Part shown: positions 1 through 44,114 of the stretch, piece after piece | Layout of the letters: every line of letters starts with the position of its first letter | Numbering within the stretch: the first letter of the stretch is position 1 | Assembly: GCA_019686135.1 (NCBI GenBank) | Contig: JADGHL010000033.1 | Location: 1 to 44,114, forward strand | Direction of reading: 5' to 3' | DNA: 44,114 bases | Origin: Myxococcaceae bacterium | GTDB lineage: Bacteria > Myxococcota > Myxococcia > Myxococcales > Myxococcaceae | Position numbers and translations under genes: made by a program | Notes under the pieces: generated by a model | Told to the model about the DNA's origin: nothing | Database searches by the model: none | Seen by the model: the letters and a program-made list of their open reading frames with translations, nothing else

Positions 1-51
1 GCGCCAACCCCAACCCCACCGCCTGTCGACGCGTCCCCACGGCGAAGGAGT

Positions 52-852
52 CTACAGGCGCCGGTGCTGAAGGCAGGGAAGGTTGCGGCGGATCCGCGCC
101 TGCAGCTCCGGGTCCACCTGTCCGAGCGCGATGCCCTCTCCATCGGAGGCGCGGGCGATCACCAGCCCCCAAGGGTCCACCACCATCGCGTGGCCCCAGG
201 TCTGCCGGTTCTCGGCGTGGCGCCCCCACTGTGCAGGCGCGAACACCCAGACCTGGTTCTCGATCGCCCGTGCGCGCAGCAACACCTCCCAGTGATCCTT
301 CCCCGTCATCAGGGTGAAGGCCGCCGGCACCGCGAAGATCGTGGCGCCGCCTTCGGCGAGCCGCCGGTAGAGCTCGGGGAAGCGCAGGTCGTAGCAGATG
401 GACAGCCCCAGCCGCCCCAGCTCGGTGTCCGCCGTCACTACCTCGCTGCCCGGGGCGATCGCCTCCGACTCGCGGTACTTCGCGCCGTCCCCCACCTCCA
501 CGTCGAAGAGGTGGATCTTCCGGTACACCGCGAGCCGCTCGCCCTGCGGGCCGAACAGGACGCTGGTGTTGTAGTAGCGCCCGCCCGGCGCGCCGGTTTC
601 GGGGATCGACCCCGCAAGGAGCGTCACTTTCAGTTCGCGCGCCAGCTCCGCCATCCGCGAAAGCGTGGGCCCCTCCAACGATTCGGCGGCCTGTGCGCGC
701 TCCTTCTCCGGGCCCATCCAGGCGAAGTTCTCCGGCAGGCCGACGAGGCGCGCCCCCATGCGGGCGGCGTCGCGGATCCACCGGATGGCGGTCTCCACGT
801 TCCGGGCTTTGTCCGCCCCGGAGTTCATCTGCACGGCGGCGATGAGGTGCAT
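52..852 (-). CDS. Carbon-nitrogen hydrolase (nitrilase superfamily), probable Nit1-type omega-amidase
   Basis: The 266-residue protein has the full nitrilase-superfamily catalytic triad: Glu41 in the LPENF context, Lys112 in YRKIHLFD and Cys153 in SICYDLRFPELY. The family hydrolyses C-N bonds of amides in the cytosol. The YRKIHLFD and CYDLRFPELY wording is closest to the Nit1/Nit2 branch (deaminated-glutathione or omega-amidases), so metabolite repair is the likeliest role. The length is normal for the family. The ATG is preceded by AAGG about 7 nt upstream on the minus strand. It is divergent from the repeat-protein gene at 1038. The substrate cannot be fixed from sequence, and an N-carbamoyl or other amidase remains possible. 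Confidence 0.9.
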   Translation of the reverse strand: MHLIAAVQMNSGADKARNVETAIRWIRDAARMGARLVGLPENFAWMGPEKERAQAAESLEGPTLSRMAELARELKVTLLAGSIPETGAPGGRYYNTSVLFGPQGERLAVYRKIHLFDVEVGDGAKYRESEAIAPGSEVVTADTELGRLGLSICYDLRFPELYRRLAEGGATIFAVPAAFTLMTGKDHWEVLLRARAIENQVWVFAPAQWGRHAENRQTWGHAMVVDPWGLVIARASDGEGIALGQVDPELQARIRRNLPCLQHRRL

Positions 853-907
853 GGCGAAACCTTAGCCTGACCGCGCCCGGGACGCCGGAGGCCCGGATGG
901 GGGAGTC

Positions 908-916
908 TGGTATAAC
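908..916 (+). promoter_or_regulatory. Possible extended -10 promoter for the repeat protein gene
   Basis: TG-G-TATAAC at 908-916 fits an extended -10 element (TGnTATAAT) with one mismatch. No convincing -35 lies 16-18 nt upstream, as is common for extended -10 promoters. A start near 923 would give a leader of about 115 nt before the ATG at 1038. This is pattern matching only. Confidence 0.4.
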
Positions 917-970
917 CTGGCCAATTCACTTGGATTTGTCGTGACGCAGCACATTTCCAACGGAATGGGT

Positions 971-1005
971 CAACCGGCCCTCTCGGCGGGCGAGAATTCC
1001 GGTTG
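971..1005 (+). other. Symmetric hairpin in the leader of the 1038 gene
   Basis: CAACCGG (971-977) pairs with CCGGTTG (999-1005), and inside it TCTCG (981-985) pairs with CGAGA (991-995). The two stems are separated by a 3/3 internal loop. The element sits between the possible promoter and the start codon at 1038. No T-run follows, so it is not an intrinsic terminator. It could be a protein- or RNA-binding leader element. Confidence 0.5.
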
Positions 1006-1037
1006 GGTCCTCATCCAGTGAAGAAGGGGAGAGGTTC

Positions 1038-2714
1038 ATGAAGGTCGGCTCAGATTCCGCGGCGGTGACTCCGGCAGCAGCTTCCGTGACAGTCTCCAAC
1101 ACCGCGCTGGACCTGCTCACGGACTTCGTCCAGCAGACGCAGGCCGAGCTCGGGTTCGATCCGCTCGGCGGCCCGCAGCCCGAACAGATCCAGCAGCAGC
1201 AGGAGGTCCAAAAGCAGCAGCGCGAGGACGCTCAGGAACGGCAGGAGCAGGTCGCCCGCCAGCTGGATCAGGCCATCCGCGAGGCCGATCGCCGCGCGGA
1301 CCAGCCGCTCCGGAACCTCCTGACGAAGCTCAAGGAGGCGGTGTTGGCGGGGCCGCCCGAGACTCCGGGCGAGGAGAAGGCGCTCAAAGAGCTGCTCAAC
1401 CCGGGCATGCTCCTGCAGCAGCAGGACGGCTTCGGCGAACAGAAGGCGTCGCTCCCGCCCGCGGTGAAGCAGGCGGTGGAGTATTTGCGCTACGTCCTCG
1501 AGAACCCGATTCCGCCGCCCTCGTCGGACCTCGAGGTGCTCGACGAGCTCGCCGCGCAGAAGCTCGCCCAAGCCAACGAGGCCGGCGCGCCCGCCGAGGC
1601 CACACCCGAGCACGTCGATCCCCGCGATCAGAAGGTGCGGGAGTTCGTCGCCCGGTACTTTTCCGAGGCCTTCGAAGACGCACCCCGTCCGGCGCTGGAC
1701 AAGCCGCTGCCCCAGACGCCGCAGGAGAAGCTGGCCCAGCTGCCGAAGGACGCCCGCCCGGACACGCCGGCCTTCGCGCGGCTGACGCCGGAGGAGCAGA
1801 AGTTCGTCCTCACCGCCGACGCGCGGGAGATCGCCGCGTACAACCAGCTCCCGAAAGATCAGAAGTCCGTCTTCCGCGAGTTGAAGCCGCACGAGCGCCG
1901 CGAGTTCCTGAAGCTCAGCCCGGACGAGAAGCAGTTCGTGCAGCAGCTCGAGCCGGAGGCGCGCTCGCACTACCTCAACCTCCACCCCGACGGGCGCGCC
2001 GAGCTGCGCCAGAAGAGCCCGGAGCAGCGCGCGGCGATCTTCGCCGAGGTGAAGCAGCAGCAGGCGGAGGTGAAGAAGCAGCCGCCGGAGAAGGTGGCCC
2101 AGACGCTCGGCAAAGAGCTGCTGTCGCAGCTGGGCCTTCGGCCGGAGAAGAAGCCCCAGCTGCTCGAGAAGGCGCGGGCGCTCGCGTACAACTACCTCAC
2201 CGCCAGCGGGGGCGACCTCGCGCAGGCGCAGATGGGCACGCTCAAGGCGCTCATCCAGCAGCCGGAGGTCCAGCGCGCCCTGGAGAAGGACGTCGCCGCG
2301 GCGCTCAAGGCGGAGATGGCCCCGGCTGGATCGAACGAGACCCAAGAGGCCGCCGCTTCGAACGAGCCCGCCCGGCTCAAAGACGAGCTCCGGGTCGGCG
2401 ATCAGCGAGACGAGCAGCAGAGCGACCTGCAGCACGACCAGAAGCAGGAGCAGAAGGCCGAACAGCGCCCGTTCTTCCGCCTGCAGCAGGGCGTCAACTA
2501 CACGCAGCACTTCCAGAAGATCCGCCACGTGCTTCTGCCCGAGTTCGCGATGAAGCTGGTCCAGCCGGGCGTCACGCGCGACCAGATCGTGGAGGGGATG
2601 AAGAAGGCGGTGATCGTCAGCGCCGAATTCGCCCAGAGCCACCCGCCGCGCAGCGCGAGCGCCCGCTACCAGCAGATCCGCAGGGGCTTTGCCGCGCGTC
2701 AGCTGTTCGGCTGA
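1038..2714 (+). CDS. Large Gln/Glu-rich protein with tandem 11-residue repeats (paralogue of 14981-15799)
   Basis: I do not recognise a named family for this 558-residue protein. There is no signal peptide or membrane segment. Residues about 50-90 are Q/E/R-rich and probably coiled coil. Residues 249-336 are eight consecutive 11-residue units with consensus L-x-P-x-[ED]-[RQK]-x-x-[FY]-[LV]-x (for example LKPHERREFLK). A helical region follows, then a second Q/D/E-rich stretch (about 430-485). The C-terminal module, around residues 499-535, has an LLPEF start and QIV and VSA signatures. The minus-strand gene at 14981-15799 has the same repeat and the same C-terminal signature, so the two are paralogues. 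The ATG follows a good GGGGAGAGG ribosome site. By composition it is cytosolic or a non-Sec export substrate; the function is unknown. A needle-like small protein beside the paralogue hints at a type III-related context, which is inference. Confidence 0.85.
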   Translation: MKVGSDSAAVTPAAASVTVSNTALDLLTDFVQQTQAELGFDPLGGPQPEQIQQQQEVQKQQREDAQERQEQVARQLDQAIREADRRADQPLRNLLTKLKEAVLAGPPETPGEEKALKELLNPGMLLQQQDGFGEQKASLPPAVKQAVEYLRYVLENPIPPPSSDLEVLDELAAQKLAQANEAGAPAEATPEHVDPRDQKVREFVARYFSEAFEDAPRPALDKPLPQTPQEKLAQLPKDARPDTPAFARLTPEEQKFVLTADAREIAAYNQLPKDQKSVFRELKPHERREFLKLSPDEKQFVQQLEPEARSHYLNLHPDGRAELRQKSPEQRAAIFAEVKQQQAEVKKQPPEKVAQTLGKELLSQLGLRPEKKPQLLEKARALAYNYLTASGGDLAQAQMGTLKALIQQPEVQRALEKDVAAALKAEMAPAGSNETQEAAASNEPARLKDELRVGDQRDEQQSDLQHDQKQEQKAEQRPFFRLQQGVNYTQHFQKIRHVLLPEFAMKLVQPGVTRDQIVEGMKKAVIVSAEFAQSHPPRSASARYQQIRRGFAARQLFG

Positions 2715-2785
2715 CCGCGGCCCGGCAGGTCGGCCCGGTTCGGAGCACCCCCGGGGCGGCCACAGGAATTCCGGCGACGGGCTGA

Positions 2786-2848
2786 GGGTTGCCAGTTGCG
2801 GGTGCGAGTGGTAAGCGCAACCCCGACATTTTTCGGTGTTCCCGAAAA
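2786..2848 (+). promoter_or_regulatory. Two tandem hairpins in the rimP-nusA leader
   Basis: GGGTTGC (2786-2792) pairs with GCAACCC (2817-2823). TTTTCGG (2830-2836) pairs with CCGAAAA (2842-2848). The 3' arm of the second hairpin shares its AAAA with the 5' arm of the terminator that follows at 2845-2870, so the second hairpin and the full terminator compete partially. This looks like a regulated leader. Confidence 0.5.
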
Positions 2849-2877
2849 GTGGGCCTTCGTGCCCACTTTTTGTTTTT
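2845..2877 (+). terminator. Intrinsic terminator immediately upstream of rimP
   Basis: AAAAGTGGGC (2845-2854) pairs perfectly with GCCCACTTTT (2861-2870) around a 6-nt loop, followed by TGTTTTT. It ends about 8 nt before the rimP ATG at 2885. It may end transcription from the 1038 gene, but its position between leader hairpins and the first operon gene also suits an attenuator controlling rimP-nusA. Confidence 0.75.
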
Positions 2878-2884
2878 CAGCGCC

Positions 2885-3367
2885 ATGGCGGAGACGCTCA
2901 GGCACACAGTGGAGGAGAAGGTCCGGCAGCTGGCCGAAGGCCTCGTTGCGGGCGAAGGGTGCGAGCTGGTGGACGTGGAGTTCCTCCGCGAACAAGGGGG
3001 GTGGGTCCTGCGCGTGTACATCGACAAGCCCGGTGGGAGGGTGGGGCTGGACGAGTGCACCGCGGTCTCGCGGGCGCTGGATCCGGCGCTGGACGTGGAG
3101 GACCTCATCCCCCACGCGTACAGCCTCGAGGTCAGCAGCCCGGGCCTCAACCGTCCGCTCCGTAAGCCGGAACACTTCCGGCGCGCGGTGGGCCAGAAGG
3201 TGAAGGTGAAGACGTTCGGGCCGATCGGAGACCCGCCCCGGAAGAACTTCTCGGGTGTGCTCTCCGCGAGCGACGACGAGCAGGTCACGGTGGAGGTGGA
3301 GGGCGCAGGCGCCTTCACCATCCCGATGCGCGACATCGCCAAAGCGCATCTGGAGTACGAGTTCTAG
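2885..3367 (+). CDS. rimP: Ribosome maturation factor RimP
   Basis: This 160-residue protein matches RimP, which binds free 30S subunits and helps late 30S assembly. Typical features are the early CELVDVEF strand, the conserved VSSPGLNRPL motif around the middle, and a C-terminal Sm-like barrel. It lies directly before nusA, as in most bacteria. I chose the ATG at 2885 because it begins the conserved N terminus; an upstream TTG at 2789 would add 32 residues encoded by the leader hairpins. The start has no Shine-Dalgarno sequence (the upstream bases are T-rich terminator tail), which is unusual here because most neighbours have clear ones. Confidence 0.95.
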   Translation: MAETLRHTVEEKVRQLAEGLVAGEGCELVDVEFLREQGGWVLRVYIDKPGGRVGLDECTAVSRALDPALDVEDLIPHAYSLEVSSPGLNRPLRKPEHFRRAVGQKVKVKTFGPIGDPPRKNFSGVLSASDDEQVTVEVEGAGAFTIPMRDIAKAHLEYEF

Positions 3368-3390
3368 GTTCGACAGTGGAGACGCAGATC

Positions 3391-5100
3391 ATGGCAACTC
3401 AGGCAACCCCCTCGCTGAATCTCAACCTCGTCCTGGACCAGGTGGCCAAGGACAAGGGCATCGAGAAGTCCGTGCTCATCGCGACGCTTGAGAACGCGAT
3501 GGAGACCGCCGCGAAGAAGCACTTCGGGCAGGACCGCTCGCTCGAGGCGAAGTATGACCCTGAGAAGGGGGTGGTCGAGCTGTTCCAGGCGATCACCGTG
3601 GTCGACCAGATCACCGATCCCGCCCAGGCGGTGAACCAGATCACCCTCGAAGAGGCCCGCGCCAAGGGCATGGACGTCGAGAGCGGCGACGAGCTGGTCT
3701 TCCAGATCTTCTACCGCGACGAGGACGCCGCCGAGGCCAAGGCCCAGGACGACCAGTACGGCGACATCCTCAAGCTCAAGACGTTCCGGCACGGCTTCGG
3801 CCGGATCGCTGCCCAGACCGCCAAGCAGGTCATCCTCCAGCGCACCCGGGACGCCGAGCGCGAGAACGTCTACAACGAGTTCAAGGATCGCAAGGGCGAG
3901 ATCATCACCGGGATCGCCCGGCGCTTCGAACGCGGCAACATCATCGTGGACCTCGGCCGCGCCGAGGCGGTGCTCCCGGTCCGCGAACAGGTCCCGCGGG
4001 AGACCTACCGCCCGGGCGACCGGGTGCAGGCCTTCGTGCTGGACGTCCTGCGCGAGTCCAAGGGGCCGCAGATCGTGCTCTCCCGCGCGTCGGTGTCGCT
4101 GCTCACCAAGCTGTTCGAGATGGAGGTCCCGGAGATCGCCGAGGGCATCGTGGTGATCGAGGCCGCCGCGCGCGAGCCGGGTGGCCGCTCGAAGATCGCC
4201 GTCTCGAGCCGCGATCCGGATGTGGATCCCGTGGGCGCCTGCGTGGGCATGAAGGGCAGCCGCGTGCAGGCGGTGGTGCAGGAGCTGCGTGGCGAGAAGA
4301 TCGACATCGTCCCCTGGGACGAGGATCCGGCGCGCTTCGTGTGCTCGGCGCTGTCTCCGGCCGAGGTCTCGCGGGTCATCATCGACGAGGCCAACCACGC
4401 GATGGAGCTGATCGTCCCGGACGACCAGCTGTCTCTGGCGATCGGCCGGCGCGGGCAGAACGTCCGGCTCGCGGCCCAGCTCACCGGGTGGAAGCTCGAC
4501 ATCAACAGCGAGTCCCGCGTGAAGGAGATGCGCGAGTTCGCCAACAAGTCGCTCGGGTCGCTCCCCGGCGTTTCCGACATGCTGATCGAGACGCTGTACG
4601 CGCACGGCTTCCGTCAGTCGCGCGACATTGCTGAGGCCAACCCCGAGGTGCTGGCGCAGATCCCCGGCATCGACGTGGCGAAGATCCCGGCGATGCAGGA
4701 GGTCGCGCGCAGCCGGATGGTGGAGGACGCCGCCGAGCTCGCCCGCATGGAGGAGGAGCGGGAGAAGGCCCGCATCGCCGAGGCCCGCCGCCACCCGGAC
4801 GAGCTCACCCAGGCCGAGCGCATGGCCCGCGTCCGCGGCGTGGGCGAGAAGACCATCGAACAGCTCCAGGCCTCGGGCTACATGACCGTCGAGGACCTGG
4901 CGAACGAGAAGGACCTCACCCGGCTGGGGGACGTGCCGGGTGTCGGCATCAAGAAGGCCCGCCAGATCAAGAGCGCGGCCGAGAACTACCTCATCGAGGA
5001 GGCGAAGCTCCGCGCCGAGCTCAACGCAGAACGGGGACTGTCCACGCCTCCGCCTGCGTCGGCTGCTCCGGCGGGCGGGGAAGCAAAAGCCCCGGCATAG
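3391..5100 (+). CDS. nusA: Transcription termination/antitermination factor NusA
   Basis: NusA binds RNA polymerase and nascent RNA and modulates pausing, intrinsic termination and antitermination. The 569-residue protein has the N-terminal polymerase-binding domain, an S1 domain (about 130-200), tandem KH domains (the second carries [11 protein letters not shown] near residues 350-360), and a C-terminal extension with helix-hairpin-helix-like repeats (about 470-550, with GVGEKT and GVGIKKA) plus an Ala/Pro tail. I chose the ATG at 3391, which follows GGAG by about 9 nt; an in-frame GTG at 3376 would add five residues. It is second in the operon, 23 nt after rimP. It may regulate its own operon through the terminator ahead of rimP. 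Confidence 0.97.
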
Positions 5101-5109
5101 GTGTTGCTT

Positions 5110-5436
5110 ATGAACGCGCCGCGGACAGCGCCCGAACGCACCTGCGTCGGCTGTGGCGCGAAGAAACCGAAGTCAGCGCTGGTGCGCGTGGTCGTCGGCC
5201 CGGACGGCCAGGTGATGGTGGATCGAAAAGGTGTGCTGCCCGGTCGGGGCGCCTATCTCTGCAGCTCTGCCTGTCTCAAAGGGGCGCTGAAGCGGAAGGC
5301 GTTCGCAAGGGCCTTCCGTGGGAAGGCCGCACCGATCGAACCGGCGCGGTTGGAGTCCGCGCTGCGGGTTGGAAGCGATGAGGATTCTGGGCTAGATGCT
5401 GCGCGGCGTGGTGTGACGCAGCGCGAAAAGGCTTGA
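5110..5436 (+). CDS. ylxR: YlxR family protein (DUF448)
   Basis: This short protein (108 residues from the ATG) shows the YlxR/DUF448 signature: RTCVGCG near the N terminus, the GRGAYLC motif in the middle, and a Lys/Arg-rich segment after SSACL. YlxR proteins are nucleic-acid-binding or RNase P-associated factors; reported roles vary by species. It sits between nusA and infB, its standard position. The start is uncertain: a GTG at 5101 directly follows the nusA stop and would add three residues. The basic C-terminal 30 residues are not part of the conserved core. Confidence 0.92.
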   Translation: MNAPRTAPERTCVGCGAKKPKSALVRVVVGPDGQVMVDRKGVLPGRGAYLCSSACLKGALKRKAFARAFRGKAAPIEPARLESALRVGSDEDSGLDAARRGVTQREKA

Positions 5437-5443
5437 ACTGGTT

Positions 5444-8293
5444 ATGTCGAAGAAGCGCGTTCACGAAATTGCAAAAGAGCTCAAGGCGCACGGCATCGAG
5501 CTCGACAACAAGGAAGTCGTCAGCGAGCTGGTGGCCCTGGGCTACGACGTGAAGAGCCACTCGTCCTCGCTGGAGGACGACCAGGCCAACGCCGCCGTCC
5601 AGGCGATCATCGCGAAGCGGAAGCCGAAGGCGCCGGAGCCGCCCGTCGCCGCCAGGGGCTTCGTGGTCCGCCGCAAGGCCCCCTCCGTCGCTGCCGCCAC
5701 GCCGCCTGCCGCTCCCACGCCTCCCGCCGAGCCGGCCCCGTCGGCCCCTGCGCCTGCGCCGGAGGCACCCGCAGCTTCTACTCAGGCACCTGCCGGCGCG
5801 CCCGTGACCCAGGAGCCCGAGGCCGCGAAGGCTCCCGCCGCGGAGGTGCCCGCCGCGCCGGCTGCAGAGGCGATCCCTGCGCCCACCCAGCCGGCCGCCA
5901 CCGAGGCGCGCCCGCCGGTGCCTACGCAGCCGGCGGCCTCCGAGGCCGCGCCCGCGCCCCAGCCGCAGCAGCCGGCCACGCCCGAGGTCCGTCCGGCGGC
6001 GGGCGGGGTGACTCCGCAGGCGCCGGTGACGGCCCAGGCTGCCGCCGCTGGCCAGGCGGCGGCTCAGGCCACCGCGCAGGCCCGTCCCGGCACGCCCGCG
6101 CCCGGAACGCCGGCCAATCCTCCCGAGATCCGCCGCACTGCGTTCGGTCAGACCCAGGTGGTGGTGGACAAGGCGATCGCCCGGCCCACCGCCACGCAGG
6201 CGGTGGTGGTCAGCCGACCGCTCGTGCAGGTGCGCCGCGTCACCCCGCAGTCCACGGCGCACAAGAACATCCCGCTGGCGCCGGGCCGCAAGGCGATCGG
6301 CGAGGTCCGGGAGTTCAAGGTCGTCACCGACCACACCGGTCGTGGCGGCAAGGAGTTCGTCGACGTCTCGCGCAACCGCGGTCAGCGGAAGAAGGCGAGC
6401 GACACCGGCAAAGAGGGCGGCGGCTACATGCAGCAGGTGCAGGAGGCGATCTGGGGCCGCGTCTCGTTGCCGATCCGCGGGAAGAAGCGCAAGCCCACCA
6501 AGAAGGGCCAGAAGACGCAGATCACCCAGATGGCCGAGGAGAAGAAGGTCATCAAGATCCAGGACGGGATTACCGTCTCGGACCTCGGCCAGACGATGGG
6601 CGTCCGCACCGCGGAGCTCATCAAGAAGCTGATGGGCCTGGGCAAGATGGTGACCGCGAACGCCACCATCGACGCGGACACCGCGGAGGTCATCGCCAGC
6701 GACTACGGCTGGAAGGTGGCCCGCACCGGCTTCGAGGTGGATGACTACCTGCCCGAGGTGGAGGAGTCGCCCGAGTCGCTCAAGCCGCGGCCTCCGGTCG
6801 TGACCGTGATGGGTCACGTCGACCACGGCAAGACCTCGCTCCTGGATGCGATCCGCTCCACCGACGTGGCGGGCGGCGAGGCCGGAGGCATCACCCAGCA
6901 CATCGGCGCGTACACGGTCCGCACGCCCAAAGGGGACATCACGTTCCTCGACACGCCGGGCCACGAGGCCTTCACGGCGATGCGCGCCCGCGGCGCCACC
7001 GTCACCGACGTCGTCATCTTGGTGGTGGCGGCGGACGACGGCGTGATGCCCACCACCCGCGAGGCGGTGGAGCACGCGCGCAAGGCCGAGGTGCCGATCG
7101 TCGTGGCGATCAACAAGATCGACCTCGCCGGCGCGAACCCGGAACGGGTGAAGAAGGAGCTCAGCGAGCTCAACCTCATCCCCGAGGACTGGGGCGGCGA
7201 CACGATCATGGTGCCGGTCTCGGCGAAGACGAAGCAGGGCCTGGACAACCTGCTGGAGTCGGTGCTGCTGCAGGCCGAGGTGCTGGAGCTGACCGCCAAC
7301 CCGGACAAGCCGGCGGTGGGCACCATCATCGAGGCCAAGCTGGAGAAGGGCCGCGGCCCCGTGGCCACCGTGCTCGTGCAGGAAGGCACGCTGCGCAAGG
7401 GCGATGCGATCGTCACCGGCACCCACTACGGCCGCGTCCGCACCATGATGAACGAGCGCGGCGAGGCGGTGGAGGAGCTGCGTCCGGGCTATTCGGCCGA
7501 GGTGCTGGGGCTCTCCGGCGTGCCCACTGCGGGCGACACGCTGAACGTGGTGGCCGACGAGAAGAGCGCCAAGGAGATCGCCGAACACCGCATCACCCGC
7601 GCGCGCCAGGCGGAGGTGGGTAAGACCTCCCGCGAGTCGCTCGAGGATCTCTTCAAGAAGATGCAGGCCGCCGACGGCAAGGAGCTCAAGCTGGTGCTCA
7701 AGGCGGACGTGCAGGGGTCGCTGGAAGCGGTGGCCCAGTCGATCGAGAAGCTCTCCACCCGGAAGGTGAAGAACACCATCGTCCACAAGGCAGTGGGGCA
7801 GATCACCGAGTCCGACGTGGAGCGCGCCGCGGCGTCGAAGGCGCAGGTGATCGGCTTCAACGTCCGGCCGGAGTCGGGCGCGGAGCCCACCGCCAAGCGC
7901 GAAGGCGTGAAGATCGACACCTACACGATCATCTACGACCTCATCGACGGCGTGCGGAAGAAGATGGAGGACCTGCTCGAGCCGATCCGGACCGAGAAGA
8001 AGCTCGGCCGCGCGGAGGTCCGCAACCTCTTCAACGTGCCCCGGTTGGGGACCATCGCCGGTGCGGCGGTCACCGAGGGGACGATCAAGCGCAGCGCCTT
8101 CATCCGCCTATTGCGCGAGAACAAGCCGGTGTTCACCGGGAAGTTGGCGTCGCTGCGCCGGTTCAAGGACGACGTGAAGGAGGTCGCCAGCGGCTACGAG
8201 TGCGGCATCGGCGTGGAGAACTACACGGACTTCAAGCCGGGCGACATCATCGAAGCCTACGAAATCGAAGAGACGCGGCAGTCGCTGAATTAG
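5444..8293 (+). CDS. infB: Translation initiation factor IF-2
   Basis: IF-2 is the GTPase that brings initiator fMet-tRNA to the 30S subunit and promotes subunit joining. The 949-residue protein starts with an IF2N helical domain (about 1-55). A long Ala/Pro/Glu low-complexity linker follows (about 65-230), then basic segments and a second IF2N-like domain (about 370-420). The G domain has G1 GHVDHGKT (457-464), then DTPGHE, NKID and SAKT. Domains II-IV complete the C terminus. A long disordered N-terminal linker is usual for G+C-rich species. It starts 7 nt after ylxR, so the two are probably co-translated. Confidence 0.98.
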
Positions 8294-8309
8294 CGGCCGG
8301 TCCGTCTTC

Positions 8310-8342
8310 GGTCGCAAGGAGGGAGAACGTCTCCTTGCGACC
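8310..8342 (+). other. Perfect 12-bp hairpin between infB and the DUF503 gene
   Basis: GGTCGCAAGGAG (8310-8321) pairs with CTCCTTGCGACC (8331-8342) around a 9-nt loop. It is not followed by a T-run, so it is not a standard intrinsic terminator. Within an operon it may be an mRNA processing or stabilising element separating infB from downstream genes. Confidence 0.6.
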
Positions 8343-8371
8343 CACTGTCCACGCGAGCGGAAGCGAGCGCC

Positions 8372-8935
8372 ATGTTTGTCTGCGTCGGCCGCGTCACCTT
8401 GCAGATCCCCGAGAGCGGCTCGCTCAAGGCGAAGCGCCAGGTGTTGCGGCGGATCACCGACCGGGTGAAGGCGCGCTTCAACGCCAGCGTGGCCGAGGTC
8501 GACGACAACGACCTGTGGCAGAAGGCCCAGCTGGCCATGGCGGTCGTCGGCAACGACCGGCGGCACGTGGGCGAACAGATGGACAAGATCCTCCAGTTCA
8601 TCGAGGACCTGTACGTCGCCCCGGTGACCGGCCGGGAGGTCGAAACGCTCAGCTTTGGCGACGAGCTCTACGGCAGTGGGCGCCGGGACGAGGACGACGA
8701 AGCGCACGTGCCCTCCCTCGCCGATGCGCTCGCCGCCGGGCAGCGCTCTTTGGCCGAAGCGGAGGGGCTGGGCGAGTGGGACCGGCGCCACGAGGCGGCG
8801 TCAGACGGCATGGGGGCCGATCGTCCGGCTCCGGCGGGCGCGCGCCTCAGGCCACCGGGGAGAAAGCTCTCGCTGGATGAGGCCCGCGCCCGCGCGCGGG
8901 CGCTGCGCAACCCCCGCGACTGGGAGAAGAAATGA
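8372..8935 (+). CDS. DUF503 (YlxP-like) protein with long C-terminal extension
   Basis: The first ~95 residues match DUF503/Ylx[14 protein letters not shown], the [10 protein letters not shown] segment, and the alternating strand/helix pattern through LAMAVVGND to VETLSF. The family is usually about 90-100 residues and commonly lies between infB and rbfA, with a suspected but unproven role in ribosome or RNA function. Here there is an extra ~90-residue charged, Ala/Arg-rich tail that looks disordered and ends in NPRDWEKK. The stop overlaps the rbfA start (ATGA), indicating translational coupling. Confidence 0.85.
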
Positions 8936-9294
8936 GCAGCAATCAGCGAACCGGGCGGGTGGCGCAGGAGATTCAGCGCGCGGTCGCCGATCTCCTCGCC
9001 AGAGGCCAGCTGCACGATCCGCGCATCGGCTACATCACGCTGACCGGAGTGAAGGTCTCGCCGGATCTGCGGTCGGCGCGGGTCTTCTACTCGATGATCG
9101 GCACCGAGGAGCAGAAGAGGGAGACCCGCGAGGGCCTGGAGGCCGCGAAGGGCTTCGTCCGGCGCGCGGTCACCGCCGCGGTCAAGCTGCGCGTCTCCCC
9201 GGAGATCTCCTTCTGCTTCGACGAATCGCTGGAGAGGGGCGATCGGATCGAGCGGCTGCTTCAAGAGGTGAAGGAGAAAGAGGGCTGGAAGTAG
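8932..9294 (+). CDS. rbfA: Ribosome-binding factor A
   Basis: RbfA is a KH-like cold-shock factor that binds the 30S subunit and aids 16S 5'-end maturation. The 120-residue protein has the family's opening ([16 protein letters not shown]), the DPRIG motif, the [13 protein letters not shown] strand region, and the C-terminal [17 protein letters not shown] segment. The length is typical. It is coupled to the DUF503 gene by a 4-nt overlap and is followed by about 150 nt before truB, in which I see no clear gene or promoter. Confidence 0.96.
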
Positions 9295-9443
9295 CCCGGC
9301 CCGCCTGCCCGGCCTCCTGCCACCGTCCGGTGCGAAAGCAGGCCATCGGTCTGTCATGGACCGGCCGCTCGCCGACGGCACCCGGCCGCACACCCGGCCA
9401 ATCGTTACAGAGAGTGGTCTAGGGTGTGCGGCGGAACGGAGAC

Positions 9444-10322
9444 ATGAACGGCGTCCTCATCATCGACAAGCCGCGCGGACCGACCTCCTTCGAGGTGGTG
9501 CGGCGCGTGCGCCAGCTGCTCAAGGTGGACAAGGTCGGTCACACCGGCACGCTCGATCCAATGGCCACGGGCGTGCTGCCCTTGTGCCTGGGCGACGCGA
9601 CGCGCGTGGCGGGGTTCATCACCGAGGGGGACAAGGCCTACGAGGCGACGGTGAGGTTCGGCGCGGAGACCGACACGCTGGACGCGGAGGGGAAGGTTGT
9701 GCGCACCGCGCCGGTGCCGGCCCTCGACGCAGCGATGCTGGAGGCCGCGCTGGCCCGGTTCCGCGGGACCATCCTGCAGACCCCGCCCATGTACTCGGCG
9801 GTGAAGGTCGGCGGGAAGCGGCTGTACGAGCTGGCCCGCGCGGGCGAGGAGGTCGAACGAAAGCCGCGCGAGGTCACCCTCCACGAGCTTGTGCTCTGCG
9901 ACTTCGGCGCGGATGTGGTGCGCCTGTCGGTCCGCGCCTCCAAGGGCTTCTTCGTCCGAAGCCTCGCGCAGGAGCTCGGGCGCGCGCTCGGGACGGTCGC
10001 CCACCTCCAGGCGCTCCGGCGCACCGCCAGCGGACCCTTCGGGCTGGACCGGGCGCTCCCGCTGGAGAAGCTCACCGTCGAAGAGGCGCGCGCGCACCTT
10101 CTGCCCATCTCCAGCGCGCTTTCGCAGGTGCCCGCGCTCGAGGTGAGCGCGAAGGACGCGGCGCGCGTGCGCCACGGCGTGCCGCTGGAAGTGCCCTCGT
10201 CGGTGACGCCCGGCGGGCCGATGCGCGTGATGGGACCGGATGGCGAGGTGCTGGCCATCGCCGAGGTGGGCCCGAACCGGCGGCTCAAGTACCTGCGCGT
10301 GTTGTCCCAGGGAACCCCGTGA
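9444..10322 (+). CDS. truB: tRNA pseudouridine(55) synthase TruB
   Basis: TruB converts U55 in the T-loop of tRNAs to pseudouridine. The 292-residue protein carries the catalytic motif HTGTLDPMATG with the nucleophile Asp38, the early GVLIIDKPRGPTS signature, and the KVGGKRLYELAR segment with the YSAVK strand. I chose the ATG at 9444, nine nt after CGGAACGGAG; an in-frame GTG at 9426 would add six residues. The stop overlaps the GTG of the next gene. Confidence 0.97.
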   Translation: MNGVLIIDKPRGPTSFEVVRRVRQLLKVDKVGHTGTLDPMATGVLPLCLGDATRVAGFITEGDKAYEATVRFGAETDTLDAEGKVVRTAPVPALDAAMLEAALARFRGTILQTPPMYSAVKVGGKRLYELARAGEEVERKPREVTLHELVLCDFGADVVRLSVRASKGFFVRSLAQELGRALGTVAHLQALRRTASGPFGLDRALPLEKLTVEEARAHLLPISSALSQVPALEVSAKDAARVRHGVPLEVPSSVTPGGPMRVMGPDGEVLAIAEVGPNRRLKYLRVLSQGTP

Positions 10323-10621
10323 ACGTCACCGTGCACGTCGCCGGGCCGCTGCGAGGCGCGTTCGACGGGCGCCCACGGGTGGAGCTGGGGCTTCCGTCCC
10401 AGGCGGACATCGGGGACGTTCTGTCGGCCCTCTTCACCCTCTATCCGAAGCTGTCTGCGCACCTGCCACGCGAGAACGCGGTGAAGGACGAGCGGTTCCT
10501 GCTGCGCCTGTTGTTCGACGGCCAGGTGGGCGAACGCATCCGGATGCGAGACGGCGCGCGCATCTTCCTCGTCGCCGAACGGCCGCGACGGCTCGGGGAC
10601 CAGGCGGGCGGAGCAGGGTAG
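10319..10621 (+). CDS. MoaD/ThiS-like beta-grasp protein
   Basis: The 100-residue protein begins with GTG overlapping the truB stop. It has the strand-strand-helix order of ubiquitin-like sulfur carriers: [11 protein letters not shown], then a [15 protein letters not shown] helix, and a late [10 protein letters not shown] strand, comparable to the DGDEV segment of MoaD. MoaD and ThiS carry sulfur on a C-terminal Gly-Gly. Here the tail ends in GGAG after a short basic stretch, so carrier activity is uncertain and would need trimming. No molybdopterin or thiamine genes are near. It is co-translated with truB, a non-standard neighbour. The fold assignment is fair; the function is unknown. Confidence 0.65.
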
Positions 10622-10638
10622 CGCAGGGCAACGCCGGG

Positions 10639-10667
10639 TTGACCCATGTAGGCGGGACGCTTATAAG
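10639..10667 (+). promoter_or_regulatory. Sigma70-type promoter for rpsO
   Basis: TTGACC (10639-10644) and TATAAG (10662-10667) are separated by exactly 17 nt, close to the TTGACA/TATAAT consensus. Transcription would start near 10674, giving a leader of about 80 nt before the rpsO ATG at 10757. The same TTGACC -35 occurs ahead of tmRNA at 35864. Confidence 0.75.
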
Positions 10668-10690
10668 CGCCGCCGCTGTTGCAATACCGA

Positions 10691-10718
10691 CCCTGACTGT
10701 GCCGCTCCGCGGTCAGGG
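10691..10718 (+). promoter_or_regulatory. Hairpin in the rpsO leader, possible S15 autoregulatory site
   Basis: CCCTGAC (10691-10697) pairs with GTCAGGG (10712-10718), extended inward by a mix of G-C pairs and G-U wobbles. It lies within the predicted rpsO leader, about 38 nt before the ATG. S15 represses its own mRNA through leader structures in several bacteria. The structure is visible; the regulatory role is inferred. Confidence 0.45.
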
Positions 10719-10756
10719 CTCATCCACGGGAGCGGGAAGAACGGAACGAAGTCCCC

Positions 10757-11023
10757 ATGGTTGAGGCAGAGAAGAAGGCCGCTGTCGTCGCGAAGTACCG
10801 GCAGCACGAGAAGGACACCGGGTCCCCCGAGGTCCAGGTGGCGCTGCTCTCCGAGCGCATCGCCCAGCTCACTGAGCACTTCAAGGTCCACAAGAAGGAT
10901 CACCACTCGCGCCGCGGGCTGCTCAAGATGGTCGGCCAGCGCCGCCGCCTTCTGGACTACCTGAAGAAGAAGGATCCGGCGCGGTATTCGAAGCTCATCA
11001 ACAACCTCGGGATCCGCAAGTAA
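10757..11023 (+). CDS. rpsO: 30S ribosomal protein S15
   Basis: The 88-residue protein matches S15, a primary 16S rRNA-binding protein of the platform and a contributor to intersubunit bridging. Diagnostic segments are the [12 protein letters not shown] motif, the [11 protein letters not shown] helix and the C-terminal [14 protein letters not shown] region ending NLGIRK. The length is standard. It has its own promoter-like sequence upstream and is followed by a hairpin and then pnp, the classical rpsO-pnp order. Confidence 0.98.
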
Positions 11024-11034
11024 CCGGGGAGGAC

Positions 11035-11073
11035 TTCGGCTCCGGGCAGCGCTGTCCGGAGCCGAATCGTTTC
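11035..11073 (+). terminator. Hairpin after rpsO, terminator or processing site
   Basis: TTCGGCTCCGG (11035-11045) pairs perfectly with CCGGAGCCGAA (11056-11066), followed by TCGTTTC. The T-run is short, so this may be a leaky terminator or a ribonuclease processing hairpin between rpsO and pnp. Confidence 0.65.
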
Positions 11074-11157
11074 TGCAGGACGAACGAAGCGAAGCACGGG
11101 AAGCGGGAAGGACGACGGAGGGCGCGGCAACAGGACTCTTTGGTTTCCGATTGGAGC

Positions 11158-11180
11158 GGCCGAACCGGCGCGGTTCGGCC
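11158..11180 (+). other. Long GC stem in the pnp leader
   Basis: GGCCGAACCG (11158-11167) pairs perfectly with CGGTTCGGCC (11171-11180) across a 3-nt loop. It lies about 115 nt before the pnp ATG and has no T-run. In enterobacteria a double-stranded stem in the pnp leader is cut by RNase III and mediates PNPase autoregulation; a similar role here is inferred. Confidence 0.5.
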
Positions 11181-11296
11181 CCTGCAGTGAGGGATCAAAG
11201 GTCCAGCGCGTCGATTCGGACGTCCGAGCCTCTTCCCGAAACCCCAGTGCCCGCATCGCGGCCCCGCTTCGGGTCGTGCGGGCGAGGAAGAGGCAC

Positions 11297-13462
<2,166 letters not shown>

Positions 13463-13491
13463 GCGCCGGCCGGATCCGCAAGAAGCCTAGG

Positions 13492-13525
13492 GCCGCTGCT
13501 CCTCTTCGCGGGGCAGCGGCTTTTT
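13492..13525 (+). terminator. Intrinsic terminator after pnp
   Basis: GCCGCTGC (13492-13499) pairs with GCAGCGGC (13513-13520), extended by three inner pairs, with a 7-nt loop and followed by TTTTT. It closes the rimP-to-pnp block just before the convergent histidine kinase gene. Confidence 0.9.
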
Positions 13526-13537
13526 CATGCGTCGCGG

Positions 13538-14866
13538 CTAGCGCTCCGCGCGCGGAGGAGGCGGGCGCGGATCGTACCGGCCGGCGCCGGCCCTGGGCTC
13601 CACCCGCGTCGCACCCTGCGCAGGGAGGGGGAGGCGGACGCTGAAGCAGGCCCCCTCGCCCGGAGTGCTGTGGACGGTGATGGTCCCGCCCATCTGCTGG
13701 ATGAACTCGCGGGAGAGCGCGAGGCCGAGCCCGGTGCCCCGGCCCACCGGTTTGGTGGTGAAGAACGGTTCGAACAGGCGCGTCTGGACCTCGGGCGTGA
13801 TGCCGGGACCGTCGTCCTCCACGTCGATGTGCACGCCGTCTGCGTGTTCGCCCACGCGTACGCGGATCCGCCCGGGCCGATCCGTGCGGCTCTCCACCGC
13901 GTCGATGGCGTTGAGCAGGAGGTTGAGGATGACCTGCTCGAGCCGCTGCGGGTGGACGTGGGCCACCGGCGACCCCGAGGTGGCCACCTCGATGGTCACC
14001 CCCGTGGACCGCGACCGCACCGTGGCCAGCCGCACCGCGCTCGCCACCAGCGGTTCGATCTCGGCGTCGACCTGCACTTCCGAGCGGTCCCGCGCGAACG
14101 ATTTGAGGTCCTTCACGATCTGGGCGATCCGCTCCAGCCCCTCCGCCATCTCGTTGTGCAGATCCGCGCGCTCGGCCCCGCTCAGGCCGGCTTCGTCGTC
14201 GCGCAGGCAGGCCAGGTTCGCTTTCACGTAGGCGAGCGGGTTGTTGATCTCGTGCGCCACCCCGGCCGCGAGCTGGCCGATGAGGGCCAGCCGCTCCGCG
14301 CGTTCGCGCCGCCGTTCGGAGGCCTCCAGCCTGGCGCGGTCCTCGTACCGAGCCCGCTCCAGGGCGCGCTCCGTGTGGCGGAGCGCGCGGAACATCACCG
14401 CGGTGTACACCGCCAGGGCGCCGCACAACGTCAGGGAGAGTATGCTGCGGAACTGATCCGGATGGCCGTGGTCGATCCACAGTGCCCCGACGGTGATCAG
14501 CACGGCGGAGAGCGCGCTGGCGCGCCACGAGTACGGCGCGAGCGCGAAGGGAAACGCGGCCAGCCACACGGCATAGGGCCCGGGCAAACCGCCGGTGGCC
14601 GCGACGACGATCAGAAACGCGACGGTGGAGATGAACGCGGTGGCGATCACCGTGGCCGAGGCGGCGCGGCGCGATCCACGCAGGACCACCACTCCGGCGA
14701 TCGTCAGCAGGATGGCCCAGGCCACCCGCGTGGAGAGCGTGACGACGTCCCAGCCGACGATGAAGCCGTCGCACACCAGGAACACCGCCGCCAGCACCAC
14801 GCCCGCGAACATCCCTCCGGCCTGCTCCCGCCGGAGCACCTCCGCCTGGTCCTCGTCGTCGTCCAT
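13538..14866 (-). CDS. Membrane sensor histidine kinase (orphan)
   Basis: From the ATG at 14866 the protein has about 442 residues. Six hydrophobic segments occupy roughly residues 18-160, followed by a basic coiled-coil-like linker. The HisKA domain has the phosphoacceptor His205 in GVAHEINNPLAYV. The HATPase domain has an N box (NLLLNAIDAVE), the DDGPGI G1 box, LFEPFFTTK and GRGTGLGLALS. It should autophosphorylate and pass phosphate to a receiver. No response regulator is adjacent; the nearest is a single-domain regulator at 36466. The transmembrane input domain has no family I recognise. A GTG at 14908 could add 14 residues; neither start has a clear ribosome site. Confidence 0.92.
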   Translation of the reverse strand: MDDDEDQAEVLRREQAGGMFAGVVLAAVFLVCDGFIVGWDVVTLSTRVAWAILLTIAGVVVLRGSRRAASATVIATAFISTVAFLIVVAATGGLPGPYAVWLAAFPFALAPYSWRASALSAVLITVGALWIDHGHPDQFRSILSLTLCGALAVYTAVMFRALRHTERALERARYEDRARLEASERRRERAERLALIGQLAAGVAHEINNPLAYVKANLACLRDDEAGLSGAERADLHNEMAEGLERIAQIVKDLKSFARDRSEVQVDAEIEPLVASAVRLATVRSRSTGVTIEVATSGSPVAHVHPQRLEQVILNLLLNAIDAVESRTDRPGRIRVRVGEHADGVHIDVEDDGPGITPEVQTRLFEPFFTTKPVGRGTGLGLALSREFIQQMGGTITVHSTPGEGACFSVRLPLPAQGATRVEPRAGAGRYDPRPPPPRAER

Positions 14867-14980
14867 GCACGCGCGGGGCTGCAAGGCCCACGCCCGGCAC
14901 GGTGCCACTGTGTTCGCAGGGTTGGACGGCTGCCTTCGGGTCGACGCCGCCCAAAGGGGTGAAGCTGACCCGGGGCGCGC

Positions 14981-15799
14981 TCAGCCGCTGATGCCGCCGC
15001 GGAACTTCGACTTCAGCGACAGCCCGTCGTCCTCGTCGTCGTCATCGTCGGCGAGCTCGGCGAGCCGCTTCGCGGTGGCGGCGGACACCTCGGTGAGCTG
15101 GTCGATGACCTCGGGGACGATCTGTTCAAGCGACGAGTCCGGGCGGACCACCTGCTGGATCAACGACGGAAGGAACGGCTGGCCGCGCCGGAACACGTCC
15201 TCTTCCACGCGCTCGGCGATCTCCTTCGAGAGCGGGATCAGGATCTCCTTCGCGACCAGGAGGACTTTGAGGATCTCCGCGCGGGTCTGGCCCTCGTCCT
15301 TGCCGCTCCGCAGAAGGTTGTTGGCCATCCCGGTCGCGCGTTCGGCGATGTCGGGCATCGCGTCGCGGAAGGGGGAGAGCAGCAGCGCCACGTCCCTGCC
15401 GACGATCGCCGCGCGTGCGGCGATGTCCTGGGACTTCTGGCGCGCGGCCTGCGCGGCGGGTGTCTTCGAGAGGATCGCCTCGCGCTCCTGCGGGGACGCG
15501 GAGACGAAGGTCGAGAGCTCTTCGAACGAGAGCTCGCGCGAAAGGACCTTCAGGTGGGGCGGAAGCCGCAGGTACTCGCGCCGCTGCGCCGGGATGAGCT
15601 TCGCGTACCGGGTCTGTTCCGCCGGCGCCATCGCCGCGTAGACCGCGCGGTCGTACGGCGTGGACTCGATGAGGAAGCGCCGCTCGGCGGGATCGAGCTT
15701 GAGGAAGACCTCCCGATCGCCGGGAGGCAGCGCGTCCACGATCTCCTTCTCGGTGAAGCGGATCTGAGGCGTCGAATCCTGCGACGGAAGTGTGGACAA
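14981..15799 (-). CDS. 11-residue-repeat protein with acidic tail (paralogue of 1038-2714)
   Basis: This 272-residue protein has no named family I recognise. Residues 24-111 form eight consecutive 11-residue units (for example LDPAERRFLIE) with the same L-x-P-x-[ED]-R-x-x-[FY]-[LV]-x pattern as the 1038 gene product. A helical segment (about 125-205) follows. A C-terminal module starting FLPS (209-212), with QIV (226-228) and VSA, aligns with the end of the other protein. A run of Asp/Glu (251-258) precedes the tail. It starts with TTG at 15799 behind a GGGAG ribosome site. The needle-like gene lies 34 nt upstream on the same strand, so they are likely co-transcribed. The function is unknown; a chaperone-like or export-related role is only a guess. 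Confidence 0.85.
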   Translation of the reverse strand: MSTLPSQDSTPQIRFTEKEIVDALPPGDREVFLKLDPAERRFLIESTPYDRAVYAAMAPAEQTRYAKLIPAQRREYLRLPPHLKVLSRELSFEELSTFVSASPQEREAILSKTPAAQAARQKSQDIAARAAIVGRDVALLLSPFRDAMPDIAERATGMANNLLRSGKDEGQTRAEILKVLLVAKEILIPLSKEIAERVEEDVFRRGQPFLPSLIQQVVRPDSSLEQIVPEVIDQLTEVSAATAKRLAELADDDDDEDDGLSLKSKFRGGISG

Positions 15800-15833
15800 C
15801 GCGTGCTCCCGTGAAGTGTTTCCGCCGGCGGAA

Positions 15834-16058
15834 TCAGTGGATGTTGTTGATGATCGCCTTCGAGGTGTCGGCCTTGATCCGCATGATGTTGGAGATGAAG
15901 GTCACCAGCTCCTGCTGCTTCTGGAGCTTGAACTGGGCCTCCATCTGCGCCTTCTGCGCCGGGTCCTTCACCTTGGAGAGCAGGTTCTTCTCCTGGGCGG
16001 ACAGCGCGCTCGAGGTGGCCTTGCTCATCGTGCTCTTGCTGAGGCCCATCACGGACAT
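15834..16058 (-). CDS. Small helical protein resembling type III secretion needle subunits
   Basis: The 74-residue protein has a polar Ser/Lys-rich N terminus, then a helix-DP-helix arrangement and a C terminus ending AIINNIH. Needle subunits of the MxiH/PrgI group are of similar size (about 80 residues). They have an N/DP-type turn between two helices and end ...AAIIQNFR. The distance from the turn to the C terminus is nearly identical here (43 against 44 residues). Start: ATG with GGAG about 7 nt upstream. It precedes the repeat protein at 14981 by 34 nt. No type III apparatus gene is in the window. The resemblance is by eye and could be convergent for a small amphipathic helical protein. 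Confidence 0.4.
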   Translation of the reverse strand: MSVMGLSKSTMSKATSSALSAQEKNLLSKVKDPAQKAQMEAQFKLQKQQELVTFISNIMRIKADTSKAIINNIH

Positions 16059-16313
16059 AGTCAGACTCCGGTAGAGGGTGGTGGATGCCGACGCAGAACT
16101 TCATGCGGCGTGCCGAACGCAACTGCGCGGAAACTCTAGCGCAGGCGTGAGCACTGGAGCAGACACCGACCCCTCGAGAAGGCTGTGAGCGCGTGTGGGC
16201 GGCGGTGCGGTGTGCGGCGCGCGATGCAATCCGGCCGCTGGAACGGCGTGTGCTGTTCCAAAAGATCGTTCATCGCGGCCGTGCGTTCTTCGCCGCAGCG
16301 GAAAGGAGAGAGG

Positions 16314-17162
16314 GTGGCGCGCTCGATCGAGGAGATCCTGGAGCAGCTCCGCGCGAGGGTGCCGGGCCGCGTGCCTGGAGGGCCGCGCGGGCCGAGGCGC
16401 CCGAACCCGCTCAACCGCGCGTCCCGCTTCCTCGCGAAGTTCCGGTTCCTCTTCATGCCGGTGGGCCTGTTCGCGCTGATCGCCGTGGGCGTGCACGCCG
16501 CTGCCGACACGCTCGACGACCGGATCCTGTGGGTGGTGGACCACGTCGACGCCGCCTTCGACGCGCTGTTCGGGCGGTGGTCCGCGACAGAGTCGTGGGT
16601 CCACGCGATCGACCTCGAGGACCGCACGACGATCGCGCGGGCCTTCGCGCTCGTCTGGGAGCTGTTGGCCGACCTCGTGCTCGCGCTCCCGGCGTTCGGC
16701 TACCGCGAGGCAACGGACCGCCCGGTGCGGGGAATTTCCGCCGTGCTGGGCACCTCGCGCAGAAGGTGGCGCGACATCTTCCGCGACGTGGTCCGCCGCC
16801 CCACGGTGCTCCGGGTGACCCGGCCGCTCGCCACGGCGGCCGTGGTCATCGCCGGCGCGTGTGCGATCGGCCGGATGGTGCAGGGCGCCGTGTACCTCTC
16901 GCAGCGCGAGTGGCTGGGCGATGCGGCGTCGGGGCTGCTCGCGCGGCTGTTGGCGCTGGCGGCCCTTTGCGGGGTTCTGGCCGCGTTCGGCATGCGGGCG
17001 GTGCTGCGGAATCTCCAGCACGCGGACGAGGCGGCCACCGGAACACCGGGTCTCCGGTACGTGCAGATCGCAGCGAAGGGGATCCCCGGGTCCGCGGTCG
17101 TCATCCCACTGGCGATCGCGGCGCTCATCGACGCGTCGCCGATCTGGACCTTCTTCCGCTAG
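16314..17162 (+). CDS. Multi-pass membrane protein of unknown function
   Basis: I do not recognise the family. From the GTG at 16314, which follows AAGGAGAGAGG, the protein has 282 residues. The N terminus is basic and Pro/Arg-rich. It is followed by a hydrophobic segment (about 45-62) and further likely membrane spans near 115-135, 172-192, 205-225 and 255-275. The ATG of the M23 peptidase gene lies 13 nt after the stop, so the two are probably one transcript and this protein may act with the peptidase at the inner membrane. No catalytic motifs are visible. Confidence 0.8.
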   Translation: MARSIEEILEQLRARVPGRVPGGPRGPRRPNPLNRASRFLAKFRFLFMPVGLFALIAVGVHAAADTLDDRILWVVDHVDAAFDALFGRWSATESWVHAIDLEDRTTIARAFALVWELLADLVLALPAFGYREATDRPVRGISAVLGTSRRRWRDIFRDVVRRPTVLRVTRPLATAAVVIAGACAIGRMVQGAVYLSQREWLGDAASGLLARLLALAALCGVLAAFGMRAVLRNLQHADEAATGTPGLRYVQIAAKGIPGSAVVIPLAIAALIDASPIWTFFR

Positions 17163-17175
17163 CGGGGCCCGACGC

Positions 17176-18216
17176 ATGTTCGCGCGCCGCACCAGAGGGC
17201 TGTTCGAGTTCCTGATGACGCTCTTGTGCCTGTGGGCCGCCCTCTATCACACGCCGATGGGCGCCTTCGTCCGCCGCGGAATGGCGAAGGTGTTCGGCGT
17301 CCGCACCAGCGCGCGCCCGCTGCTCGCCTACTTCTCCGGCGGCGCCACGCCGCACCCGGGCGACCGCGTACTGGTCGTTCCCGAGCCGCCCGCGTTCGTC
17401 GGGCAGAGCGCGATCACCCCGGCGCTCGCGCTCGGGCTGGGACTCAAGGCCGCGCTGCATCAGCTCCCGGAGGATCGCCGCCGGCCTGTGCAGGATCTGG
17501 CGCGCCTGAGCGGACTCGATCCCGCGAAGCTGTGGGACGGGACCGAAGGCGCGGCGACCTCGGCGACGCTTCTGGCCCGGACAGCCGAGCGGCTCGGCAG
17601 CGAAGACGCCGCGGTGCTCGCCATCTTCGCGGGGCTCGAGCCTGCGCGCTACGCCGCGGACCGCTGTCGGGCGGAGGGGATGGACGCGCCGACTCTGGAG
17701 GCGCTCGCCCGCCACCTGCCGCCCGGCTTCGAGGACGCAGTGGGCGAGGCGTCCGACGCGCTCGCCTTCGGCACCGCGTACGGGCTCGCGTGGCCGGTGC
17801 CGGAGCGCACGCCGGTCACGTCCGGGTTCGGCGTCCGCATCCACCCGATCCTGGGGACGAAGCGGCTCCACACCGGCGTCGACCTCGGCATCCCGGCGGG
17901 GTCGGCGGTGCGGGTGACCGCGGACGGCGTGGTGCGGCGCGCGAGCGAGGACGGCGTCAACGGCCGCGTGCTCATCATCGACCACGGGCGCGGCGTCACC
18001 ACGGCCTACTGTCACAACAGCGTGCTGCTGGTGCAGGTGGGCGATGTGGTCCGGCGCGGTCAGGTGATCGCCCGCTCCGGCAACACCGGGCGCTCCACCG
18101 GTCCGCACCTGCACTATCAGCTCGAGCTCCACGACCAGCCGGTGGACCCGTTCGCCTTCCGGAGCCACCGCGCGTCCGGCACGCCCGGTGTCGTCTCCGT
18201 GCGGGGCAGCGACTGA
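17176..18216 (+). CDS. M23 family (LytM-type) metallopeptidase with N-terminal membrane anchor
   Basis: The 346-residue protein has a hydrophobic N-terminal segment (about 9-25, probably an anchor). A helical middle region of unknown family follows (about 75-200), then an M23 domain (about 205-325). The zinc and catalytic residues are present: His232 and Asp236 in HTGVD, His280, and the HLH pair His311/His313. The SGFGVRIHPI and SGNTGRSTGPHLHY motifs are typical. Active M23 enzymes cut peptidoglycan cross-bridges in the periplasm. With the zinc ligands intact it is predicted to be active, unlike degenerate EnvC/NlpD activators. It lies 13 nt after the membrane-protein gene and upstream of dut. 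Confidence 0.93.
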   Translation: MFARRTRGLFEFLMTLLCLWAALYHTPMGAFVRRGMAKVFGVRTSARPLLAYFSGGATPHPGDRVLVVPEPPAFVGQSAITPALALGLGLKAALHQLPEDRRRPVQDLARLSGLDPAKLWDGTEGAATSATLLARTAERLGSEDAAVLAIFAGLEPARYAADRCRAEGMDAPTLEALARHLPPGFEDAVGEASDALAFGTAYGLAWPVPERTPVTSGFGVRIHPILGTKRLHTGVDLGIPAGSAVRVTADGVVRRASEDGVNGRVLIIDHGRGVTTAYCHNSVLLVQVGDVVRRGQVIARSGNTGRSTGPHLHYQLELHDQPVDPFAFRSHRASGTPGVVSVRGSD

Positions 18217-18246
18217 ACGCGGGCACAGGCGTGCTATCTCGACGCC

Positions 18247-18705
18247 ATGTCGCCCCTCATCCTCAAGGTCACCCGCACGCGTGCGCACGCCGACCCGTTG
18301 CCGCTGCCGCGCTACCAGACCGCGCAGTCCGCCGGCATGGACCTGTACGCCGACCTCGACGAACCGCTGACGCTCGCGCCCCTGGCGCGTACCGCCGTCC
18401 CCACCGGGCTGGCCATCGAGATCCCCGAGGGCTACGAGGGACAGGTGCGGCCGAGGTCGGGCCTGGCGCTCCGGCACGGCGTCACCTGCCTCAACACGCC
18501 GGGGACGATCGACAGCGACTACCGGGGCGAGGTGAAGGTGATCCTCGCCAACCTTTCGAACGAACCGTTCATGCTGCACCGCGGCGATCGCATCGCACAG
18601 CTCGTCATCGCCCCGGTCACCCGGGTCCAATGGGAGGAGGTGGAACGGCTGTCCCCGAGCGGCCGCGGTAACAATGGCTTTGGATCGACCGGACGCTCGG
18701 GCTGA
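18247..18705 (+). CDS. dut: Deoxyuridine 5'-triphosphate nucleotidohydrolase (dUTPase)
   Basis: dUTPase hydrolyses dUTP to dUMP and pyrophosphate, limiting uracil in DNA and feeding dTMP synthesis. The 152-residue protein carries all five trimeric-dUTPase motifs in order: [35 protein letters not shown], and the C-terminal [11 protein letters not shown] arm. The length is typical. It starts 30 nt after the M23 peptidase gene. Confidence 0.97.
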
Positions 18706-18803
18706 CCGTTCCTTGATGCACCGGGGGTGGTCGCGATACAAATCGCCTCACATTTCGCGGGTTTTTGGATCGTTTACGTACACGCGCGTGGAGCCGTTGA
18801 ACC

Positions 18804-21323
18804 TTGCTCTGTTACCGCTGCGGCAGCCACGTTCCTGACACTGCAGACAGCTGCGCGACGTGCGGGCAGAAGCTCTCCGGCGGCGGGGTGCGTCAAGCCA
18901 CCGCCACCTTCTCGCGCCGGCGGCTGCAGAACGCGCCGGTGGAGAACGCGCCGTACAAGCCCGGCGACGTGCTCGCGGACCGCTACGAGATCAAGGACGT
19001 GGTGGGTGCCGGCCCGGTCGGGTTCGTCTTCCGCGCCGCCGATCGCCAGGTGGACGTGGAGGTCGCGCTCAAGGTCGTCAACCCGCGGCTGGTGCAGACG
19101 CCGGACGAACGCAGGCAGTTCGCGCGGACGATCCGGTTGGGCCGCAAGCTGGGCCACCAGAACCTGCTGCGCGTCTACGAAGAAGGGGAAGACCACGACC
19201 GGCCCTTCTTCACCATGCAGTTCCTCGAAGGGCTGACGCTGCGGAAGATCATCGACCTGCGCGTGCAGAAGAACGAGTACTTCTCGCTGCGCGAGATCGA
19301 ACCGATCCTCGGGCAGATCGCCTCCGCGCTGGACGGCGCCCACAAGGTCGGCGCGCACTCCAATCTGAAGCCGGAGAACGTGATCGTCCTGCCGGATCTG
19401 CTCAAGGTGGGGGACTTCGGTCTGGCGCTGGCCATTCCGCATCTGCCCTTCGTGCAGGCCGCCAAGCAGCGCAAGGCGGACCGGTATCTCGCGCCCGAGT
19501 ACGTGCAGGGCCACGAGGTCGATCAGCGCGCGGACATCTACTCCCTGGGCGTGATCCTGGGCGAGATGCTGAGCGGGCTCACGCCGGACGGCGCCATCCC
19601 CGAGCTGGCCCGGCGCAACCCGGAGGTCCCGCCGCAGCTCGAGGGGCTGTACCGCAAGACGCTGAACTCGAACCCGCTGGCGCGGCCGAAGACCGCCACC
19701 GAGCTGTTCGAGGAGTTCGCGGAGATCACCCGCCGGGTCTCGCCGCCACCGTTGCGCAAGGCCTCGGATGGGCCCGCGCCGGCGGTGTCCCGGCCACGCC
19801 CGGCCATCCCGCCGCCGGGGCTCGCCGCTTCGAACAGCATCACCTCCACGGTGGAGCTCCGCCGGCGGACGCCCGAGAAGCCGCCGCCGCCGGTGCCGGA
19901 CATCGAGGAGGAGTCGATCGAAGTGCCGGTCAACGGCGCGTCCCAAAGCGCGCTCGTGCCGGACGCGACCCAGCCGATCAGCTCTGGCTCGATCCCGATC
20001 CCTCCGCCGCCGCCCGACGACGCGCACGAGACGCAGGTGATGCCTGCCATCCCCGATGTGGGGACGCCGCCGGAGCTCCAAGGCGAGCCCACCGAGTCCC
20101 GACCCATCCCGGGGACGTCCACCTCCCGCAGCGCCGGCGTGTGGTTCTTCGTGCTGTTCACCCTGCTCGGGCTCTCACTCGGTGCGGCGGGCGGGTACTG
20201 GCTGCTCAAGCGGAGCCGCCAGTCGATGCAGCCGCTTCCGCCGGCTCCCTCCGCCGCTACCACGCCTCCTGTGAAGCCGCCGGTGGCCGCGGCGTCCACC
20301 GGTCCGACCGGCGCCACGGCGGCGACCGATTCGGGAGATGGCGCCTCACGGACGAACGTCCAGCTTGATCCAGGGACTTCCGCCGCGGATCCGAACGCCG
20401 AAGCGCGGCAGCGCGCCGAAGAGGCGAAGCGGGCCGATGACGAGCGCCGAAGGCAGAAGGAGGCCGCTATGCTGGCGGCCCAACAGAGCGAGCAGCGCCG
20501 CCTCGAAGAGGAGAAGCGCCTCGCCGAGGAGGCGAAGCGCGCAGAAGCCGAGCGTGAGGAACAGGCCCGGCGCGAAGCCGAAGCGGCGCGCGCCGCCGAG
20601 GAGACGCGCCGGGCGGAAGAGATCGCCGCGAAGCTCGCGGAAGAGAAACGCCGGGCGGAGGAGACCGCCGCGAAGCTGGCCGAGGAGAAGCGCCGCGCTG
20701 AAGAGAGGAAGGAGACGGTGGTCGCGGCCGCGACGGTGCCGAAGTCCCAGTGCCCGGAGGGGATGCGGTTCATCCCCGCCGGCTCGTTCAAGATGGGCAC
20801 CGCGCGCAACGACCCGATGATGGGGTTCGACGAGAAGATCCTCACGTCCGTCTCGGTGGCCGCGTTTTGCATCGACACCTACGAGTACCCCAACCAACGC
20901 GGCGCGATGCCGAAGGTCGGCGTGAGCTGGACGGAGGCGAAGCGGTCCTGCGAGGCGAAGGGGAAGCGGCTGTGCACGGAGGAGGAGTGGGAAAAGGCCT
21001 GCAAGGGGCCGGGGAACGCGCGCTATCCCTACGGGAACACCTATGACCCCAACGCCTGCAACACCGAGGATGAGCTCGGCGAGGATCGCCCGCTGGCGGC
21101 GAGCGGGCGCTTCAGCAAGTGCCGGTCCGGGTACGGGGTCGCGGATCTGTCCGGCAACGCCGCGGAGTGGACCGCCAGCGCCTACGCCGGGAACGCCGAC
21201 AAGGCGCAGAAGGGCGGCAGCTTCACCAAGCCGGACTACGCGGCGCGGTGCTCGGCGCGGAAGAACGGTTCGCCCGGGTCGCGCGGGGCCGACGTCGGCT
21301 TCCGCTGCTGCGCGGATCCGTGA
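18804..21323 (+). CDS. Zinc-ribbon / pseudokinase / transmembrane / FGE-sulfatase fusion protein
   Basis: This 839-residue protein starts with TTG, with GGAG about 10 nt upstream. The order is a zinc ribbon (Cys3, Cys6, Cys17, Cys20), an STK-like kinase domain (about 58-315), and a Pro-rich linker. A transmembrane helix (about 445-465) follows, then an Ala/Glu/Arg coiled coil (about 530-640) and a C-terminal FGE-sulfatase (SUMF1/EgtB-like) domain (about 650-838). The ATP lysine (Lys90 in VALKVV) and the DFG motif (204-206) are present. The HRD motif reads HSN (185-187), so the catalytic Asp is Asn and the kinase is probably inactive or severely impaired. The C-terminal domain would be periplasmic and is Cys-rich. 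It may be an ATP-binding scaffold sensing or modifying envelope components; the substrate is unknown. Confidence 0.88.
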   Translation: MLCYRCGSHVPDTADSCATCGQKLSGGGVRQATATFSRRRLQNAPVENAPYKPGDVLADRYEIKDVVGAGPVGFVFRAADRQVDVEVALKVVNPRLVQTPDERRQFARTIRLGRKLGHQNLLRVYEEGEDHDRPFFTMQFLEGLTLRKIIDLRVQKNEYFSLREIEPILGQIASALDGAHKVGAHSNLKPENVIVLPDLLKVGDFGLALAIPHLPFVQAAKQRKADRYLAPEYVQGHEVDQRADIYSLGVILGEMLSGLTPDGAIPELARRNPEVPPQLEGLYRKTLNSNPLARPKTATELFEEFAEITRRVSPPPLRKASDGPAPAVSRPRPAIPPPGLAASNSITSTVELRRRTPEKPPPPVPDIEEESIEVPVNGASQSALVPDATQPISSGSIPIPPPPPDDAHETQVMPAIPDVGTPPELQGEPTESRPIPGTSTSRSAGVWFFVLFTLLGLSLGAAGGYWLLKRSRQSMQPLPPAPSAATTPPVKPPVAAASTGPTGATAATDSGDGASRTNVQLDPGTSAADPNAEARQRAEEAKRADDERRRQKEAAMLAAQQSEQRRLEEEKRLAEEAKRAEAEREEQARREAEAARAAEETRRAEEIAAKLAEEKRRAEETAAKLAEEKRRAEERKETVVAAATVPKSQCPEGMRFIPAGSFKMGTARNDPMMGFDEKILTSVSVAAFCIDTYEYPNQRGAMPKVGVSWTEAKRSCEAKGKRLCTEEEWEKACKGPGNARYPYGNTYDPNACNTEDELGEDRPLAASGRFSKCRSGYGVADLSGNAAEWTASAYAGNADKAQKGGSFTKPDYAARCSARKNGSPGSRGADVGFRCCADP

Positions 21324-21376
21324 ACGCCCGGGATGAATCGGCGCCGGCACGTTCAGTCACCAGGGGGATGGCTCCG

Positions 21377-22333
21377 ATGAACAAGGTCGTCACATCCGTA
21401 CTCGCGTTCGCGCTCGCCCTGGGGTGCGCCGTGGGTGGGGAGGCGGCGGCGGCGGGCGCGCGGCCGAAGGTGGTGATCGCCAAGTCGTCGAACTTCTCCG
21501 CCTACGCCAGCGTGGTGGCGGGGTTCTCGGCCGAGGCGCACGCGGAGATCGAGGAGATCACGCTGCCGGAGAGCGCCCAGGCGATCGAGAAGGCGGTCGA
21601 GGAGATCGGCAAGAAGCACCCGGCGCTGGTGCTGGCGATCGGCCCGTCGGCGGCGACCGCCGCGCGGCGCCAGCTGAGCGACGTGCCGATCCTCTTCACC
21701 ATGGTGCCCTATTACGAGCGCTACGGGCTGGAGGCGGCGAACGTCACCGGCATCGCGCTCACCAACGACCTCTCCGTCGAGCTGGCGACGCTGGCCGCGG
21801 TGGCGCCGGACCGGCGGCGGGTGGGAATCCTCCATGACCCGCGCTACTCGCGCGCGCTGATCGACGAGGCGCGGGCGTATGCGGACGGCCACGACCTGGT
21901 GATCGTCCCGCTCGAGACGGATTCGCCGCAGAAGGCCGCGAAGGTGCTGGCGGGGGCGAGGGGGAAGGTCGACGCCCTGTTGATGATCGCAGACAAGACC
22001 GTGGCGAACGCGGCGGTGGTGCGGAAGCTGATCGAGTTCGCGCAGGACCAGCGCATCCCGCTCGTGGGGCTGTCGGCCAGCCAGGTGAAGGAGGGCGCGC
22101 TGTTGTCGCTGTCGCCCAGCTACACGGGGATCGGCCAGCAGGCCGGCCGGCTGGCGAACCGGATCATCCACGAGAAGGTCGACCCGGGCGCGCTCGCGGT
22201 GGCGCAGCCGGAGACGCTGGATCTGGCGGTGAACCTGACCACCGCGAAGAAGCTCGGCGCCGGGTGCGATCTGGCGCTGGAGATCTTCAAGTTCGCGGCC
22301 AGGCGCGGCTATCCGGTGAAGGTGTTCGAGTAG
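21377..22333 (+). CDS. ABC transporter substrate-binding-type periplasmic protein
   Basis: The 318-residue protein has a signal sequence (hydrophobic up to about residue 16, with a weak lipobox-like LALGC). Its two-lobed binding fold is of the type often annotated as TrpX/PF04392 (YPSA-like): early VVIAKSSNFSAY, LVLAIGPSAATAA, PILFTMVPYYERYG, NVTGIAL, and the late IPLVGLSASQVKEGALLS strand. It should bind a small ligand in the periplasm. No permease or ATPase genes are adjacent, so it is an orphan receptor or works with a distant transporter. I chose the ATG at 21377 because AGGGGG lies 9 nt upstream; an ATG at 21368 adds three residues. Confidence 0.82.
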   Translation: MNKVVTSVLAFALALGCAVGGEAAAAGARPKVVIAKSSNFSAYASVVAGFSAEAHAEIEEITLPESAQAIEKAVEEIGKKHPALVLAIGPSAATAARRQLSDVPILFTMVPYYERYGLEAANVTGIALTNDLSVELATLAAVAPDRRRVGILHDPRYSRALIDEARAYADGHDLVIVPLETDSPQKAAKVLAGARGKVDALLMIADKTVANAAVVRKLIEFAQDQRIPLVGLSASQVKEGALLSLSPSYTGIGQQAGRLANRIIHEKVDPGALAVAQPETLDLAVNLTTAKKLGAGCDLALEIFKFAARRGYPVKVFE

Positions 22334-22381
22334 GCGCGAACGCGCTTGATCTCGCCGCCCTCCGCGACGATATCGGGCGGC

Positions 22382-23689
22382 ATGATCCCCAGATACTCGC
22401 GTGAAGAGATGACGGCGCTCTGGACCCCCGAGGCGCGCCTGCGCCGCTGGCGCGACGTGGAGCTGGCCGCGCTGGAGGGGATGGTGGAGCACGGGCTCGC
22501 TCCGCGCGAGGCTTTGGAGGAGTGCGTCCGGAAGGCAGGCGACTTCAACGCCGCGGACGTGCTGCGGATCGAGATCATCGAGAAGACCACGCGGCACGAC
22601 GTCATCGCCTTCCTCACCTTCATGGAGGAGCGGATCGGTCCCTCCGCGCGGTACCTCCACATGGGGATGACCTCGTCGGATGTGCTCGACACGTCTTTGG
22701 CGATGACGCTGCGGGACGCCGCGGACCTGATCCTCAAGGGCGTCGACCGCGCGATGGAGGCGGTGAAGAAGCGCGCCTTCGAACACCGGCACACCCAGAT
22801 GATGGGCCGCAGCCACGGGATCCACGCCGAGCCCATCACCTTCGGACACAAGCTGGCGATCTGGTACGACGAGCTGCGCCGCGGCCGCGACCGGATCGTC
22901 CACGCGCGGGAACAGATCGCGGTGGGGAAGATCTCCGGCGCGGTGGGGACGTTCGCGCACCTGCCGCCGGCGGTCGAAGAGTTCGCGATGCAGAAGCTGG
23001 GACTGAAGCCCGCCCCCGCTTCCAGCCAGATCGTCCAGCGCGATCGCCACGCCGAATTCTTCACCGCGCTGGCGCTTTTGGGATCGTCGATCGAGAAGTT
23101 CGCGGTGGAGATCCGCCACCTGCAGCGCACCGAGGTCCGCGAGGCCGAAGAGCCGTTCACGCCCGGCCAGAAGGGCTCGTCCGCGATGCCGCACAAGCGG
23201 AACCCGATCCTCTCCGAGAACCTCACCGGGCTCTCGCGGCTTCTGCGCGGCTACGCGCTCTCGGCGATGGAGGACGTGGCCCTGTGGCACGAACGCGACA
23301 TCTCGCACTCGTCCGTGGAGCGGGTGATTGGCCCGGACGCCACGGTGGTCTGCGACTTCATGCTCCACCGCTTTGCTGGGCTGATGGAGAACCTGCGGGT
23401 CTACCCGGAGCAGATGAAGAAGAACCTCGAGCTGCTCGGCGGGGTGGTGAACTCACAGCGCTTGTTGCTGGAGCTCGCCCGCAAAGGGATGGACCGCCAG
23501 GCGGCCTACGTGGTCATCCAGCGCAACGCGATGCGGTTCTTCGAGGAGGGCGTTCCCTTCAAGGACGCGCTGCTCGCCGACAGGGACCTGCTCAAAGCGA
23601 TGACGCCGGAGGAAATCGCCGCGTGCTTCTCGCCCGATTACCACACCCGCCACGTCGATCGGATCTTCAAACGCGTCTTTGATCAGTGA
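22382..23689 (+). CDS. purB: Adenylosuccinate lyase
   Basis: PurB catalyses two fumarate-releasing steps in purine synthesis: SAICAR to AICAR and adenylosuccinate to AMP. The 435-residue protein carries the superfamily signature GSSAMPHKRNP, the TSSDVLDTSLA segment, the GRSHGIHAEP segment and a helical C terminus. The length is standard. It ends 4 nt from the stop of the convergent purC, so two purine genes meet tail-to-tail. Confidence 0.96.
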   Translation: MIPRYSREEMTALWTPEARLRRWRDVELAALEGMVEHGLAPREALEECVRKAGDFNAADVLRIEIIEKTTRHDVIAFLTFMEERIGPSARYLHMGMTSSDVLDTSLAMTLRDAADLILKGVDRAMEAVKKRAFEHRHTQMMGRSHGIHAEPITFGHKLAIWYDELRRGRDRIVHAREQIAVGKISGAVGTFAHLPPAVEEFAMQKLGLKPAPASSQIVQRDRHAEFFTALALLGSSIEKFAVEIRHLQRTEVREAEEPFTPGQKGSSAMPHKRNPILSENLTGLSRLLRGYALSAMEDVALWHERDISHSSVERVIGPDATVVCDFMLHRFAGLMENLRVYPEQMKKNLELLGGVVNSQRLLLELARKGMDRQAAYVVIQRNAMRFFEEGVPFKDALLADRDLLKAMTPEEIAACFSPDYHTRHVDRIFKRVFDQ

Positions 23690-23693
23690 ATCG

Positions 23694-24650
23694 CTAGAGG
23701 TAGCCCTTCGCCTTCAGGTTCTGCAAAATGCGCGCGAGCGGATCGCCGGCCACGAGCTGCAGGCTCTCGCCGGTGATGAGCTCGTAGGCGCGGGCGTACT
23801 TCTCCGCGAGGTCCACGCGCACGTCGTCCGGGATCTCCGGCGGGTCGCCGTGGCCCTGCCAGCCGCGCTCGGTGATCAACCACTGGCGGATGTTCTCCTT
23901 GTCCATCATCCGCTGGTCCTCACCCGCCTGAAAGCGCTCCTCGTACCCCTCCGCGATCCAGTAGCGGCTGCAGTCGGGCGTGTGGATCTCGTCGATCACG
24001 TAGAGCTCGTCGCCCTGTTTGCCGAACTCGTACTTGGTGTCGACGAGGATCAGCCCGCGCTCTGCGGCCCAGCGCTGACCTTCGGCGAACAGGGTCAGCG
24101 CCGCCTCGCAGGCACGCTCCCAGTCGGTCCGGCTCACCAGCCCCCGGGCGAGGATCTGCTGCGCGCTGATCGGCTCGTCGTGCTGGCCGGCCTCCGCCTT
24201 GGTCGAGGGCGTGATGATCGGCCGATCGAACCGCTGGTCCTTCTTCATCCCCGAGGGGATCGGCACGCCGTACACGTCGTGCGTGCCCTTCTGGTAGTCG
24301 CGCCACAGGCTGCCGGTGATGTAGCCGCGCACGACGATCTCCACCGGGAACGCCTCGCACCTCCGTCCGACGATGACGTTCGGATCCGGCGCGTCCAGCA
24401 CGTGGTTCGGCACCAGGTGCCTCGTCTTCTCGAACCAGAAGTTCGCGAGTCGATTGAGCAGCTCGCCCTTGAACGGCACGGTGGTCAGGACCCGGTCGAA
24501 CGCGGAGAGGCGATCGGTGGTGATCAACACGAGGCGATCGCCTGCGGCGTAGGTGTCGCGCACTTTGCCGCGGTACTTCCTCCCGAGCGCGGGGAAGTTG
24601 GTCTCGCGCAGCGTGTAGGGCAGCTGCGCGCTGAGCACGGGGCGGGTCAT
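23694..24650 (-). CDS. purC: Phosphoribosylaminoimidazole-succinocarboxamide synthase (SAICAR synthetase)
   Basis: PurC ligates aspartate to CAIR with ATP, the step just before PurB in purine synthesis. The 318-residue protein has YRGKVRDTY, ITTDRLSAFD, EIVVRGYITGSLW, STKAE and DTKYEFG. It is longer than the ~240-residue enterobacterial form and resembles the longer (about 300-residue) bacterial and yeast-type forms. It lies 33 nt downstream of a minus-strand lipoprotein gene and is convergent with purB. Confidence 0.96.
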   Translation of the reverse strand: MTRPVLSAQLPYTLRETNFPALGRKYRGKVRDTYAAGDRLVLITTDRLSAFDRVLTTVPFKGELLNRLANFWFEKTRHLVPNHVLDAPDPNVIVGRRCEAFPVEIVVRGYITGSLWRDYQKGTHDVYGVPIPSGMKKDQRFDRPIITPSTKAEAGQHDEPISAQQILARGLVSRTDWERACEAALTLFAEGQRWAAERGLILVDTKYEFGKQGDELYVIDEIHTPDCSRYWIAEGYEERFQAGEDQRMMDKENIRQWLITERGWQGHGDPPEIPDDVRVDLAEKYARAYELITGESLQLVAGDPLARILQNLKAKGYL

Positions 24651-24683
24651 CGGTCTGTCCGGAAAGGCGCTTCCCTGGATGTT

Positions 24684-25262
24684 CTACGGCGTGGGAGCGG
24701 AGGTGAGCCCGAACGACGCCGCGAGATACAGGAACGACGGGTTGATGCGCAGCATCCCGTCCACGTACGCGGCGGCGTAGGGCGCTCCCGGCGCGCGCTC
24801 CACGACGATCTCCTGATCCGTGGACACGCCCCAGTGCGACAGAAGCGACCGCGCCACCAGCTCGGCGGCTTCGCGTTCGGAGAGGCCCTGAAGGCTGTCC
24901 CGGCGATCCTCCGGCCAGCGTTCGCGTCCGTTGAAGACCAGCTGCAGCGGGTGGCCCGCGTCCGGCGCTTCCAAAAGATCCGCGTGCGGATCCAGCCCGG
25001 GCGCGGCGCCGACGAGCCGGCCGCCTTCGCTCATCGGAAACAGAACCGGCTCGTTGGTCTCGCGCCCCGCTTCCGCCTGCGAGGTGCGGACGATCTCCCG
25101 GAACAACTCCTGGCGTGACGCCGGGGTCTCGAACTCGAGCACCTCCGTGCTGGAGGTCAGCGCCTGCTTGACGGTCAGCGTCCTCGGCTGGGCGGAGGGA
25201 TCGCCGCACGCCACGAGGAGCGAGGACGCAACGACCAGAGCTGCAACGAAGAAGCGGCGCAT
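24684..25262 (-). CDS. Predicted lipoprotein of unknown function
   Basis: The 192-residue protein begins MRRFFVAALVVASSLLVAC, a lipoprotein signal with Cys19 as the likely lipidation site. I recognise no domain in the mature part. It is acidic and polar, with a central VLFPMSEGGRLVG segment and a C-terminal YVDGMLRINPSFLYLAASF region. I chose the ATG at 25262 because it begins the signal peptide. It is divergent from the RNA methyltransferase and lies 33 nt upstream of purC. Confidence 0.75.
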   Translation of the reverse strand: MRRFFVAALVVASSLLVACGDPSAQPRTLTVKQALTSSTEVLEFETPASRQELFREIVRTSQAEAGRETNEPVLFPMSEGGRLVGAAPGLDPHADLLEAPDAGHPLQLVFNGRERWPEDRRDSLQGLSEREAAELVARSLLSHWGVSTDQEIVVERAPGAPYAAAYVDGMLRINPSFLYLAASFGLTSAPTP

Positions 25263-25315
25263 CGCGAGCCAATATACCGGCGAGGGAGCAGGTGGGCCAG
25301 CTAAACTCCGGTCGC

Positions 25316-26053
25316 ATGGGGCTGCTGCGCGCACATCTCAACGTCGTGCTCCATCAGATCCGCTCACCCGAGAACTTGGGCGCCGTGGCCCGGTTGATGG
25401 CGAACTTCGATCTCGAACGGCTGATCCTCTCCGACCCGATGACGTTCGCCATCCGCAAGGCGGAGCGCGTGGCGGTGCGCGGATCGGCGGTGCTGGAGGG
25501 GCTGAGGCTGGAGCGTTCGCTGGAGGCGGCGCTGGCGGACAGCGTCTTCGTCGTGGGGACGACGGGCCGCGCGACGGTGAAGAACCGCCGAACGCTCAGC
25601 CCCGAAGACGCGGTGGCCCGGCTGGCGGAGGAGTCCGCACGGGGCAGGGTGGCGCTCCTCTTCGGCGGTGAACAGCGGGGCCTCAGCGACGAGGAGCTGG
25701 AGCGCTGCCACGAGATCCTGGTGATCCCCACCTCGGACAAGCAGCCGTCGATGAACCTGGCGCAGTCGGCGGCGGTGCTGCTCTACCTGTGCGCCCGCGC
25801 AGATGGTGCTGCCCCATCGCCGCCAGCACCCGAGCCGGGTGCCCGGATGCAGACGCTGCACGCGCTCGAGGGGAGGATGCGGGACGTGCTCCTGCGCGCG
25901 GACTTCCTCAACCCGCAGGCGCCGGACCACATTCTCCACGAGCTGGGACGATCGCTGGTCCGCGGTCACCTCACCCAGCGCGAAGCGGAGCTATGGCTCA
26001 ACGCGTTCGCGCACCTCGACCGTGTGGTGAAACCCGCGGGCCCGAAGAGCTAG
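25316..26053 (+). CDS. TrmJ/TrmH-like RNA 2'-O-methyltransferase (SPOUT)
   Basis: The 245-residue protein has the SPOUT knot signatures: the N-terminal VVLHQIRSPENLGAVAR, the GGEQRGLSDEEL loop and the IPTSDKQPSMNLAQSAAV motif 3 with its conserved Asn and Ser. TrmJ methylates the 2'-O of position 32 of some tRNAs using S-adenosylmethionine; TrmH-family relatives modify other RNAs. The extra C-terminal helical domain (about 175-245) fits TrmJ. I chose the ATG at 25316; an in-frame GTG at 25292 is possible. Its stop shares a CTAG with the convergent next gene. Confidence 0.87.
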   Translation: MGLLRAHLNVVLHQIRSPENLGAVARLMANFDLERLILSDPMTFAIRKAERVAVRGSAVLEGLRLERSLEAALADSVFVVGTTGRATVKNRRTLSPEDAVARLAEESARGRVALLFGGEQRGLSDEELERCHEILVIPTSDKQPSMNLAQSAAVLLYLCARADGAAPSPPAPEPGARMQTLHALEGRMRDVLLRADFLNPQAPDHILHELGRSLVRGHLTQREAELWLNAFAHLDRVVKPAGPKS

Positions 26054-26322
26054 GCGGCCGCGGGCGCCTGACCCTTCTTGTAGGTCTCGTTGTAGTGCTG
26101 CTCGCACAGGCCCTTGAACTTCATCGGCTTGCGGCACTCGGCCTTCGAGCAGACCTTGTAGCGGCTGTGCGGCAGCTCGCCGTGGCGCCACTTCTTGAAG
26201 TGGAAGAAGCAGTAGCCCTTGGCCCGGTGCGGGCGCTTGCAGCCCTCGATGCTGCACTTCTTGTCGGCGCCGCCACGGGGCTTGCGCCAGGTCTTCTTCT
26301 TGGTTGCGGTCGTCTCAGCCAC
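26050..26322 (-). CDS. Small basic protein with two tandem C-x4-C-x9-C-x2-H zinc motifs
   Basis: The 90-residue protein has a Lys/Arg-rich N terminus and two copies of the same cysteine/histidine pattern, C-x4-C-x9-C-x2-H. One is in CSIEGC...GYCFFH, the other in CSKAEC...GLCEQH. Each should bind one zinc ion. The high basic content and these motifs suggest nucleic acid binding. I do not know a characterised member. I chose the GTG at 26322 because AAGGAG lies 7 nt upstream; the longer frame to 26340 has no ribosome site. The stop overlaps that of the methyltransferase. Confidence 0.75.
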   Translation of the reverse strand: MAETTATKKKTWRKPRGGADKKCSIEGCKRPHRAKGYCFFHFKKWRHGELPHSRYKVCSKAECRKPMKFKGLCEQHYNETYKKGQAPAAA

Positions 26323-26360
26323 GGAACAGCTCCTTCGCAATCGGTCGGAAAAGGGGGCCC

Positions 26361-26389
26361 TACATAGCGGGAGCGGACCCCCCCTGCAA
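26361..26389 (-). promoter_or_regulatory. Possible promoter for the small zinc-motif gene
   Basis: On the minus strand TTGCAG (26384-26389) and TATGTA (26361-26366) are 17 nt apart, about 39 nt upstream of the GTG at 26322. Each hexamer matches only half of the consensus, so support comes mainly from spacing and position. Confidence 0.35.
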
Positions 26390-26433
26390 GGTGGGCGAAG
26401 GATGGCGGCCGGCCGACCGGAGCGCCGGACGGG

Positions 26434-27906
26434 CTACGGCTTACGGAAGGTGAGCGCGTGGGTCTGCGCGTTGCGGCGCACGAAGAGACGGATCCATTCC
26501 CCGGAGGGCACCTCGGAGAGCGCGCGGATCAGATCGTCCCGCGAGCCGATCTCCGTCTTGTTCAGCTTCACCACCACATCGCCCGTGTTCAGCCCCGCGG
26601 TGTCGAGCACGCTGTTCGCCTCCACCGACGCGATCAACGCCCCGAAGTTGCCTGCCAGCCCGGCCCGCTTCGCCGACTCGTCGGTGACGTCCGCCACGCT
26701 GGCGCCCAGATCCAGCGGCGTCGCCTCCACCTCCGGTTCCGCCGGGGCGGACGCATCCGGCTCCGACGACGCGCCGGCATCGCCGCTGCCGCCGAGCGCG
26801 GGCTCGATCGCCAGGTCGGTCGGATCCCCGGCCTCCGGCTGTTCGGCCAGCGTCATCGACACGATGACCGGGTGCCCGTTGCGCTCCACCCGGAGCTTCA
26901 CCTTCTTGCCGGCGCCCTTGTTGGAAACGCGCCAGCGTAACGAGTGCGCGCGCAGGGTGCGGACGTTGTCCACGCTCGTAATCACGTCGCCCACCCGCAG
27001 CCCCGCCTTCGCCGCCGGGCTGTTCTCCACGACCTCGGAGACCAGCACGCCGTGAAGCGTGCGTGCACCGAACTGGGCGGCGCTCTCGGGCGTCAGATCC
27101 TGGATCGACATTCCCGCCCAGCCGCGGTGCACCCGGCCGTCGCGGATGAGATGCGGGATCACCGACTTGGCCACGTCGATCGGGATGGCGAAGCCGATCC
27201 CTTGGCCGCTCACGTTCACCGCGTTGGCGATCGCCACCACGTTGCCGTGGATGTCCAGCATCGGCCCGCCGGAGTTCCCCGGGTTGATGGCCGCGTCGGT
27301 CTGGATGTAGTCGAAGAACCCGTCCAGCCCGGCCGGCGTCACGTCCGTTCGGCCCTTGAACGACACCACGCCGACGGACACCGAGTGCCCGAGCCCGAAC
27401 GGGTTGCCGATCACCACCACCCAGTCGGCGATGTCCACGTCGCTGCCCTTGCCTAAAGGCAGCACCGGCAGCTTCCGCTTCGCGTCGATCTTGAGGAGCG
27501 CGAAGTCCGTCGGCTTGTCCTGGCCGATGACTTTGGCCTCGTACTCCTCGGTGAAGCCGTCGCGCCCGTAGACGGAGACCTTGATGTCCTTCGCGCCGTC
27601 GATGACGTGCGCGGAGGTCAGGATGTAACCGTCGGGGTGGATGATGAACCCGGAGCCGAGCCCGGTCTGTTCGTCTCCCGATTTGCCGTCGGCCTGCGTG
27701 GTGGTGATGGACACCACCGCGGCCATCGCGTTCTTCGCCACCGCCGACAGGACGTTGCGTTCCCGGTGGACCTTCTGGTGCTTCGCCTCGGTCCAATACC
27801 GGCTCGTGGGCGTCGTCCTGTGTGCCACCTTCCGCTGCCGCGCCTCCGCCCCGGCCGGAGCCAGAAGGAGCGCGGCTCCCACTACCGCCGCCCACGCCCT
27901 CACCAT
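26434..27906 (-). CDS. HtrA/DegP-family serine protease with two PDZ domains
   Basis: This 490-residue periplasmic protease has a signal peptide (about 1-22) and a trypsin-like domain with the full triad: His100 in TSAHVID, Asp134 in TDFALL, Ser212 in GNSGGP. PDZ1 follows at about 265-360. A Pro/Ala/Glu linker (about 365-395) leads to a second PDZ domain (about 400-480). HtrA proteases degrade or chaperone misfolded envelope proteins. The ATG follows GGAGG by 7 nt. The genes just downstream on this strand (in genomic order the zinc-motif gene) are not obviously related. Confidence 0.95.
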   Translation of the reverse strand: MVRAWAAVVGAALLLAPAGAEARQRKVAHRTTPTSRYWTEAKHQKVHRERNVLSAVAKNAMAAVVSITTTQADGKSGDEQTGLGSGFIIHPDGYILTSAHVIDGAKDIKVSVYGRDGFTEEYEAKVIGQDKPTDFALLKIDAKRKLPVLPLGKGSDVDIADWVVVIGNPFGLGHSVSVGVVSFKGRTDVTPAGLDGFFDYIQTDAAINPGNSGGPMLDIHGNVVAIANAVNVSGQGIGFAIPIDVAKSVIPHLIRDGRVHRGWAGMSIQDLTPESAAQFGARTLHGVLVSEVVENSPAAKAGLRVGDVITSVDNVRTLRAHSLRWRVSNKGAGKKVKLRVERNGHPVIVSMTLAEQPEAGDPTDLAIEPALGGSGDAGASSEPDASAPAEPEVEATPLDLGASVADVTDESAKRAGLAGNFGALIASVEANSVLDTAGLNTGDVVVKLNKTEIGSRDDLIRALSEVPSGEWIRLFVRRNAQTHALTFRKP

Positions 27907-27969
27907 CCGTCGCCTCCACGAACGGAGGGAAGCTAGGAACGCGAACGGACCGGCGGCACCCGCTCTGTG

Positions 27970-28239
27970 TCAACGCTGCGTCGGGCTCTTGGCAATGATG
28001 CGGTCGATCGCCGCGCGTTCGTCGTCCGAATAACGGTCCCGCGGTCTTTCGGCGACCTTGTCGATCGCCTCGCCCAGACCGTCCTTGAGCTGGTCCAGCT
28101 TCGAAGGGTTGACCTTGTGCTTCCAGAACCGCTCCAGGTGTTCGAGCGGGGTGCGGCCGTCGATCTGGCCTTTCGCGAGGAAAATCCCCAGGCCGATCGC
28201 ACACGCCGTCCACGCGAGGAACTTGAGCAGCTTGAACAT
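27970..28239 (-). CDS. Small single-span membrane protein
   Basis: The 89-residue protein starts MFKLLKFLAWTACAIGLGIFL, one N-terminal membrane helix, and continues with a charged Lys/Asp/Glu-rich segment that is probably helical (DQLKDGLGEAIDKVAE). I recognise no family. The start is set by GGAGG 6 nt upstream. It precedes htrA on the same strand with about 60 nt between, so the two could be co-transcribed. Confidence 0.7.
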   Translation of the reverse strand: MFKLLKFLAWTACAIGLGIFLAKGQIDGRTPLEHLERFWKHKVNPSKLDQLKDGLGEAIDKVAERPRDRYSDDERAAIDRIIAKSPTQR

Positions 28240-28334
28240 GTGAGCCTCCGCCGGTGTCGTACATCTGCCGACACAGCGCCGCCACTTTTCGGCCACGGCG
28301 CCGGATGGCTCCGGGCGCTAAAAGGTGCGGAAGG

Positions 28335-29405
28335 ATGCAACCGGAGGAGATCCTCGACGCCGCGCGCGCGCGGGCCCGGGGCCTGGAGTTTCCGAGGCCG
28401 CCCGAGGACCCGGTGCTGGAACGGGTCCGTGCCGAGAGCGCCGCGTGGTTCGACCAGCTCCCGGAGCCGCCGCTGTACCGCCGGATGGACGACCCCGCGC
28501 GCAAGCGCGCCGAGGAGCTGATTCCGCTCGGGCAGGAGCTGCTCTCCCGGTGCCTGGCGATGGCGCGCCACGAGGCGGTGAAGGAGAGCCTTACGCCGTT
28601 GATCGCCGCGCTCGAAGCGCACCTCGCCACGCTTTGCCACACCGCCGAGGGCCGGCTGGAGAAGGCGGAGCGGAGCTGGCACACCGCGCTGATGGCCGAG
28701 CGCGCGGTGGGCCGGCAGAACCGGCTCTACGTGCGGTCCGACGAGACGCCGCGCCCCGTCTACGACCGCCTCACCGGCGCCTCGCGATACGACCCGGGCG
28801 CCGAACCGTCGATGACGGTCAAGCTGGTCTGCCCGCTGCGCAACTGCGCCGCCCAGGAGCGCTACCGCTTCTCGCCGCGCTACTCCACGCACCGGTTCAC
28901 GTGCCCGAAGTGCCGGCGCAGCTTCATCGGCTACTTCGGCGAGGTCCGCGCGGTGGAGCTCGTCCGCCGGCCGGGGCTGGTGCACTACCTGTTCAAGGTG
29001 GCCGAGCTCGGCGGGGCGCTGTCGCAGGTGGAGTTCGACGAGACGAGCGGCGCCGAGTTCGGGGTCGCCCGCCGCGATCTGCTCGCGTTCCTCTACGACC
29101 AGGACCGCGACCTCAAGGCGGTGCTCAACCTCTCCTCGTCGCGGCTGTTGTGGGTGCACAAGGGCGGCGGCTGCTTCATCGTCACCGCGGCCTACGGCGA
29201 GGGCGCCCGCGAGCTGGCGGCGTTCCGCGCGTTCCGGGACGAGCGGCTGATGCGAACGCGCTCGGGCCGGGTGGCGGTGCGGGCGTACTATCGGTTCGGG
29301 CCGGTGGCGGCGAAGTGGGTGCGCCGTGACGCGCGCGTGCGCAGATTGGTCCGCGCAGGCCTGGACGTGACGCACGATTGGCTGGTTCGGAACGGATATC
29401 GATGA
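28335..29405 (+). CDS. Zinc-ribbon and CFI-box protein of unknown function
   Basis: This 356-residue protein has a helical N-terminal half. A zinc-ribbon-like pattern follows (Cys166-x4-Cys171 and Cys190-x2-Cys193, in CPLRNC and CPKC). The C-terminal region starts GGGCFIVTAAYGEG at residue 278 and continues with FRAFRDERLMRTRSGR and a YYRFGP segment. This matches the CFI-box C-terminal domain, found in proteins of unknown function. There is no signal peptide. The stop overlaps the ATG of the thioredoxin gene (ATGA), so the two are translationally coupled. It is divergent from the small membrane protein. Confidence 0.78.
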   Translation: MQPEEILDAARARARGLEFPRPPEDPVLERVRAESAAWFDQLPEPPLYRRMDDPARKRAEELIPLGQELLSRCLAMARHEAVKESLTPLIAALEAHLATLCHTAEGRLEKAERSWHTALMAERAVGRQNRLYVRSDETPRPVYDRLTGASRYDPGAEPSMTVKLVCPLRNCAAQERYRFSPRYSTHRFTCPKCRRSFIGYFGEVRAVELVRRPGLVHYLFKVAELGGALSQVEFDETSGAEFGVARRDLLAFLYDQDRDLKAVLNLSSSRLLWVHKGGGCFIVTAAYGEGARELAAFRAFRDERLMRTRSGRVAVRAYYRFGPVAAKWVRRDARVRRLVRAGLDVTHDWLVRNGYR

Positions 29406-29980
29406 ACTCGGAGCAGGATCCTTTGCGGCCGCCGCCGGACGGAATGGCGTCGAAGGTGATCATCGCCCTCGCGGTGATCCTCGGCGGGGCCGCGGTGATC
29501 GCGCTGGCGGTGATGGAAGCGCGCTCGCAGCACGTGGCAGTGAACGGGGCGATCTCCCGGAACTTCGTGCTCGACAAGTTCGGCGGCGGGACGATCTCCC
29601 TCGCCGAGGCGCGGGCGAAGGGCAAGGTGGTGATGGTCGACTTCTGGGCGACCTGGTGCGGTCCGTGCGTGGAGGAGCTCCCTTCGCTGGTGAAGCTGGC
29701 GAAGGAGTACGAATCGAAGGGCGTGGTCTTCGTGGCCGCGAACCACGACGGCGATCCGGACGCGAAGGTCGCCGTGGCGCTCTTCCTCGAGAAGATGCCG
29801 GATCTGGCGCGCTACACCGGCTTCGCCGACGACGAGATGGCGCGCGCGTTCGACGTGCAGGCGCTCCCGTCGCTCTACTTCCTCGGCCAGGACGGCACCG
29901 TCCTCGAGGCGCACCGCGGCGCGCTCAGCGAACGCCAGCTGCGCTCGCGGATCGAAGACGTCCTCTCCCGCGCGCCGTAG
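29402..29980 (+). CDS. TlpA-type membrane-anchored thiol:disulfide oxidoreductase
   Basis: The 192-residue protein has an N-terminal membrane anchor (about 18-38) and a thioredoxin/TlpA domain. The active site is WCGPC (85-89), preceded by VVMVDFWATW, and the cis-proline region is QALPSLYFL. Such proteins act outside the inner membrane as reductants, for example in cytochrome c maturation. No cytochrome maturation gene is next to it. It is coupled to the CFI-box gene and convergent with the OmpA-like gene, 12 nt away. Confidence 0.92.
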   Translation: MNSEQDPLRPPPDGMASKVIIALAVILGGAAVIALAVMEARSQHVAVNGAISRNFVLDKFGGGTISLAEARAKGKVVMVDFWATWCGPCVEELPSLVKLAKEYESKGVVFVAANHDGDPDAKVAVALFLEKMPDLARYTGFADDEMARAFDVQALPSLYFLGQDGTVLEAHRGALSERQLRSRIEDVLSRAP

Positions 29981-29992
29981 GCAGGTCCGTCC

Positions 29993-31684
29993 CTACTTCT
30001 CCGGAGCAGGGACCAGCACCGGGCTCTTCTGTTTGCCCGGCTCCTGAAGGATGTCCGCGTGGTTCTTCAGGGTGAACTCGACCCGGCGGTTCTTCGCGCG
30101 CCCCAGCGGCGTGTCGTTGGGGGCGATCGGACTGTCCTCGCCGTAGCCCTTCGCGCGCAGCCGCTTGCGGTCGATGCCCTTGCGCACCAGGTACTCGAGC
30201 ACCGCCCGCGCCCGTCGCGTGGAGAGATCGCGGTTGTAGGCGGCGCCGCCGCGGTTGTCGGTGTGCCCTTCGATCGTCACCGGGCCGACCTCGGGGTGTT
30301 CCTTCAACACGCGGGCGACCTCGTCGAGGATGGCGAACGACTGCGGCCGGATCCGCGCCTGGCCGGTCTCGAAGAGGACGTTCGCCTTGAGCCGCAGGCG
30401 TTCGGGCTCCAGCTCCACGAAGGGAGGCCCGGTGAAGGGGCAGCCCTCGTTCTCCGCAGGTCCGGCCTGGTCGGGACACCGGTCGATGTTGTCCGGGACC
30501 TCGTCGCCGTCGCGGTCCGGGCAGCCGTCCAGCTCGCGGGCGCCCGGGAGATCCGGGCAGGCGTCCTCCACGTCCAGCACACCGTCCCGGTCGTTGTCCG
30601 GATCCGGGCAGCCGTCGTCGTCCTCGAAGCCGTCGTTGTCCTCGGGAACGTCCGGGCAGCCGTCCACGTCGTCCGCCACGCCGTCCCCGTCCCGATCGCG
30701 GAACTCGAAGTCGTAGCGCAGGCCCGCCATCACCCGGAAGTCGGGGTGGCCGTAGCCGCTCTGCACACCGATGCCGCGGCCCACGCTCAGCTCCACGCCC
30801 CAGCGACCGAAGAAGCGGGCGCGCGCGCCCAACAGAAGCTCCAGCGGCGTCTTCAGCGAGTCGGACTGTTCGAAGGTGAAGGGTGCGCCGGTGGGGGTGG
30901 CCAGGTGCACCTCGCCGATCGCGTCGACGTGGGTGAGCCTGCCCGCGGCCAGATCCGGGAGGTGGTAGATGGCCCCGGCGCCGAAGGTGAACTCGTTGCC
31001 GACGTAGAGGTTGAGGAACTGGCCCGGCTTGCGGAAGCGGTAGCCGGCGTTGGCGATCACCCTTACCGGCCCGAAGGTCCGCTCGGCCGCCAACCGCGGT
31101 GCCACCGTCCAGCCGCGATCGCCGGTGAAGCTCAGCCCGTCGCCGATCGGGATCCGGACCTCGGGGATCACCGCCAGGCCGAACAGGAAGCTGTCCGGAT
31201 CGAGCACCAGCACGCGCGGCACCACGCGTACATCCGCGAGGCCACAGCCCCGCGCCAAAAAGTCGCCGCAGGGCTGGACCAGCGAGAACACCCCGGGTTG
31301 CGGGAAGCCCTGCCGTTCGAGCAGCCCGAAGTTGGAGGACTGATAGACGACGAGCGGGAGATCGACGCCGACATCGAACCGTTGGTGGACCTGGTAGCCG
31401 GCGATGAGGTGGGCGTCTGCGCGGAAGGGGATGAGGTTCCCCAAAGGCGTGTCGCCCTCGCGCAGCGCGAGATCGTCGACCGACAGATCGAAGAGCAGCG
31501 CCGCGCGCACGCTCTTGCGCGTCCAACCGTTCGCGCCATCCAGCGCGATGCCGCTGTCGATGAGCGGGGTGGGCTTGAGGGGGACCGCGTCGAAGCCGCG
31601 GGCGAACGGATTGTCCTGCGCGATCGCGACCGACGCGGCGAGCATCACCCACAACGCGGCGGCCACATTGGCCGAGCGGCTCAC
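29993..31684 (-). CDS. OmpA-family outer membrane protein with thrombospondin type 3 repeats
   Basis: The 563-residue protein has a signal peptide ending near SVAIAQ and a ~300-residue beta-rich region expected to form an outer-membrane barrel. A TSP3-like segment rich in D-x-D-x-DG motifs (about 330-420, e.g. DRDGDGVADD) should bind calcium. A C-terminal OmpA peptidoglycan-binding domain follows (about 430-540, with TIEGHTDNRG and NRRVEF). It likely ties the outer membrane to peptidoglycan. I chose the GTG at 31684 because AGGGGG lies 6 nt upstream and the signal peptide starts there; an ATG at 31711 is possible. It follows the M16 pair by about 73 nt on the same strand. Confidence 0.93.
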   Translation of the reverse strand: MSRSANVAAALWVMLAASVAIAQDNPFARGFDAVPLKPTPLIDSGIALDGANGWTRKSVRAALLFDLSVDDLALREGDTPLGNLIPFRADAHLIAGYQVHQRFDVGVDLPLVVYQSSNFGLLERQGFPQPGVFSLVQPCGDFLARGCGLADVRVVPRVLVLDPDSFLFGLAVIPEVRIPIGDGLSFTGDRGWTVAPRLAAERTFGPVRVIANAGYRFRKPGQFLNLYVGNEFTFGAGAIYHLPDLAAGRLTHVDAIGEVHLATPTGAPFTFEQSDSLKTPLELLLGARARFFGRWGVELSVGRGIGVQSGYGHPDFRVMAGLRYDFEFRDRDGDGVADDVDGCPDVPEDNDGFEDDDGCPDPDNDRDGVLDVEDACPDLPGARELDGCPDRDGDEVPDNIDRCPDQAGPAENEGCPFTGPPFVELEPERLRLKANVLFETGQARIRPQSFAILDEVARVLKEHPEVGPVTIEGHTDNRGGAAYNRDLSTRRARAVLEYLVRKGIDRKRLRAKGYGEDSPIAPNDTPLGRAKNRRVEFTLKNHADILQEPGKQKSPVLVPAPEK

Positions 31685-31716
31685 GTGCGTCCCCCTGCAA
31701 TGAAAGGCCACCCGGG

Positions 31717-31722
31717 CTTATA
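31717..31722 (-). promoter_or_regulatory. Possible -10 element for the OmpA-like gene
   Basis: On the minus strand TATAAG, the same -10 as the rpsO promoter, lies about 33 nt before the GTG at 31684. The corresponding -35 position (31740-31745) reads TTCGGC and is poor. Confidence 0.35.
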
Positions 31723-31757
31723 AACCGCATGGGTGGTCTGCCGAAGAAAACGGCCGC

Positions 31758-33380
31758 TCAGCGCTCCATGAACTGCGCCACGTCGCGCTGTTCGATCTTC
31801 TGCGGATCGAGCGGCACGCGGGTGGCGGCGATCCGCTTGTCCTCCTCGAGCACCGCGGGCGGCTTGGGCGTGGGGTAGCTCAGCGGCTGGGCGGGCTGCT
31901 CCACGAGGAGCTTCTTCAGCGCCGCCGCGTCGGGCGCCACGAACACGTAGTTCAGCCGCTCCGGGGAGAGGTGCCGCTTCACCGCCGCGTTGACGTCCGC
32001 CACGGTCATCTTCTGCAGCGCGGCGCGGTACTGGTCGAGGAAGTTGGGCGTGTCGTAGACGATGGAGTCGATGGCGTAGCCCAGCCGGCGCGCGTCGGAC
32101 TGCTCCCACAGGCGGGTGTAGCCCATCAGGAAGCCGCGGGTGAGCTCGAACTTGTGCTCGGGGATGCCCTCCTTCACCAGCCGGTCGAGGAAGTAGACCG
32201 CGCCGCGCGTGGCGAACAGCGCGTTCGGCGACTCCACCGGGCGGAGCCAGATGGAGAAGTCCTGCTGCGAACGGCCGATGTTGGTGAGCGCGAAGGTGCC
32301 CCAGCCCTCCTGGATGAAATGTTCGGCGTACGCGTAGTCGCCGTAGTTGAGCCCGCGCTTCTCACGCAGCTCGTTGAAGAGCACGCCGTTGAACTGGCGG
32401 TGCTCGCCCAGGTACGAGAGCGCCAGCGCGATGGGGAAGTAGTCCGGATCGCCGCGGCGCAGGTCCCACGTGTAGCCCATGGAGATCGCCGTGGAGAGCA
32501 CGGGTTTCTCCAGGATCCACGTGTAGCCCCTACGCAGGGGGATCTTCGGGAAGCTCACCGCGGGCACGCCCTTCGGAGGGAGCGCGGCCAGCCGTTCCGT
32601 CACCTTCGCCTTGAGCGCGTCATCCACCGCGCCGGCGAGCCCGATGATCAGCCGGTCCTGCGTGAACACGTTCTTCCAGTGCGCCTTGATGTCCTCCAGC
32701 GTCAGCGAGGAGAGCCCCTGCACGGTCCCGCCCGTGTAGTGCGCGTACGGCGTGCCCTCGTAGATGAGCGCGTCCAGGGCCACCTTGCCGAACGTCTCGT
32801 CGTCCTGGCCGCGGAGTTCGTTGCGGACCTGGTTCACCGCGTCCGTGCGCAGCCGTTCGAACTCCTTCGGGTCGAAGCGCGGGTGCAGCAGCACGTCGGT
32901 GAAGATGTCGAAGAAGCGGTCGAGGTTGTCCTTGTGCACCCGGCCGGTGAAGGCGGTGAACTCCTTGTCGGTGGTCACCGAGAGCTCGGCGGCCATCGGG
33001 AAGAGCGCCTCCAACAGCTCGGAGGAGGAGAGCGCCTCAGTCCCGCCTTCGGCCATCACCTTCGCGGTGAGCGCGGTGATGCCCTCCTTGCCCTTCGGGT
33101 CGTCCACCGAGCCGGCCTTGAAGACCAGCCTGAAGGTGACGATCGGCTTTTGCGGATCCGCCAGCACCACCGTCTGCATCGGCTGGAACGGCTGGAGCGG
33201 ACGGACCATGAGCTCGGCCGGTTCGGGCGCAGACTTCGGCTGCGTGAGCGGCTCGGGCGGTGTGGTGGCCGGGGTAGGGGCAGTCTCATCCGCGGGCTTC
33301 TCCGCCCTTTGCGCGGTGGCGCAACCGGCCAGAGCGACGGCCGCGAGCGCCCCCAGCGTCATCGTGCGCAGCGCGTTCAT
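31758..33380 (-). CDS. M16 peptidase-like lipoprotein lacking the zinc motif
   Basis: The 540-residue protein opens with a lipoprotein signal (lipobox LAGC) and a Pro/Glu linker, then an M16 (pitrilysin/insulinase-like) fold: VFKAGSVDDP, the M16 helical segments, and the NELREKRGLNYGDYAY motif. Where active M16 enzymes have HxxEH, this one has KEGITALTAKV, so it cannot bind catalytic zinc. This matches the inactive partner of two-subunit M16 peptidases. It is translationally coupled to the active partner (ATGA overlap) and has a strong GGAGG ribosome site. Confidence 0.88.
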   Translation of the reverse strand: MNALRTMTLGALAAVALAGCATAQRAEKPADETAPTPATTPPEPLTQPKSAPEPAELMVRPLQPFQPMQTVVLADPQKPIVTFRLVFKAGSVDDPKGKEGITALTAKVMAEGGTEALSSSELLEALFPMAAELSVTTDKEFTAFTGRVHKDNLDRFFDIFTDVLLHPRFDPKEFERLRTDAVNQVRNELRGQDDETFGKVALDALIYEGTPYAHYTGGTVQGLSSLTLEDIKAHWKNVFTQDRLIIGLAGAVDDALKAKVTERLAALPPKGVPAVSFPKIPLRRGYTWILEKPVLSTAISMGYTWDLRRGDPDYFPIALALSYLGEHRQFNGVLFNELREKRGLNYGDYAYAEHFIQEGWGTFALTNIGRSQQDFSIWLRPVESPNALFATRGAVYFLDRLVKEGIPEHKFELTRGFLMGYTRLWEQSDARRLGYAIDSIVYDTPNFLDQYRAALQKMTVADVNAAVKRHLSPERLNYVFVAPDAAALKKLLVEQPAQPLSYPTPKPPAVLEEDKRIAATRVPLDPQKIEQRDVAQFMER

Positions 33381-34789
33381 TGCGCACCTCCTTCCTTCGC
33401 CGCATCCTCTTTGGCTGCGCCGTCCTTCTTCGCCGCCACCGGGACCAGCGAGATCTCGGTGCGGTTCCGGGCAATGAAGTACCGGCGCGCGAACTGGACC
33501 AGATCCTGCGGCTTCACCATGGCGATGTTCTGCAGATGTTTCTCCAGCGCCATCGGATCGCCGTACACGCCGATGAACTGCGCGAGCTGGCCGGCGACGT
33601 CGTCCGGCGACTCGAGGTTCATCAGGATCCCGTAGCGCGCGTTGGACTTGATCGCCTCCACGCGCTTTCCGTCCACCCGGTTGGAGACGAGATCGCGGAT
33701 TGCCTTGTTGATGCGGTCCAGCGCCGCCTCGCGATTCTTCTCGTCCTTGAGCGTGGCGTCGATGGTGAAGAGGTTCGGATCGCGGTGCGGGTAGTACCAA
33801 GAGGTGATCGACTCCAGAAGCTGCCGGTCGAGCACCAGCTCCTTGTGCAGCTCGCTGGTGGGGCCGACCAGGTACGCCGCCAGCACCTCCTGGATGGCCG
33901 CGTCACGCGTGTCGAGTCTCGCCGCCGGGGTGTGCCACGCCAGCATCAGCCGCGGCAGCGCTGGGCCCTCCCAGGGCAGCGTCGCCGCGCACAGCTCGCC
34001 CTGCGACGGTTCGGCGGGGATCTTCACGTCCGCCTTGTGGCCCTTCCAGTCGCCGTAGTTCTTCGCGATCCACCCCATCAGCTGCGCGTCGTCGAAGTCG
34101 CCGACGATCACCAGCACCACGTTGTCCGGCGTGTACCAGCGGCGGAAGAACTCCTTCGAGTACTCGTAGTACCCGGGCATCGCCTTGATGTCGTCGTAGA
34201 AGCCGAGCGTGGTGTGCTGGTACGTGTGCTTCGTGAAGGCCGTGGAGAGCAGCGTCTCCTCCAGCTTCAGCTCGGGACGCGCGGCGTTCTTGTGGTACTC
34301 GCCGAGCACCGCCTTGGCCTCCGTCTGGAAGGACGGCTCGGAGTAGCTGAGGTTCTTGAAGCGATCCGCCTCCACCTCCACCAGCTCCTTCAGCGCCGAG
34401 GACGGGCCGTAGGAGTGATAGGTGGTGAAGTCGTCGGTGGTGTACGCGTTGTCGTCGAAGCCGCCCTTCGCGAGGATCTTCTCGCGCGAGCCCTCCGGGT
34501 GCGCGGCGGTGCCCTTGAACATCATGTGCTCGAAGAAGTGGGCGAAGCCGGTGTGCTTCGGTTCCACCTCATTGCGCGAGCCCACGCGGGCCACCGAGTA
34601 GTAGGCCACCAGCCCCGGTGAGTGGAACGGGACCCGCACCACCGTCAGCCCGTTGGGGAGCGTGGAGACCTTGAGCTCGTAGGGAAAGATCCGCTCCGGC
34701 TTCTTCGCGGAGGACGGAGCGCTCCGGGCCATCGCCGAAGTGGCGACCACCAGCGACAGGAGCGCGACGCGCACGCCAGTTCTCGTCAA
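33377..34789 (-). CDS. M16 family zinc metallopeptidase (catalytic partner)
   Basis: The 470-residue protein has a signal peptide (about 1-21) and the inverted zinc motif HFFEH (His84, Glu87, His88). The third ligand is Glu164, 76 residues downstream, the expected spacing. The GTAAHPEG and AYTTDDFTTYH segments are typical of bacterial M16B enzymes. It should degrade peptides in the periplasm together with the lipoprotein partner encoded next. The start is TTG at 34789 with GGAGGAA about 6 nt upstream. It is divergent from the oxygenase gene. Confidence 0.93.
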   Translation of the reverse strand: MTRTGVRVALLSLVVATSAMARSAPSSAKKPERIFPYELKVSTLPNGLTVVRVPFHSPGLVAYYSVARVGSRNEVEPKHTGFAHFFEHMMFKGTAAHPEGSREKILAKGGFDDNAYTTDDFTTYHSYGPSSALKELVEVEADRFKNLSYSEPSFQTEAKAVLGEYHKNAARPELKLEETLLSTAFTKHTYQHTTLGFYDDIKAMPGYYEYSKEFFRRWYTPDNVVLVIVGDFDDAQLMGWIAKNYGDWKGHKADVKIPAEPSQGELCAATLPWEGPALPRLMLAWHTPAARLDTRDAAIQEVLAAYLVGPTSELHKELVLDRQLLESITSWYYPHRDPNLFTIDATLKDEKNREAALDRINKAIRDLVSNRVDGKRVEAIKSNARYGILMNLESPDDVAGQLAQFIGVYGDPMALEKHLQNIAMVKPQDLVQFARRYFIARNRTEISLVPVAAKKDGAAKEDAAKEGGAQ

Positions 34790-34896
34790 TGAAGTTCCTC
34801 CCGTGAATTCCCGAGGCGCCCGACCTTACGAATTGAGGGCGGCGGGCGTGAGTGAAAAATCCCGGGCGGGGCGAACGCTGCTATGGAGACGGGCCG

Positions 34897-35805
34897 ATGC
34901 ACCGCTCGGTGGTGATCGTCGATCGATTCTTCGAAGGGGCCGTGGCGCTGCGCGCGCACTTCGACCGCCGCTTCGCCCGTCCGCGCGAGGCGACCGCGGA
35001 TCGCTTCGTCTGGGACTGGTGGCACGTGCCGGGGCAGTACACCGCGCTGCGCACGCCCGCGTACCACTACTTCCCGAAGCGCGCGTACGACGCGTTCCAC
35101 CAGCGGCTCGTGTGGTGGGGACGGCGGACGCTCGGGTGTCACGACGTCTCGCCGCCGTGGCTGTCCTGCTACGTCGACGGCTGCGAGCAGCAGCTGCACG
35201 GCGATCTCCCGCACGGGCACTGGGCGTTCGTGTTCTCGCTGACCCGTTGGCAGACGCGCCGCTTCCGGGGAGGGGAGACGCTGCTGTTGCGCGACGACGT
35301 GCTGGACTGGTGGAGCGGCTTCCGATCCACGCGTTCGGTGGAGGAGCCGGACGTGCTGCGTGCCGTGCCGTCGAAGTTCAACCGGCTGGTGGCGTTCGAT
35401 CCGCGGATCCCCCACGGGGTGCGGCGCGTGGAGGGAACGAAGGATCCGCGTGAAGGGCGGTTGGTGATCCACGGCTGGTTCCTGCAGCCGCGGCCGTTCG
35501 TGGAAGGCCCCTTGCCCGTGCGCGCACTGCAGCAGCAGATCGACGAGCAGGTCTCGCCGCGGCTCGAAGAGGCGCTGGGCGGCGGGCTACCGGTGGCGGG
35601 GTTGCTGAGCCTGGGCTTCCTCGTCGCGCCGGATGGAGGGGTGCAGAAGCTCCGCGTGCTCTGCGACACGACACGGGTGCCCCGGCCGCTCGAGCGCGAG
35701 CGGCACGAGCTCGTGCGCGTGGCGCTCCGGGCGGTGGGCTCGTTGAAGTTCCCCGGACACCGGCGCGCCTCCCGGGTCACGCTGCCGTTGGTGTTTGAAC
35801 GGTAG
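34897..35805 (+). CDS. 2OG-Fe(II) oxygenase fused to a TonB/AgmX-like C-terminal domain
   Basis: The 302-residue protein has a jelly-roll 2-oxoglutarate/Fe(II) oxygenase domain. The iron ligands are His101 and Asp103 (HGD) and His173 (PHGV), and the 2OG-binding Arg is probably Arg188 in REGRLVIHGWF. A GGETLLL segment lies between, so the active site looks intact. The last ~75 residues (about 228-302) read like the AgmX/PglI or TonB C-terminal fold: LGFLVAPDGGVQ, a helix, LKFPGH and a final VTLPLVF strand. I see no signal peptide. I chose the ATG at 34897. The substrate is unknown; the fusion is odd because the TonB-like fold normally faces the periplasm. Confidence 0.78.
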   Translation: MHRSVVIVDRFFEGAVALRAHFDRRFARPREATADRFVWDWWHVPGQYTALRTPAYHYFPKRAYDAFHQRLVWWGRRTLGCHDVSPPWLSCYVDGCEQQLHGDLPHGHWAFVFSLTRWQTRRFRGGETLLLRDDVLDWWSGFRSTRSVEEPDVLRAVPSKFNRLVAFDPRIPHGVRRVEGTKDPREGRLVIHGWFLQPRPFVEGPLPVRALQQQIDEQVSPRLEEALGGGLPVAGLLSLGFLVAPDGGVQKLRVLCDTTRVPRPLERERHELVRVALRAVGSLKFPGHRRASRVTLPLVFER

Positions 35806-35863
35806 TCACCGGGGAGATCGGGCAGGCGGGAAGGCGCGTGGACGCGTGTCCGGAAAGCACGGA

Positions 35864-35891
35864 TTGACCCGTCCGTGAGCGCGGTTATGGT
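35864..35891 (+). promoter_or_regulatory. Promoter of the tmRNA gene
   Basis: TTGACC (35864-35869) and TATGGT (35886-35891) are 16 nt apart. Transcription would start near 35898, leaving a 5' leader of about 38 nt that RNase P would remove to give the mature tmRNA end at 35936. Confidence 0.65.
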
Positions 35892-35935
35892 GATGGCGTG
35901 TTCCGGTCATGGTGACCGGGATGAAATGACCATCC

Positions 35936-36295
35936 GGGGGCGACCCGGTTTCGACGGGGGTAAAGAAGCCTCAGACGCGTGCCGAGCATGTCGAGCTGCT
36001 CGTCAAAACGCCCGGCAAAAAAACAAAAGCCAACGACAACGTTGAGCTCGCGCTCGCCGCCTAAAACGGTCTGAGCACGCGGTCGCCAGCACCCCGGCGG
36101 GTGGGTGCTGGGTCGGCCGTCAGAAAGCCCGCTGGTCCCTGCGTAGGCCTCGGTGCGCAGGGGCGAGATCCTTCGAGGCTCAGCCGGATGAAGCCCGTCC
36201 GTGGGCGTCGCCGGTGCCAGTCAAAACGCGGACTACGCACGTAGGGTCGAAAGGCGGAAGACTTCCGGACGAGGGTTCGATTCCCTCCGCCTCCA
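35936..36295 (+). ncRNA. ssrA: Transfer-messenger RNA (tmRNA)
   Basis: The 5' end GGGGGCG (35936-35942) pairs with CGCCTCC (36288-36294) as an acceptor stem with a G3-U70 pair, the alanine identity element. The T-arm is GAGGG / TTCGATT / CCCTC (36271-36287). The open frame at 36029-36064 encodes the tag ANDNVELALAA followed by TAA, ending in the LALAA degron typical of ssrA tags. The discriminator A is 36295; CCA is not fully encoded. The D-arm region has the usual GGTTTCGACGGGG element. tmRNA with SmpB rescues stalled ribosomes and tags nascent peptides for proteolysis. smpB is not in the window. The gene lies between its own promoter and terminator. Confidence 0.96.
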
Positions 36296-36301
36296 CAGAA
36301 G

Positions 36302-36336
36302 AAGCCCAGCAGCCTGCGAGGGTTGCTGGGCTTTCT
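36302..36336 (+). terminator. Intrinsic terminator after tmRNA
   Basis: AAGCCCAGCA (36302-36311) pairs with TGCTGGGCTT (36324-36333), extended by three inner pairs (one G-U), followed by TCTGTT. It starts 7 nt after the tmRNA end. Confidence 0.85.
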
Positions 36337-36465
36337 GTTGTCCGCGGTTCCGTTCACGGACTTCGACGTTGGACCAGCTCCCGGACGTGAACGAGTGAAC
36401 ACCGCGGTCGCCATCGTGCGTCGGGACGCACGGATGTTCTGCGGCGAACGGTTAGCCTTCGCTCC

Positions 36466-36828
36466 GTGCGAGGCACTGTGCTGGTGGTCGAAGACGATCC
36501 GGACGTTCGGCAGAGCATCGTCGACGCGATCGAGGATCAGGGGTTCCACATCACGGTGGCCGGAAACGGGCTCGAGGCCACGGCGATCCTCGAGCAGGGC
36601 GTCGAGCCGTGCGCGGTCATCCTCGACCTGATGATGCCGGTGATGTCGGGCGACCAGTTCTTCGCCCGGTTGCCGCCCGACCTGCAGCGCCGCGTGGTGC
36701 TGATGACGGCGGGCCAGCACGTCGCTTCGGGGCTCTCGGGCGCTTTCACACTTCTGCGCAAACCCTTCCACGTGGAGGACCTGCGCAGGGCAGTGAATGC
36801 ACTCTGCTCGCAACAGGTGTCGCACTGA
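36466..36828 (+). CDS. Single-domain response regulator
   Basis: The 120-residue protein is one CheY-like receiver domain. It has acidic residues Glu9, Asp10 and Asp11, the phosphoacceptor Asp54 in VILDLMMPVMSG, the conserved Thr in VVLMTAG, and the KPF loop lysine. There is no output domain, so it probably signals by protein-protein contact or takes part in a phosphorelay. It starts with GTG. No kinase gene is adjacent; the orphan histidine kinase at 13538 is a candidate partner but unproven. A terminator hairpin overlaps its stop codon. Confidence 0.94.
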   Translation: MRGTVLVVEDDPDVRQSIVDAIEDQGFHITVAGNGLEATAILEQGVEPCAVILDLMMPVMSGDQFFARLPPDLQRRVVLMTAGQHVASGLSGAFTLLRKPFHVEDLRRAVNALCSQQVSH

Positions 36829-36843
36829 CAGTGCGGGCTTTTT
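36821..36843 (+). terminator. Compact terminator overlapping the response regulator stop codon
   Basis: CGCACT (36821-36826) and AGTGCG (36830-36835) form a hairpin around the stop codon TGA (36826-36828), followed by GGCTTTTT. The stem is short (6 bp), so strength is uncertain. Confidence 0.6.
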
Positions 36844-36944
36844 CTCCTTCACATCCGCGCGAAGGGTGATGGACTTGGGCCTACGCGGTGGGCCGCGTCG
36901 GGGAATTGCTCTCCCTGATGCACCGCTCAACCAGGACCTTCATC

Positions 36945-39281
36945 ATGAGATTCGCGTTCCTGCTTCCATTCCTCATCGCGGCGGTGGCCTGCACCGGACC
37001 GCAGACGAACACTCCCGACGGTGGCACTTCCGGCGGCGACGACGCCGGACTGCCCGGAGATGACGGCGGCGTCGATGGCGGCATGTCGTGCGTCCCCCCG
37101 ACGCTCCCCTCGCTGGACAACGGCACTTGGGATCCGCGCTTCGCTGGCGCGGGCTTCAATGGACACGACGGCAACGGCCCCACGGTCTACGACTTCGCCA
37201 CGGACAAGGACGGCAGCCTGCTCGCGGTCGGGCGCTTCGAATATCGGGGCACCGAGCGGGTGGTCCCGTTCATGCGCCTGACGGACGAAGGGTGGCAGCA
37301 GGCGCGCACGGAGTGGGGTGGGCTCACGCTGCCGGGGGCCGGCTTCTCCGCGATCGCGGTGGGTGACGGCGGCGAGCTCGCGCTCAGCACGGGCGACGAT
37401 TTCAATCCGCGAGAGGGGGAGATCTGGGTCGACACCGGCGCGGGGCTGCAGTCGATCGGCCATTTCAGCGGCCTCGTGCGCCGCATGGTCTGGTTCAAGG
37501 GCGATCTCTGGGTCGCCGGCGACTTCATGCTCGACGGCGGCGCTGGCGCGCCCGGGCTCGCGGTGTGGGACGGCATGTCCTGGTCGGCGCCTCCGGGCGG
37601 CGGACCGGACGGCATCGTCTACGAGCTGCAGATCGACGGCGACAGCCTCTGGGTGGGCGGCGACTACCACCAGATCGGCGGGATCACGGTGCGGTCGATC
37701 GCCGCGTGGGATGGCACCAAGTGGACGGCGTACGATCTCCCGTTCGCCTACGCGCGCGTCTATGCGCTCGAGCGCGGCGCCGACGGCGCGATGTACGCGG
37801 GCGGGATGATCTTCGACGATCCGGATCTCCGGCTCGGCGGGCTGGTCCGCTACGACGGCACCGGCTGGAAGTTGTTCGGCAACGGCGTCTCCAGCGGCTT
37901 CATCCCCGGCACGGTCAGCGATCTGCTCCTGGACGACGGCCAGCTCTACGTCACCGGCTGCTTCAAGACCGTGGGCGGCACCCAGGACGATCCGGATGCG
38001 GTCTCTGCCTTCGCGCTGGCCCGCTGGACCGGGACGAAATGGGAAGGGCTGGACGACGGGACGAAGGGCGTCGGCTCACCGTACGTGACCTCGCTCTCCT
38101 GCGGTGACGAGGGCCCGGACAAGGTCTGGGACATGGAGTACCAGCGGCTCTACAAGCACGGCGCGAACATCTACGTCGGCGGCGCTTTCCCGGGTGTGGC
38201 GGGCGTGCCCTCGCAGAGCATCGTCGCCTACGACGGCACCCAGTTCATCCAGCAGGGAGAGCCGCGCCTGTCGGTGGCGGGGGCGATCGACGACCTGGTA
38301 ACCGGTGGCCCGGACTGCGCGATCTACGCCGTGGGGCAGATCAGCCACGTGGGCGGAAAGCCGGTCCCGAGCCGGGTGGCGAAGCTCGATCCGAACGGTG
38401 ACTGGACGGCGCTGGGCGGGCCGTTGCCGGAAGGGGAGAGCTGTGAAAACCTCGCGATCACCGACGTGGGGGACCTCTACCTCGGCTGCACCAACTTCGG
38501 GGACACGCTCGCGGGCCACGTGTTCAAGTGGGACGGCACCACGTGGAACCTCGTCGGTCAGCCGTTTACCGACAAGCTGGTGATGGATCTCGCGGTCGAT
38601 CCGTCCGGCAAGCTCTGGGTCGCGGGCGGCGCGGACACCGGCTTCATCGCGCGGCTGGAGGGCGATGAGTTCGTCACCGTCGAAGACGGCTTCGACGGGA
38701 TCGTCTTCGCGCTCGACTTCAAGCCCGCCGCGAAGGACGCGGAGAAGCTGGAGTACGTGGCCGCCGGAGTGTTCGAGCACATCGGCACCGACCCCTACAC
38801 CCGCATCGCCCGCTGGAACGGCACCGGGTGGGAGGCGCTCGGGGACGGGCTGACCTCCACGGTGAGCGCGCTCGAGTACGGCAACACCGGCATCTACGTC
38901 GCCACCCAGTACGAGGGTGGTCCGCGGTTTACGCTCGCGCGCTGGAACGGCACCGCGTGGGAGGAGCTGGCCACCCCCGAGCACGGGCTCGCGGCGCCCT
39001 GGGAGCAGACGGTGCACACCTTCCAGCGGATCCAGGAGGTGGGTGAACAGCTGGTGGCCACCGGATACGTCTGGCCCGAAACCGGTGAGAGGAACGTGTT
39101 CCTCTTCGACGGCCAGAACTTCCACGCCATCGGCGGCGGGGTCAACGCGATCGACGTCCGCGCGCTGGCGATCACCCACGACGGGCTCTGGTTCGGCGGC
39201 ACCATCGCGGATACCGGCAGCGGCGAGGACCGGCGCCCGTCCATCGGCATGGCCCACTATCAGTGGAGCGCGATGCCGTAG
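36945..39281 (+). CDS. Large lipoprotein with repeated W-D-G-T-x-W motifs, probably a beta-propeller
   Basis: The 778-residue protein has a lipoprotein signal (MRFAFLLPFLIAAVAC) and then a Gly/Asp/Thr-rich linker with TPDGGTSGGDDAG-type sequence. The mature part holds about eleven copies of a ~50-60-residue repeat marked by [AV]-x-[WY]-[DN]-G-T-x-W (for example AAWDGTKW, FKWDGTTW, ARWNGTGW), typical of beta-propeller-like extracellular proteins. It is probably outer-membrane-anchored and surface-exposed, with a ligand-binding or adhesive role; no enzyme motifs are seen. I chose the ATG at 36945 because it begins the signal peptide. A terminator follows. Confidence 0.85.
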   Translation: MRFAFLLPFLIAAVACTGPQTNTPDGGTSGGDDAGLPGDDGGVDGGMSCVPPTLPSLDNGTWDPRFAGAGFNGHDGNGPTVYDFATDKDGSLLAVGRFEYRGTERVVPFMRLTDEGWQQARTEWGGLTLPGAGFSAIAVGDGGELALSTGDDFNPREGEIWVDTGAGLQSIGHFSGLVRRMVWFKGDLWVAGDFMLDGGAGAPGLAVWDGMSWSAPPGGGPDGIVYELQIDGDSLWVGGDYHQIGGITVRSIAAWDGTKWTAYDLPFAYARVYALERGADGAMYAGGMIFDDPDLRLGGLVRYDGTGWKLFGNGVSSGFIPGTVSDLLLDDGQLYVTGCFKTVGGTQDDPDAVSAFALARWTGTKWEGLDDGTKGVGSPYVTSLSCGDEGPDKVWDMEYQRLYKHGANIYVGGAFPGVAGVPSQSIVAYDGTQFIQQGEPRLSVAGAIDDLVTGGPDCAIYAVGQISHVGGKPVPSRVAKLDPNGDWTALGGPLPEGESCENLAITDVGDLYLGCTNFGDTLAGHVFKWDGTTWNLVGQPFTDKLVMDLAVDPSGKLWVAGGADTGFIARLEGDEFVTVEDGFDGIVFALDFKPAAKDAEKLEYVAAGVFEHIGTDPYTRIARWNGTGWEALGDGLTSTVSALEYGNTGIYVATQYEGGPRFTLARWNGTAWEELATPEHGLAAPWEQTVHTFQRIQEVGEQLVATGYVWPETGERNVFLFDGQNFHAIGGGVNAIDVRALAITHDGLWFGGTIADTGSGEDRRPSIGMAHYQWSAMP

Positions 39282-39310
39282 GCGCTCGACCTGAGCACCC
39301 TCGGAAGTCG

Positions 39311-39356
39311 GAGGAACCCCGATGGCCTGTCTTGGCCGCCGGGGTTCTTCCTTTTC
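39311..39356 (+). terminator. Intrinsic terminator after the repeat lipoprotein gene
   Basis: GAACCCCG (39314-39321) pairs with CGGGGTTC (39340-39347), extended outward, with an inner GGCC/GGCC pairing and a pyrimidine-rich tail TTCCTTTTCC. It ends transcription about 30 nt after the lipoprotein stop. The stretch from 39282 to 39668 otherwise holds only the doubtful small ORF. Confidence 0.8.
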
Positions 39357-39363
39357 CAGCGGC

Positions 39364-39594
39364 TCACAGCACCCGGAGCCGCGCCCGCGCGGGCGGGAAC
39401 CGGGCACGCACGTGGTCCACGAGATCCGCGCACACGTTGAAGCGGACCTCGTCGATCACCTGGAGCAGCGTGGGTGGACCCTCCAGCACCGCCATCCGTC
39501 CCCACGCGGTGGACGTCTGCCGCTGCTCGAGGGGATAGCCGAGCGCCTGGAGCGCCTGGAGCGAGTGGCCGGGGATGCCTCCAAGGAGCCTCAT
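39364..39594 (-). CDS. Possible small protein, doubtful
   Basis: A 76-residue frame from the ATG at 39594 reads plausibly as protein (a mixed hydrophobic/charged segment around LLQVIDEVRFNVCADLVDHV) and fills most of the 387-nt gap after the lipoprotein. There is no ribosome site and I recognise no family. It could equally be chance coding in G+C-rich DNA. Confidence 0.35.
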   Translation of the reverse strand: MRLLGGIPGHSLQALQALGYPLEQRQTSTAWGRMAVLEGPPTLLQVIDEVRFNVCADLVDHVRARFPPARARLRVL

Positions 39595-39668
39595 GCACGG
39601 GCAACGCTCGCGCGGCCGCCGCGAATCCGGCAATCGTCCCCGGGGGAGGTGGGCGCTGCGCGAAGCGG

Positions 39669-40229
39669 TCACTGGTCCGGGTGGGACGGTGTGGTCCGCT
39701 CGGTGAGCGTCGGGCGGATGTCCCAGTCCAGCCGGGAGCGCCCATCCCAGGCGCGAAGGCGATCGGCCAGCTCGTGGGCGATCCACCGGGCGATCCAAGC
39801 CACCTCCGGGGAGATATAGCCGTCGACGACCGCCTGCGCGAGGGGCGCCTCGTCTTGGACCTCCACCCGTTCAGGCAGCTCAGGCAGCCAGGCAACGTCG
39901 ATCTCGAGGTCGACAGAGCGCGCCGCGTGGGGCTCGAACCGGGTGGGCAGATTGACGTTGAACAGCTCGCCGATGGGCGTGCCGTCCGCCCGGAAGTAGC
40001 GCCGCCGCACCACCCAGCCGCCGCGCACCAGCTCGATGGTGCCGAAGTCGCCTTTCCGCTTGATCGCGTGGACGCCTTCATAGGCCTCTCCGACCTGCGG
40101 AAACGTGCGGTGGAGCACGAGGAGGCGGCCGTCGAACGACACGACCTCTCCCTCCATGGTGATCCGGCACCCGAACAGCCACGGCTTCTCATGGTGGACG
40201 GTCACCCTCTCTCCCGGCGTGAACGTCAT
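39669..40229 (-). CDS. DUF402 domain protein
   Basis: The 186-residue protein starts MTFTPGERVTVHHEKPWLFG and carries the DUF402 core: RRYFRADGTPIGELFNVNLPT, a DLEIDVAWLP strand and the DEAPLAQAVVDGYISPE region. DUF402 proteins, related to the FAU-1 RNA-binding group, are thought to act on RNA or nucleotides, with activity not defined for most. It is divergent from the TPR-like gene, and a GC-rich hairpin lies between them. Confidence 0.75.
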   Translation of the reverse strand: MTFTPGERVTVHHEKPWLFGCRITMEGEVVSFDGRLLVLHRTFPQVGEAYEGVHAIKRKGDFGTIELVRGGWVVRRRYFRADGTPIGELFNVNLPTRFEPHAARSVDLEIDVAWLPELPERVEVQDEAPLAQAVVDGYISPEVAWIARWIAHELADRLRAWDGRSRLDWDIRPTLTERTTPSHPDQ

Positions 40230-40272
40230 GGCTCAGTGCAAGTTGGAAATGGCGGGCAGGTTCGGCAGCCTT

Positions 40273-40298
40273 CGCCCGCCCGGGCGGACGGGCGGGCG
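40273..40298. repeat. GC-rich inverted repeat between divergent genes
   Basis: A perfect 10-bp stem, CGCCCGCCCG (40273-40282) with CGGGCGGGCG (40289-40298) around a 6-nt loop, sits between the DUF402 gene and the TPR-like gene. No T-run follows on either strand. It may be a REP-like element or simply a strong GC palindrome. Confidence 0.5.
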
Positions 40299-40331
40299 GT
40301 GGCGCAGGTGTCGGGCTACCCTTGATCCGCC

Positions 40332-41282
40332 ATGGACCGTGAGCTCCCGGAGGAGGTGTTGGAGGGGATGTCGCTGCCGAGCACGGCGGCGCGCGCGCTG
40401 GAGGAGGCGTTGGAGCGCACGCCGGAGGATCTGTCGGCCCGGCTCAAGCTGCTCGGGTATTACCTCCTCGCCTCGGTGGCGTCCCAGGACGCGGCAGTGC
40501 TCGCCTCCCGGCACGTGCTGTGGCTGATCGCGCACGTGCCCGAGGCGAAGGTGCTCGAGACCGCGCTCGGCGTGCCGGCCAACGAGGCCTTCGCGGCCGA
40601 GGCGGGCCGGCTGTGGCGGGCACACGTCGAAGCGCAGCCGCGCAACGTGCAGGTGTTGATCAACGCGGCCCGCTTCTTCTCCCAGCTGGATCGTCCCTTC
40701 GCGGAGCACCTCCGCTATCGCCTGCGGAACCTCGATCCGGAGCGCTTCGCCGACTTTTCGATCGACTTCGACGCGCCCATCGAAGCGCCGCCGCGCGCGG
40801 ACGAGCCGACCATCGCCGAGCTCGAGGACGACCTCGTGCACGCCGAGACCGACCGGGAGCGCGCGGAAGCGCTGGTCGCGCTCGCCACGCGCGCCTTCCG
40901 GATGGGGGACGTGGAGACGACGCGCGCGCGGGCGGAGGCCGGGCTGGACGCGGCGCGCGCCGCGGTGGATGGCTCGCTGGCGCACCGGGCGGAGCTTCTG
41001 CTCGGGCTGGCCGCGCTCGAAGAGGGCGATCTCGGTGCCGCGCGCACGCACCTTCTGGATGCCACGCGGATCCCGCATTCGCCCGCGCTGCAGAGCTTCG
41101 GGCCGGACATGTCGCTGGCGCGGCGGCTTCTGGAGCGGGGCATCCGCGCGCCGGTGCTGGAGTACTTCGAGGCCTGCCGCGAGCTGTGGACGATGGGGCA
41201 CGCCCTCCTCGACGCGTGGAGCGCCGACGTGGCGGAGGGCCGGATGCCGAATTTCCTGGGGAGCTGCCGGCTGCAGGGCTGA
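40332..41282 (+). CDS. TPR-like helical protein of unknown function
   Basis: The 316-residue protein is almost all alpha-helical with repeated A-x-x-x-G/A-type helix pairs, for example ERAEALVALATRAFRMGD and AHRAELLLGLAALEEGD, consistent with tetratricopeptide-like repeats in the second half. No signal peptide or catalytic motif is visible. It is cytosolic by composition, probably a protein-interaction scaffold. It is convergent with the DUF1552 gene, 12 nt away. Confidence 0.75.
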   Translation: MDRELPEEVLEGMSLPSTAARALEEALERTPEDLSARLKLLGYYLLASVASQDAAVLASRHVLWLIAHVPEAKVLETALGVPANEAFAAEAGRLWRAHVEAQPRNVQVLINAARFFSQLDRPFAEHLRYRLRNLDPERFADFSIDFDAPIEAPPRADEPTIAELEDDLVHAETDRERAEALVALATRAFRMGDVETTRARAEAGLDAARAAVDGSLAHRAELLLGLAALEEGDLGAARTHLLDATRIPHSPALQSFGPDMSLARRLLERGIRAPVLEYFEACRELWTMGHALLDAWSADVAEGRMPNFLGSCRLQG

Positions 41283-41294
41283 TGAACGGTGGGT

Positions 41295-42620
41295 TCAGGT
41301 CAGGTTCGCGAGCTCGCCGTGGCAGTAGTCCGGGTTGCCGAAGGTCTCGTCGTCCACGCCCATCCCGTGCAGGAGCGAGAGCAACAGGTCGGAGTGTGAC
41401 GCGCCGTCGTACTGGACGTAGCGCCCCATCCGGAACCCGGCGGCGTGGCCGGCGAGGATGAAGGGCATGCTCCTCAGGCTGTGCGAGTTGCCCTCGGAGA
41501 GCTCGTTCACCCACAGAATCTGCGTGTGATCGAGCAGGGTGCCGTCGCCCTCCGGGATCTCCTTCAGCCGCCCCAGGAGATAGGCCAAGCGCTCTGCGTA
41601 CCAGTGATCGCGCCAGCCGATCTGCACGCGCGTCGGATCCGAGCTGCCGAGGTGCGAGAGCGCGTGCCCGTCCATGGTGCTGCCCAGCCACGGGAAGGTG
41701 AGCTGGTTGTCGGCCTGGCCGAACTGCAGCAGCCCGACGCGGGTGAGGTCGCAGGCGAACGCCATCACCATCAGGTCGATCTGCCAGGTGGACAATTCCG
41801 GCATCGTCTCCGCGCTGTCGATCGCCATGGCCGGGGGCTGGTCCGGCCGGGTGCAGGCGGCGCCGTTCGTCGTGGCGGCGAGCCGGACCTCCAGATCGCG
41901 GACGAGTTCGAGGTGGCGTTCGAGCTGCGCGCGTTCGGAGGCGGCGACCTGCTTCTGGACGATCGCGAGCTGCTCGCGGACCGCGTCCAGCACCGACGCC
42001 CGCCGCGCGCGCACGCGGTCGAGCTCGGGCGAGGGCGCGGTGAAGTCCGAGAACAGCATGTTCCACGCGACGACGGGATCGGCGATGCACGGCACCGGCT
42101 GATCGCTGCCCGCGTAGGAGATGTGGTGGCGCACGTCCCCGCCGCGCGGACGGATCCCCAGGTTGAGCGAGCCGAACCGGGTGGTGGTGCCCAACACCTG
42201 CGCGATGCGCTGGTCGATCGAGATCCCCTTCGCATAGCCGGCGAGGCTGCCGTCGCCGCCGACGAAGGTGCCCTCGTTGAGGTGCCAGCCGGTGAGCACG
42301 CCGCCCATGCCCTTCTGGTGCGGCTCGCCCGGGCCGACCGCGGTGCACGCGAGGTCGATGCCGCGGGTGATGAGGACGTGCTCGCGGTACGGCGCCAGCG
42401 GTTCGAGGCTGGAGGAGAACGTGAAGTCCGTCTCGCTGGTCCCCGGCGTGGGGAACCACTCGGAGGGGAGCACCCCGTTGGGGTGGTAGATGACCAGGAA
42501 CCGCTTCGGCGCCACGCCGCCGGTCTGGGCGAAGGCTCCCAGAGACGGCAACAGCGGCAACGACAGGGCGATCCCGCCGGCTCCCTTCAGCACCGCGCGG
42601 CGTGACAGGCGCACCGTCAT
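41295..42620 (-). CDS. DUF1552 protein with Tat signal
   Basis: The 441-residue protein begins with a twin-arginine signal (SRRAVLKGAGG) and a hydrophobic stretch, then matches DUF1552: PKRFLVIYHPNGV, a GVLTGWHLNEGTFVGG region, SIDQRIAQ, and the late DHTQILWVNELSEGNSHS segment. DUF1552 proteins are exported and of unknown function, and usually pair with DUF1592-type proteins, as here. The start follows AGGAGG by about 6 nt, and the ATG overlaps the stop of the upstream DUF1592 gene. Confidence 0.9.
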   Translation of the reverse strand: MTVRLSRRAVLKGAGGIALSLPLLPSLGAFAQTGGVAPKRFLVIYHPNGVLPSEWFPTPGTSETDFTFSSSLEPLAPYREHVLITRGIDLACTAVGPGEPHQKGMGGVLTGWHLNEGTFVGGDGSLAGYAKGISIDQRIAQVLGTTTRFGSLNLGIRPRGGDVRHHISYAGSDQPVPCIADPVVAWNMLFSDFTAPSPELDRVRARRASVLDAVREQLAIVQKQVAASERAQLERHLELVRDLEVRLAATTNGAACTRPDQPPAMAIDSAETMPELSTWQIDLMVMAFACDLTRVGLLQFGQADNQLTFPWLGSTMDGHALSHLGSSDPTRVQIGWRDHWYAERLAYLLGRLKEIPEGDGTLLDHTQILWVNELSEGNSHSLRSMPFILAGHAAGFRMGRYVQYDGASHSDLLLSLLHGMGVDDETFGNPDYCHGELANLT

Positions 42621-44114
42621 GGCGCCTCCTTCGGTGCGGGCCGCGTGCGGAACACGGGCGAGGAGGCGATCGCCACGAAAAGCTCGCGGAAGTCGCCGCC
42701 GCTCTCCGCGAAGCGGGCGCGGATCGCGTCGAGGCTCTCCTTGTCGGCCGGCGCTTCGACGCGTCCGAGCGCGTAGCGGAACCAATGGGTGGCCACGCAG
42801 TCGCTCACCTGACGGCTGGCGGCGAGGCGTTCGCCCAGCTCGATCGCGCCGTCGAAGGGCGCCTTCAGCACGGGGTCCTTCGCGCCGTTCACCACGCCGG
42901 TGGCGTCGATCGGCTTGCCGTTCTCGGTGACGCGGAAGCGTCCGAGCGCGTCGTACTGTTCGAAGCCGAAGCCGATCGGATCGATCTTCGCGTGGCAGCC
43001 CGCGCAGGCCGGGTTGGCTTCGTGCTCGGCGAAGCGCTCGCGGGTGGTCAGGCCCGGGTCCGGATCCGGCGGGGTGACGGCCACGCCCGCGGGCGGTGGC
43101 GCCAGCGTCTCGCACAAGAGCTTCTCTCGGACGAACACGCCGCGCTTGACCGGCGAGCTCGACAGGGGACCCGCCAGCTCCGCCAACAGGCCCGGCTGGG
43201 TAATGAGCCCGCTCCGCGTGCCCGGCGTCATGTCCACGCGCATGAAGCCGTCGCCGCTCATGCTCATCCCGTAGAGCGGGGCGGTGGTCTGGTCGACGTA
43301 CATGCTGCGGGAGGTGAGTAGCGAGCGCAGCGTCGCGTCGCCGCTCCAGAGCTCGTCGATGAACAGGTCGATCCCCTCGCGCCAGGCGGCGGCCACCTCC
43401 GGGGTGAACTCCGGGAACGCGGCCGTGTCCTTCTCCAGCGTGGGGATCCGATCCAGCGTCAGCCACTGACGGAAGAAGTTGTGCACCGAATCCCGCGCCT
43501 TCGGATCGGCAAGCATCCGGCGCGCGTGCTGCGCGAGGCCCTCCGGCGTCGACAGCTCCCCGCGCGCCGCCGCGGCCAACAGCGCGTCGTCCGGCATCGA
43601 GCTCCACAAGAAGTACGAGAGCCGCGAGGCGATCTCATAGGGCGTCAGCACGTTCTCGGTTTCGGTGAGCGGGACGCCGGATTCGAAGCGGTAGAGGAAC
43701 TGGGGCGACTGGAGGATCACCTGCAGCGTCCACTCGACCGCGGTGTCGGGGCCCTCCTTCTCCGCGGTGGTCATGAGGAAGGTGCGGAAGCTGTCCAGCT
43801 CTTCGGGCGTGGGCGGGCGCCGGAACGCGCGCGGGAGGATCCGCTGGAGGAAGACCTCGGCGCACCGGAGGCGGTCGAAGGTCTGGCTGCGGCAGTCGCC
43901 GAAGAGCACGTCCCGGTGCTCGACCATCGCACGCGCGGCGATCGCCTCCGCCGCGTCGAGATAGGCGGCCACCAGCAGCGCGTTGACCTGGTGCGCGGCC
44001 GGGTTGTTCTCGAAGCCGAGGACGCGCGGTTCGGCGGGGAAGGCGCGGGCGGGACGGGTGTCGTCCCCGAGCAGATCCCGCACCGTGTTGTCGTACTCCT
44101 CGCGGGTCAGGAGG
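42617..44114 (-). CDS. DUF1592-type multidomain protein (partial, N terminus outside window)
   Basis: About 498 C-terminal residues are visible, and the frame continues past the window end. The N-terminal edge reads LLTREEYDNTVRDLLG, the DUF1587 signature. Domains follow in the usual order: DUF1595-like (about 55-125), DUF1592 (FLWSSMPDD region), DUF1588 with CAGCH (a heme- or metal-type CxxCH) and DPIGFGFEQYD, and DUF1585 near the end. These are exported proteins of unknown activity, often with a cytochrome-like N-terminal part; the region beyond the window probably holds it. It is coupled to the DUF1552 gene (ATGA overlap). Confidence 0.88.
   Translation of the reverse strand, partial: LLTREEYDNTVRDLLGDDTRPARAFPAEPRVLGFENNPAAHQVNALLVAAYLDAAEAIAARAMVEHRDVLFGDCRSQTFDRLRCAEVFLQRILPRAFRRPPTPEELDSFRTFLMTTAEKEGPDTAVEWTLQVILQSPQFLYRFESGVPLTETENVLTPYEIASRLSYFLWSSMPDDALLAAAARGELSTPEGLAQHARRMLADPKARDSVHNFFRQWLTLDRIPTLEKDTAAFPEFTPEVAAAWREGIDLFIDELWSGDATLRSLLTSRSMYVDQTTAPLYGMSMSGDGFMRVDMTPGTRSGLITQPGLLAELAGPLSSSPVKRGVFVREKLLCETLAPPPAGVAVTPPDPDPGLTTRERFAEHEANPACAGCHAKIDPIGFGFEQYDALGRFRVTENGKPIDATGVVNGAKDPVLKAPFDGAIELGERLAASRQVSDCVATHWFRYALGRVEAPADKESLDAIRARFAESGGDFRELFVAIASSPVFRTRPAPKEAP

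What the first reader, a model, noticed from the sequence alone, without database searches (positions are those of the whole stretch)
1782..2045. Two paralogous proteins built on tandem 11-residue L-x-P-x-[ED]-R repeats
Residues 249-336 of the 1038 gene and residues 24-111 of the minus-strand gene at 14981-15799 (nucleotides 15467-15730) each hold eight gap-free 11-residue units with the same pattern L-x-P-x-[ED]-[RQK]-x-x-[FY]-[LV]-x. Exact 11-residue periodicity over 88 residues is striking and I know no named family for it. The two genes lie on opposite strands about 13 kb apart, flanking the translation operon.
Basis: seen in the sequence. Interest (0 to 1): 0.7.

Follow-up and report, generated by a model that had tools for sequence, protein, structure and literature searches.

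The report
Eleven-residue helix repeats beside needle gene
Two rare related proteins in a myxobacterium carry a strict row of very short helices repeating every 11 residues, and one of them is encoded directly behind a gene for a type III secretion needle-like protein, which links the repeats to a secretion machine that the literature calls needleless.

Summary
The repeats are real, at the stated coordinates, in phase in both proteins and far beyond chance. Proteins A (1038-2714 +) and B (14981-15799 -) are related beyond the repeat. AlphaFold predicts one 8-9-residue helix per 11 residues in both, without significant PDB match. 'No named family' needs correction: several weak, consistent signals place the repeat nearest the MgtE N-domain, whose units are 12 residues long; it stays below Pfam's cut-off. 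Two B-like genes in another Myxococcaceae MAG (SSF41) each lie 8 nt behind such a gene. No further B-like gene was found in 195 Myxococcota genomes or 84,980 species. A and the kinase-B-needle block are insertions into conserved synteny, so 'flanking the translation operon' is incidental. Best reading: B is a dedicated partner of the SctF-like protein and A its paralogue; escort versus secreted accessory stays open. A side result may matter more: clusters of the family's atypical T3SS encode SctF-like proteins, some in tandem, although the corresponding Myxococcus system is described as needleless.

The parts
1038..2714 (+). protein A, 558 aa, Gln-rich (12%), no transmembrane-like segment; N-terminal 226 residues acidic and without relatives found; repeat array; following region related to B
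1782..2045 (+). eight 11-residue units of A (residues 249-336)
   Evidence: predicted as consecutive 8-9-residue helices
14981..15799 (-). protein B, 272 aa, TTG start with GGGAG 7 nt upstream; repeat array, then long helices, acidic stretch and the tail KSKFRGGISG
15467..15730 (-). eight 11-residue units of B (residues 24-111)
   Evidence: predicted helices 17-23 to 103-110
14984..15025 (-). C-terminal tail of B (GLSLKSKFRGGISG); the two SSF41 relatives end M[AT]LLFRGGVLKG
   Evidence: alignment
15834..16058 (-). 74-aa SctF-like (type III needle) protein directly upstream of B, 34 nt gap
   Evidence: PF09392 over nearly its whole length at E 0.0018, TIGR02105 at E 0.03, both below cut-off; over-cut-off paralogues beside SctV on contig C133
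13538..14908 (-). histidine kinase gene in the same inserted block, downstream of B; association with B not shown
   Evidence: Pfam HisKA and HATPase_c; absent after pnp in the three relatives with the conserved order

Best explanation
A and B are lineage-specific accessory proteins of the Myxococcaceae type III secretion apparatus. Their shared module is a short-helix alpha-solenoid: one 8-9-residue helix per 11 residues, each opened by L-x-P-x-[ED]-[RKQ], of the MgtE N-domain type. Shown: the repeat, the A-B relationship, and the tight tandem of a needle-like (SctF-family) gene followed by the B-type gene in three of three B-type loci. Predicted: the fold. Inferred: B is made together with the needle-like protein and binds it through the helix array, most simply as an escort that keeps the needle-like subunit from polymerising before export; A is a paralogue that does the same for another needle-like copy encoded elsewhere in the genome.
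For: The SctF-like gene precedes the B-type gene in all three loci, with 34 nt between them in the window and 8 nt in both SSF41 loci. Solitary needle-like genes exist in other genomes without a B-type gene, so B-type genes, not needle-like genes in general, define the pairing. Needle identity: PF09392 E 0.0018 for the window copy; paralogues in G000 over the Pfam cut-off beside SctV; weak profile matches to PrgI and MxiH chains; 7 of 19 family members match PF09392, best 4.3e-8. B and A have no transmembrane-like segment (max 19-residue hydropathy 1.37 and 1.09). Both are predicted as regular helix arrays at pLDDT about 80-91. The two-unit repeat profile also fits the N-terminal half of several needle-like proteins in exact 11-residue register, including both SSF41 partners (p 0.004 and <0.001), which hints at a shared helical surface.
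Against: No interaction is shown. A has no needle-like gene beside it. The window's own needle-like protein fits the repeat register poorly (p 0.072, spacing 12), and profile-profile similarity of repeat and needle is weak (P 0.0019, probability 14%). Known needle chaperones (SctG, TPR-like) are not matched. The SSF41 B-type proteins have long Pro-rich linkers and a conserved C-terminal tail, unlike small chaperones, and are basic (pI 9.6, 10.4) like the needle-like protein, not acidic. Only two genomes carry B-type genes.
Confidence: 0.42

Rival explanations
1. B and A are themselves secreted accessory parts or effectors of the type III system (tip, cap, ruler-like tether, or prey-directed effector), co-exported with the needle-like protein.
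For: B-type proteins have conserved ends and a variable-length middle (137, 274, 272 aa), as tethers and rulers do. The 274-aa one carries three copies of a [KH]-[GA]-L-x-L-R-A-[LF] motif in its linker (read from the sequence). A begins with a Ser/Ala-rich stretch. Type III clusters of relatives carry a protein with DUF1521, a domain of secreted NopE-type proteins (PMC6506597), between their needle-like genes.
Against: No secretion evidence; no SctP, translocator or effector domain found in A or B; B-type genes are coupled to an orphan needle-like gene, not to the main cluster.
Confidence: 0.33
2. The 11-residue array is a diverged MgtE N-domain that has kept a soluble regulatory or scaffolding role with no functional link to type III secretion; the needle-like neighbour is coincidental.
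For: MgtE_N is the best Pfam match of A's isolated repeat (E 0.017); one of the weak repeat-profile hits in other genomes is an MgtE N-domain (E 0.0096); a unit profile fits MgtE repeats at period 12 (z 9.1); hhalign P 0.0002.
Against: Three of three B-type genes are directly behind a needle-like gene; no CBS or channel domain in A or B.
Confidence: 0.2
3. The repeat is a low-information helical filler (amphipathic, Pro-capped short helices) that arose independently in A and B and folds only weakly.
For: Only four sequences exist, so the models rest on little evolutionary information; no significant structural match in the PDB.
Against: A and B match outside the repeat; the register is exact in both; two predictions give the same array.
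Confidence: 0.05

Closest known systems
MgtE intracellular N domain (Pfam PF03448)
   Same: Tandem units L-x-P-x-[ED]-R-x-x-[hydrophobic]-[hydrophobic]; the nearest, though weak, hit by several routes. That it is a superhelix of short helices is from my own knowledge.
   Different: Unit is 11 residues here and 12 in MgtE (z 4.3 at lag 12, 0.6 at lag 11); score below Pfam's cut-off; no CBS domain or transmembrane channel; Foldseek did not list MgtE.
SctF / PF09392 / TIGR02105 needle subunits (for the neighbouring 74-aa protein)
   Same: Size, match over nearly the whole profile, C-terminal N-x-x-K-...-D-...-A-I-I-x-N-[hydrophobic]-[basic] pattern; paralogues sit in T3SS clusters beside SctV.
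   Different: The window copy is below the curated cut-offs and encoded away from the T3SS cluster; the main-cluster copies in G000 are 233-aa proteins with the needle domain at the C-terminus.
SctE-SctG needle chaperones (YscE-YscG, PscE-PscG)
   Same: Encoded next to the needle gene; soluble helical repeat protein (chaperone facts from own knowledge).
   Different: SctG is TPR-like with 34-residue units; no TPR match in A or B.
SctP/FliK-type rulers
   Same: Conserved ends with a length-variable middle among the B-type proteins.
   Different: No SctP or FliK C-terminal domain found in A or B.

Membership tests
MgtE_N (PF03448) | score above the curated cut-off | tested here: not met
   A's isolated repeat 16.0 bits against 25.9; B's isolated repeat no match
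MgtE_N (PF03448) | about 12-residue repeat unit | tested here: not met
   lag 11 in A and B; lag 12 in the MgtE of the same genome
MgtE_N (PF03448) | fusion to CBS and transmembrane channel domains | tested here: not met
   no such Pfam match; no transmembrane-like segment
MgtE_N (PF03448) | superhelix of short helices | tested here: inconclusive
   short-helix array predicted in both proteins; Foldseek listed no MgtE chain
SctF needle family (the 74-aa neighbour, not A or B) | match to PF09392 / TIGR02105 | tested here: inconclusive
   E 0.0018 and 0.03 over nearly the full length, below cut-offs; paralogues in the same genome over the PF09392 cut-off
SctF needle family (the 74-aa neighbour, not A or B) | relatives encoded inside a T3SS gene cluster | tested here: met
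   G000 C133 and clusters in G010, G013, G019, G103, G106, G146
SctF needle family (the 74-aa neighbour, not A or B) | polymerises into a needle exported by the T3SS | not testable with these tools
   needs biochemistry or cryo-EM
SctE-SctG type needle chaperone | gene adjacent to the needle gene | tested here: met
   B and both SSF41 relatives; not met for A
SctE-SctG type needle chaperone | TPR-like fold in SctG | tested here: not met
   no TPR match in A or B; the repeat unit is 11 residues
SctE-SctG type needle chaperone | binds monomeric needle protein | not testable with these tools
   needs co-expression and binding assays
SctP/FliK ruler | C-terminal substrate-switch domain | tested here: not met
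   no Pfam or NCBIfam match in A or B

The most novel reading that the evidence does not exclude
A previously undescribed class of type III needle partner: an 11-residue, one-helix-per-unit alpha-solenoid that binds a needle-like subunit, as part of a needle-like protein repertoire in the supposedly needleless system of predatory myxobacteria.
Probability: 0.3. Interest if true: 0.8.

Novelty: new variant of a known kind. Interest (0 to 1): 0.55.

Why it matters
If it folds as predicted, the repeat is an unusually compact single-helix repeat (11 residues). It is tied by gene order to an SctF-like protein. Reviews and recent work state that the myxobacterial T3SS* has no needle (PMC3459982, PMC10433427, PMC12075869), which leaves open how it moves proteins. 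SctF-like genes in and around these clusters, and a specific partner protein for some of them, make that question directly testable.

Tried and rejected
Third paralogue on contig C52 (E 0.16) and weak hits on C183 and C50: rejected; no repeat seen there. ORFs 15550-16122 and 16101-17192 on the minus strand: rejected as shadow frames. MctB (E 0.0023) and Importin_rep_4 (0.11): below cut-off and outside the repeat. Ubiquitin-binding motif UBM on the SSF41 proteins: 11-13 residues only, below cut-off. Foldseek PDB searches of B whole and of A's repeat alone: no match at E <= 0.001. VIA-align best Z 4.9 for B (its C-terminal helices) and 5.3 for A's repeat against a PABC/MLLE-type domain (53 residues, rmsd 2.3): both in the range the tool calls a common arrangement. 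BFVD: best E 0.6, a Klosneuvirus protein. PHROGs: nothing for A or B; phage and plasmid records: nothing for B. A further relative of A's N-terminal 226 residues: none in the loci read. The idea that A and B belong to the translation operon: rejected by synteny.

Full report
OBSERVATION. The window is contig C117 of a 5.5-Mb, 97% complete genome. Gene A (1038-2714 +, 558 aa) and gene B (14981-15799 -, 272 aa) hold the described 11-residue units exactly where stated. Autocorrelation stands out only at lags 11 and 22. Profiles made from one protein's units find the other's eight units at the exact positions, z 15.3 both ways and no shuffle in 1000 reaching them. A and B are homologous over about 185 residues, repeat plus following helical region. 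Several units are imperfect, so the consensus is a tendency and not a rule.

FOLD. AlphaFold2 on B with four sequences gives nine successive helices (17-23, 26-33, 37-45, 48-56, 59-67, 70-78, 81-89, 92-100, 103-110), pLDDT mostly about 79-87, then long helices and a disordered acidic stretch and tail. A's repeat alone, predicted separately, gives the same array (helices 24-32, 35-43, 46-54, 57-64, 68-75, 79-87, 90-98 and a longer last one), pLDDT about 80-91. Both runs rest on the same four relatives, so they are not fully independent. Foldseek finds no significant PDB match for either; the VIA second look gives only Z values in the common-arrangement range.

NEAREST FAMILY. Whole A and B match no curated family above cut-off. 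The isolated repeat of A has MgtE_N as its best Pfam match, E 0.017 and 16.0 bits against a cut-off of 25.9; B's has none. Consistent weak signals: MgtE appears in the PDB profile search (E 2.1); the MgtE_N model scanned over the whole genome puts A's repeat third (E 3.3); one of the weak hits of the repeat profile in 195 genomes is an MgtE N-domain (E 0.0096), while others are the starts of NRPS-like proteins or were not identified; hhalign P 0.0002 on two shallow alignments. The MgtE of this genome repeats at 12 residues, and the 11-mer profile from A and B fits its units at spacing 12 with z 9.1. I therefore call the repeat MgtE_N-like in kind but not a member.

DISTRIBUTION. B-type proteins were found only here and in G019 among 195 Myxococcota genomes. 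That scan uses short peptide patterns and can miss distant relatives. No match for B in phage or plasmid records.

CONTEXT OF B. Directly upstream of B, on the same strand, lies a 74-aa gene (15834-16058) whose best Pfam match is T3SS_needle_F over residues 10-73, E 0.0018, and whose NCBIfam match is the SctF model, E 0.03. Both are below cut-off. In SSF41 each of the two B-type genes follows a homologous 71-aa gene by 8 nt; in the window the gap is 34 nt. A profile of the three finds relatives in 159 of 195 genomes at E <= 0.01. In the window's genome two lie beside SctV on contig C133, as the C-terminal domain of two identical 233-residue proteins, and these pass the PF09392 cut-off. Of 19 aligned members, 7 match PF09392, best 4.3e-8, and a profile of them matches solved needle-related chains weakly (7y6c_F E 9e-5; PrgI and MxiH E 0.05-0.5). 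PF09392 itself reaches only 28 of 195 genomes at E <= 0.01 and passes its cut-off in 2, so most members are linked through the intermediate profile.

SYNTENY. In six relatives the nitrilase and rimP genes are adjacent and divergent with nothing between them; here A sits between. In three relatives (G008, G011, G014) pnp is followed directly by the gene homologous to window 16185-17162; here a block of histidine kinase, B and needle-like gene intervenes. In G007 that neighbourhood is inverted and in G010 it differs. So A and the B block look like lineage-specific insertions; loss in all relatives is less likely but not excluded.

MECHANISM. What is shown: the repeat, the A-B relationship, the tandem with a needle-like gene. 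What is predicted: the fold. What is inferred: binding and escort of the needle-like protein. The two-unit repeat profile also fits the N-terminal half of several needle-like proteins in register (p < 0.001 and 0.004 for the SSF41 partners, 0.072 for the window copy). Among called proteins of all fetched loci, one SSF41 needle-like protein ranks second after the windows of A and B. Profile-profile support is weak. I treat this as a hint only. A secreted-accessory role for B and A is almost as likely.

SIDE RESULT. Abby and Rocha state that Myxo systems lack SctF (PMC3459982); a 2023 review and a 2025 paper describe the M. xanthus T3SS* as needle-less (PMC10433427, PMC12075869). The clusters read here, in genomes of the same family, carry SctF-like genes next to SctV, several of them as tandem near-identical copies (for example seven in G103). 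I found no paper in the held library that reports these genes as needle homologues, but the library is not complete.

Noticed in passing
L072 14293-15102 and 15201-15902; L074, L084, L085, L088, L089: Type III clusters in Myxococcaceae encode SctF-like (PF09392-related) proteins, some in tandem near-identical copies, although the Myxococcus T3SS* is described as needleless.
   Followed up: partly
L074 12791-13843: A DUF1521 (NopE-type autocleavage domain) protein is encoded between needle-like genes in a T3SS cluster; proteins of similar size stand in the same place in other clusters.
   Followed up: partly
L099 1520-3339 (G019 C361) and L073 (G000 C226): A second type III system: in SSF41 it has a needle/HrpA-like gene followed by SctI-like and SctJ genes; G000 has a fragment of a second system on a 6.2-kb contig.
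   Followed up: partly
window 13538-14908 (-): Membrane histidine kinase inserted together with B and the needle-like gene after pnp; no response regulator looked for.
   Followed up: no
L080 8852-9673: The 274-aa B-type protein of SSF41 has three copies of a [KH]-[GA]-L-x-L-R-A-[LF] motif in its Pro/Ala-rich linker.
   Followed up: no
L075, L086, L087, L090, L091: Solitary needle-like genes outside any visible T3SS cluster, without a B-type neighbour.
   Followed up: partly
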